The translations under genes were made by a program, and so were the position numbers. DNA of 37,656 nucleotides from Thermoanaerobaculia bacterium (lineage in GTDB: Bacteria; Acidobacteriota; Thermoanaerobaculia; Multivoradales; J023): assembly GCA_028066595.1 (NCBI GenBank), contig JALCBJ010000010.1, positions 78,762 to 116,417 of the forward strand, written 5' to 3'. Below are positions 1 to 37,656 of this stretch, one piece after another (position 1 is the stretch's first letter; each line of letters opens with the position of its first letter). A model generated the notes under the pieces. That model ran no database searches. It worked only from the letters and a program-made list of their open reading frames with translations, and was not told the origin of the DNA.

Positions 1-1302
1 TACCTTGGGCAGAATCGGGTAGCTGTCCGAGGTGCGACGGAGGTCTTGGGTGCCGAGGCTGCCGGGGAACTGCTCCGCCAGGAGATCCCAAAGGCCGGGC
101 ACCACGTCGATGAGCTGTGCGGCCTGTTTCTCGTCCGTCAGGCCTGCGGCCATGACCAGCCAGCGGATCACTCGGTACCACAGCATGAGAGGCATGGATT
201 CGGGCGTGGCTCCGCCGCCGGTGACCGCCGCCCCTTGGACCAGCGCCAGGGTACGCAGCTCGTCGAGGAGACGGCTCTTCCCGACGCCGCTCTCGCCGCC
301 GATCAGAACCACGTTGCCCAGGCCTTTGAGCGCTTCCCGAAGGCGCCGCGAAAGAGTGTAGAGCTCTGGCTTCCTACCAACGAACTTGGCTGCCTGAAGA
401 AAACTGTCGCGGTGTTCCCGTCCTTCGGATTTCGGAAGACCCAACGCCGCTTCCAGATCCTGTGCCGCCTCCGCTGCCTGGTGGTGCCGGAGCTCGGGAT
501 CGCGAACCAGCATCCGCCGCAGAACCCGACGAAGGCGCGGTTCCAGATCGTAGGAGACGTGGATGTCGGTGCGAAAGCCAGCAAGGATCTCGGCGACACT
601 TCGGCCCGCCAGCGGATGCTTCCCTGCAAACAGCTCGTGCGCCATCAGGCCGACGGCATAGATGTCCGAGGTCTCCGTAGCTTGGCGACCCTCCAAGCAT
701 TCTGGGGCCAGATATAGGATCGTGCCGGAGATGCGAGCCCCTTCTTCCTGGGGTTCGGCTCGATCCCGTTGCTGTGCGATGCCGAAGTCCAAGAGCTTGA
801 CCTGGCCTTCGACCACCATCACGTTGCTCGGCTTGAGATCCCGGTGGATCACGCCACGACGGTGTAGGTAGGAAAGCGCCCGAAGCATCTGTAAGACCAG
901 CTGCGCCCTGCCCACCTGGTCCAGGTCCCGGCCTGCTTCGAGGATGTCGCGAGGCGAGTCCAGCATCTCCATCGTGTAGTACGGTCTGCCGCGGGCGTCG
1001 AAGCCGTAGTCGAGGACGCTGATGATGTTGGGGTGGCGCAGCGACGAGAGCAAGCTGAACTCGCGGGCCAGCTCGACGTGTTCGGCGGCGGGTCCTCCGG
1101 AGGTGCTGGTCGGAGAGTCGAAGCTAGGGCGGGTCGCTTCGTGGTGACCGGTTTCTCTCGGCAGCAGCTCGAGCTCGAGCGGCTCGGCGGTCACCTGCTT
1201 GAAGGCCACGTCGATGCCGTACAAGCGGTCTTTCGCCCTGTGGACGACGCCGGTGGCACCGCGGCCGAGAATCTCGTAGAGCCGGTACCGCGGTCCGATC
1301 AA
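1..1302 (-). CDS. Serine/threonine protein kinase fused to an AAA/STAND-type ATPase (partial, 3' end outside the window)
   Basis: The N-terminal 434 residues are present. A Hanks-type kinase domain carries the glycine loop LGRGATGVV (about 13-20), the ATP-anchoring lysine in VAFKQV (K35), the catalytic HRDLKPSN, the DFG motif and an APE-type motif in LYLAPECLEG. A low-complexity insert follows the K35 strand. After the kinase comes FVGRKPEL and a Walker A motif GGESGVGKS, the start of a predicted STAND/AAA ATPase like that of PknK-type proteins. The reading frame is closed upstream by a stop at 1318-1320, so the only sensible start is TTG at 1300-1302, with GAGG about 9 bases upstream. That TTG overlaps the gpmI stop (TTGA), which suggests translational coupling. 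Its substrate is unknown. A full-length paralogue of this design lies at 19052-23098. Confidence 0.88.
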   Translation of the reverse strand, partial: MIGPRYRLYEILGRGATGVVHRAKDRLYGIDVAFKQVTAEPLELELLPRETGHHEATRPSFDSPTSTSGGPAAEHVELAREFSLLSSLRHPNIISVLDYGFDARGRPYYTMEMLDSPRDILEAGRDLDQVGRAQLVLQMLRALSYLHRRGVIHRDLKPSNVMVVEGQVKLLDFGIAQQRDRAEPQEEGARISGTILYLAPECLEGRQATETSDIYAVGLMAHELFAGKHPLAGRSVAEILAGFRTDIHVSYDLEPRLRRVLRRMLVRDPELRHHQAAEAAQDLEAALGLPKSEGREHRDSFLQAAKFVGRKPELYTLSRRLREALKGLGNVVLIGGESGVGKSRLLDELRTLALVQGAAVTGGGATPESMPLMLWYRVIRWLVMAAGLTDEKQAAQLIDVVPGLWDLLAEQFPGSLGTQDLRRTSDSYPILPKV

Positions 1303-3008
1303 GAAACGGTGCCTCGATCAGATCCGGTCTGAGTGGACTCGGCTCGAGTGAGCCCACCCTCAGCTGGCTCCATCCGCAGGAGCGACGTGCCTGTCATGGA
1401 CCTGGGTCGAGGTCTTCCCATCAGATCCAGAATCGTGGGGAAGACGTCAGCCAGACGGCCTCCGGAACGCAAGGGGGTCGTGGGGTCGAGCTCATCACCG
1501 ACCAGGACGCACTCTACCGGGAAGGTCGTGTGAGCGGTGTGCGGTGCGTCGGTCTCGGGATCGTACATTTGCTCGGCGTTGCCATGGTCGGCCGTGATCA
1601 CAAGTCTGCCGCCCCGGGACAAAGTCTTGGTCACCAGCTCCCCGACGCAAGCGTCGACCGTCTCGGCCGCTTTGATGGCCGCGTCCAGCTTGCCGGTGTG
1701 CCCGACCATGTCGGTATTCGCATAGTTGACCAGGATGAACTCCTCGCAGTCGTCGGCGTCGAGACGCTGCAACACCAGATCGGTCACCTGTCTTGCGTTC
1801 ATCTCGGGCTGCAGGTCGTAGGTAGGTACTCTCGGCGACTGGACCATCTTCCGGATCTCACCGGGGAACGGTTCATCGCGATAGTCGTTGAAGAAGAACG
1901 TCACGTGGGGAAACTTCTCCGTCTCGGCGCAGCGGAATTGGCGGAGTCCCAACCGGGCCAGGTAGGCACCCGCAGTGTCCTCCATCTTTGGTGGTTTGGG
2001 AAACGCGACGTCTACGAAGGGTTCGAGATCGCGCGCATAGGCCGTCATGGTGACGTAGGCGAGGTCGAGCTTCTCGCCACGGTCGAACCCACGCACACCG
2101 CTGTCTGGGGATGCTTCGACGTGACCCTCGAATTGGTCGTAGACGAAGGCACGCGAGATCTCCCGCGGACGGTCACCGCGGTAGTTGTAGAAGATCACGG
2201 TGTCGCCATTCTCGACGCGACCCGACTCGGCATCACCGACGATTCGCGGCGTGACGAACTCGTCCCCTTGCTGGCTGTGGGAGGTCGGATGCTCGTAGTA
2301 GTCACCCATCGCTTCCGCGGCGGACGAGAAGCGGGCCGGAGTGCTCCTGCCGGTGAGGCAGTCGTAAGCCAGCTGGACCCTCTCCCATCGGTTGTCGCGG
2401 TCCATGGCGTAGTACCGGCCGATGAGCGATGCCACCGTGCCGACGCCGAGCTCGGAGCAGGTCGCTTCGACGGCTCGAACGTAGTCGATACCAGTGAAGG
2501 GTCCAGAGTCGCGACCATCGGTGAACAGGTGGAGGAAGACCTGTTCAACCTCCATTCGTCGGCAAAGCTCGAGACAAGCGTAGAGGTGATCGAGCAAACC
2601 GTGGACACCGGCGTCGGAGGCGATACCGAACAGATGCACTCGTCGATCGCGTTCTCTCGCCCGTTCGATCGCCTCGCGAAGCGCCGGATTGCCAAGGAAC
2701 GAGCCGTCGCGGATCGCCTTGGTGATGCGAACGGACTCCTGGTCGACGACCCGACCGGCTCCGAGGTTCTGGTGCCCCACCTCACTGTTGCCCATGGTGC
2801 CTTCGGGCAGACCAACGTCTTCGCCCGAGGTTGCCAACAACGTCGATGGAAAGTCGCGGACCAACCGGTCGGCAACCGGTGTTTCGGCCAGCTCGATGGC
2901 ATTCCAGCTCGCATGTTCGGGATGTGGGTTGCGACCCCACCCGTCCCGAACCACGAGAACGACCGGGGACGGAGACGGTTCGATTTCGGTGGATGGCTCG
3001 GCGGGCAT
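1299..3008 (-). CDS. gpmI: 2,3-bisphosphoglycerate-independent phosphoglycerate mutase
   Basis: Cytosolic glycolytic/gluconeogenic enzyme that interconverts 3- and 2-phosphoglycerate using two metal ions and a phosphoserine intermediate. The sequence has the metal-binding DGWG near the N terminus (D22), the nucleophile motif MGNSEVGH (S75), VNYANTDMVGHTG and ADHGNAEQM with the late metal ligands, and HTAHTTFPVE near the C terminus. At 569 residues it is somewhat longer than the usual 510 or so, mainly through a proline-rich N-terminal leader of about 15 residues. The upstream region lacks a strong ribosome binding site, so a start slightly further in cannot be excluded. It lies 46 bases downstream of the S1/P1 nuclease gene, and its stop overlaps the TTG start of the kinase gene. 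Family assignment is secure; any link to the kinase rests on gene order only. Confidence 0.95.
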   Translation of the reverse strand: MPAEPSTEIEPSPSPVVLVVRDGWGRNPHPEHASWNAIELAETPVADRLVRDFPSTLLATSGEDVGLPEGTMGNSEVGHQNLGAGRVVDQESVRITKAIRDGSFLGNPALREAIERARERDRRVHLFGIASDAGVHGLLDHLYACLELCRRMEVEQVFLHLFTDGRDSGPFTGIDYVRAVEATCSELGVGTVASLIGRYYAMDRDNRWERVQLAYDCLTGRSTPARFSSAAEAMGDYYEHPTSHSQQGDEFVTPRIVGDAESGRVENGDTVIFYNYRGDRPREISRAFVYDQFEGHVEASPDSGVRGFDRGEKLDLAYVTMTAYARDLEPFVDVAFPKPPKMEDTAGAYLARLGLRQFRCAETEKFPHVTFFFNDYRDEPFPGEIRKMVQSPRVPTYDLQPEMNARQVTDLVLQRLDADDCEEFILVNYANTDMVGHTGKLDAAIKAAETVDACVGELVTKTLSRGGRLVITADHGNAEQMYDPETDAPHTAHTTFPVECVLVGDELDPTTPLRSGGRLADVFPTILDLMGRPRPRSMTGTSLLRMEPAEGGLTRAESTQTGSDRGTVS

Positions 3009-3054
3009 GACAGAGCGATTCTAAGGCCTGTGGTCCTTCCTCACCCGTGGCGGA

Positions 3055-3933
3055 TCAGGGCTGAGGTGGATGAGGGAGCGTGTGGAGCAGGTCTGCCAGG
3101 CGGTACGCGGCCAAGATCAGCTGTCGGCGTACCACGGGCTCCGCACGTCGTAGGTACGCGGGTGAGGGAGCCGTATCCTCTTCGATTCCCGCATAGACGT
3201 ACGATTTCGCTAGCTCGCGGCCCTCTTCCGCCCAAGCCCGGGGATTCCGCTCTGCCAACGGCAGGTTCTCAGGACGAATCTCGCGGACCAGCTCGCGCGC
3301 CAGCACACGAATCATCGCTTGGCGATTTGGAGCCCGCCGATCGGGGAGAAGTCCGACGCCGCGGTCCCAGAGCAGATGGAGGTTCTGATGACTGCCCTCG
3401 CCGGCCAGGGAATAGTCGTTGCCGCCGCGATCGCCTTTGGGTCGTTCGGTCGAGAACCGGGAGACCGTATGGAGCGGTTGGTGGATATCTCCGACGACAT
3501 GGATCAACACCCGCAGCGCAAAGGCGCGTCCGAACTCCGATGCGGCGGGGTCGCGCAGTGTCTCGACGGACTGCCGGATCGCGAAGATCACGTCATCTTT
3601 CGAGGGTGGCGGCAGTGGCAGCTTCTGTGGGTTGATAGGCAGGTTGACGTAGTGCCAGCGATCCAGGTGCCGGAACCCTTGCTCCCGGATGTGGTCGAGC
3701 CAGGAACAGGCGCCGGGGAAGTCGCGTGTCTCGGGCTCGACCGAATCCAGAATCGCGAGCAGGCGATGGACTTCGGCACGTGTCGGCTGCTCGAGAAGCG
3801 ATTCCGTGATCGTGCAGATCACCTCGTGGCCCGCCGGTGTCCAGGCCGGAAGAGGGCGCGAACTGGCTGCGAAACAGCACAGAAGAACCGCGGCAAGGAA
3901 AGGGAGCGAGAAGCCGTGGCGCATGACGCCCAT
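3055..3933 (-). CDS. Secreted S1/P1-type zinc-dependent nuclease
   Basis: 292 residues with a signal peptide (hydrophobic stretch about 9-23) ending LPA before W31. In S1/P1 nucleases the mature N-terminal Trp is itself a zinc ligand, and cleavage after A30 would expose exactly that residue. Other ligand motifs appear in order: GHEV (H36), CSWLDHI, the HYVN motif in RWHYVNLP, HVVGDIHQPLH, GGND and NLHLLWD. The family (S1, P1, phospholipase C-like fold) cleaves single-stranded nucleic acids and 3'-nucleotides, normally outside the cytoplasm, so a role in phosphate or nucleotide scavenging is likely. The start has AGGA five bases upstream. The gene is 66 bases downstream of the DUF885 gene and 46 bases upstream of gpmI on the same strand, consistent with co-transcription. 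Confidence 0.92.
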   Translation of the reverse strand: MGVMRHGFSLPFLAAVLLCCFAASSRPLPAWTPAGHEVICTITESLLEQPTRAEVHRLLAILDSVEPETRDFPGACSWLDHIREQGFRHLDRWHYVNLPINPQKLPLPPPSKDDVIFAIRQSVETLRDPAASEFGRAFALRVLIHVVGDIHQPLHTVSRFSTERPKGDRGGNDYSLAGEGSHQNLHLLWDRGVGLLPDRRAPNRQAMIRVLARELVREIRPENLPLAERNPRAWAEEGRELAKSYVYAGIEEDTAPSPAYLRRAEPVVRRQLILAAYRLADLLHTLPHPPQP

Positions 3934-3999
3934 CGTATCCTGGCGGGCCCATCTGTGATGCCGCGAGAGGCGAGGCGGAACGCTCGTGACGGGGCTCGC

Positions 4000-5766
4000 T
4001 CAAGGCGTGGCGGCCATCTCAGACTGGATCCAGCGCTCGATCTTGGCTTCCAATGCGATCAGCGGCAGCGGGCCGTCATCCAGCACGGCCTCATGGAAGG
4101 CGCGGATATCGAATGCGCTGCCCAGGCTTTCCTCGGCGCGGGTGCGCAGCTCGCTGATCTTCCGTTCGCCGATGGTGTAGGCCAGAGCCTGGCCGGGAAT
4201 GGTGGTATATCGGCCGATCTCGCCCCGTGCCCAGTCGAGCTGCCGGCGACCGAGCTGAGACCGTGCCTCTTCCAGGTCCCAGCCGAAGTGATGGATGCCG
4301 ACGTCGCCGACGAGGCGACCCGCTCGGCCGAGGGCGAATCGCTCGCGCCCGACCCGTGACGTCGGGTCGCGGTACAGGCCCAGCTCCTCGCCCAACGATT
4401 CGGCATAGAGGGCCCAGCCTTCCACGAATGCACCGAAGTAGCCGTAGCGAAGGAAGTCCGGCACGTCCTCGAGCTCCTGGGCGAGCGCGATCTGGTAGTG
4501 GTGTCCGGGAATGGCCTCGTGCAAGAAGAGTACCTCTGCATTGGCCAGGTCGAATCCGCCGGGCTGCAAGAAGAAGGTCCCCGGACGAGGATCTCCCGGT
4601 GTCGGACCACGATAGAACGCTCCCCCGAGGCTTGTCATGTGGGGCTCGACGAAGCGGACGGCCAAGGGAGCCTCGGGCCGGTGGAGGAAGAGACGGTCGA
4701 GCCTTTGCCCGACCGACTCCTCCAGGCTGCGGAACGTGGCGAGCACCTGATCGTCGTCCCGTGTGAATCGGCTGGTCGCTTCCGCCGCAAGCCGCTGCTG
4801 GACGCGGAGAGAACGCTTGCGGCGACGAGATTCGGATTCCCCCAGAGCGAAGACCTCCTCGGGGCCCAGCTCGGTCGTCGTGAAGTAGCGAACCAGGCTC
4901 CGGTACAGCTCGGCACCGCCATCGAGCTCGCCCAAGCCCAGATCGTCGCGCGCGGTGGTGAGATATTCGCGGGTCAAGAAGGCGTGGAACCGTGCATAGG
5001 CTGGGACGACGAGCGTACGGGTCGCGGTTTCCAGCTCTTCTCGCAGCGCCTGGAGCTGATCGGGCGGCAGGCCAAGCCCCTCGGCCGTTTCGAGGGGGCG
5101 TTGGAAGACGGTGTCGCCTAGGGGCCCGCCGACCATGCCCGCGATAGCCTGGATCTCACGCGCCACGACAAGCTTCGGGTGAACGAAGCCGCGCTCGGCA
5201 CCACGGCGCAGATTGTCGATCGCCTGATCGACCCAGCGAACGAGGTCGTTCGCGCGGGAGGCATACGCGCGGAGATCCTCGGCCGAATCCATGGCCAGGT
5301 CGGCGTCGCCGGCGGCCACGCCGGCGAACTCGCTCGGGAAATCGGCGCCCGGGATGAGAGGCAGAAGGTGGAGCGGTCGATCGAGCAGCTCCAGTTGCAT
5401 GTCGACAAGCCAACGAAAGGCCTCAGCCCAGGTCCGACGCCGGGCGTCGAGCTCGTCGAGCGGGATTGCACGGGCGTCGCGCGCGGCGCGTTGATAGATC
5501 TCCCGGCTGCGAGCGCGGTACGCCTCGCTCAGATCGACGGTCATGCGGCCGACGGACCGGCCATCTCCCACCCGATTGGCCAGGCTCGGATCATGGTCGA
5601 GGCGTGCCTGGAATGTGGTGTGGAACAGTGCGTCGAGGCGCTGGGCGGCCGGCTCTATCTCTTCGGCCGCCGCAAGTTCCGGTGCTTGTTCGGCTGTGGC
5701 GAGCGGTGGCGCCCAACAGAGCCAAAGCAGCGCGCCGACGAGTGGGAATCTTCGCAGGGACATCAT
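4000..5766 (-). CDS. Exported DUF885 family protein (predicted zinc metallopeptidase-like)
   Basis: I take the first of two adjacent ATG codons as the start (588 residues), because it begins a clear signal peptide: MMSLRRF, then a hydrophobic core, then PLATA before EQAPE. The longer open frame upstream is Arg/Pro-rich and overlaps a different coding relic. The family signature HEAIPGHHYQ and the downstream FVEGWALYAESLGEELG fit DUF885, whose members are thought to be metal-dependent carboxypeptidase-like enzymes with an HExxxGH-type site; the substrate is unknown. The N-terminal half is helical and charged, as in the family. It heads a minus-strand run with the nuclease and gpmI. The ribosome binding site is weak. 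The family call is strong and the catalytic role is inferred. Confidence 0.88.
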   Translation of the reverse strand: MMSLRRFPLVGALLWLCWAPPLATAEQAPELAAAEEIEPAAQRLDALFHTTFQARLDHDPSLANRVGDGRSVGRMTVDLSEAYRARSREIYQRAARDARAIPLDELDARRRTWAEAFRWLVDMQLELLDRPLHLLPLIPGADFPSEFAGVAAGDADLAMDSAEDLRAYASRANDLVRWVDQAIDNLRRGAERGFVHPKLVVAREIQAIAGMVGGPLGDTVFQRPLETAEGLGLPPDQLQALREELETATRTLVVPAYARFHAFLTREYLTTARDDLGLGELDGGAELYRSLVRYFTTTELGPEEVFALGESESRRRKRSLRVQQRLAAEATSRFTRDDDQVLATFRSLEESVGQRLDRLFLHRPEAPLAVRFVEPHMTSLGGAFYRGPTPGDPRPGTFFLQPGGFDLANAEVLFLHEAIPGHHYQIALAQELEDVPDFLRYGYFGAFVEGWALYAESLGEELGLYRDPTSRVGRERFALGRAGRLVGDVGIHHFGWDLEEARSQLGRRQLDWARGEIGRYTTIPGQALAYTIGERKISELRTRAEESLGSAFDIRAFHEAVLDDGPLPLIALEAKIERWIQSEMAATP

Positions 5767-5786
5767 GGCGGTACGCTCGCCTGGCT

Positions 5787-6023
5787 TCAGGGTTCCGACC
5801 ACGACGCGAGCGGGCGCTCGGCAGTGATGCACAGCTGGGTGAGCGGGTCTGCCGCCAGCGGATCGAGCATCTCGATGCGAGCGGACAGAGCTTCGGCCAC
5901 GATCTGTGGGGACCGGTCGGCGGATCGTGGCTGGGTGAAGATCACGCGAGCGCCTCCTTCCCTGGCTTGCCGGGTGTTGGTCCAGCTGGCTCCGGAAGCT
6001 CCCGAAATCGGTGAGAGTAGGGG
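5787..6023 (-). pseudogene. Probable 3' relic of a metal ABC transporter substrate-binding protein (ZnuA/TroA-like)
   Basis: A 78-codon open stretch on the minus strand reads RQAREGGARVIFTQPRSADR, followed by IVAEALSARIEMLDPLAAD, and ends 20 bases before the DUF885 start. This matches, from my knowledge of the family, the C-terminal lobe of zinc/manganese substrate-binding proteins, where a helix is followed by RVIF-QPQFS, a helix with AxAIGA-like residues, and a hydrophobic-DPLA-D strand. The N-terminal lobe, metal-binding histidines and signal peptide are absent, because the frame is closed upstream by a stop at 6024-6026. A GTG at 5943-5945 could start a short product, but a decayed gene is more likely. 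The resemblance is recognised by eye and not scored by a search. It lies next to a divergent His-rich exported protein gene. Confidence 0.45.
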
Positions 6024-6176
6024 TCATCGACCATGTCGTCCATCATACGAATCGACGCCAGAGTTGGGACTGCGAGTCGTTTGCCAGGCACGAAGTGACG
6101 GCCCGGATCCGCACGTTCGGCTATGATGGTGAAATCGATCCGAAGAGATCCACACAAACCACCACGAGGAGTCTCT

Positions 6177-6596
6177 ATGCAACGCAAGAGCTCGATTTTG
6201 CTCGCGGTACTGCTCCTGGTCGGCCTCGCGGTCGCGCTGGGCTTTCAGGCCACCGCGGACGAGGCGGTCGACACGTCGGCGGTAGCCCAAAGCCAGGGCC
6301 ACGGACATGGCCACGGCCACGGCCATCACGCGAAGGGTCACGGCCACCACGGTCATGGGCACCATGCGGAAGGCCACGGTCATGGGCACCATGCGGAAGG
6401 CCACGGTCACGGCCATTCCGGTCATGGTCACGGCCACCACGGTCATTCTGGCCACGGCCATTCTGGCCACGGTCATTCTGGTCATGGGCACGGCCACGCT
6501 GACAGCGGTCATGGCCACTCCGGCCACGGTCACGGTCATGACGATGGTCACGGACATCACGACAACGACGATGGGGACGGCGACGGCGATCTCTGA
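6177..6596 (+). CDS. Small exported Gly-His repeat protein (predicted metal-binding)
   Basis: 139 residues. The ATG at 6177 has GAGGA six bases upstream and begins a standard signal peptide (MQRKSSILL, hydrophobic to about residue 22). An in-frame ATG at 6123 would add a charged leader and is less likely. From about residue 40 almost the whole mature protein is GH, GHH, GHS and GHAEG units, with roughly 40 histidines in 100 residues, ending in an acidic DNDDGDGDGDL tail. Such His-rich tracts bind Zn, Ni or Cu ions, so metal buffering or storage in the periplasm or at the surface is likely but inferred. No enzymatic domain is visible. TATGAT at 6122-6127 could be a -10 element. The gene is divergent from the metal-transporter relic and convergent with the haem-b membrane protein gene, whose stop lies four bases away. 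Confidence 0.8.
   Translation: MQRKSSILLAVLLLVGLAVALGFQATADEAVDTSAVAQSQGHGHGHGHGHHAKGHGHHGHGHHAEGHGHGHHAEGHGHGHSGHGHGHHGHSGHGHSGHGHSGHGHGHADSGHGHSGHGHGHDDGHGHHDNDDGDGDGDL
6297..6560 (+). repeat. Degenerate GH-coding tandem repeats inside the His-rich gene
   Basis: The coding DNA is built of degenerate units such as GGCCACGGTCATGGGCACC and GGTCATTCTGGCCACG. These include a near-perfect tandem duplication of a 27-base unit at about 6351-6404 (GGTCATGGGCACCATGCGGA followed by AGGCCAC), and three successive GGCCAC-GGCCATTCT-type units at about 6445-6480. All units keep the frame. The near-identity at DNA level points to recent repeat expansion, and length differences between related strains would be expected. 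Confidence 0.75.
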
Positions 6597-6600
6597 TCGC

Positions 6601-7278
6601 TCAGGTCGCGGGATCGCAGGCTTCGCGGTCCCGCTCCTCGACTCCTTTGGAGCGGCGCGGGAGAAACCGGGCCAGCTCGATGCACAGCAGAAGCGCGACG
6701 AGCCCCAGAACGAGGCGTTTGGGCGCGAACGGCGCCAGCAGAAGGTGCTGAAAAACCAGCAGACCGGCGATGTAAGACAACCGGTGTAGCGGCTTCCAGA
6801 GACGGATGCGAAGACGGCGGTTGAAGCCCGCGAACGACGTCGACAGCAGCACCAGGAGAACGACGAGGGCGGCGAGCCCTGCACGGAGATAGGGCCAGTA
6901 GCTGACCGCTGTCCACGCAGCGTCGAGGTAGACGACGAACGACCATGCGCCGTGGAGCAGGGCGAGCCAGGCCGACGAAATACCGAGGGCTCGGCGGAGA
7001 GCCGTGATCTGCGCTCCGGAGATCGGGCGGGCTGTCGCCCAAACGAAGGCTCGCGAGAGCGGCGTCATACTCAGGGTCAAGGCTAGCGCCGTGCAGGCTG
7101 CCCAGCCCGAGGCGCGGGAGAGCCAGAGCTCCCGCTCCGCGACCCAGGGGATGCTCCAGTCCACGGCCCAGATGACGAGGGTCGCAGCCGTGGCCGTACC
7201 GTAGGCGATCCAGGCCACGCGCCGGCGCGGTCGCTGGCTTCGGCTCGGTCGCGCGGGAGACGGGTCGGCGTTGGTCAC
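6601..7278 (-). CDS. Haem-b membrane protein of the ferric-reductase-like/MsrQ type
   Basis: 225 residues from a GTG start that overlaps the stop of the upstream cytochrome gene (GTGA). A basic N terminus is followed by about five to six membrane segments. The ferric reductase-like transmembrane signature is visible: TALRRALGISSAWLALLHG (H109), WKPLHRLSYIAG (H165) and FQHLLL (H178), with the histidines placed as in MsrQ/YedZ haem ligands. MsrQ passes electrons from the quinone pool to the periplasmic methionine sulfoxide reductase MsrP. No msrP gene is present here; the overlapping partner is instead a di-heme cytochrome c protein. I infer an electron-transfer role in that operon and do not claim the MsrQ function. 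A longer frame starting inside the upstream gene is Arg/Pro-rich and is rejected. Confidence 0.82.
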   Translation of the reverse strand: MTNADPSPARPSRSQRPRRRVAWIAYGTATAATLVIWAVDWSIPWVAERELWLSRASGWAACTALALTLSMTPLSRAFVWATARPISGAQITALRRALGISSAWLALLHGAWSFVVYLDAAWTAVSYWPYLRAGLAALVVLLVLLSTSFAGFNRRLRIRLWKPLHRLSYIAGLLVFQHLLLAPFAPKRLVLGLVALLLCIELARFLPRRSKGVEERDREACDPAT

Positions 7279-9563
7279 AGCGAGCGCAAGAGGTGCAGCA
7301 GGGCTCTCTTCTCGGCGGCGTCGAGACGTTCTGTATCGCCGTGGCGGTTGCTCTCGTTGAACTCCTCGAGCACCGCTTCCAGGTCGTGGGCTCGGCCGTC
7401 GTGGAGGAAGTCCTCCTTGGTGTGGACGGCGAGAAGTGACGGGGTGTCCAGGAAGAGTGTGGGCTGCGCGTCGTGCTCGGGAAAGAGAGTCCGCGATCCG
7501 TGACGCGAGAGATTGGTGAAAGCCGGCAGGGTGTGGCACATGTCGCAACGCGCCCGCGCGAAGGCTTGTAGGCCTGCCCGCTCCGTTTCCAGGTCTCGCG
7601 GCTCGAAGAGCGCTGGATTCGTCTCGGAGACCAGCGCGTGGACGTAGGATTCCAGGAGCGTCGGACGGTTCTCCAGCCGCCTGCGATAGCCGCGATAGAG
7701 AGGTTCTGCCAGGTCGAAATGTAGGTCGCGGATCCGTGGAAAGCTACCGTCGCGCAGATATGGTGCTGTGCCGGCCAGACCCCTGGTGGTCAACGTGTGG
7801 AGAAGCGGTGCTTGGCCGATGTCGTGCGGCGCGAAGTCCGTACCGCCGTGCAAGTGACAACTCTGGCACGAGATGCCCGAGCGCGTCGTTTCGAAGAACG
7901 CCCTCTCTCCGGATCGCAAGTCGAGATCCTGGCGGAGGAGTGAGCCCGGAGGTGCCGCGGCCAGCTCGCCATCGGTGGGCGACACGGAGAGGTACTCGAC
8001 GAGCAGGCCCTGGGAGTCGTAGGTCGCCATGCTGCCGCCGGCCGGTGACGTGGCGAGCCAGACTCCACCCCCCAGGTCAGCCACGCCGAAGGGTGCCACG
8101 AGATCGAAGTCCCGAAAGAACATCGTCGGTGGCTGAACCAGGTCGGTGTCCAGGAGCCAGGCCTCTTCGCTGCCCGCGAACACCACCAGCAGACCATCCT
8201 CGCCGAACGGCGCCATTCCCATGGGAGAGACGCCGCGATCGACGCCGCCGGGATAGTCCTGACGCTCGGACCGTCGGCCGGTCAGGAGACGGTTGACCAC
8301 CTGCCACGTGCCGACATCGATGCGCAGGATCTGATCCTGGAGGAAATGATTGCCTCGATGCTCTACGCCGTCGGGACGATAGTCCGTGACCGCGACGTAG
8401 AGCGACGAGCGGTCTCGTGACAACGTCGAGGTGACCGCCGGACGGCCGAGGTAGAGCTCCGTTTGACGCCAACCGCCGGCGGCCGATGTATCGCGATCCA
8501 GGCGAAAGATCGCCCGATGCCGAGCGCTGGTGACGACGATCTGATCGGCTCCGGCGCGTCCGAAGTGCACCCCGTCGGGCTCCAGGCCGCCTGCGAAGTG
8601 GAGATCGAGCCCTTCGTCGAGCGGGATCCGTTCGACTACGGCGAGAGGATCCGTTGACAGCAACACGATGCCGGGTCGGTTTCCCGCCTGGGCCACGGCC
8701 AAGTGTGCGCCGTCTGCCGAAGCGGCCACAGCCACCTGGAACGGTCCGAGCTCCAGGGACTGCTCGGCTTCGGACTGCGAGGTCGGCATCACCTGCAGGA
8801 AGCGATCGTAACGATGAGAGACGGCGACCCTACCTTGCGTGAGAACGGCGCAACCGGACGGACCGTCGCCTACTCCTAGCGTCTCCATGGCGATCCGCTC
8901 GCCGGAGCGCCGAACCAGGAAGACCTCGTCGGTCTCTTCGCTCGGTACGACGGCCGTTCCTCGCTCCGGGTCGGTGCACGGCGACCTCGGATGGGGCTGC
9001 CAGCGTACGTAGCGGAGGGCGCGTCGCGAAGTGGAGCCGTCCACGACGACCTCGGCCTCGAGGCTGGAAGAGTCCGCGGAGGGGATGCCATGGCGTCTAG
9101 GGTCGTATTCGACCCGAAAGAGATCCTGCCCGAGAGCGATGCCGGCCAGCTCCGCGGTTCCGTCCGCCAGCCGTAGCGCTACTTCGCTCCCTCCCGGAGC
9201 ATGAAGGTAGACGTTTTGGGGACGGTCGCCGGCGATCACCGGCGGGAAGACGGTCGGGGTCGTCTCGAGACGGATTCGATCTTCGAGTTGCACCTCCAGG
9301 CCCCGCAGGCCTTCACGGCGCGCGACGAGATCGGCGGAACGCCAGAGGTACGCGAGGGCGGGTGCGGCCAGGAGCGAAGCCAGGGCCACGGCGATCCAGG
9401 GTCGCACCTCGATCTTCACCTTGCGACCCGAGCCCAGCGTGTAGTTCAAGATGAGCCAGGCCAGGAAGTAGGCACCAAGCCAGGTCCAGAGCTCCGGCGT
9501 CGGCCACACCGAACACAGAGCCAGGGCCAGAGTCAGGATCAGTGTCTGGGGGCTCAGCTTCAC
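7275..9563 (-). CDS. Membrane-anchored di-heme cytochrome c protein with propeller-like region (cytochrome c peroxidase-like C terminus)
   Basis: 762 residues from a GTG start. Two hydrophobic segments (about 7-45 and 58-75) anchor it to the membrane. The middle (about 220-540) has repeated strand-rich sequence of the kind seen in YVTN/beta-propeller proteins. The C-terminal third carries two haem-c sites, CQSCH (C566-H570) and CDMCH (C673-H677), with TRGLAGTAPYLRDGSF and TPSLLAVHTKEDFLHDGRA, which match the MauG/di-heme cytochrome c peroxidase group. The haem domain should lie in the periplasm. It could reduce peroxide, oxidise an unknown substrate, or relay electrons. It sits 19 bases downstream of the Rieske-ThDP gene and overlaps the haem-b gene, so the three are almost certainly co-transcribed. 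Confidence 0.87.
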   Translation of the reverse strand: MKLSPQTLILTLALALCSVWPTPELWTWLGAYFLAWLILNYTLGSGRKVKIEVRPWIAVALASLLAAPALAYLWRSADLVARREGLRGLEVQLEDRIRLETTPTVFPPVIAGDRPQNVYLHAPGGSEVALRLADGTAELAGIALGQDLFRVEYDPRRHGIPSADSSSLEAEVVVDGSTSRRALRYVRWQPHPRSPCTDPERGTAVVPSEETDEVFLVRRSGERIAMETLGVGDGPSGCAVLTQGRVAVSHRYDRFLQVMPTSQSEAEQSLELGPFQVAVAASADGAHLAVAQAGNRPGIVLLSTDPLAVVERIPLDEGLDLHFAGGLEPDGVHFGRAGADQIVVTSARHRAIFRLDRDTSAAGGWRQTELYLGRPAVTSTLSRDRSSLYVAVTDYRPDGVEHRGNHFLQDQILRIDVGTWQVVNRLLTGRRSERQDYPGGVDRGVSPMGMAPFGEDGLLVVFAGSEEAWLLDTDLVQPPTMFFRDFDLVAPFGVADLGGGVWLATSPAGGSMATYDSQGLLVEYLSVSPTDGELAAAPPGSLLRQDLDLRSGERAFFETTRSGISCQSCHLHGGTDFAPHDIGQAPLLHTLTTRGLAGTAPYLRDGSFPRIRDLHFDLAEPLYRGYRRRLENRPTLLESYVHALVSETNPALFEPRDLETERAGLQAFARARCDMCHTLPAFTNLSRHGSRTLFPEHDAQPTLFLDTPSLLAVHTKEDFLHDGRAHDLEAVLEEFNESNRHGDTERLDAAEKRALLHLLRSL

Positions 9564-9582
9564 ACCTGCGGTCTCGTGTGGG

Positions 9583-11553
9583 TCAGATCAGCTCTGCGTC
9601 CGAGACGATCTCCACCAGGGCCGGCCCGGGGTGGTCGAGGGCACGAGCCAATGCGTCGTCCAGATCGGACGCCGCGATCACGCGCTCGCCGTGGGCTCCG
9701 CAGAGCGTGGCGTACTCGGCAAAGTTCGGATTGTGCAACGAGGTCTGCCATACCTGCCAGTCGCCGGCCCGCTGCTCCTTGGAGATCTTGCCCAGCTCGG
9801 AATTGTTGAGCAGCACGTGGGTCACGTCCATCTCGTACTTGACGGCGGTCAGCAGCTCGCCCATGTACTGGCCGAAGCCGCCGTCGCCGGAGATCGACAC
9901 CACCTTGCGGCCTCGGTACGGGCCGTCCTCCTGGGTCGCAGCCCAGGCACCGAGCGCGGCTGGCAGCCCATAGCCGATGGAGCCGAGATAGCCGGACATG
10001 AGCACCGCCTGGGCGGTGCACTCGAAATAGCGGCCGAAGGAGTACGTGTTGTTGCCCACGTCCACGGCGAGGATCGCGTCGTCGGGTACCCGACGGGTGA
10101 GGGCGGCGAAGATCGAAGCCGAGTTGACCCCATGACCTCGGTCGTCGCCCAACCGGCGCTCCTTTTCCTGCCTCCAGATCTTCCATCGCTCGGCGATTTC
10201 GGGTCTCTGATCGACGGTTCCGCCGTGGTTGCGGAGTTTCTCGAGCAAGATCCCCGCGGTGACTCCGATCTCACCCCAGACCGGCACCTCGACCGCGTGG
10301 AACTTGCCGAGGGCCATGGCGTCGAAGTCGACCTGGATGATGGGCTTCTTCGGCGTGATCCCGGTGTGGTTGGAGAAGCTGGCGCCGAATACGAGTAGCA
10401 CGTCGCTCTCGTTCATGAACCAGCTCGCGATCGGCGTGCCGCTCCGACCGAGCACGCCGCAACCGAGGGGATGACGGTCCGAGACCAGTCCCTTACCCTT
10501 GAACGTGGTGAGGATCGGCGCATTCAGATGCTCAGCCAGGGCGAGGACGCCATCCATGTGAAACCGTGCGCCGTGGCCGACGATGATCACCGGCCGTCGA
10601 GACGCCTCGAGCCGGTGCACCGCCGCGTCGACGGACTCGGCCGGTGGGGTGATTTCCCGCGGCGTGAGGCGACCCGTCGGACCGCCGGCTTTGGCGCGGT
10701 CAGCGGCGGGTTGCGTCTGTACCTCGTCGGGAAAGATGAGGTGCGACACGCCGCGGTTTAGGATCGCGCTCTTGGTCGCCAGATTGACCAGCTCGGCGTG
10801 GCGGGATCCGGGCAGCACCGTCTGGCTCCATTGCGCCACCTTGCCAAAGGCGGCCACCAGATCGACCTCCTGGAACGCACCCGGGCCGAGGACCTGCGTG
10901 TCCACCTGGCCGGTGAGTGCCAGTACCGGCGAGCGGTCGACGTTGGCGTCCCACAGTCCGGTGAGCAGATTAGTCGCACCGGGTCCGGCGATGGACAGAC
11001 AGGCTGCTGGCCGGCCCGTCAGCTTGCCGTAGGCGGAGCAGGCGAATGAAGCAGCGCCTTCGTGGCGGATGCCGTAGTAGGTCAGGCCCTCATCCTCGGC
11101 CTGCCGGCGCAAGGCCTCGGCCAGACCCAGGTTGGAATGACCCACCATGCCGAAGACCTGTCGAACACCCCAGGCGACGAGGGTCTCCGCCATCACGTCC
11201 GACACCGTGCGGACGGGCGGCGCATCCTGCTCGATGCCGACATAGACGCCGTCCTCCCGAACCTCGACGGGGTAGGTGGCGACGCCATCGTCGTAGCCGC
11301 CCGGCGGCTTGCCCGTGACCGGGTCGAAGTCCCAGCCGTGCCACGGGCAGCGCAGCCAACCGTTCTCGATGGAACCTTCCCCCAACGGGCCGCCTTGGTG
11401 CGGGCATTTGTTGTCGAGGGCGGAGTAGTTTCCGTCGACGCGACTGATGCACACCGTGTGGAGTCCGCACGTCACGGGTTTGACCCGACCTTCGGGCAGC
11501 TCCTCCAGCCCGAGAGCCTTGTACCAGACGACGCCTTCCGCTGAATCCGCCAT
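9583..11553 (-). CDS. Rieske [2Fe-2S] domain fused to a thiamine diphosphate-dependent enzyme (pyruvate oxidase/acetolactate synthase-like)
   Basis: 656 residues. Residues 1-110 form a Rieske ferredoxin domain with the complete cluster motif: C50-P-H52 in CPHQGG and C69-P-W-H72 in CPWHGW. Residues about 115-656 are a full three-domain ThDP enzyme. It has the catalytic glutamate in RHEGAASFA (E165) and the AGPGATN loop. The middle domain includes a VFGASFSN stretch. The C-terminal ThDP/Mg motif is GDGGFG...LLNNSELG (about 555-585). The closest named relatives are pyruvate oxidase, acetolactate synthase and related 2-oxoacid decarboxylases; the substrate cannot be read from sequence. No signal peptide, so cytoplasmic. 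GGAGA lies five bases before the ATG. It is first in an operon with a di-heme cytochrome c and a haem-b membrane protein, which suggests electrons leave via the Rieske cluster. Confidence 0.9.
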   Translation of the reverse strand: MADSAEGVVWYKALGLEELPEGRVKPVTCGLHTVCISRVDGNYSALDNKCPHQGGPLGEGSIENGWLRCPWHGWDFDPVTGKPPGGYDDGVATYPVEVREDGVYVGIEQDAPPVRTVSDVMAETLVAWGVRQVFGMVGHSNLGLAEALRRQAEDEGLTYYGIRHEGAASFACSAYGKLTGRPAACLSIAGPGATNLLTGLWDANVDRSPVLALTGQVDTQVLGPGAFQEVDLVAAFGKVAQWSQTVLPGSRHAELVNLATKSAILNRGVSHLIFPDEVQTQPAADRAKAGGPTGRLTPREITPPAESVDAAVHRLEASRRPVIIVGHGARFHMDGVLALAEHLNAPILTTFKGKGLVSDRHPLGCGVLGRSGTPIASWFMNESDVLLVFGASFSNHTGITPKKPIIQVDFDAMALGKFHAVEVPVWGEIGVTAGILLEKLRNHGGTVDQRPEIAERWKIWRQEKERRLGDDRGHGVNSASIFAALTRRVPDDAILAVDVGNNTYSFGRYFECTAQAVLMSGYLGSIGYGLPAALGAWAATQEDGPYRGRKVVSISGDGGFGQYMGELLTAVKYEMDVTHVLLNNSELGKISKEQRAGDWQVWQTSLHNPNFAEYATLCGAHGERVIAASDLDDALARALDHPGPALVEIVSDAELI

Positions 11554-11586
11554 GAAGTCTCCGCTGCCGATGTTGCCTCGTCACGA

Positions 11587-11625
11587 GATGCGAGAAGTGA
11601 GTCGCGGGATGCGAGAAGTGATTCG
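11587..11625. repeat. Two tandem 21-bp direct repeats upstream of the Rieske-ThDP gene
   Basis: The core GATGCGAGAAGTGA-TCG occurs at 11587-11604 and again at 11608-11625, with a 21-base period (two helical turns), 34-72 bases upstream of the Rieske-ThDP start codon. Eighteen-base cores differ at one position. Same-face direct repeats at this distance from a start could be a regulator binding site. It could also be an ordinary short duplication. Confidence 0.6.
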
Positions 11626-12001
11626 GGTAGCCTACGGACGGGAGCGTGCTACGGATCCTACCTCGGTCTTCCCGAGGTCCCGTCGCGGCTACGTGCCGAG
11701 TGGAACGTGTGGGGTTCCATTCGTCGCCAACCTGTGATTGACGGAGAGAACGTGCTACTTTTCCCTGGCGAGCAGCTCGCTCGCTCCTCTCCTTTCCTCT
11801 CCAAGTTCGACTGATGACGCGAATCTCCTGGGCTCGGCCGTTGGAGATTAGTGCATTCTGAGTCAGCTGATCTCGTCAATTCGACTGAAATCGAATCGAG
11901 ATCTAGCGGGGACGAATATCTCGGACCAGCGAGACCAGATCTTTTCGCCGTGTTCTCGAGATTATCGTAAAAACTAGAGTAAATCTGTTAAGATCAAAGA
12001 G
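11626..12001. promoter_or_regulatory. Divergent intergenic region with clustered TCTCG/CGAGA inverted repeats before the HTH-TPR gene
   Basis: There is no convincing gene in this stretch between the redox operon and the regulator gene. It is more AT-rich than its surroundings near the regulator start (AAAAACTAGAGTAAATCTG). Several symmetric elements share a half-site: CGAGAT at 11897-11902 pairs with ATCTCG at 11918-11923, TCTCG-N6-CGAGA spans 11919-11934, and the palindrome TCTCGAGA lies at 11954-11961, about 40-48 bases before the regulator ATG. Such clusters often mark an operator, here perhaps for autoregulation. No clear -35/-10 pair was found. Confidence 0.45.
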
Positions 12002-13408
12002 ATGAAATCCGATACCGCTCATCACCGCATCCGCTCCGCGCTTCGCGCCGAGCTGAAGCGTCGGCATGGGCAGATCGGACAGATCGAAGCCGACCTGGTT
12101 CGCAGCGAAGGCTATTTGAGCAGGTTCTGCCGCGGGGACATGGATCTGTCCCTCAAGGGGTGTCTCGAGGTGCTCGAGGCGCTCGAGATCCAGCCCGGCT
12201 CCTTCTTCGCGGAGGCCTTCGGAACCGTCACGGCTTCCGAGGACATCCTCCGTACTCTGGAGGGGCCTGGGCCCTTCGATCGAGGCATTACGGCGTTCGA
12301 TCAGGCTGCCTTGGATCTCGAGATGACCGAGATCGAGGAGAGCAACCGTCGTCGACACAGGGTCAGCGTCGAGGAATTCGTCCAGGAGCCGGTGGAGGTC
12401 CAGCTGCGTCGCCTGCGTAATGGCCAGAAGTACCGCGACGAGCGGTTTGTTGGCCAGTACCTGGAATACCTGGAGCGTTTCCGTTTCGACGAGCCCAAGG
12501 CAGCATCTCGGTTGGTCGTCGGGTTGGCGGCCCATGTCATTCCGGAGCTGCCGTTGCCGGCTGCGGGACGCGCAGCGTGGTTGTGTCAGGGCATCGAAGT
12601 CTTCGGTTCTGGTTTGCGCTCCTTATCGGACTCGAAGTCCGCGGCCCGGTTGCTTCGACTGGGCGTCCGATTAAGCCAGCGGCACGACCTACCAGCGCAT
12701 AGATCGGCCCTACTGCGGCGCGCTACATTCGTAGCATCCGACTCCGCAGAGTATGAAAAAGGTGTCTTTTTGGTCCGAGAGGCGCAAGCGATCGCTTGGG
12801 AGTTGGGCGATCAAAAGAACCTTGCGCTTGCGACGATCACCAACGCGATACTCAACAACCTTAGGGGCCGTCTGACCCCGGCCGAACAGGGCTTCAAAAG
12901 AGGCTTGGAAGTCCTTCGCGGTTTAGATGACACTGAGATACGCCTTTGGCGAGCAACCGCTTTCTCCGGCCTGGTCAACGTCTTCATAAAGCGTGATGAC
13001 ATCCACGAGGCATTGCGATGGATGGGACGAGCGACCCACGCTTTCCAGGACGAAGGCGGACTTGCCCTAGGAAAGCTCCTATGGCAGCAAGGCATCTTAG
13101 AACGAATGGTCGGCCGGTACGAGCAGGCGGTTGAGACACTGTCTGCTTGTCGCAGACTTCTCGAACGCGGTAACCGGATCGACTACGCCCTGATTTCTAT
13201 TGAGCTGACTAGCTTGCTACTAGAGATGGGTCGCCGCGAAGAGGCCTACGAGGTTGCGAAAGGTATGGCTGCGTTGACAGGGGATCTGCGAGATAACAAG
13301 GTCGCCCAGGCCGCACTGGTCGAATTCATGAGAATCGTCCTGGCCGGGGGCCTAGGCCGAGACCAGCTTCAATCGCTCAAAGAGACCATCGAAGCGGGGC
13401 ACTCCTAG
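12002..13408 (+). CDS. HTH-TPR transcriptional regulator (Rgg/PlcR-like architecture)
   Basis: 468 residues. The N-terminal 75 or so residues look like a small XRE-type helix-turn-helix domain: QIEADLVRSEGYLSRFCRG (about 26-44), then LSLKGCLEVLEALEIQPGSFF, the usual last helices and cap of such domains. From about 190 to 460 the protein is all-helical with TPR-like repeats, for example EALRWMGRATHAFQDEGGL and RYEQAVETLSACRRLLERG. No membrane segment, kinase or ATPase motif is present. HTH plus TPR is the layout of RRNPP regulators, which bind short imported peptides; that this one does so is inference. By eye the second half uses more A/T-ending codons than its neighbours, which may mark transfer. 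It converges on a small exported peptide gene. Start context AAGATCAAAGAG is a weak ribosome binding site. Confidence 0.72.
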   Translation: MKSDTAHHRIRSALRAELKRRHGQIGQIEADLVRSEGYLSRFCRGDMDLSLKGCLEVLEALEIQPGSFFAEAFGTVTASEDILRTLEGPGPFDRGITAFDQAALDLEMTEIEESNRRRHRVSVEEFVQEPVEVQLRRLRNGQKYRDERFVGQYLEYLERFRFDEPKAASRLVVGLAAHVIPELPLPAAGRAAWLCQGIEVFGSGLRSLSDSKSAARLLRLGVRLSQRHDLPAHRSALLRRATFVASDSAEYEKGVFLVREAQAIAWELGDQKNLALATITNAILNNLRGRLTPAEQGFKRGLEVLRGLDDTEIRLWRATAFSGLVNVFIKRDDIHEALRWMGRATHAFQDEGGLALGKLLWQQGILERMVGRYEQAVETLSACRRLLERGNRIDYALISIELTSLLLEMGRREEAYEVAKGMAALTGDLRDNKVAQAALVEFMRIVLAGGLGRDQLQSLKETIEAGHS

Positions 13409-13457
13409 CAGAGTGCCCCTGCTCCTAAACGTTGAGGCGTCCTCCGAAAGGAGCGCC
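13396..13457. terminator. Two stem-loops between the convergent regulator and peptide genes
   Basis: A perfect nine-base-pair hairpin, GGGGCACTC-N6-GAGTGCCCC (13396-13419), straddles the stop codon of the regulator gene. A second hairpin, GGCG-TC-CTCC-GAAA-GGAG-CGCC, occupies 13436-13457. Neither has a T tract, so they may act as RNA-stabilising or Rho-related ends instead of classic intrinsic terminators. Their position suits termination from both directions. Confidence 0.5.
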
Positions 13458-13487
13458 CCTGTCTGAGAGTTGGTAGAGGGCTCAGCG

Positions 13488-13751
13488 TCAGCAGCCGGGG
13501 CCGTTGGGTTCGATGCCTGGACCGAGTTCACCACCACCAGGTGAGCAATTCGTCGCCATCGTCGGCGTCGGCTTCTTCTGCCGTGCCGGAGCCTCCGACG
13601 CTTCCTCGTCGCCGCCGACCCAGCTCTTGACGATTTCGACGAGGTTGGAAATCCAGGAGCCGGACGACCCGTCTGCGGCGAAAGCGGCGGGGGCGAGGGT
13701 GAGGCAGGCAACCAGGAGGATGGCGGTGGGTGTATTGAGTTTGCGGATCAT
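13488..13751 (-). CDS. Small exported peptide precursor, 87 residues, Gly/Pro-rich Cys-terminated tail
   Basis: The ATG at 13751 has an AGGAG ribosome binding site seven bases upstream. Residues 1-25 are a textbook signal peptide ending AFA before ADGSS. The mature 62 residues comprise a short amphipathic stretch (SWISNLVEIVKSWVGG), an acidic/basic hinge (DEEASEAPARQKKP) and a tail GGGELGPGIEPNGPGC. Only two cysteines follow the signal peptide (C69 and C87); they could form a disulfide. I do not recognise a named family; similar tails with a G-x-IxPNG motif next to HTH-TPR genes are, as far as I recall, found in other Acidobacteriota, which cannot be checked here. It is convergent with the HTH-TPR gene, 79 bases apart. 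A signalling or bacteriocin-like role is speculation; the exported-peptide reading is well supported. Confidence 0.75.
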   Translation of the reverse strand: MIRKLNTPTAILLVACLTLAPAAFAADGSSGSWISNLVEIVKSWVGGDEEASEAPARQKKPTPTMATNCSPGGGELGPGIEPNGPGC

Positions 13752-14093
13752 CTCCGTGCTCCTTTCGTGGAGTGGCCGCCACGACCCCCATGGCCGAGGA
13801 GACCGTTCCATCCGTTCGTGCTTTTCGACAGGATATCCGCCCATCCTGGTGACGGACGCAGTCTCTCTGTCGATCGGTTCTTGTAGTGACCCTACTCGAC
13901 TCGAGAACTAAGCTGCAGCGGTCTCGGACCCGCAACCACGGTGTGTCGGGTCGGTGGCTCACTCGATGGGACGTGACCGGTACGGCGATTTCCTTTCGCT
14001 GAGGTCTCCCGATCGTCCATCCGGCGTCGGTGAAGAAATTGCTATCTTCGGTCGTACTCCAGGGCAAACCAGGACTGACCGAGAGGAATCCAC
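13752..14093. promoter_or_regulatory. Divergent intergenic region upstream of the exported peptide gene
   Basis: 342 bases without a convincing gene. On the minus strand at 13908-13900 it carries GTTCTCGAG, the same nine bases found at 11952-11960 in front of the HTH-TPR gene and in the same orientation relative to the gene it precedes (about 150 bases from the peptide ATG). The right end holds GAGAGGA, the ribosome binding site of the GTG start at 14094. No tRNA or other RNA gene seen. Confidence 0.35.
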
Positions 14094-14354
14094 GTGGACG
14101 AATCCGCCCAAGCTTCGCCAGAACCCAAGGCGCCGTCTGAGCCCGAGCCCGAGCCCATCGCGATGGAATCCGTACCTGCGCCCGTTCGGGACGAGAAGTC
14201 CATCCGCGATCTGCAGGTACCCACATGGGAGCTGGAGCTACTGATCTCCGGTGCCGTCGTGTTCAGTCCCAGGCCATCCTTCACTTTCCGGAGACGCTGT
14301 TTCTCCTGGTGTTCCTGGGCGTCGTCTATCTGCAAACAGCCGCCTATGTGCTGA
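14094..14354 (+). pseudogene. N-terminal fragment of a membrane protein, out of frame with the remainder
   Basis: A GTG start with GAGAGGA six to seven bases upstream opens a reading frame encoding an acidic/proline-rich leader and then RDLQVPTWELELLISGAVVF. From memory of related proteobacterial proteins, that is the conserved start of this membrane protein family. After about position 14266 the frame loses similarity and stops at 14354. The family sequence resumes in the frame two bases on (QAILHFPETLFLL), and about 20 residues usually present between the two parts seem missing. This implies a small deletion with frameshift, a sequencing error, or real splitting of the gene. Confidence 0.6.
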
Positions 14355-15511
14355 TCGCCTCGTTCATCTTCCACCTGGCGGCTCGCGCCTATTGGATCGG
14401 GCTCATCGGGCTCTATTCGATCTTCCCTGACGGAGTCGGGTGGGCCAACGTGAAGACCGGGCCGCGCCTGCGAGAGATCTATCGCAGGCAGCTGCCTGAG
14501 ACACCGATCCTGATCGAGCGCGCGGGTGCGGTGTGTAGCGGAATCTTCTCGTTCGCTTTCTCGATCGTCATCGTCATTCTTTCCTCGGCCTTCGGGGCGG
14601 GCATGCTCTTCATCGTAGGCCTGGCGCTACAGGCCACCTTGTTTCGCAACACCCCGCCGCATATCGTCTTCTACGCCATCCTGGCCGTGGTCTTCCGTCC
14701 GTTCCTGGGGCTCATGACCCTGGACAAGGCGCTGGCGCGCAAGACCCTGGCACCGCGATTGGAGCGCTTCCTGGAGCGTGGTTTGGAGTTCTACAGCAAC
14801 TTTTTCGGCTCCAAGCTGGTGAACGCCATCCAGCTGACGTTCTTCTCCAACGTACGACGTCGCTACGTCTACCCGATCTTCTACGCTATCTTCCTGGGAA
14901 GCCTGGTCCTCACCTTCGCCCGCGTGACGATCGATCTGGGTCTGGTCGAGATCTCGGGCTACGACCACTTCCCGTCCGAGCGCGAGGACGTGGTGGCCCA
15001 GACGGCCTTCTACCGGGATCAAGCCCCGTCCGGGGACACTCGTGCCGCGCTGCGCCCTTCGATCCAGAGCGACGTCATCGAAGGGCCTTACGCCAAGTTG
15101 TTCTTGCCCCATTCACCGCGGCAGAACGATGCCCTTCGCGAGATCTGTCCGGAGCTCGAGCCGCTGCGAGGACAGAGCGTCGTGCGCTTCGTCGGCAATG
15201 ATTCGGACCTGGATCCCGCGAGTGTCGAGGCTACGCGGCGGTGCCTGGCGGCGCAGTGGCAGGTCGAGCTGGACGACGAGATACTGGACGATCTGCAGTT
15301 CGAGTTCCATGTCCGGCCGCCCATGGCGGTGCGTGGCCTCCTGACCTACCTACCGGTCCGAGAGTTAGCACTTGGACGACATCTGCTGCAGCTGAAGCGT
15401 TATCAGGGAGCGGCGGACGCATCGGCCGGGGAGACTGCCGGCGATGAGGCCCCGGAAGACGAGTCGAGCGACGAGGATGTGACGACCTACGAGATTCCGT
15501 TCTGGATCTGA
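14225..15511 (+). CDS. Multi-pass membrane protein of unknown function, main body (5' end disrupted)
   Basis: The open frame has 428 codons; its first 15 or so are out-of-frame readthrough of the leader fragment, and authentic sequence starts near QAILHFPETLFLL. It contains about five hydrophobic segments: LFLLVFLGVVYLQTAAYVLIAS, a VCSGIFSFAFSIVIVILSS region, FGAGMLFIVGLALQ, VFYAILAVVFRPFLGL and YPIFYAIFLGSLVL. A soluble C-terminal domain and an acidic tail (about 400-425) follow. ARAYWIGLIGLYSIFPDG is a conserved block I associate with an uncharacterised family also found in Gammaproteobacteria. No catalytic motif is visible. The ATG at 14225 lacks a good ribosome binding site, so without the GTG at 14094 translation may be poor. 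It is convergent with the GMC oxidoreductase gene, three bases away. Confidence 0.65.
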   Translation: MGAGATDLRCRRVQSQAILHFPETLFLLVFLGVVYLQTAAYVLIASFIFHLAARAYWIGLIGLYSIFPDGVGWANVKTGPRLREIYRRQLPETPILIERAGAVCSGIFSFAFSIVIVILSSAFGAGMLFIVGLALQATLFRNTPPHIVFYAILAVVFRPFLGLMTLDKALARKTLAPRLERFLERGLEFYSNFFGSKLVNAIQLTFFSNVRRRYVYPIFYAIFLGSLVLTFARVTIDLGLVEISGYDHFPSEREDVVAQTAFYRDQAPSGDTRAALRPSIQSDVIEGPYAKLFLPHSPRQNDALREICPELEPLRGQSVVRFVGNDSDLDPASVEATRRCLAAQWQVELDDEILDDLQFEFHVRPPMAVRGLLTYLPVRELALGRHLLQLKRYQGAADASAGETAGDEAPEDESSDEDVTTYEIPFWI

Positions 15512-15514
15512 ACG

Positions 15515-16942
15515 TCAGGTCAGGCTTTCTATCAGGTGATCCGCCAGTCGTAGCGCGAGGGCGACGACGGTGTTGGTCGGATTGGTGGCGCCCGAGGTGG
15601 GGAAGGTGCTGGCGCCTGCCACATAGACGTTGTCGACGCCGAACACTTTGCCGTGCGCATCGACCACGCCGCTGGAGGCGTCGCGCGCCATACGGCAGGT
15701 TCCCGCCGGGTGGGAGTGGAATCGCTGGTGGAACGCGGGGCCGGAGGTGTCGCCCAGTTGAGCGGCCAGGTCGTTGCCGATGGCCAGGCAACGGTCGATG
15801 GTTCTTCGGTCCCGCTCGGTATAGGCGGCCTGGACCTCCAGGGACGGCAGGCCCAGTGGATCGTCGTGGCGTTCCGACAGCATCACCCGATGGCTCGACG
15901 CCGGATCGAGCTCCGGTGAGATCCCGAGCTGGCCGCCACCGCTCTGGGTGAGCTGGAAGTTACAGGCGTTGAGCCCCTCGCTGCGGAGGAGTGGATCCAG
16001 ATCGTGTGTGCGGTAGAAGCCACGTACGGCGCGGCCTTCGGGCAGCGCGAGCTGTCGATGGAAATGAGGGTGATGGTTGAAGTGGTGACCCAGGGTGGCA
16101 GCTCCGTCACCGAGTCCGTCAGGGAACCGCGACGATTGCGAACGTAGCAGGAGCGAGGCGCTCTCGAAGACTCCGGCGGCGACGACAAAGATGCGGGCGG
16201 TGATCTCGTCGTGTCGTCCGTCCGCATCGAGGGTCTCGAGACGTTCGACCTGACGTCCCATTGCGTGCAGCGCTACCGCTCGACGACCCGTGAGGAGTGT
16301 CGCGTGGCGGTCAGCCGTGAGCTCGGGGATCTCGCGATCCACCAGACGTAAGGGAGGCGGATTCGGTCGGTCTGGATCGCGACGGGAGAAGGTCAGCGGA
16401 AAGAAGGAGAGCTCTTCTCCGGTGCCGTCGCCTGAGCGATGGCGAAGCTCCGGAGCAGGCGGCGGAGGGTCGAGAGCCCATGGATACTCGCAGTGTTTCG
16501 GTGGTCTGTTCGGGCTCGGGTAGCCGATCGCAGAGAGCAGCGACTCGGATCGGCAGTAGTAAGGCTCGAGTTCTGGGTAGTCGAGGGGCCAGTCGACATG
16601 CAGCCCATATTCACTGTGCAACCGGAAGTCGTCCGGAAACAGACGGGTGACGACGCCGGTCCACAAACCGCTGGTACCCCCGAGGCCGATCCGGCGCGAA
16701 GCCTGGACGGGGTAGTCGATCTCCCCGGTGGATGCGGCCTGGAACGTGGAGGCGAGACCTTCTCCAGCTTCCACCAATGCGGTCTCGATGCCGTGCTGTA
16801 CGAGCTCCAGCGCCAGGTAGGTACCGGCGAATCCAGACCCGATCACGCAGACGTCGAACTCGGGCCTGAATCGGCATCCCGCCAGTCCGGCGCCGAGGCC
16901 CAAGGCGGCGGAACCGGTGAGGAAGCGTCTACGCGTGAGCAC
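15515..16942 (-). CDS. Tat-exported GMC-family FAD oxidoreductase
   Basis: The GTG start at 16942 gives a 475-residue protein beginning LTRRRFLTGSAALGLGAGLAGC. This is a twin-arginine signal whose LAGC end could be a lipobox, so the enzyme may be a Tat-exported lipoprotein. An in-frame ATG at 16978 would overlap the upstream gene by 28 bases and is less attractive. FAD-binding VIGSGFAGTYLALEL follows directly. Near the C terminus are the GMC active-site stretch HPAGTCRM and GVDNVYVAGASTFPTSGATNPTNT, the second FAD-contact motif. GMC enzymes oxidise alcohols or sugars; the substrate is not evident. It begins eight bases after the stop of the VWA-like/TPR gene, so the two are likely co-transcribed. 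Confidence 0.88.
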   Translation of the reverse strand: MLTRRRFLTGSAALGLGAGLAGCRFRPEFDVCVIGSGFAGTYLALELVQHGIETALVEAGEGLASTFQAASTGEIDYPVQASRRIGLGGTSGLWTGVVTRLFPDDFRLHSEYGLHVDWPLDYPELEPYYCRSESLLSAIGYPSPNRPPKHCEYPWALDPPPPAPELRHRSGDGTGEELSFFPLTFSRRDPDRPNPPPLRLVDREIPELTADRHATLLTGRRAVALHAMGRQVERLETLDADGRHDEITARIFVVAAGVFESASLLLRSQSSRFPDGLGDGAATLGHHFNHHPHFHRQLALPEGRAVRGFYRTHDLDPLLRSEGLNACNFQLTQSGGGQLGISPELDPASSHRVMLSERHDDPLGLPSLEVQAAYTERDRRTIDRCLAIGNDLAAQLGDTSGPAFHQRFHSHPAGTCRMARDASSGVVDAHGKVFGVDNVYVAGASTFPTSGATNPTNTVVALALRLADHLIESLT

Positions 16943-16950
16943 GGAGGCCG

Positions 16951-18885
16951 TCAGCCGCCGAACAGGCCGGCGCCCCATGCGCCGGTGTCCAGATCTTCGA
17001 CCAGGACGGCGACGAATTCGGCGTCCTGCGGAACTTCGATCGGGAGAGCCGCGCCGCTGTCCAGTGGACGCTGCTCGATCGGTCCCATCAGGCCATCGAT
17101 GGCGGTACCCGCAGCCGTCGACAGGCGGAGTTGCGGCGACTCGAGTCCGGCCCCTTGGAGCGCGGCGGCCAGGTCGATCGAACCATCCTCCGTACGAGCA
17201 GCCGCCAAGTCGATCTCCCCGTCGTCGGCCGTACCGTCGCGGAGCTCGTCGTCCACGAGTCGGAGCAGCCGCGCCTCGCTCACCTCCCGGGGTGTCGAGG
17301 AACGGGTCCAGGCAGGATGAGCGATGGCGACGCGACCGCCGAAGCGTACTTCCAAGGGTAGTGCCTCGCCCCGCGGTTCCCCGGCGATCTGGAATGTCAG
17401 ACGGGTTTTGCCGTGAAGGCGCGTGACGGCCCGATCGAGGCCTGCCGCGGTGCGCACGACGATGCCGGCGGTCGCGTCGATCAGTCCACCATGTCCGCGG
17501 TCTCCCAGTTTCACGCTGCCGGCGCCGCTGCGCTCCGCCAGCTCCGGATCTCGGTTCAGCGCCGCTTCGATGGCCCGTCGGGCACGCTCGTTCTTTCCGG
17601 CCGCGGCGAGGGCATTACCGAGCTGCACCATGGCGATCGTTTGTTGGCCACGTGTCTTGGTCGCGTCGGCGAAGTGGTAGAGAGCTTTCTCGAAGCTGTC
17701 TGCCGCTCGCTCGTACTTTTCCTGGCCGAGGAGGGCATTGCCCAGCTCGAGATAGCTCTCGGCCTTGCCGACGTCCTTGTTCTCCCGCAACTTGCCGCGG
17801 ATACCACCGAGGAAGGACTGCCATGGATCGCCGTCGTCGACGTTCTGTCCTCCCGAGGTCGGCAACTCCATGTGTATTTCCAGTGTCGTCTTTTCGGGAT
17901 TGTCCCCGCCGCTGGCTGGGAAGAAGAACCAATCACCGATATACACACCCGAGGTCTCGGTCTCTTCTCGGGTTTCCAGGGCGACGACGGTCCAGCCGTA
18001 GGACGCCACGATGCGCGACAGGGCGTCGTCACCAAGAGTGTCGGACGACGTCTCGAGTTTCTCCTTGAGGTACGGCCCATAGAAATCTTCGGGGGCAGCA
18101 TGTCCTTGGTGAACCAAGAAGAGTGCTTTCTGTGCGCCGCCTTCTCGACGCAGGCCGTCGGTCAGGCGCGTCGCCAAAGCGAGACGGGAGCTCCGGATCA
18201 GATTCCGCTCGGCTTGCAGCGCCTCCCGAGCCGTCGCCGCCCTGGCGTCGCTCGCGGTGGCTTTGATCTTGGTCTGAGCTTCGTCGCGCAACAGCGTCAA
18301 GAGGTCGGCACAATCCTGGGTTCCGGTCAACCGACCGAGGACCGCGCGGACCAGCTCGGCGTCGTCGGAGGCCGCCAAAACGGTCGTGGGCGCCGGGTCG
18401 GCCACCACGACCTCCACCGTGCCGCGCTTCACCAAAGCTTCGGCCCGGTCTGCCAGCGCCGCCAGCGTCCACGTCGTGTGAGCTCTGGACGCCATGCGGC
18501 AATCGACGTAGATCAGCTGCGCCCAGCTCGCCGTCTCCGCTGCGTCTTCCAGCGCCTGGACACTGACCACTGACCTCTCCTGGCCGTCCACGACGACAGT
18601 GAAGTCGTCGGCTTCGAGGCCGGAAGGACTCTGGCGACTCCTTGCCCAGTCTGCCGCATCGGATCGTTCGAACGAGAGGAGGACGTCGATCGCGGTGACC
18701 CGCTCCTCTTCGGACAATCCGTCTTGCGACAGACCTTGGGAAACGGGCTGCCCGGTAGCGGGAAGCGCGATCAGCAGAAAAAAGACGATGCGCCGTAACG
18801 CCGGTCCCAGGGGGAGGTATTCCTTCCCATGAGGGAGATGACGAGACTGCGGGGTGCGAGTTCGGGGGGAAGGGGCGTCCGTCAT
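16951..18885 (-). CDS. Secreted or membrane-anchored VWA-like protein with TPR repeats
   Basis: I place the start at ATG 18885 (644 residues), because the hydrophobic segment ALRRIVFFLLIALPATG follows at about 29-45; the longer open frame reads through the divergent promoter region. After the signal comes the pattern typical of acidobacterial VWFA-related proteins: DDFTVVVDGQERSVVSV, then LIYVDCRMAS, a DxxxxS MIDAS-like loop at about residues 124-130. A TPR pair follows (AESYLELGNALL and MVQLGNALAAAGKNERARRA, about 373-440), then a strand-rich C-terminal region without known motif. These proteins are presumed to mediate protein-protein contacts in the envelope. It is divergent from the large kinase gene (166 bases between starts) and followed by the GMC oxidoreductase gene. 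Confidence 0.75.
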   Translation of the reverse strand: MTDAPSPRTRTPQSRHLPHGKEYLPLGPALRRIVFFLLIALPATGQPVSQGLSQDGLSEEERVTAIDVLLSFERSDAADWARSRQSPSGLEADDFTVVVDGQERSVVSVQALEDAAETASWAQLIYVDCRMASRAHTTWTLAALADRAEALVKRGTVEVVVADPAPTTVLAASDDAELVRAVLGRLTGTQDCADLLTLLRDEAQTKIKATASDARAATAREALQAERNLIRSSRLALATRLTDGLRREGGAQKALFLVHQGHAAPEDFYGPYLKEKLETSSDTLGDDALSRIVASYGWTVVALETREETETSGVYIGDWFFFPASGGDNPEKTTLEIHMELPTSGGQNVDDGDPWQSFLGGIRGKLRENKDVGKAESYLELGNALLGQEKYERAADSFEKALYHFADATKTRGQQTIAMVQLGNALAAAGKNERARRAIEAALNRDPELAERSGAGSVKLGDRGHGGLIDATAGIVVRTAAGLDRAVTRLHGKTRLTFQIAGEPRGEALPLEVRFGGRVAIAHPAWTRSSTPREVSEARLLRLVDDELRDGTADDGEIDLAAARTEDGSIDLAAALQGAGLESPQLRLSTAAGTAIDGLMGPIEQRPLDSGAALPIEVPQDAEFVAVLVEDLDTGAWGAGLFGG

Positions 18886-19051
18886 GATTTCAGTGTATCC
18901 GAGCCGACCCGTCATGGGCCCCACCCACCGGGACAGTGCGGAGCGGTGTAGGCCAGAACCTGACCCCGCGGTGACTCGTACAAGAGAATCGAACGAAGGT
19001 CCATTCTTCCGTACCGCTCGGCACCGCTCCCGGACGGTCAGATCGATCGCG

Positions 19052-22000
19052 ATGAACAGGGCTGAACCGTCGGAGGTCGCTATCTCCAGCCCAGGCCCAA
19101 GCTCCTCAGCCCGGACACCGGAATCCACGGCCGCATGGCCGGATGCAGAGAGCTTTGCCGGAACGGAGCGCTTCCTCGTCCAACGGCGGGTCGGCTCGGG
19201 CGCTTTCGGGGTCGTGTACGAGGCTTTCGACCGTCGCGATCGTTCCCGCGTGGCGTTGAAAGTCCTGCGCAGTGCCGAAGCCGACGCGCTCTATCGCTTC
19301 AAGAAGGGCTTCCGCTCCCTGGCGGATCTCCGTCACCCGAACCTGGTGTCGTTTTACGAGCTCATCACCGAGGACGGGATGTGGTTCTTCTCGATGGAGC
19401 TCATCGATGGCGTCGAGTTCATCGAGGCACTTTGCGGTAGACCGGAGTGCTCTACCGACGAATACGAGCGGATCCGCCGACTCGGCTGGCAACTGGCAGC
19501 TGGGCTCGATGCGGTGCATCGATCCGGCATCGTGCATCGCGACATCAAACCGCCTAACGTGCTCGTGACGCCCCGGGATGGCCTGAAGCTTCTGGATTTC
19601 GGGCTGATCACAGAGCTTCGGCAGCGGCCTGAGCTACGGTCCGACGATCACCAGATGGTGGGCACGCCGGCCTACATGGCACCCGAGCAGGCACATGGCG
19701 ACCTGAGCAACCCCGCCAGTGACTGGTACAGCGTGGGAGTCATGCTCTTCCAGGTCATGACCGGTGAGCTGCCGTATTCCGGTAGCCTCATGCAGATTCT
19801 CACCCAGAAGCTCAAGGGACCTCCGCCCGACTTGCTGCGTCGCCGCGTAGCGGAGGTGCCGGAAGACCTCGAGGAGCTGGTGCTCGGGCTCCTGCGACCC
19901 GAGCCGGAGCACCGCTGGACCGCCGAACGGGTACTGGAGGCGTTCCAGGCAGGGAGTGCCGGGAATGGGACCCCCTCCACGGAGAGCCGCGCGAACGGCG
20001 ATGGGGTGGATCTCCCGGAGACACGATCGGCGGCGACGTCGCGGGAAGGCGTGGCCACCCGCTCCGCCGAGAACGGATCTCTCGACGCTTCGCGGTCAGG
20101 TGGGCCACCCACGCCGAGCCGCTCGCCGACGCCGGCACCGGCGATGGTCGCCGGGCGATCTCCGCTGGCGGAGGAGTCCGGCACGGTATCCTTCTCAGCT
20201 CCTTTCGTCGGTCGTCGAGAGCTGTTGGACGAGCTGCACGATGCCGTGACAGAGAGTCGCAAGAAACCGGTCTTCGCCAGGCTTCGCGGAGTCTCCGGGA
20301 TGGGCAAGACGGCCCTCCTCGAGCGGTTTCTTCTCGAGATCGAAGAGCGCGCGCCTCATGCCGTGGTCTTGGCGGGTCGTTGCTACGTGCAGGAATCGGT
20401 GCCTTACAAGGCCCTCGATTCCGTCGTCGACGCCCTCTCTCGGTACCTCATGGCTTTGCCGACCCGCGACGTGGAGGTATTGCTACCGACCCACACCGCT
20501 GCCCTGGCCCAGCTGTTCCCCGTTCTCCTCCGAGTCAAAGCGGTCGCGGCTGCGCCGAGGCCGACGGATACGGAGACCGACGAGGGGAGCTGGACGAGCC
20601 CTCAGGCCCGTCGCCGCCGCGCGTTCGACGCCTTGCGGGAGCTGATCGCCAGGTTGGCATTGCGTCACACCCTCGTCGTGGTGGTGGACGATCTGCAGTG
20701 GGGCGACGTCGATAGTTTCATCGTGCTGGACGAGCTCTTCGCTGCCGGCGATCCGCCACCGTTCTTGTTCGTAGGTAGCTATCGTCGAGAGGACACCGAG
20801 TCGAGCGCCTTCGTCTCTGCACTGGAAGAACGAATCGACAGCGGCGGGTGGCCGAAAGTGGCAGTGCAGACTCTGAGGGTGGGAGAGCTGTCGGTCGACG
20901 AGGCGAGCGAGCTGCTGCGCCGGCTTCACGGTGGTGAGTTGTCGATGGAGCACTTGGAGTCCGTGTTGGGGGAGGCGGCAGGCAGCCCGCTCTTCTTGTC
21001 GGAGCTGGCTCGTCACGTGCAGACCCTCGACGAGGCGGACCAGGTCGACGCGCGTCGGCGCAAACGACCCGGCGGCTCGACGGCCGAAGTCCATCTGCGC
21101 GACGTACTTCGGGCGCGGGTGGAAGCACTGGCAGCGCCGGCGCGCAGGCTGTTGGAGGTAGTCGCCGTAGCCGGTCAACCCTTGCCCACTGCGGTAGCCC
21201 GAAGGGCGGCTGGCATCGATGCGGAGTCTTCGGCGGCGATGGCCGACCTCCGCACCGGCAGGTTCGTACGTCTCAGTCGGCTCGCTTCCAAGCTGCAGCA
21301 GGCCGGAACGGAGGATCGGGAGCAGGTCGAGAGCTACCACGATCGGATCCGCGAAACGGTGCTCGACACGCTCAGCGAGGAGGAGCTACGCCGCCAGCAT
21401 GGTCTCCTGGCGGAAGCCCTGGAAGCCAGTGGTGATGCAGATCCGGAAACGCTGGCGATGCACTTTCAAGCGACGGAGGAGGCCGATCGTGCCAGCTGCT
21501 ACGCCGTCGACGCTGCGCGACGCGCGGAAAACGCTTTGGCATTCGCCCGGGCCGCTCGCCTCTACAGACTGGCCCTCGACCTGCTGCCACCGACCAGCGA
21601 CGAGCGCTATGACCTCGAGGTACGTCTAGGGCAAGCCTTGGCCGGTGCTGGGCGCAGTCGCGATGCTGCCGACACGTTTCTGTCGGCGGTGCACCATTCG
21701 GGCCGAGCCGATCCGGTAGACGTACAGCGCCATGCCGCGGAGAGGCTCTTGGTATCCGGTCACATCGACCGTGGTCTCGCAGTGCTCCGTCATGTCTTGC
21801 GAACGACGGGCATGGAGCTGGAGACGCGGCGCTGGCGATCGTTGGCGAAGCTCTGGTATCTGCGTCTGCGTCTCCGTCTGCGCGGTCTCCAGTACGAGAC
21901 GAGATCCGAAGACGATATCGACCCAGAATCCCTTCAACGGATCGACGTTTGCTGGTCGGTGGTGGTGGGTCTCTGTCTGGTCGACGTGCTCCACGCATCG

Positions 22001-23098
22001 GAGTTCCATGCCCGGCATCTTTGGCTGGCCCTGCGCTCGGGTGAGGCACAGCGCATCGCACGAGGCCTGGCGATGGAGGTTTTCTTCGGAGCCATGGAGG
22101 GCGGCGACGCCGACGAGGCTCTGGCGCGGGCGCGGGAAACGGCTGGCAAAGTGGAGGGCTTCTACGCCTCCAGCTTGACGGAGATGGCTTCGGGGATGAT
22201 TTCGTGCTCGCGGGGACGATGGGCGGAAGCGGCGCGCAGGCTGCGGCGAGCCGAACGTCACCTGGCGGAGACTCGGCGCGGGGTCACCTGGGAGCTCGAC
22301 ACCGTGCGCCAGTTCCGCACTCTGGCTCGGCTCCATCTGGGACGCTGGAACGAGATCTTCGCCGAGCTGCCGATGCTGATGGATCAGGCTCGGGACCAGG
22401 ACGACCTGTACTTGGAAGTCCATCTACACCACTGGGTCGAGCAGCTACAGGCGGTCGCGGCGGACCGACTCGACGAGGCAGAGTCCAGCCTGGCCACCAG
22501 CTTCGAGGGCTGGTCCCATGAAGGGTTTCACTACCAGCACTTCGGTCGCCTGGTAGCGAAGACGCGGCTGCTGCTCTATCGGGGATTGGGACTGGCCGCC
22601 TGGCATGAGGTCGCACAGTGTTGGCCGCGTCTCCAGGCTTCTATGATTCAGCGTATCGAGATGGTGCAGGTGCAGAGCCACGACCTGCGGGCGCGCTGCG
22701 CTTTGGCGGCGGCTGCATCGTCCGCCGACATCGATCCGATGGAGCTACGCTCCGCGCGGGCCGTCGCGGAGGCGGACGCCCGTCGATTGGAACGAGCCGG
22801 ATCGAACTGGACCCTCGGTCTCGGACGTACACTGCACGCCGGGCTGGCGACCCTCGAAGGGGACCGGGATCGCGTCATCGAGCATCTAGCGGTGGCGCGG
22901 TCCGCCTTCGAGGCTGCCGAGATGAGCGTCCACGCGGCGATCGCTCGACGAAGGATGGGCCAAGTACTGGGACACGACGTGGACGTCCGCGCCGCTGACG
23001 ACCTGCTCCGTCTAGGCAACGGGATCGTGCGCCCGGACCGCATCGCCGACGTCGGTGCACCGGGCCGTTGGGCCACGGTACAGCGATCGTCTGCCTGA
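19052..23098 (+). CDS. Giant Ser/Thr protein kinase / STAND-type ATPase / TPR signalling protein (PknK-like)
   Basis: 1348 residues from ATG 19052; upstream in-frame codons overlap the divergent promoter and have no kinase similarity. Residues 41-300 form a Hanks kinase domain: glycine loop VGSGAFGVVYEA, VALK (K70), VHRDIKPPN (D164), DFG (D182) and GTPAYMAPEQ. A Ser/Pro/Thr-rich linker (about 300-380) leads to an ATPase starting FVGRRELLDEL with Walker A GVSGMGKT (K419) and Walker B LVVVVDDLQW (D546-D547). From about 800 to 1300 it is helical and TPR-like. This is the architecture of mycobacterial PknK and related MalT-like kinases; no DNA-binding domain is seen. No transmembrane segment, so cytoplasmic. 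The likely partner gene is the divergent VWA-like/TPR protein; the input signal is unknown. Confidence 0.92.
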   Translation: MNRAEPSEVAISSPGPSSSARTPESTAAWPDAESFAGTERFLVQRRVGSGAFGVVYEAFDRRDRSRVALKVLRSAEADALYRFKKGFRSLADLRHPNLVSFYELITEDGMWFFSMELIDGVEFIEALCGRPECSTDEYERIRRLGWQLAAGLDAVHRSGIVHRDIKPPNVLVTPRDGLKLLDFGLITELRQRPELRSDDHQMVGTPAYMAPEQAHGDLSNPASDWYSVGVMLFQVMTGELPYSGSLMQILTQKLKGPPPDLLRRRVAEVPEDLEELVLGLLRPEPEHRWTAERVLEAFQAGSAGNGTPSTESRANGDGVDLPETRSAATSREGVATRSAENGSLDASRSGGPPTPSRSPTPAPAMVAGRSPLAEESGTVSFSAPFVGRRELLDELHDAVTESRKKPVFARLRGVSGMGKTALLERFLLEIEERAPHAVVLAGRCYVQESVPYKALDSVVDALSRYLMALPTRDVEVLLPTHTAALAQLFPVLLRVKAVAAAPRPTDTETDEGSWTSPQARRRRAFDALRELIARLALRHTLVVVVDDLQWGDVDSFIVLDELFAAGDPPPFLFVGSYRREDTESSAFVSALEERIDSGGWPKVAVQTLRVGELSVDEASELLRRLHGGELSMEHLESVLGEAAGSPLFLSELARHVQTLDEADQVDARRRKRPGGSTAEVHLRDVLRARVEALAAPARRLLEVVAVAGQPLPTAVARRAAGIDAESSAAMADLRTGRFVRLSRLASKLQQAGTEDREQVESYHDRIRETVLDTLSEEELRRQHGLLAEALEASGDADPETLAMHFQATEEADRASCYAVDAARRAENALAFARAARLYRLALDLLPPTSDERYDLEVRLGQALAGAGRSRDAADTFLSAVHHSGRADPVDVQRHAAERLLVSGHIDRGLAVLRHVLRTTGMELETRRWRSLAKLWYLRLRLRLRGLQYETRSEDDIDPESLQRIDVCWSVVVGLCLVDVLHASEFHARHLWLALRSGEAQRIARGLAMEVFFGAMEGGDADEALARARETAGKVEGFYASSLTEMASGMISCSRGRWAEAARRLRRAERHLAETRRGVTWELDTVRQFRTLARLHLGRWNEIFAELPMLMDQARDQDDLYLEVHLHHWVEQLQAVAADRLDEAESSLATSFEGWSHEGFHYQHFGRLVAKTRLLLYRGLGLAAWHEVAQCWPRLQASMIQRIEMVQVQSHDLRARCALAAAASSADIDPMELRSARAVAEADARRLERAGSNWTLGLGRTLHAGLATLEGDRDRVIEHLAVARSAFEAAEMSVHAAIARRRMGQVLGHDVDVRAADDLLRLGNGIVRPDRIADVGAPGRWATVQRSSA

Positions 23099-23182
23099 GT
23101 CACCGACGCTTCAGATCGATGGGGCGAGCCGGCCTGGGTACCAGGCGCCTACGTCAGGTGCGCAACGCCGGGGGTGGACACC

Positions 23183-23380
23183 TCAGACGGTCGGCCGGCC
23201 GGCGAACCACAGCTCGTCATACGCCGTGACCGCGTCGTCGGTCTCGGCCGTTTCCTCGAGCAGACTGCGCGCGAAGGCGGAAGGACGGCGGGGTGGCACG
23301 AATACCGGTCCGGCTTCCGGAGTCGTCGGCCGGTCGATCGTGTTCGTATGGGAGTGGGTGCCGGCTTGGATCAAGACCAT
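23183..23380 (-). CDS. Small ORF, 65 residues, unknown (weak DUF4129-tail resemblance)
   Basis: The ATG at 23380 is preceded by GAAGGA about nine bases upstream, which favours translation. The sequence contains VPPRRPSAFARSLLEETAET and ends AYDELWFAGRPTV. The ending resembles by eye the C-terminal tail of DUF4129/transglutaminase-type proteins (TP-EFA-x-L ... AYE-x-x-RYGGRP), so it may be a relic of a larger gene or a chance likeness. No signal peptide or membrane segment. It is convergent with the large kinase gene; a hairpin GCCTGG-GTA-CCAGGC at 23132-23146 lies between them. Confidence 0.35.
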   Translation of the reverse strand: MVLIQAGTHSHTNTIDRPTTPEAGPVFVPPRRPSAFARSLLEETAETDDAVTAYDELWFAGRPTV

Positions 23381-23705
23381 TGGGAGGCTTCCTTCTTCTG
23401 AGCTACATTGAATGAAATGCGGTGCTGGTTCCGGCCGCGGTGGCCGTCGCATTCCGTCATGTGATCGCGCCGAGATGGCGCGGAAGGCCAGGATTCAAGG
23501 CAACTTAGCGAACAATTGTGGCGGAAGTGTGGCGGCGGAAGTAGAGGCGGAAGTAGAGGCGGAAGTAACGGCGCAAGTGGAGGCGGAAGTAGCGGCGGAA
23601 GCGGCGGGTCGACCGAGACCCGAAGCGACGATGTCGTGATCGTGTCTCGCTGGTATGGTTCGACCCGAAACGGTTCCCATCCACACGCATCACCAGGAGC
23701 TCCCG
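23381..23705. promoter_or_regulatory. Intergenic region with a minisatellite and the osmC-like promoter
   Basis: 325 bases between the small minus-strand ORF and the OsmC-family gene. It holds the 12-bp tandem array described separately. Just after the array, TGGTATGGT at 23651-23659 looks like an extended -10 element. AGGAG at 23695-23699 is the ribosome binding site of the OsmC gene. A short plus-strand frame crosses the array (Ala-Glu-Val repeats), but I do not consider it a supported gene. Confidence 0.4.
23519..23608. repeat. 12-bp tandem repeat (minisatellite), about seven copies
   Basis: Degenerate copies of GGCGGAAGTAGA are arrayed head to tail with a strict 12-base period, for example GGCGGAAGTAGA, GGCGGAAGTAAC, GGCGCAAGTGGA and GGCGGAAGTAGC. 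The period keeps all six reading frames open, producing Gly/Ser, Ala/Glu/Val or Ser/Thr/Ala-rich translations that should not be taken as evidence of coding. It ends about 45 bases before the extended -10 of the OsmC gene. Confidence 0.8.
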
Positions 23706-24103
23706 ATGGCAGTCAACATGAGCGGCGAGTATGTCGGAGGTTTGAACGTCCAGCTGCGCCACGGGCCCTCGGGACGGGAGATCACCACCGCCGCGCCGGT
23801 CGACAATCACGGCGATGGCAGCTCGTTCTCTCCCACGGATCTGGCCGCTTCTTCACTCGCCGCTTGTATTCTGACGGTGATGGGTATCGTCGCGGAACGA
23901 GACGGCGTCGACCTAAGGGGCGCGCGTTTCGAGTTGGAGAAGCACATGCGGGCCGATCCTCGGCGCATCGACCGCATCCCGATGAAGATCTATATGCCTG
24001 CCGGCCTGACAGCGAGCCAGCGCAAGAAGCTGGAGCGCACGGCGCATGCCTGTCCGGTGCACAAATCCCTGCGCGAAGAGATCGACAAAGACATCGAGTT
24101 CGT

Positions 24104-24116
<13 letters not shown>
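23706..24116 (+). CDS. OsmC/Ohr family protein (predicted thiol-dependent peroxidase)
   Basis: 136 residues; the start has AGGAG six bases upstream. The family pair of reactive cysteines is present: one in SLAACILTVMGI, after the SPTDLAAS helix start, and one in HACPVHKSL near the C terminus. OsmC and Ohr proteins reduce organic hydroperoxides using these cysteines as a redox pair in a dimer; this one is closer to the general OsmC/YhfA group, whose natural substrate is less certain. Cytoplasmic, no signal peptide. Its last 13 bases overlap the 3' end of the convergent NUDIX gene. A 12-bp repeat array lies upstream. Confidence 0.9.
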
Positions 24117-24670
<554 letters not shown>

Positions 24671-24686
24671 GAAAGATGCTCGGTGG

Positions 24687-27242
24687 TCAGATGACGATGT
24701 TGACGAGACGGTCGGGAACGACGATCACTTTGCGCGGTGTCGCGCCTTCGAGGAACCTCTGGGCGGCTTCGGAGGCCAGGGCCCGCTGCTCGAGCTCGTC
24801 TCTGGCGGTGCCGGGCGCCACCTCGAGGCGGTCCCGTAGCTTGCCATTGACCTGCACGACGACTGTGATCGTCTCCTCGGCGGCGATCTGGGCGTCGTGC
24901 TCAGGCCAAGGCTGCTCCACGACAAGACCTGCGGAGTCGGCGCCGAGTCGTTGCCACAGCTCTTCGGCCAGATGTGGCGCATACGGGCTGAGGACCCGCA
25001 CGAAGGTCTGGAGGATCTGACGCGGTACGGCGTCGGCCGCTGTCGCTTCGTTCACGAAGACCATCATTTGCGAAATGGCCGTGTTGAAGCGCAGGCCTTC
25101 GGTGTCGTCATGCACCTTGGCGATCGTTTGGTGCAGCGCTTTTCGTAGCTCGGGGTGGTGTTCCGGTCCGTCGTCTACCACCTTCTCTGCCAGCTCTCCG
25201 GTGCGTTCGTCCACCACGAGACGCCAGGCGCGTCCGAGAAATCGGTAGATGCCCTCTACGCCTTCCATCTGCCAGGGCTTGGTGGCTTCGAAAGGACCCA
25301 TGAAGAGCTCGTACAGGCGCACGGCATCGGCACCGTACTCGGCGATGACCTGCATCGGGTCGACGCCGTTGAGCTTCGACTTGGCCATCTTCTCGACCTG
25401 AACGCTGACCGGGCTCTCGTCGCCCGGGACGAAGAACTGATTGCCACGTTTCTCGAGGTCCTCGCGGAAGTGGTACTTGCCTTGTGCGTCGCAATACGAC
25501 GTCGCCAGGATCATGCCCTGGTTGAACAGGCGCTGGAACGGCTCCTTGGAAGCCACCATGCCGCAGTCGTAGAGCACTTTGTGCCAGAAGCGGGCATAGA
25601 GGAGGTGGAGCACGGCGTGCTCGACGCCGCCCACATAGAGGTCCACCGGCAGCCAGTACTTCTCCAGCTCGGGATCCCAAGGCTGTTCTTCGTTGTGCGG
25701 ATCGATGTAACGGAGGTAGTACCAGCACGAGCCGGCCCACTGCGGCATGGTGTTGGTCTCGCGGACCCCCTTCCTGCCGTCAGGTAGCTCGACCATCAAC
25801 CAATCGTCGCCCCCGCGAGCCAGTGGTGGCCGTCCGTCCGGGGTCGGCCGGTACTCGTCCACGTGGGGCAGGGTCACCGGCAGATTGGATTCCGGGATCG
25901 GCACCGCCGAACCATCGTCGAGAAGAACGATCGGGAACGGTTCGCCCCAATAGCGCTGTCGCGAGAACAGCCAGTCGCGCAACTTGTATTGCACCCGGGC
26001 GGAGCCCTTGCCGTGCTCCTCGAGCCAGTCGATCATCTTGCGTTTGGCGCCGGCGATTCCGAGTCCATCCAGGAACCCGGAGTTGATGGCGGGGCCCTCA
26101 CCGACATAGGCCTTACCGTCGAATCCGTCTTCCGGCTGCACCGTGCGAACGATGGGCAAACCGTATTCCTCGGCGAAGTCCCAATCGCGCTGGTCTTGGC
26201 CAGGAACCGCCATGATCGCACCCGTTCCATAGCTCATGAGGACGTAGTCCGCCACCCAGATCGGGACCTCATCGCCGGTCACCGGATGGACTGCCGCCGC
26301 ACCCGTGAAGACGCCGGTCTTTTCCTTGGCCAAATCCGTCCGCACCAGGTCGGTCTTCTGCTTTGCTGCCTCGACGTAGGCTTCCACCGCAGCTCGCCGT
26401 TCCTCGGTGGCGATCAGGCCTACCAGAGGATGCTCAGGTGCCAGCACGCAGTAGGTGGCGCCGAAGAGGGTGTCGGGTCGGGTCGTGAAGACCGTGAAGC
26501 TGTGTCCCGATCGTGCCGCGTCGCCGGCGATGTCGAAGACGATGTCGGCACCCTCGGACTTGCCGATCCAATTGCGTTGCATCTCCTTCACGGACTCGGG
26601 CCAGTCCACCAGCTCGAGGTCTTGGAGAAGACGCTCGGCGTACTCGGTGATCTTCAGCATCCACTGACGCATGTTGCGTCGCTCGACCGGATCTCCGGTC
26701 TCGATGTAGACCCCGTCCTTGACCTCTTCGTTGGCCAGTACCGTGCCGAGGGCGGGGCACCAGTTGACGGGAACGTCGGCCAGATAGGCGAGATCTCGTT
26801 CGAACAGCCTGAGGAAGATCCACTGCGTCCAGCGGTAGTAGTCGGGATCGGAGGTGGCGAATTCCCGATCCCAGTCGTAGGAGAAACCGAGGCGCTGGAT
26901 CTGCTGACGGAAGTAGTCGACGTTCTGCTGAGTGATCTTCGCGGGATGGACGTTCTCACGCACCGCGGCGCGCTCTGCCGGAAGTCCGAAAGCATCCCAG
27001 CCCATGGGATGGAGCACGTTGTGCCCGGTCATGCGCTTGAAGCGCGCCACCACGTCGGTGCCCGTGTAGCCCTCGCCGTGTCCTACGTGTAGGCCCGTGC
27101 CGGATGGATACGGGAACATGTCGAGCACGTAGAACTTGGGCTTGGTGCGCAGCTGCTCTAGATCCTGGGAGGTGCGGTAGACTTTTTTGTCGTCCCAGAC
27201 GGACTGCCACTTGGGCTCGATCTCAGCGGGGTTGTATTTCAT
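24687..27242 (-). CDS. leuS: Leucyl-tRNA synthetase
   Basis: 851 residues, the usual bacterial length. The class I signature [12 protein letters not shown] (HIGH-type motif at 52-55) and the second ATP-binding motif KMAKS (618-622, the KMSKS variant with Ala) are present. The editing (CP1) domain lies between them, with [20 protein letters not shown] and [20 protein letters not shown] containing the Thr-rich and Asp editing-site residues. It charges tRNA-Leu and hydrolyses mischarged products. The start ATG at 27242 begins [13 protein letters not shown], as expected. It is followed by the NUDIX gene 16 bases downstream. No T-box or tRNA-like leader is visible in front of it. Confidence 0.97.
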
Positions 27243-27636
27243 TTCGATCTCACGGGCTCGAGAAGTTCGGAAGATCCGGATCCAGAGTAGGACCGGCAGG
27301 CGGTAGCTGGGCGTGCTACCGCAGAGCGAGGCCGCCTCGGGCTGGCGGACGAGAACGGGCAGGATAGCAAGGCCACCTTGGGGATTCCATGTCGGACTCG
27401 GTGGAGATCAGGCGGCCGAAGCGGCTGAGATCGCGATGGAGTGTCCCCTCACGAGGACGATTCGCGGTCCGGCGCGGCGGTGAGGTTGTGGGCGTCTCCG
27501 ATGGGTCCCGGAGATGTTTAGCTGATAGGACGAGCTTTCTCTGCTCGGTGACCTCGATCGAGGCGTTGGTATGGGCTTTGCGAGGTAGGCTGTGGCGACC
27601 GCCCTGGGACTCTGAGCCGACGCGGTCGTTGGCAAG
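27243..27636. other. Divergent intergenic region between leuS and the first VWFA-related gene
   Basis: 394 bases. Short open frames on both strands are Arg/Ser-rich with no motif or ribosome binding site and are taken as spurious. A small hairpin, TCTCCG-N8-CGGAGA, lies at 27495-27514. Promoters for both genes must be here, but I could not place -35/-10 elements with confidence. Confidence 0.5.
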
Positions 27637-29379
27637 ATGATGATCCAAACCCGCCCACCCATTTCACTGCTCGCTGTTGCGGCTGCACTTCTCTTCGGCG
27701 CCGAAGCCGTGTTGGCGCAGGAAGCGACCGAGCCCGCATCTTCGGCGTTGTTCGGAGAGATGGTGGATGTGCGGGTGGTGAACCTCGAAGCCGTAGTCAC
27801 GCATGACCGAGGCCCGAACCGCGGCGAGCACGTCTCGGGTCTTCGGGCCGAGGACTTCGTGCTCGAAGTAGATGGCCGTTCGATCCCGATCGAGTACTTC
27901 ACGGAGGTCCGTGGCGGGGTCGCCGAGGGTCCCGGCGGAGCACTCGAGGGTGCCAGCCTACCGGCTCTGGCGCTAGGTGAAACGGTACCGAACCGGATTC
28001 TCGTCTTTGTCGACAATTACTACTCGATCGCGGCTCGTCGCGATGCGGTGCTGCGGCGGTTGGACGAGCAGCTGAACCACCTCGGACCCCACGACTATCT
28101 CGCCGTGGTGACCTATGACGGCACGTCGGTCGAGATGATCAGCTCTTGGAGCCGTGAGCGTGGAGAGATCCGTCGCGCCCTGCGACAGGTATCCCGGATG
28201 CCGGCCTATGGCTTGCAGCGGCGGTCGGACTTCGCTCGCCTCCAGACGCTCCATAGCTACGGTGGCCTGTCCGACGGTCGAGGTGCCGTTGCCTCCACGG
28301 CGTCCAGCTTTTCTTCGATCGGGTTTCGCGGGGCCCAGCGTGAACCTCGACTCGGTGCCCAGCTGCACTCGGAGATGAGCGGGCAGGTGTCGCGGGTGGC
28401 GCTCGCAGCGACTTCGGCTCTGCGAGGCTTTGCACGACCCGATGGACGCAAGACCCTGCTGCTACTGTCCGGCGGTTTGCCTTCGTTCGGAGAGTCGGAG
28501 ATGCTGGCGGAAGGCTGGCCGACAGGATTCGAGCTGGGCAACTACGGAACGTGGTGGTCGAACGCCCGGGGAGATCGTCGGTTGCTCGCGCCGCTGGTGG
28601 ATACGGCCAACCGGCTTAGCTACACGGTCTATCCGGTCGATCTCGGAGCCTCGGCCGCGGCGGAGCAACCTTCGGCGGCCGATGCGTCGCTGTTCGACAG
28701 TCTCCGGCGCCGCAACCTTCAGCGAGATCTCGACTTCTTCAGTGAGGACGCGCTGTTGTTCCTGGCTCGTTCCACCGGTGGCGAGGCCTACCTCGACTCG
28801 TCGCGTTTTACGGCGCTCCAAAGGCTGTTGGAAGATACGCGCTCCTACTATTGGATCGGATTCACGCCCACCTGGCGCGAAGACGACGGCTTGCATCGAG
28901 TGGAGCTGAGGGCGAGGCAGCGTGACCTGGATGTACGGACGCGCGACAGCTTTAGCGACTTGTCCCGTGCGTCGGTGGTCAGCCTTCAGGTCGAGAGCGC
29001 TCACCTCTTCGACTCGCCGTTGCCCTCCGCAGCCCGTCTCGCGGTATCCCTAGGCGCGCCGGTGCGAGGACGCTTCGGCCGGATGACCGTCCCTCTCAGG
29101 GTCGACCTGCCGCTGGATCGCCTCACGCTACGCCAGAACGGTGAGGCATGGCTCGGCAGAGCCGAAGTCCGGATCGTGGCTTCGGACGACCGAGGGGATG
29201 TATCGCCGATTCCCGTCTTGCAGGTCGACCTCGCCTCCAACGGAAGACCCGTTTCCGGCGCGACCCAGCCTTTCGAGACCATGTTGGAGCTGCGCCGACG
29301 CCCGCACCGTCTGTTGATCGCGGTGCACGACCCGGCTTCGGGTGCTCTGTTCGGTAAGCGACTGAGTATCGAACCGTGA
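27637..29379 (+). CDS. Exported VWFA-related acidobacterial family protein (first of tandem pair)
   Basis: 580 residues from ATG 27637 (a second ATG follows immediately). The signal peptide runs to VLAQ. The family layout is clear: an N-terminal strand domain (VDVRVVNLEAVVTH, then RAEDFVLEVDGRSIPIEYFTE), a VWA domain with a MIDAS-like VDNYYS and RKTLLLLSGGLPSF, then FLARSTGGEAYLDSS and the C-terminal YYWIGFTPTW block followed by RDLDVRTRDSFSDLSR. This arrangement is characteristic of Acidobacteriota proteins annotated VWFA-related (TIGR03436-like). The function is unknown; extracytoplasmic adhesion or complex assembly is presumed. It is about 40-45 percent similar by eye to the next gene, which starts 100 bases downstream. 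Confidence 0.88.
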   Translation: MMIQTRPPISLLAVAAALLFGAEAVLAQEATEPASSALFGEMVDVRVVNLEAVVTHDRGPNRGEHVSGLRAEDFVLEVDGRSIPIEYFTEVRGGVAEGPGGALEGASLPALALGETVPNRILVFVDNYYSIAARRDAVLRRLDEQLNHLGPHDYLAVVTYDGTSVEMISSWSRERGEIRRALRQVSRMPAYGLQRRSDFARLQTLHSYGGLSDGRGAVASTASSFSSIGFRGAQREPRLGAQLHSEMSGQVSRVALAATSALRGFARPDGRKTLLLLSGGLPSFGESEMLAEGWPTGFELGNYGTWWSNARGDRRLLAPLVDTANRLSYTVYPVDLGASAAAEQPSAADASLFDSLRRRNLQRDLDFFSEDALLFLARSTGGEAYLDSSRFTALQRLLEDTRSYYWIGFTPTWREDDGLHRVELRARQRDLDVRTRDSFSDLSRASVVSLQVESAHLFDSPLPSAARLAVSLGAPVRGRFGRMTVPLRVDLPLDRLTLRQNGEAWLGRAEVRIVASDDRGDVSPIPVLQVDLASNGRPVSGATQPFETMLELRRRPHRLLIAVHDPASGALFGKRLSIEP

Positions 29380-29479
29380 GCACATATAGAGCGGATCGAA
29401 GAATCCTCTGCTTTCCCTACGACGAACTACATGACGAGACGCCGAGCTCCCGCGGCATCTCAGACGATAGGAGAACATC

Positions 29480-31162
29480 ATGAAGACGCTCGAGACCATT
29501 CTCCCCACCGGTGCCCGGTTGCTCGTCTTGTTTCTAGCCGCGGTGTTGGCCGCGACAGTTCCGGCATTCGCCCAGCAGGAGGCCGAGGTAGACACCCAGT
29601 TCTCTGAGGTGATCGATGTCCGGGTGATCAATCTGGAGGTAGTGGTCGAAGACGACGGGGTGCGGGTACACGGCCTGCAGCCACAGGACTTCGAGCTGAC
29701 GGTGGACGGGCGTGAGGTGCCCATCGAGTACTTCACGGAAGTGGTCGGCGGGGTAGCCACGGCGCGACAGGGCTCGACGGCGGACGCCACGGTACCCGCT
29801 CAGGTGCCGGGCGAGGTTGTCGCTACCAGCTATTTGCTCTTCATCGACGACCATTTCAGTATCAGCCGCGATCGCGACCGCGTGCTCGATCATCTGATCG
29901 AGCAACTTCCCAACATTCGTCCGAGCGACCAGATGGCAGTGGTCGCCTACGACGGCAAGAAAGTCGACATGCTGTCCAACTGGAGCTCGTCGGTCAACGC
30001 CTTGACCCGCACTTTGAGGGAAGCCAAGGATCGGCCCGCGGATGGACTACTTCGCCTCGCAGAGCGGCAAGGCTTCCGCACCGACCAGGAGCTGATCACC
30101 GAGGGTCTCAGCTTTGGTAACTGGTTCTACGAGAGCAGCCTTGGGGAGCGCCAAATCACGGCCGAGGAGGAGTACTGGGTGCAGCGGACGGAGGCCAGAG
30201 TGAGGCGCGCCGTGATGGCCGCTACGGCCACCCTGCGGAGTTTCGCTCAGCCCCGCGGTCGCAAGGTAATGCTTTTGCTGTCCGGCGGTTGGCCGAGTGA
30301 TCCGGTCAGCTACATCGTGGCAGATCCGAACCGTGTTTCGACGAACCGAGTCCTGCGAGGCAACGAGCTCGTCGGGCCGCTGGCAAAGACCGCCAACTTG
30401 CTGGGATACACGATCTATCCGGTCGACGTGCCGGGACTCGAGCCCGATGGCGTCGACGTCTCGGTTCCGACGACCGCGGCCGGCGATTTTCGTCGGCTAA
30501 ACAGTGAGTCTCAGGAACGTGAGAATCAATTCACTCTCCACCAGCTGGCCAGCGAGACCGGCGGCAAGGCGATGGTCAACTCGCTCCGCGACGTCGCGTT
30601 GGAGCGTGTGGTCGCCGACCTGCAGTCGTACTACTGGATTGGTTTCACCCCGTCTTGGAAGGGTGACGATTCGGTGCACGATGTGAAGGTCAAGGTGCGA
30701 GATCGGAAGTACAAGATTCGTAGCCGCAAGAACTTCAGCGACCTGTCGCGGACGACCGAAGTCAACATGATGGTGGAGAGCGCGTTGCGTTTCGGAGGAG
30801 CACCCGGCGGCATTCCGTTGGCCGCGGAGGTTGGCCGCGGCAAGAAAGCCGGATGGGGAAAACGGCAGGTGCCTCTGCGCATTGCCATCCCGCTCGATGC
30901 GCTGACATTTCTGCCCACGGCGGACGGCTTCGAGGCCCGGGCAGAGCTGCGCGTCGCCGTGCTCGACGAGAGCGGTGGCACGGCCGACATTCCAGTGATA
31001 CCCATCGAGCTGACGTCGCAGCGTCCACCCCGGCAAGGAGAGGCGTTGCCCTACGAGACAGCGATCAAGATGCGCAACCAGGCGCACGATCTGGTGGTCT
31101 CGATCTACGACAATGCGTCGGGGCGAATCCTGTCGGCCAAGCTGGAAGTGAAGAAGAACTGA
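29480..31162 (+). CDS. Exported VWFA-related acidobacterial family protein (second of tandem pair)
   Basis: 560 residues; the start has AGGAGA about seven bases upstream. The signal peptide ends PAFAQQ. Domain order matches the preceding paralogue: VIDVRVINLEVVVEDDG, LQPQDFELTVDGREVPIEYFTEVVGG, a MIDAS-like IDDHFS in the VWA domain, RKVMLLLSGGWP, LASETGGKAM, YYWIGFTPSWKGDD, then KYKIRSRKNFSDLSR and a strand-rich C-terminal domain. Tandem placement and end-to-end similarity indicate gene duplication. The better ribosome binding site suggests it may be expressed more strongly than its partner. It is followed 25 bases on by a perfect-palindrome terminator. Confidence 0.9.
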   Translation: MKTLETILPTGARLLVLFLAAVLAATVPAFAQQEAEVDTQFSEVIDVRVINLEVVVEDDGVRVHGLQPQDFELTVDGREVPIEYFTEVVGGVATARQGSTADATVPAQVPGEVVATSYLLFIDDHFSISRDRDRVLDHLIEQLPNIRPSDQMAVVAYDGKKVDMLSNWSSSVNALTRTLREAKDRPADGLLRLAERQGFRTDQELITEGLSFGNWFYESSLGERQITAEEEYWVQRTEARVRRAVMAATATLRSFAQPRGRKVMLLLSGGWPSDPVSYIVADPNRVSTNRVLRGNELVGPLAKTANLLGYTIYPVDVPGLEPDGVDVSVPTTAAGDFRRLNSESQERENQFTLHQLASETGGKAMVNSLRDVALERVVADLQSYYWIGFTPSWKGDDSVHDVKVKVRDRKYKIRSRKNFSDLSRTTEVNMMVESALRFGGAPGGIPLAAEVGRGKKAGWGKRQVPLRIAIPLDALTFLPTADGFEARAELRVAVLDESGGTADIPVIPIELTSQRPPRQGEALPYETAIKMRNQAHDLVVSIYDNASGRILSAKLEVKKN

Positions 31163-31187
31163 GTCCCGGTTCTGGCCGCCAAGAAGC

Positions 31188-31215
31188 AAAGGGCGCTCCC
31201 GCGGGAGCGCCCTTT
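31188..31215. terminator. Perfect-palindrome bidirectional intrinsic terminator
   Basis: AAAGGGCGCTCCC and its exact complement are joined by a two-base centre, giving a 28-base perfect palindrome with AAA at the left and TTT at the right end. It lies between the stop codons of the convergent VWFA-related gene (31162) and the TPR gene (31246), so it would stop transcription in both directions. Confidence 0.85.
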
Positions 31216-31245
31216 AGGTTTCCTGTTGGAATGTCAGCTGGGATG

Positions 31246-32394
31246 TCAGTGGAGGTCGGCCTCGTCGTCCTCCAGGTCACCGATCTGTCCCTCGAGGGCG
31301 TCGATCTCGTCTTGAAGCTGCTGCTGCTTCCGATTGTGGTCAAGGGCTGCTTGCCCCTCTTTGGCGTGGGCGATGCCTTGGGTGTCTCCAGCAATCTCGT
31401 AGTGAGGGATGGCGTCGAGGAAGCGCTGTTGCCCTTCGAGGGCCCGGCCCGCTAACTGATGGAGTCGAGCGCTGCCTTCTCCCTCGCCCTCCAGCCACGG
31501 GAGAAGAGTCTCTTCCGCCGCCTCCCAGTCTTCCTGCTTCAGCTGGACGTTCGCCAGATCGTAGGCCGCGCGCCAGCTAGGCTGGGCTTCGAGAGCCTGT
31601 TGGAAGTACGACTCCGCCCGGCCCAAGTCATCGGCACAGCGGTAAGAGCGACCGGCCAGAGAAAGGTGCTTCGCTCGGCCCGTGACAGCGGCCGCGTCGG
31701 CGGCAGCCTCGGCAGCGAGGTGGCACATCCGAGCCTTCTGCTCTGAAGATGCAGATTCGGATTGCGCCAATCGGACCTTCAACTGGCGCACCAACACGGC
31801 CTCGTTGGTCGGGCTCAGCTCGTCGGCCAGCTCCAGGTGTCGAATCGCTTCCTCGAGGCGGCCGGCATCCTTGGCCGCGTCGGCCAGACGTATCCTGAGG
31901 TGCAGGTCTTTCGGCGCCAGGTCCGCTGCAGCGCCGAGGTCGCGAAGCCGTTCCGCATGGTTCGAGGCGGCTCCGGCGCGGAGCCGGAACCAGGCGATCC
32001 GCTGCTCCGCGGAGAGCTGCTGGGGTGGACTTGCTACCAGTGTGCTGCGCACCAGGTTCTTCTGGCCCTCGTCGAGAGCGGTGCGGGCTAGCAGCAAGGT
32101 CACCTCGGGTCGTGTCTCGAGGGCGTGAGCCCGTTGCAGAGACGACAGGGCTCGAGCGGTGTGGCCTTGTTCCAACAGCACGCGGCCCAACATGAAGTGT
32201 CCGCCGTACCAGTCGGGCTGGGCCTCGGCGAGCTCGCGGAAGACCGTCTCCGCGGACGCGAAATCGCCCTTCTTGAAAGCCTCGACGCCGGTCTGCCAGT
32301 CGGCGAAGGTCGCCGACGGCAGAAGCGAGAGCGCCGCGACGATCACCAAGGAGCGGAAGCTGAGAGGAGGGGTGGGGAAACTGCGATGCTTCAT
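31246..32394 (-). CDS. Exported TPR protein with C-terminal coiled coil
   Basis: 382 residues; AGGAG lies about nine bases before the ATG. The signal peptide (FRSLVIVAALSLLPSATFA) is followed immediately by TPR units: WQTGVEAFKKGDFASAETVF, WYGGHFMLGRVLLEQGHTAR, then further helical pairs through RAAYDLANVQLKQEDWEAAE at about 280-300. The last 40 residues (NRKQQQLQDEIDALEGQIGDL) form a short acidic coiled coil. No enzyme motif. It probably acts as a periplasmic scaffold; a link with the convergent VWFA-related pair is possible but not shown. It is divergent from the DAHP synthase gene (200 bases between starts). Confidence 0.85.
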   Translation of the reverse strand: MKHRSFPTPPLSFRSLVIVAALSLLPSATFADWQTGVEAFKKGDFASAETVFRELAEAQPDWYGGHFMLGRVLLEQGHTARALSSLQRAHALETRPEVTLLLARTALDEGQKNLVRSTLVASPPQQLSAEQRIAWFRLRAGAASNHAERLRDLGAAADLAPKDLHLRIRLADAAKDAGRLEEAIRHLELADELSPTNEAVLVRQLKVRLAQSESASSEQKARMCHLAAEAAADAAAVTGRAKHLSLAGRSYRCADDLGRAESYFQQALEAQPSWRAAYDLANVQLKQEDWEAAEETLLPWLEGEGEGSARLHQLAGRALEGQQRFLDAIPHYEIAGDTQGIAHAKEGQAALDHNRKQQQLQDEIDALEGQIGDLEDDEADLH

Positions 32395-32594
32395 GGGGCG
32401 AGCTCCTTTCCATTCGATAGGCCGGCCGCCAACGTCCGTCGGTGCCGGGCTGGTCCGTAGTCCTGTGACTCCGCGCTTTGGCGCACGGTTCCCGTTTGTG
32501 GTACTCGCTCGTTGACGCGGCCCTCACTTCCTGGCAGGCTCCGTTCTCCGCGACCGTTTTGGCCTGATTTCCCGGATCCCACGAGGATGCCCTC

Positions 32595-34016
32595 ATGACC
32601 ACGACCACCACGACTGCCCCCTCTGCTTCCGCCCGGACCAACCCTGCGCCTTGGAGTCCTGAATCGTGGCGTCGGCTGGACGCCGAGCAGCAGCCTAGCT
32701 ATGACGACCCGGTCGAGGTGGAACGAGCGTTCGAGCAGCTCCGCAAGCTGCCTCCCTTGGTGACCTCATGGGAGATCGAGAACCTGAAGTCCCAGCTGGC
32801 AGAAGCTTCGAGAGGTCAGCGCTTCTTACTCCAGGGCGGCGATTGTGCAGAAGTATTCAGCGAGTGCGAGTCGAGCATCATCGCCAACAAACTGAAGATT
32901 CTCCTGCAAGCCAGCCTGGTCCTGGTCCATGGAGGCAAGCGCAGGGTCATTCGCGTCGGTCGCTTCGCCGGTCAGTACGCCAAGCCTCGATCCTCCGACA
33001 CCGAGACCCGAGACGACGTCACGCTGCCGTCGTACCGAGGCGACTTGGTGAACGCCATCGAATTCACCGAAGCAGCTCGGCGTCCCGACCCTGAGCGACT
33101 GATCCGCGGGTACGAGCGTTCGGCGTTGACTCTCAACTTCATCCGCTCCCTGGTGGATGGTGGGTTCGCCGATCTGCACCACCCGGAGTACTGGGACCTC
33201 GAGTTCGTCCACCATTCGCCGCGGGCGCAGGAATACCAGGGGATGGTGGAGAACATCGGCGAGAGCTTGCGGTTCATGGAGACCCTGGCGGGTCGGCAGG
33301 TGGGCGAGATCAACCGGGTCGACTTCTACAGCAGCCACGAAGGCTTGCACCTGCTCTACGAGGAGGCGCAGACGCGTAAGGTGCCGCATCGGCCGGGTTA
33401 CTACAACCTCTCGGCTCACATGCCATGGATCGGCATGCGAACCGCCGATCCTGGCGGTGCTCACGTAGAGTTCTTCCGCGGCATCGAGAATCCGTTGGGG
33501 GTCAAGGTAGGACCTGGGATGACCGAAGAGTGGCTGACCGATCTCGTCGATCGTCTCAATCCCGACGACGAGCCGGGACGTCTGACACTGATCCACCGCT
33601 TCGGTGCCGGCAAGATCGCAGACCACCTACCGCAGCTGATCGATGCGGTACAGCGCGCCGGAAAGAACGTGGTGTGGTGCTGCGATCCGATGCACGGAAA
33701 TACGGTCAAGACCAGCTCGGGCCTCAAGACGAGACGTTTCAACGACATCATGTCGGAAGTGGAGCAGGCCTTCGAGATCCACGCCGAGGCTGGTTCGTAT
33801 CTCGGCGGCGTTCATATCGAGCTCACCGGCGATGACGTGACGGAGTGCACCGGTGGCGCTCGCGGTCTCGATGACGAGTCACTGTCGGAGGCCTACCGCA
33901 CCTTCGTCGATCCGCGCCTCAACTACGAACAGGCCCTGGAGCTTTCGATGTTGGTGGCGAAGCGGCTGGCGAAGGCCAATGCGGACGCCACGTCGGAGGG
34001 GCCGGTCGTCGCCTGA
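32595..34016 (+). CDS. 3-deoxy-7-phosphoheptulonate (DAHP) synthase, class II
   Basis: 473 residues, first enzyme of the shikimate pathway: phosphoenolpyruvate plus erythrose 4-phosphate gives DAHP. It is the plant/mycobacterial class II type: WSPESWR and PPLVTSWEIENLK near the N terminus, the metal ligand cysteine in LLQGGDCAE (C84), the RVGRFAGQYAKPRS substrate loop, and later metal ligands in CDPMHGNT, GGVHIELTGDDVTECTGG and DPRLNYEQALEL. There is no added chorismate mutase domain. GAGGA lies about nine bases before the ATG. The murJ gene follows after 28 bases, so the two are probably co-transcribed. Class II enzymes carry various symbols (aroG in Mycobacterium), so none is assigned. Confidence 0.95.
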   Translation: MTTTTTTAPSASARTNPAPWSPESWRRLDAEQQPSYDDPVEVERAFEQLRKLPPLVTSWEIENLKSQLAEASRGQRFLLQGGDCAEVFSECESSIIANKLKILLQASLVLVHGGKRRVIRVGRFAGQYAKPRSSDTETRDDVTLPSYRGDLVNAIEFTEAARRPDPERLIRGYERSALTLNFIRSLVDGGFADLHHPEYWDLEFVHHSPRAQEYQGMVENIGESLRFMETLAGRQVGEINRVDFYSSHEGLHLLYEEAQTRKVPHRPGYYNLSAHMPWIGMRTADPGGAHVEFFRGIENPLGVKVGPGMTEEWLTDLVDRLNPDDEPGRLTLIHRFGAGKIADHLPQLIDAVQRAGKNVVWCCDPMHGNTVKTSSGLKTRRFNDIMSEVEQAFEIHAEAGSYLGGVHIELTGDDVTECTGGARGLDDESLSEAYRTFVDPRLNYEQALELSMLVAKRLAKANADATSEGPVVA

Positions 34017-34044
34017 CGATCGGACGGTACGACCACCCGCCATC

Positions 34045-35706
34045 ATGCAGGCCAACCGCGCACGATTCGCGGCAGCCGGCATGCTGCTCTCGAAGCTCTC
34101 CGGGTTGGTGCGCGATCGTGTGATCGCGAATCTCTTCGGCGTCAGTGCTCTCGCAGACGTGTGGGGCTTCGCGCTGCGCGCAGCCAACAATCTGCAGAAC
34201 CTATTGGGGGAGCAGACGCTGTCGGCCGCTTTCATACCGATCTACTCCAAGATGCTGGAGGAGGGGCGAGAGAAAGACGCCGGCCGGCTAGCCGGCGCCG
34301 TATTCGGCTTGCTTCTGGCGGTGGTTACGGCGCTGGTGCTGGTGTGTGTGGTGCTGGCACCCTGGATCGTCGCGATCCTGACTCCCGGTCTTCTGCAAGA
34401 CGCCCGGGACGTGGCGGCAGGCTTGAAGGAGATCGATCGCTATCCGCTGGTGGTACGCGCCGTCCGCATCACCTTTCCCATGACAGGCGTTCTGGTGCTC
34501 TCGGCCTGGGCCCTGGCGATCCTGAATGGTCACCGGCGCTTCTTCCTCTCCTATCTTGCTCCGGTGGTGTGGAACGGTGCCATCGTCGCGACACTCCTGG
34601 CCGCCGCGTGGCGCAGCGGGTTCCTTTGGATGCCGGACGCCGCCGAACAGGGTCTCGTGGAGTACTGGTTGTTCGCTGGATTGTGGGGTGCACTACTCGG
34701 TGGGCTCCTACAGTTCTTGGTGCAGCTGCCGTTAGTCCTGAAGCTCAGCCGTGGTCTCGTACCGTCCCTCGACCGAGACGTACCGGGTGTCCGTGACACG
34801 CTACGCGCGGTGGGCCCTGCCATCGCCGGCCGAGGCGTGGTGCAGCTGGGCTTCTATATCGACGTCTTTCTTTCCAGCTTTCTGAGCGCCGGCTCGCCTG
34901 GGGCCGTCCGCTACGTCGCTGGGTTGATCAACTTGGTCATGGGCGTCTTCGGCATGTCGGTGGCAGCGGCGGAACTACCGGAGATGTCGAGGGAGGACGT
35001 CGAGACCGACCTGGCGAAGGCAGGGCCGCGCATCGCCGAGCGGCTGGATCGAGCCATTCGGCAAAGCCTGTTCGTGGTCGCTCCTGCCGTCGTCGGTTAC
35101 CTGGCTTTCGGCTTCCTGGTCAGCGCGTTGCTGTTTCGGGGCGGGCGATTCGGTGGTGTCGACAACTGGCTGGTCTACCTGGTTCTGTGCGTCTACACGG
35201 CAGGTTTGCCCGCGTCCACTGTGTCGCGGATGACGCAGAATGCCTTTTACGCGTTGCGCGACACGGCCACCCCCGCTCGCATCGCCGCCATTCGGCTCGC
35301 CGTCGCAGCCGGCGTCGGCGCAGGGTTGATGGTGCCCTTGGACCGCTTCACCGTGGCCGATGTCGTGCAGCTGCCCGAGGGCACGGTCCAGGTGCTCTAC
35401 CTCGGCGCGCTCGGTCTCGGCATCGGGTCGAGTCTCGGTGCCTGGGTGGAACTGCTGTTGCTCTCGAGAGCACTCCGCCGCCGGGTGCCCGCGTTCCGCT
35501 TGCCGTGGGGGTACGGACTCGGCCGAGTGTTCTTGGCGCTCGCCGTCGCGGTGCCCCCGCTCGCGCTCTGGGCGGCCCTGGCCGAACGTTCGATCTTCCT
35601 GCAAGCCGCCTTGGTCCTGCCTTCCTACATGGTCGCCTATCTAGGCTACGCCTGGCTGCGCCGACTGCCGGAGCTGGACCTCTGGTTGGGCCGAAAACGC
35701 CAGTAG
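34045..35706 (+). CDS. murJ: Lipid II flippase MurJ
   Basis: 553 residues from ATG 34045; the longer open frame upstream overlaps the DAHP synthase gene and is spurious. About 14 hydrophobic segments are visible. Family motifs include LLSKLSGLVRDRVIANLFGVSALADVW at the N terminus, with its conserved arginines, followed by GEQTLSAAFIPIYSK. Further on come VLSAWALAILNGHRRFF and SRMTQNAFYALRDTATPAR, a typical second-half MurJ block. It moves the peptidoglycan precursor lipid II across the cytoplasmic membrane. The C terminus ends LRRLPELDLWLGRKRQ; a degraded copy of the DNA coding this end, plus the following 30 bases, recurs at 37573-37653. The start lacks a strong ribosome binding site, so coupling to the upstream gene is possible. 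Confidence 0.94.
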   Translation: MQANRARFAAAGMLLSKLSGLVRDRVIANLFGVSALADVWGFALRAANNLQNLLGEQTLSAAFIPIYSKMLEEGREKDAGRLAGAVFGLLLAVVTALVLVCVVLAPWIVAILTPGLLQDARDVAAGLKEIDRYPLVVRAVRITFPMTGVLVLSAWALAILNGHRRFFLSYLAPVVWNGAIVATLLAAAWRSGFLWMPDAAEQGLVEYWLFAGLWGALLGGLLQFLVQLPLVLKLSRGLVPSLDRDVPGVRDTLRAVGPAIAGRGVVQLGFYIDVFLSSFLSAGSPGAVRYVAGLINLVMGVFGMSVAAAELPEMSREDVETDLAKAGPRIAERLDRAIRQSLFVVAPAVVGYLAFGFLVSALLFRGGRFGGVDNWLVYLVLCVYTAGLPASTVSRMTQNAFYALRDTATPARIAAIRLAVAAGVGAGLMVPLDRFTVADVVQLPEGTVQVLYLGALGLGIGSSLGAWVELLLLSRALRRRVPAFRLPWGYGLGRVFLALAVAVPPLALWAALAERSIFLQAALVLPSYMVAYLGYAWLRRLPELDLWLGRKRQ

Positions 35707-35733
35707 CGGCTGAAGCAGAAGGTCGGCTCCGCG
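35653..35733 (+). repeat. Left copy of an imperfect ~80-bp direct repeat (murJ 3' end)
   Basis: This copy covers the last 18 or so codons of murJ and about 27 bases beyond the stop. It matches 37573-37653 in the same orientation, including an exact core GGTTGGGCCGAAAAC and, after the stop, GGCTGA followed by GTAGAAGG/GCAGAAGG. By eye identity is about three quarters over 80 bases. Confidence 0.7.
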
Positions 35734-36340
35734 CTCGCAGGGGGATTGGGCCATTCGGTCGTCGCCTTGGCGGTGGACCCTCGACGTCGGCCTGCAGAAC
35801 CGCGCACGGGTGTTCTACGCCGGGTCTGCCGAGGGTAGGCGGCTTGATACCAGACATCTTTCGGTCGAAGACGTGAGCTTCGGGTGGTCAGCTTCGGCAG
35901 GCAAGTGAAAGCCATCTGATACGTCAACGGCACGAACTTTGCTCATCAGGCAGGTATTCCCCCACGAGACGCTCGTCTGGCCGATGAGCCGAAGTCGCCT
36001 GCTCTTGCCTACTGGCTCGTGCTGTTTCTTCTTTTGGGAGGCCACCGAGTGTGGCTGATAGCGCAGATGTGCGATTACTCCGCCCGCCCATGGGGACGCC
36101 ATTGTTCGAAGAAGTGGACGTAGAGGTGGTGGTCGAGGGCGAGCAGTCGGTCGATCGGGACGAGTTGCGTTTCGACGGCGGACGTGTCGGCGCATTGACC
36201 GAGCCGAAGTCAAGCCCGAGACCGACAGGTGAATCGAACGCCCTGAAGCCGGCAGTACGTCCCGAATTCGATGCCGAGTCACCGAACCCCGGGGCGATTC
36301 GGCGTAACCGAAGATAGACCGTAGTACGACGCGAGCTCAG
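35707..36340. other. 634-bp stretch without a supported gene
   Basis: A plus-strand frame at 36051-36317 (GTG start, GGAGG about ten bases upstream, 88 acidic residues with no motif) and a minus-strand Arg-rich frame at 35815-36282 are the only sizeable candidates; neither is convincing. The sequence has several short symmetric elements (for example ACGAG-ACG-CTCGT near 35960) and a pyrimidine-rich tract before 36030. It may be a decayed region or contain an RNA I cannot identify. Confidence 0.4.
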
Positions 36341-37546
36341 GTGATGTCAGACCCAATCAGACTTTCGACAGCCCAGCCCGAGACCGGGTCTGGGCTTTTT
36401 TCCATAGTTCTCCGTAGGAAGGCGGCCAACTGGTTGGGGCTGATGTCCCTGGCGTTGGCCATGTCAGCTTGCGGTACCTGGGACATCGGCCACATGACAC
36501 CCGCCGAGATCGCCTACACGCTCGAGGCTCGGGGCGTCGACGCGGAACAGGTCGTGCTGCCTTATTGGCTGAGTCCGGAGATGCGCGATTGGGCGCGGAA
36601 ATCGGCGCCGAGGGGCGTGAGGGACATCGAGAAGCTCTATCGGCTGCGCGACCATCTGCTCGACAAGGATCAGATGTCTCTCGAGTACTCGTGGGGCTAT
36701 ACGGGTACTGCGGTAGAGGCCTTCCGTGAGCGCAGGGCGAATTGCCTCGCGTTCACCTATCTCTTCGTCGGAATGGCGCGCGAGGTAGGGGTGCGGGTCC
36801 ACTTCCTTGCGGTCGACAAGGTAGAGAGCTACCGCCGTCGAGGAGACCTGGTGGTGGTCTCGGACCACATAGCGGTCGGATTCGGCGACGCCGGCCAACG
36901 CAAGATCTTCGACTTCTCGCAAGGGCCAGAGGACGATCTACGCTTCGTGCGCAAGATCTCGGACCTCGCCGCGATCGCCATGTTCCACTCGAACAAGGGT
37001 GCCGAGGCACTGCAGATGGGCAAGCAGGACGAAGCGGTGAGATGGCTAAGGCTCGCGGTGGGGATCGATCCGGGTCTGGCCAGCGCTTGGGTGAACTTGG
37101 GAGTGGCGTTGCGTAGGGGTGGCCAGCTCGAAGATGCTGAGATGGCTTACAAGCGTGCGCTGGAAAGCGATCCGTCGTTGCATTCCGCATATCAGAACTT
37201 GGCTTCTCTGCTGCGCAGCGAAGGCCGCATCGACGAAGCCATCGCCTATGAGCAGGCCTTGGCCGAGACACCGACGCGCAATCCTTACACCTTCCTCTCC
37301 CTCGGCGACATCAGTCTCGCCAGCGGACGTCTGGCCGACGCCGAACGCTTCTACCGCCGCGCCGTGCAGCTCAACGACAACGATCCAGAGGTGTTCGCCG
37401 CTCTGGGCCAACTGGCCATCGCAAACGGTAAAGACCGCCTGGCCCACCGCATGCTGAAGCGGGCACGGAAAAGCGTGCCCGCTGCATGGAGTCAGCGATC
37501 TGGACGTTTGGAACGATTGGAGAACGCGCTCCGCTTCGACGGCTGA
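36341..37546 (+). CDS. Lipoprotein with transglutaminase-like domain and TPR repeats
   Basis: The open frame has 401 codons, but the true start is uncertain. The lipoprotein signal RRKAANWLGLMSLALAMSAC begins near codon 27, with no good start directly before it. GTG 36341 or ATG 36344 would place a terminator-like hairpin inside the coding sequence, whereas TTG 36434 has AGGAAGG upstream but loses the basic residues. After the lipid-anchored Cys comes a transglutaminase-like domain with the catalytic triad order RANCLAFTYLFVGMAREVGV (Cys), SDHIAVGFG (His) and IFDFS (Asp). At least four TPR units follow, such as AWVNLGVALRRGGQLEDAEM and AYQNLASLLRSEGRIDEAI. An envelope-located protein scaffold or protease/acyl-transferase is likely. 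The gene lies between two copies of an 80-bp repeat. Confidence 0.82.
   Translation: MMSDPIRLSTAQPETGSGLFSIVLRRKAANWLGLMSLALAMSACGTWDIGHMTPAEIAYTLEARGVDAEQVVLPYWLSPEMRDWARKSAPRGVRDIEKLYRLRDHLLDKDQMSLEYSWGYTGTAVEAFRERRANCLAFTYLFVGMAREVGVRVHFLAVDKVESYRRRGDLVVVSDHIAVGFGDAGQRKIFDFSQGPEDDLRFVRKISDLAAIAMFHSNKGAEALQMGKQDEAVRWLRLAVGIDPGLASAWVNLGVALRRGGQLEDAEMAYKRALESDPSLHSAYQNLASLLRSEGRIDEAIAYEQALAETPTRNPYTFLSLGDISLASGRLADAERFYRRAVQLNDNDPEVFAALGQLAIANGKDRLAHRMLKRARKSVPAAWSQRSGRLERLENALRFDG
36370..36401 (+). terminator. Intrinsic terminator-like hairpin with T tract inside the 5' end of the lipoprotein ORF
   Basis: AGCCCAG-CCCG-AGAC-CGGG-T-CTGGGCT forms an 11-bp stem with one bulged T and is followed directly by a run of Ts (CTTTTTTCC). 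This is a good match to a Rho-independent terminator on the plus strand. It could end a transcript from murJ or an unseen upstream RNA, or act as an attenuator for the lipoprotein gene. Confidence 0.75.
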
Positions 37547-37572
37547 GCGCGGGCAGAGCCTGATCGTAGTCG

Positions 37573-37653
37573 CTACCGGCGACTACCTGAGCTGGACTCT
37601 AGGTTGGGCCGAAAACACCGATAGAGGCTGATGTAGAAGGTCCGATCTGCCTC
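37573..37653 (+). repeat. Right copy of the imperfect ~80-bp direct repeat (relic of a murJ 3' end)
   Basis: Translating in the murJ frame gives RYRRLPELDSRLGRKHR then a stop, nearly the murJ ending RRLPELDLWLGRKRQ. The similarity continues past the stop for about 30 bases. The window ends at 37656, so the right border cannot be seen. The stretch 37547-37572 holds nothing recognisable. Confidence 0.65.
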
Positions 37654-37656
37654 TAG

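What the first reader, a model, noticed from the sequence alone, without database searches (positions are those of the whole stretch)
12002..13751. HTH-TPR regulator paired with a small exported peptide: possible peptide signalling in a Gram-negative lineage
The regulator has the domain layout of RRNPP peptide sensors (HTH then helical repeats), and the convergent neighbour encodes an 87-residue precursor with a strong ribosome binding site, signal peptide and a compact tail GGGELGPGIEPNGPGC. Regulator plus adjacent exported peptide is how Rgg/PlcR systems look in Firmicutes. I know of no established equivalent in Acidobacteriota. No oligopeptide importer is seen in the window.
Basis: partly seen in the sequence, partly recalled or inferred. 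Interest (0 to 1): 0.72.

Follow-up and report, generated by a model that had tools for sequence, protein, structure and literature searches.

The report
Acidobacterial regulator–secreted peptide gene pairs
Next to a regulator gene this bacterium carries a gene for a small peptide predicted to be exported, and one relative carries about 20 such pairs; the regulator likely senses the peptide, which would be a bacterial messaging system of a kind known mainly from another phylum.

Summary
A 468-aa HTH–TPR protein (12002-13408, +) faces an 87-aa signal-peptide ORF (13488-13751, −), 79 bp away. The unit recurs: a second pair in the same genome, one in the same genus, and about 20 in relative G012, where 21 of 22 peptide matches lie within 1 kb of a TPR gene (15 of 16 without profile members; 1.6% of the genome is that near). 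In 588 kb around 40 TPR rows, SP+tail ORFs occur 31 times near TPR genes and 0 times in the other 421 kb. The tail code, [ED]xG[PSGA]x[IML][DE]P[ND]G, is repeated in 24 of 74 precursors, alike within (60%) and different between them (27%). Of 82 paired TPR genes 57 have a zinc-knuckle pattern instead of an HTH.

Against: pairing depends on lineage (0 of 18 TPR genes in G003, same family; 0 of 6 in G043); six of 14 HTH-type receptors have a tail peptide; 3 of 5 own-genome peptides are orphans; tails do not co-vary with TPRs overall. Nothing was measured.

Best reading: an RRNPP-like peptide-receptor system in Acidobacteriota; the published RRNPP signature is met, secretion by a crude rule only.

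The parts
12002..13408 (+). HTH-TPR protein, 468 aa, predicted cytoplasmic peptide receptor/regulator
   Evidence: ORF; relatives P0004-P0008 at 62-36% identity; AF2 model pLDDT 83.7
12002..12217 (+). N-terminal XRE-type helix-turn-helix domain (residues 1-72)
12437..13402 (+). TPR superhelix (residues 146-467), predicted peptide-binding part
13488..13751 (-). peptide precursor gene, 87 aa, convergent with the regulator
   Evidence: ORF; relatives P0002, P0003 on contigs of the same lengths as those of regulators P0004, P0005; no Pfam or NCBIfam family
13759..13766 (-). ribosome binding site GAAAGGAG
   Evidence: read directly
13677..13751 (-). predicted Sec signal peptide, residues 1-25 (AFA|AD)
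   Evidence: hydrophobicity rule; residues 1-26 are 85-88% identical to P0002/P0003; SignalP was not available
13617..13655 (-). Trp-containing stretch WISNLVEIVKSWV (residues 33-45), possibly amphipathic
   Evidence: a Trp in residues 25-75 of 72 of 75 paired peptides
13500..13529 (-). tail motif ELGPGIEPNG (residues 75-84), proposed active unit, flanked by Cys69 and Cys87
   Evidence: family motif; six of 70 peptides with a scorable motif have Cys on both sides

Best explanation
The window holds one copy of a two-gene unit that recurs in related genomes, an HTH-TPR protein gene beside a gene for a small peptide precursor, and the unit likely works as an intracellular receptor and its signal peptide, in the manner of RRNPP systems. 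Shown by sequence: the pairing in several lineages, the tail code, its repetition in many precursors, and different N-terminal modules on the TPR partner. Inferred steps: the precursor is exported by Sec, trimmed outside the inner membrane to release one or more [ED]xGPx[IM]DPNG-type units (in the window perhaps closed by a Cys69-Cys87 disulfide), taken back by an oligopeptide importer, and bound in the groove of the TPR superhelix, which switches the N-terminal output module: an XRE-type HTH here, a zinc-knuckle domain in most paired relatives. TPR genes without a peptide would be listeners to unlinked or foreign peptides, or have another ligand.
Against: No binding, secretion or response data. 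Pairing is lineage-dependent: tail-rule peptide beside 0 of 18 TPR genes of G003 (same family; two have a signal-peptide ORF with a variant tail), 0 of 6 of G043 and 1 of 4 of G001, against 24 of 26 in G012 and 29 of 54 in the sample. G003 includes five HTH-type receptors without a peptide, one with an HTH much like the window's (L258). Orphans: 3 of 5 peptide matches in the own genome and a 4-copy peptide in G012. LGN and other non-signalling TPRs match the fold better than Rap/NprR. The 'HN' motif frequent in the family is missing from the five HTH-type paired receptors looked at. Tail similarity does not follow TPR similarity overall (Mantel rho 0.014; 207 of 500 permutations reach it). No shared operator was found. 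A diderm envelope and possible disulfides make re-import less simple.
Confidence: 0.5

Rival explanations
1. The peptide is the output, not the input: a secreted effector (antimicrobial, envelope-active or matrix peptide) whose gene is locally controlled by the TPR protein, which senses something else.
For: Conserved orientation, upstream on the same strand or convergent, fits local control; a Trp in the stretch after the signal peptide in 72 of 75 could mean membrane activity; tails do not track TPR divergence overall; many TPR genes, HTH types included, have no peptide.
Against: A C-terminal code repeated and homogenised within each precursor is what one expects of a recognised unit; TPR proteins with different N-termini keep the same kind of partner.
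Confidence: 0.28
2. The TPR protein handles the peptide before export: a cytoplasmic chaperone or sensor of unexported precursor, so that the pair reports on secretion or cell state without any extracellular signal.
For: A cytoplasmic TPR protein could meet the precursor before export; no importer or protease family was seen to recur beside the pair (one small recurrent family not identified); the closest solved TPR folds are scaffold TPRs.
Against: Signal part and tail are the conserved parts of the window-clade peptides and the middle is not; tandem tails have no obvious use for a chaperone client.
Confidence: 0.13
3. Toxin-immunity or toxin-antitoxin pair: a small membrane-active peptide with a dedicated TPR antagonist.
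For: Small hydrophobic N-terminus, dedicated neighbour, many paralogous pairs in one genome; one of ten peptides has a weak Ibs_toxin hit far below the cut-off (E 0.05).
Against: Orphan peptides exist without a TPR neighbour; partners carry DNA-binding or zinc-knuckle domains; no other toxin-like hit.
Confidence: 0.05
4. Spurious: a chance ORF beside an ordinary TPR regulator.
For: Short ORFs with hydrophobic starts do occur by chance (14 of any tail in 421 kb).
Against: 31 to 0 distribution of tail-bearing ORFs; relatives of the window peptide and of the regulator on contigs of equal length; strong RBS.
Confidence: 0.02

Closest known systems
RRNPP/RRNPPA peptide receptors (Rap, Rgg, NprR, PlcR, PrgX, AimR) with their propeptides
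   Same: TPR receptor of 250-500 aa with a small signal-peptide precursor as direct neighbour; HTH+TPR in the window; Rap/NprR among the TPR matches, Rgg2, PrgX and ComR among the HTH matches; multi-pheromone propeptides and receptors without propeptides are described there too (PMC9765709 abstract passage; PMC11343458 abstract)
   Different: Acidobacteriota, not Bacillota; precursor with a Trp stretch and a DPNG-type tail; zinc-knuckle pattern instead of HTH in most pairs; no close sequence relation to a known receptor shown; peptide binding not shown
Alo systems of Paenibacillus (aloR-aloP)
   Same: Many paralogous TPR receptor/propeptide pairs per genome, some receptors without a peptide (PMC7425212, abstract and section 6 read)
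   Different: Other phylum; AloP ORFs of 32-50 aa follow the receptor gene; here 45-129 aa, mostly upstream on the same strand or convergent
Rap-Phr of phages Phi3T/Phi105 with tandem pheromones
   Same: Several pheromone units in one precursor, released by proteolysis (PMC11343458, abstract and section list seen)
   Different: Rap has no DNA-binding domain (recalled); here up to four units; maturation unknown
zf-HC2 / zinc-knuckle anti-sigma-type N-terminal domains (for the relatives, not the window)
   Same: H-x-C-x2-C pattern at the N-terminus of most paired partners; weak zf-HC2 hits in 2 of 10 tested
   Different: Below Pfam cut-off; no sigma-factor search was made

Membership tests
RRNPP (signature as given in PMC10075063, passages read) | propeptide of 10-100 aa | tested here: met
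   87 aa
RRNPP (signature as given in PMC10075063, passages read) | propeptide secreted by Sec | tested here: inconclusive
   basic start, hydrophobic core, AxA site, conserved in P0002/P0003; SignalP could not be run
RRNPP (signature as given in PMC10075063, passages read) | receptor of 250-500 aa | tested here: met
   468 aa
RRNPP (signature as given in PMC10075063, passages read) | receptor with TPRs | tested here: met
RRNPP (signature as given in PMC10075063, passages read) | the two genes are direct neighbours (-60 to 400 bp) | tested here: met
   79 bp
RRNPP | descent from, or clear sequence similarity to, a known RRNPP receptor | tested here: inconclusive
   profile A5 finds RapF at E 1.2e-5 but behind many unrelated TPR proteins; Rap/NprR and other TPR folds are mixed
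RRNPP | mature peptide is re-imported and binds the TPR domain | not testable with these tools
   only the presence of SBP_bac_5 proteins was checked, 7 matches
XRE-type HTH regulators | five-helix XRE HTH fold | tested here: met
zf-HC2 zinc finger (relatives' N-terminus) | Pfam zf-HC2 over its cut-off | tested here: inconclusive
   2 of 10 tested relatives match, 20.8 and 15.3 bits against a cut-off of 22.2

The most novel reading that the evidence does not exclude
An independent peptide-code communication network of diderm bacteria: some Acidobacteriota run about 20 parallel receptor-propeptide pairs in one genome, with tandem [ED]xGPx[IM]DPNG pheromones, some closed by a disulfide, and TPR receptors whose output module (XRE HTH, zinc knuckle) is exchanged while the peptide partnership is kept.
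Probability: 0.4. Interest if true: 0.9.

Novelty: new variant of a known kind. Interest (0 to 1): 0.73.

Why it matters
Intracellular sensing of exported peptides by TPR receptors is described as a Bacillota trait in the papers seen here (PMC10075063, PMC9765709; passages only). About 20 pairs in one acidobacterial genome would show that the same logic arose or spread elsewhere, across two membranes. Each pair offers a short, synthesisable peptide, so the question can be tested directly. It would also give a likely role to many TPR proteins now annotated only as repeats, and to precursors for which ten tested examples hit no Pfam or NCBIfam family over its cut-off.

Tried and rejected
Shared operator: a 41-column match between the regulator and peptide upstream regions (11891-11930 and 13896-13933) is not significant: 40 of 500 shuffles and 20 of 149 other window segments reach its score; the 15-mer pattern with up to two mismatches is found twice with 1.2 expected. 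Promoter and terminator scans gave nothing above shuffles.

Co-variation: no overall correlation of tail and TPR similarity (rho 0.014; for TPR identity under 45% rho -0.039); only pairs with TPR identity above 40% have more similar tails, 0.36-0.41 against 0.26-0.32.

HN motif: common in the family but absent from the five HTH-type paired receptors looked at, so dropped as an argument for the window.

Other recurrent neighbours (42 loci, ORFs of 130 aa and more): besides the TPR genes and their antisense frame, one family is found in five loci, within 500 bp of the TPR gene in three; I did not identify it, and rarer clusters were not pursued.

Viral copies: none for two queries. Relatives of the window clade in GTDB genome contigs: none. 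Phylum: 4 of 396 genomes at E<=1e-5, three of them in the window's order, the own genome included; the fourth (G340) lies in a 370-aa frame without a TPR gene and is probably chance. Only 13 candidates per genome were scored, so this is a lower bound. In another family of the class (f10) the A4 profile had weak hits; G062 has a TPR gene beside a signal-peptide ORF ending TDPDGGVIQIPGG, and G059 one without a tail; not pursued.

Papers: six searches listed no report of such pairs in Acidobacteriota; the library lacks most subscription journals and preprints.

Full report
What is in the window. The regulator (12002-13408, +, 468 aa) and the peptide gene (13488-13751, -, 87 aa) are convergent with 79 bp between them. 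The peptide start has GAAAGGAG upstream; the product has a predicted signal peptide, a Trp-bearing stretch (WISNLVEIVKSWV) and the tail CSPGGGELGPGIEPNGPGC. Pfam and NCBIfam do not know the peptide, and ten relatives hit nothing over a cut-off. Pfam sees only weak TPRs in the regulator.

Recurrence. phmmer finds relatives of the regulator (P0004-P0008) and of the peptide (P0002, P0003). P0002 and P0004 come from contigs of 2460 bases, P0003 and P0005 from contigs of 7539 bases, so they are very likely pairs. The own genome has a second convergent HTH-TPR/peptide pair on C167 (tail GEHGPHSDPSGCP); the same-genus genome G001 has one (L252, tail NIGGGSDPWG). With peptide profile A1, 23 matches at E<=1e-3 were found in 14 of 148 genomes of the class. 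Twenty of the 23 loci hold a TPR gene; eight are the profile's own members, of the other 15 twelve have a TPR gene; the three loci without one also lack the tail.

Tests of the pairing. (a) From 59 relatives TPR genes were ranked with profile A3 of 17 receptors, 15 of which had been chosen beside a peptide, so high ranks may favour paired kinds. Forty regions around rows outside the profile were fetched (588,140 bases) and hold 54 TPR genes. ORFs with signal-peptide start, RBS and tail: 31 in 91,622 bases within 1 kb of a TPR gene, 0 in 420,804 bases elsewhere; 29 of 54 TPR genes have one. This tail rule was broadened after seeing some of these peptides; the rule fixed earlier gives 25 near and 0 far. 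Some of the others have a signal-peptide ORF with a variant tail (for example L147, L151, L155, L157). (b) In the 99%-complete genome G012, whole-genome searches gave 26 TPR matches and 22 peptide matches at E<=0.01. Of the 22, 21 lie within 1 kb of a TPR match, where 1.6% of the genome is that near (P 3e-37); six are members of the peptide profile, without them it is 15 of 16 (P 1.4e-26). One of the 21 (C12:143512) has internal stops and is probably false. 24 of 26 TPR matches have a peptide within 1 kb, but some share one, so the genome has about 20 pairs. One of the two lone TPR genes has a neighbour with tail GPYLDPDG that the profile missed (L227). One four-copy peptide is an orphan.

Where the pairing fails. 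The own genome has five TPR and five peptide matches. C132 and C167 are pairs. C166 has a neighbouring signal-peptide ORF ending GPLIIPNG (L216). An AraC-TPR gene (C28; part of its surroundings is masked) and an HTH+TPR locus (C138) show no peptide. Three peptides (C43, C142, C148) have no TPR gene within about 5, 5 and 1.5 kb. In G003 (same family, 18 TPR matches) no TPR gene has a tail-rule peptide and two have a signal-peptide ORF with a variant tail (MGPVIYPTG, LGTHIVPDG); in G043 it is 0 of 6; in G001 1 of 4, and a further, weaker TPR gene of G001 has a convergent ORF ending VGPGMVPIG (L079). Of 14 HTH-type TPR genes recognised by eye, six are paired (window, L011, L017, L042, L060, L252) and eight are not (L014, L177, L255, L250, L254, L258, L260, L261).

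Anatomy of the family. After removal of duplicates 145 TPR genes were compiled, a collection enriched for pairs; 82 have a peptide by the rules. The nearest peptide is upstream on the same strand in 61, convergent in 16 and downstream on the same strand in 5, never divergent; 57 of the 82 have an H-x-C-x2-C pattern near the N-terminus. The six HTH pairs are all convergent. The tail consensus over 98 copies is [ED]-x-G-[PSGA]-x-[IML]-[DE]-P-[ND]-G (overlapping counts). Of 74 precursors 24 hold two to four copies by a simple pattern, a few of them doubtful; copies agree at 60% of the variable positions within and 27% between precursors, which none of 2000 shuffles reached. Parts after residue 26 have no Cys in 52 of 74, two in 17 and one in three, which hints at disulfides in a subset, the window's included. 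In the window clade the HTH is 76-85%, the TPR 27-60% conserved; in the peptide the signal part is 85-88%, the middle 19-36% and the tail 62-65% conserved.

Where it occurs. Of twelve named loci, eleven come from records labelled Thermoanaerobaculum, Thermoanaerobaculia, Holophagales or Acidobacteria and one from a record labelled Deltaproteobacteria. In a draw of 396 genomes of the phylum four had a match at E<=1e-5, with few candidates scored per genome. Strong hits are so far in this order, with weak candidates in another family of the class.

Mechanism. The signature of RRNPP systems as published (small Sec-exported propeptide, 250-500-aa TPR receptor, adjacency; PMC10075063, passages read) is met, secretion only by a crude rule. 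Multi-unit precursors and receptors without propeptides are described for RRNPPA systems (PMC9765709 abstract passage; PMC11343458 abstract), and many pairs per genome for Paenibacillus (PMC7425212). Hence the best reading is a peptide receptor with its signal. Shown: pairing, code, repetition, different N-termini. Inferred: export, trimming, re-import (SBP_bac_5 proteins exist), binding, switch. The main rival, that the peptide is merely the regulated product, is not excluded; flat co-variation, orphans and the peptide-free receptors of G003 speak for caution.

Verdict. I file it as a new variant of a known kind (it works like RRNPP; membership by descent is not shown), interest 0.73.

Noticed in passing
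L199 (G000:C43:18000-28000), about 22920-23204 of the contig: Orphan signal-peptide ORF in the window's own genome with three copies of EGYPFVDPIG and no TPR gene within about 5 kb.
   Followed up: partly
L202 (G012:C1:238000-248000), 4812-5180 (-): Orphan 122-aa precursor with four tail copies of the ELGPGADPDG type and no TPR gene within about 5 kb.
   Followed up: partly
L012 2559-4382; L102, L117, L118: AraC-type HTH fused to the same TPR module in the window's family, without a detected peptide neighbour: a natural negative control or an 'eavesdropper'.
   Followed up: partly
L250, L254, L258, L260, L261 (G003): Five HTH-TPR genes in a genome of the same family without a detected peptide; the HTH of L258 is much like the window's.
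   Followed up: partly
L014 1793-3305 (-): An HTH frame followed by a TPR frame of the same family in the own genome, in two reading frames; a broken gene, an assembly frameshift or two genes.
   Followed up: no
window 9583-11553 (-): Rieske [2Fe-2S] domain fused to a complete thiamine-diphosphate enzyme in one 656-aa frame.
   Followed up: no
L178 / G010:C19: The record is labelled Deltaproteobacteria (P_S1_bin.14) but the genome tool places the same contig in the window's order; probably a label error.
   Followed up: partly
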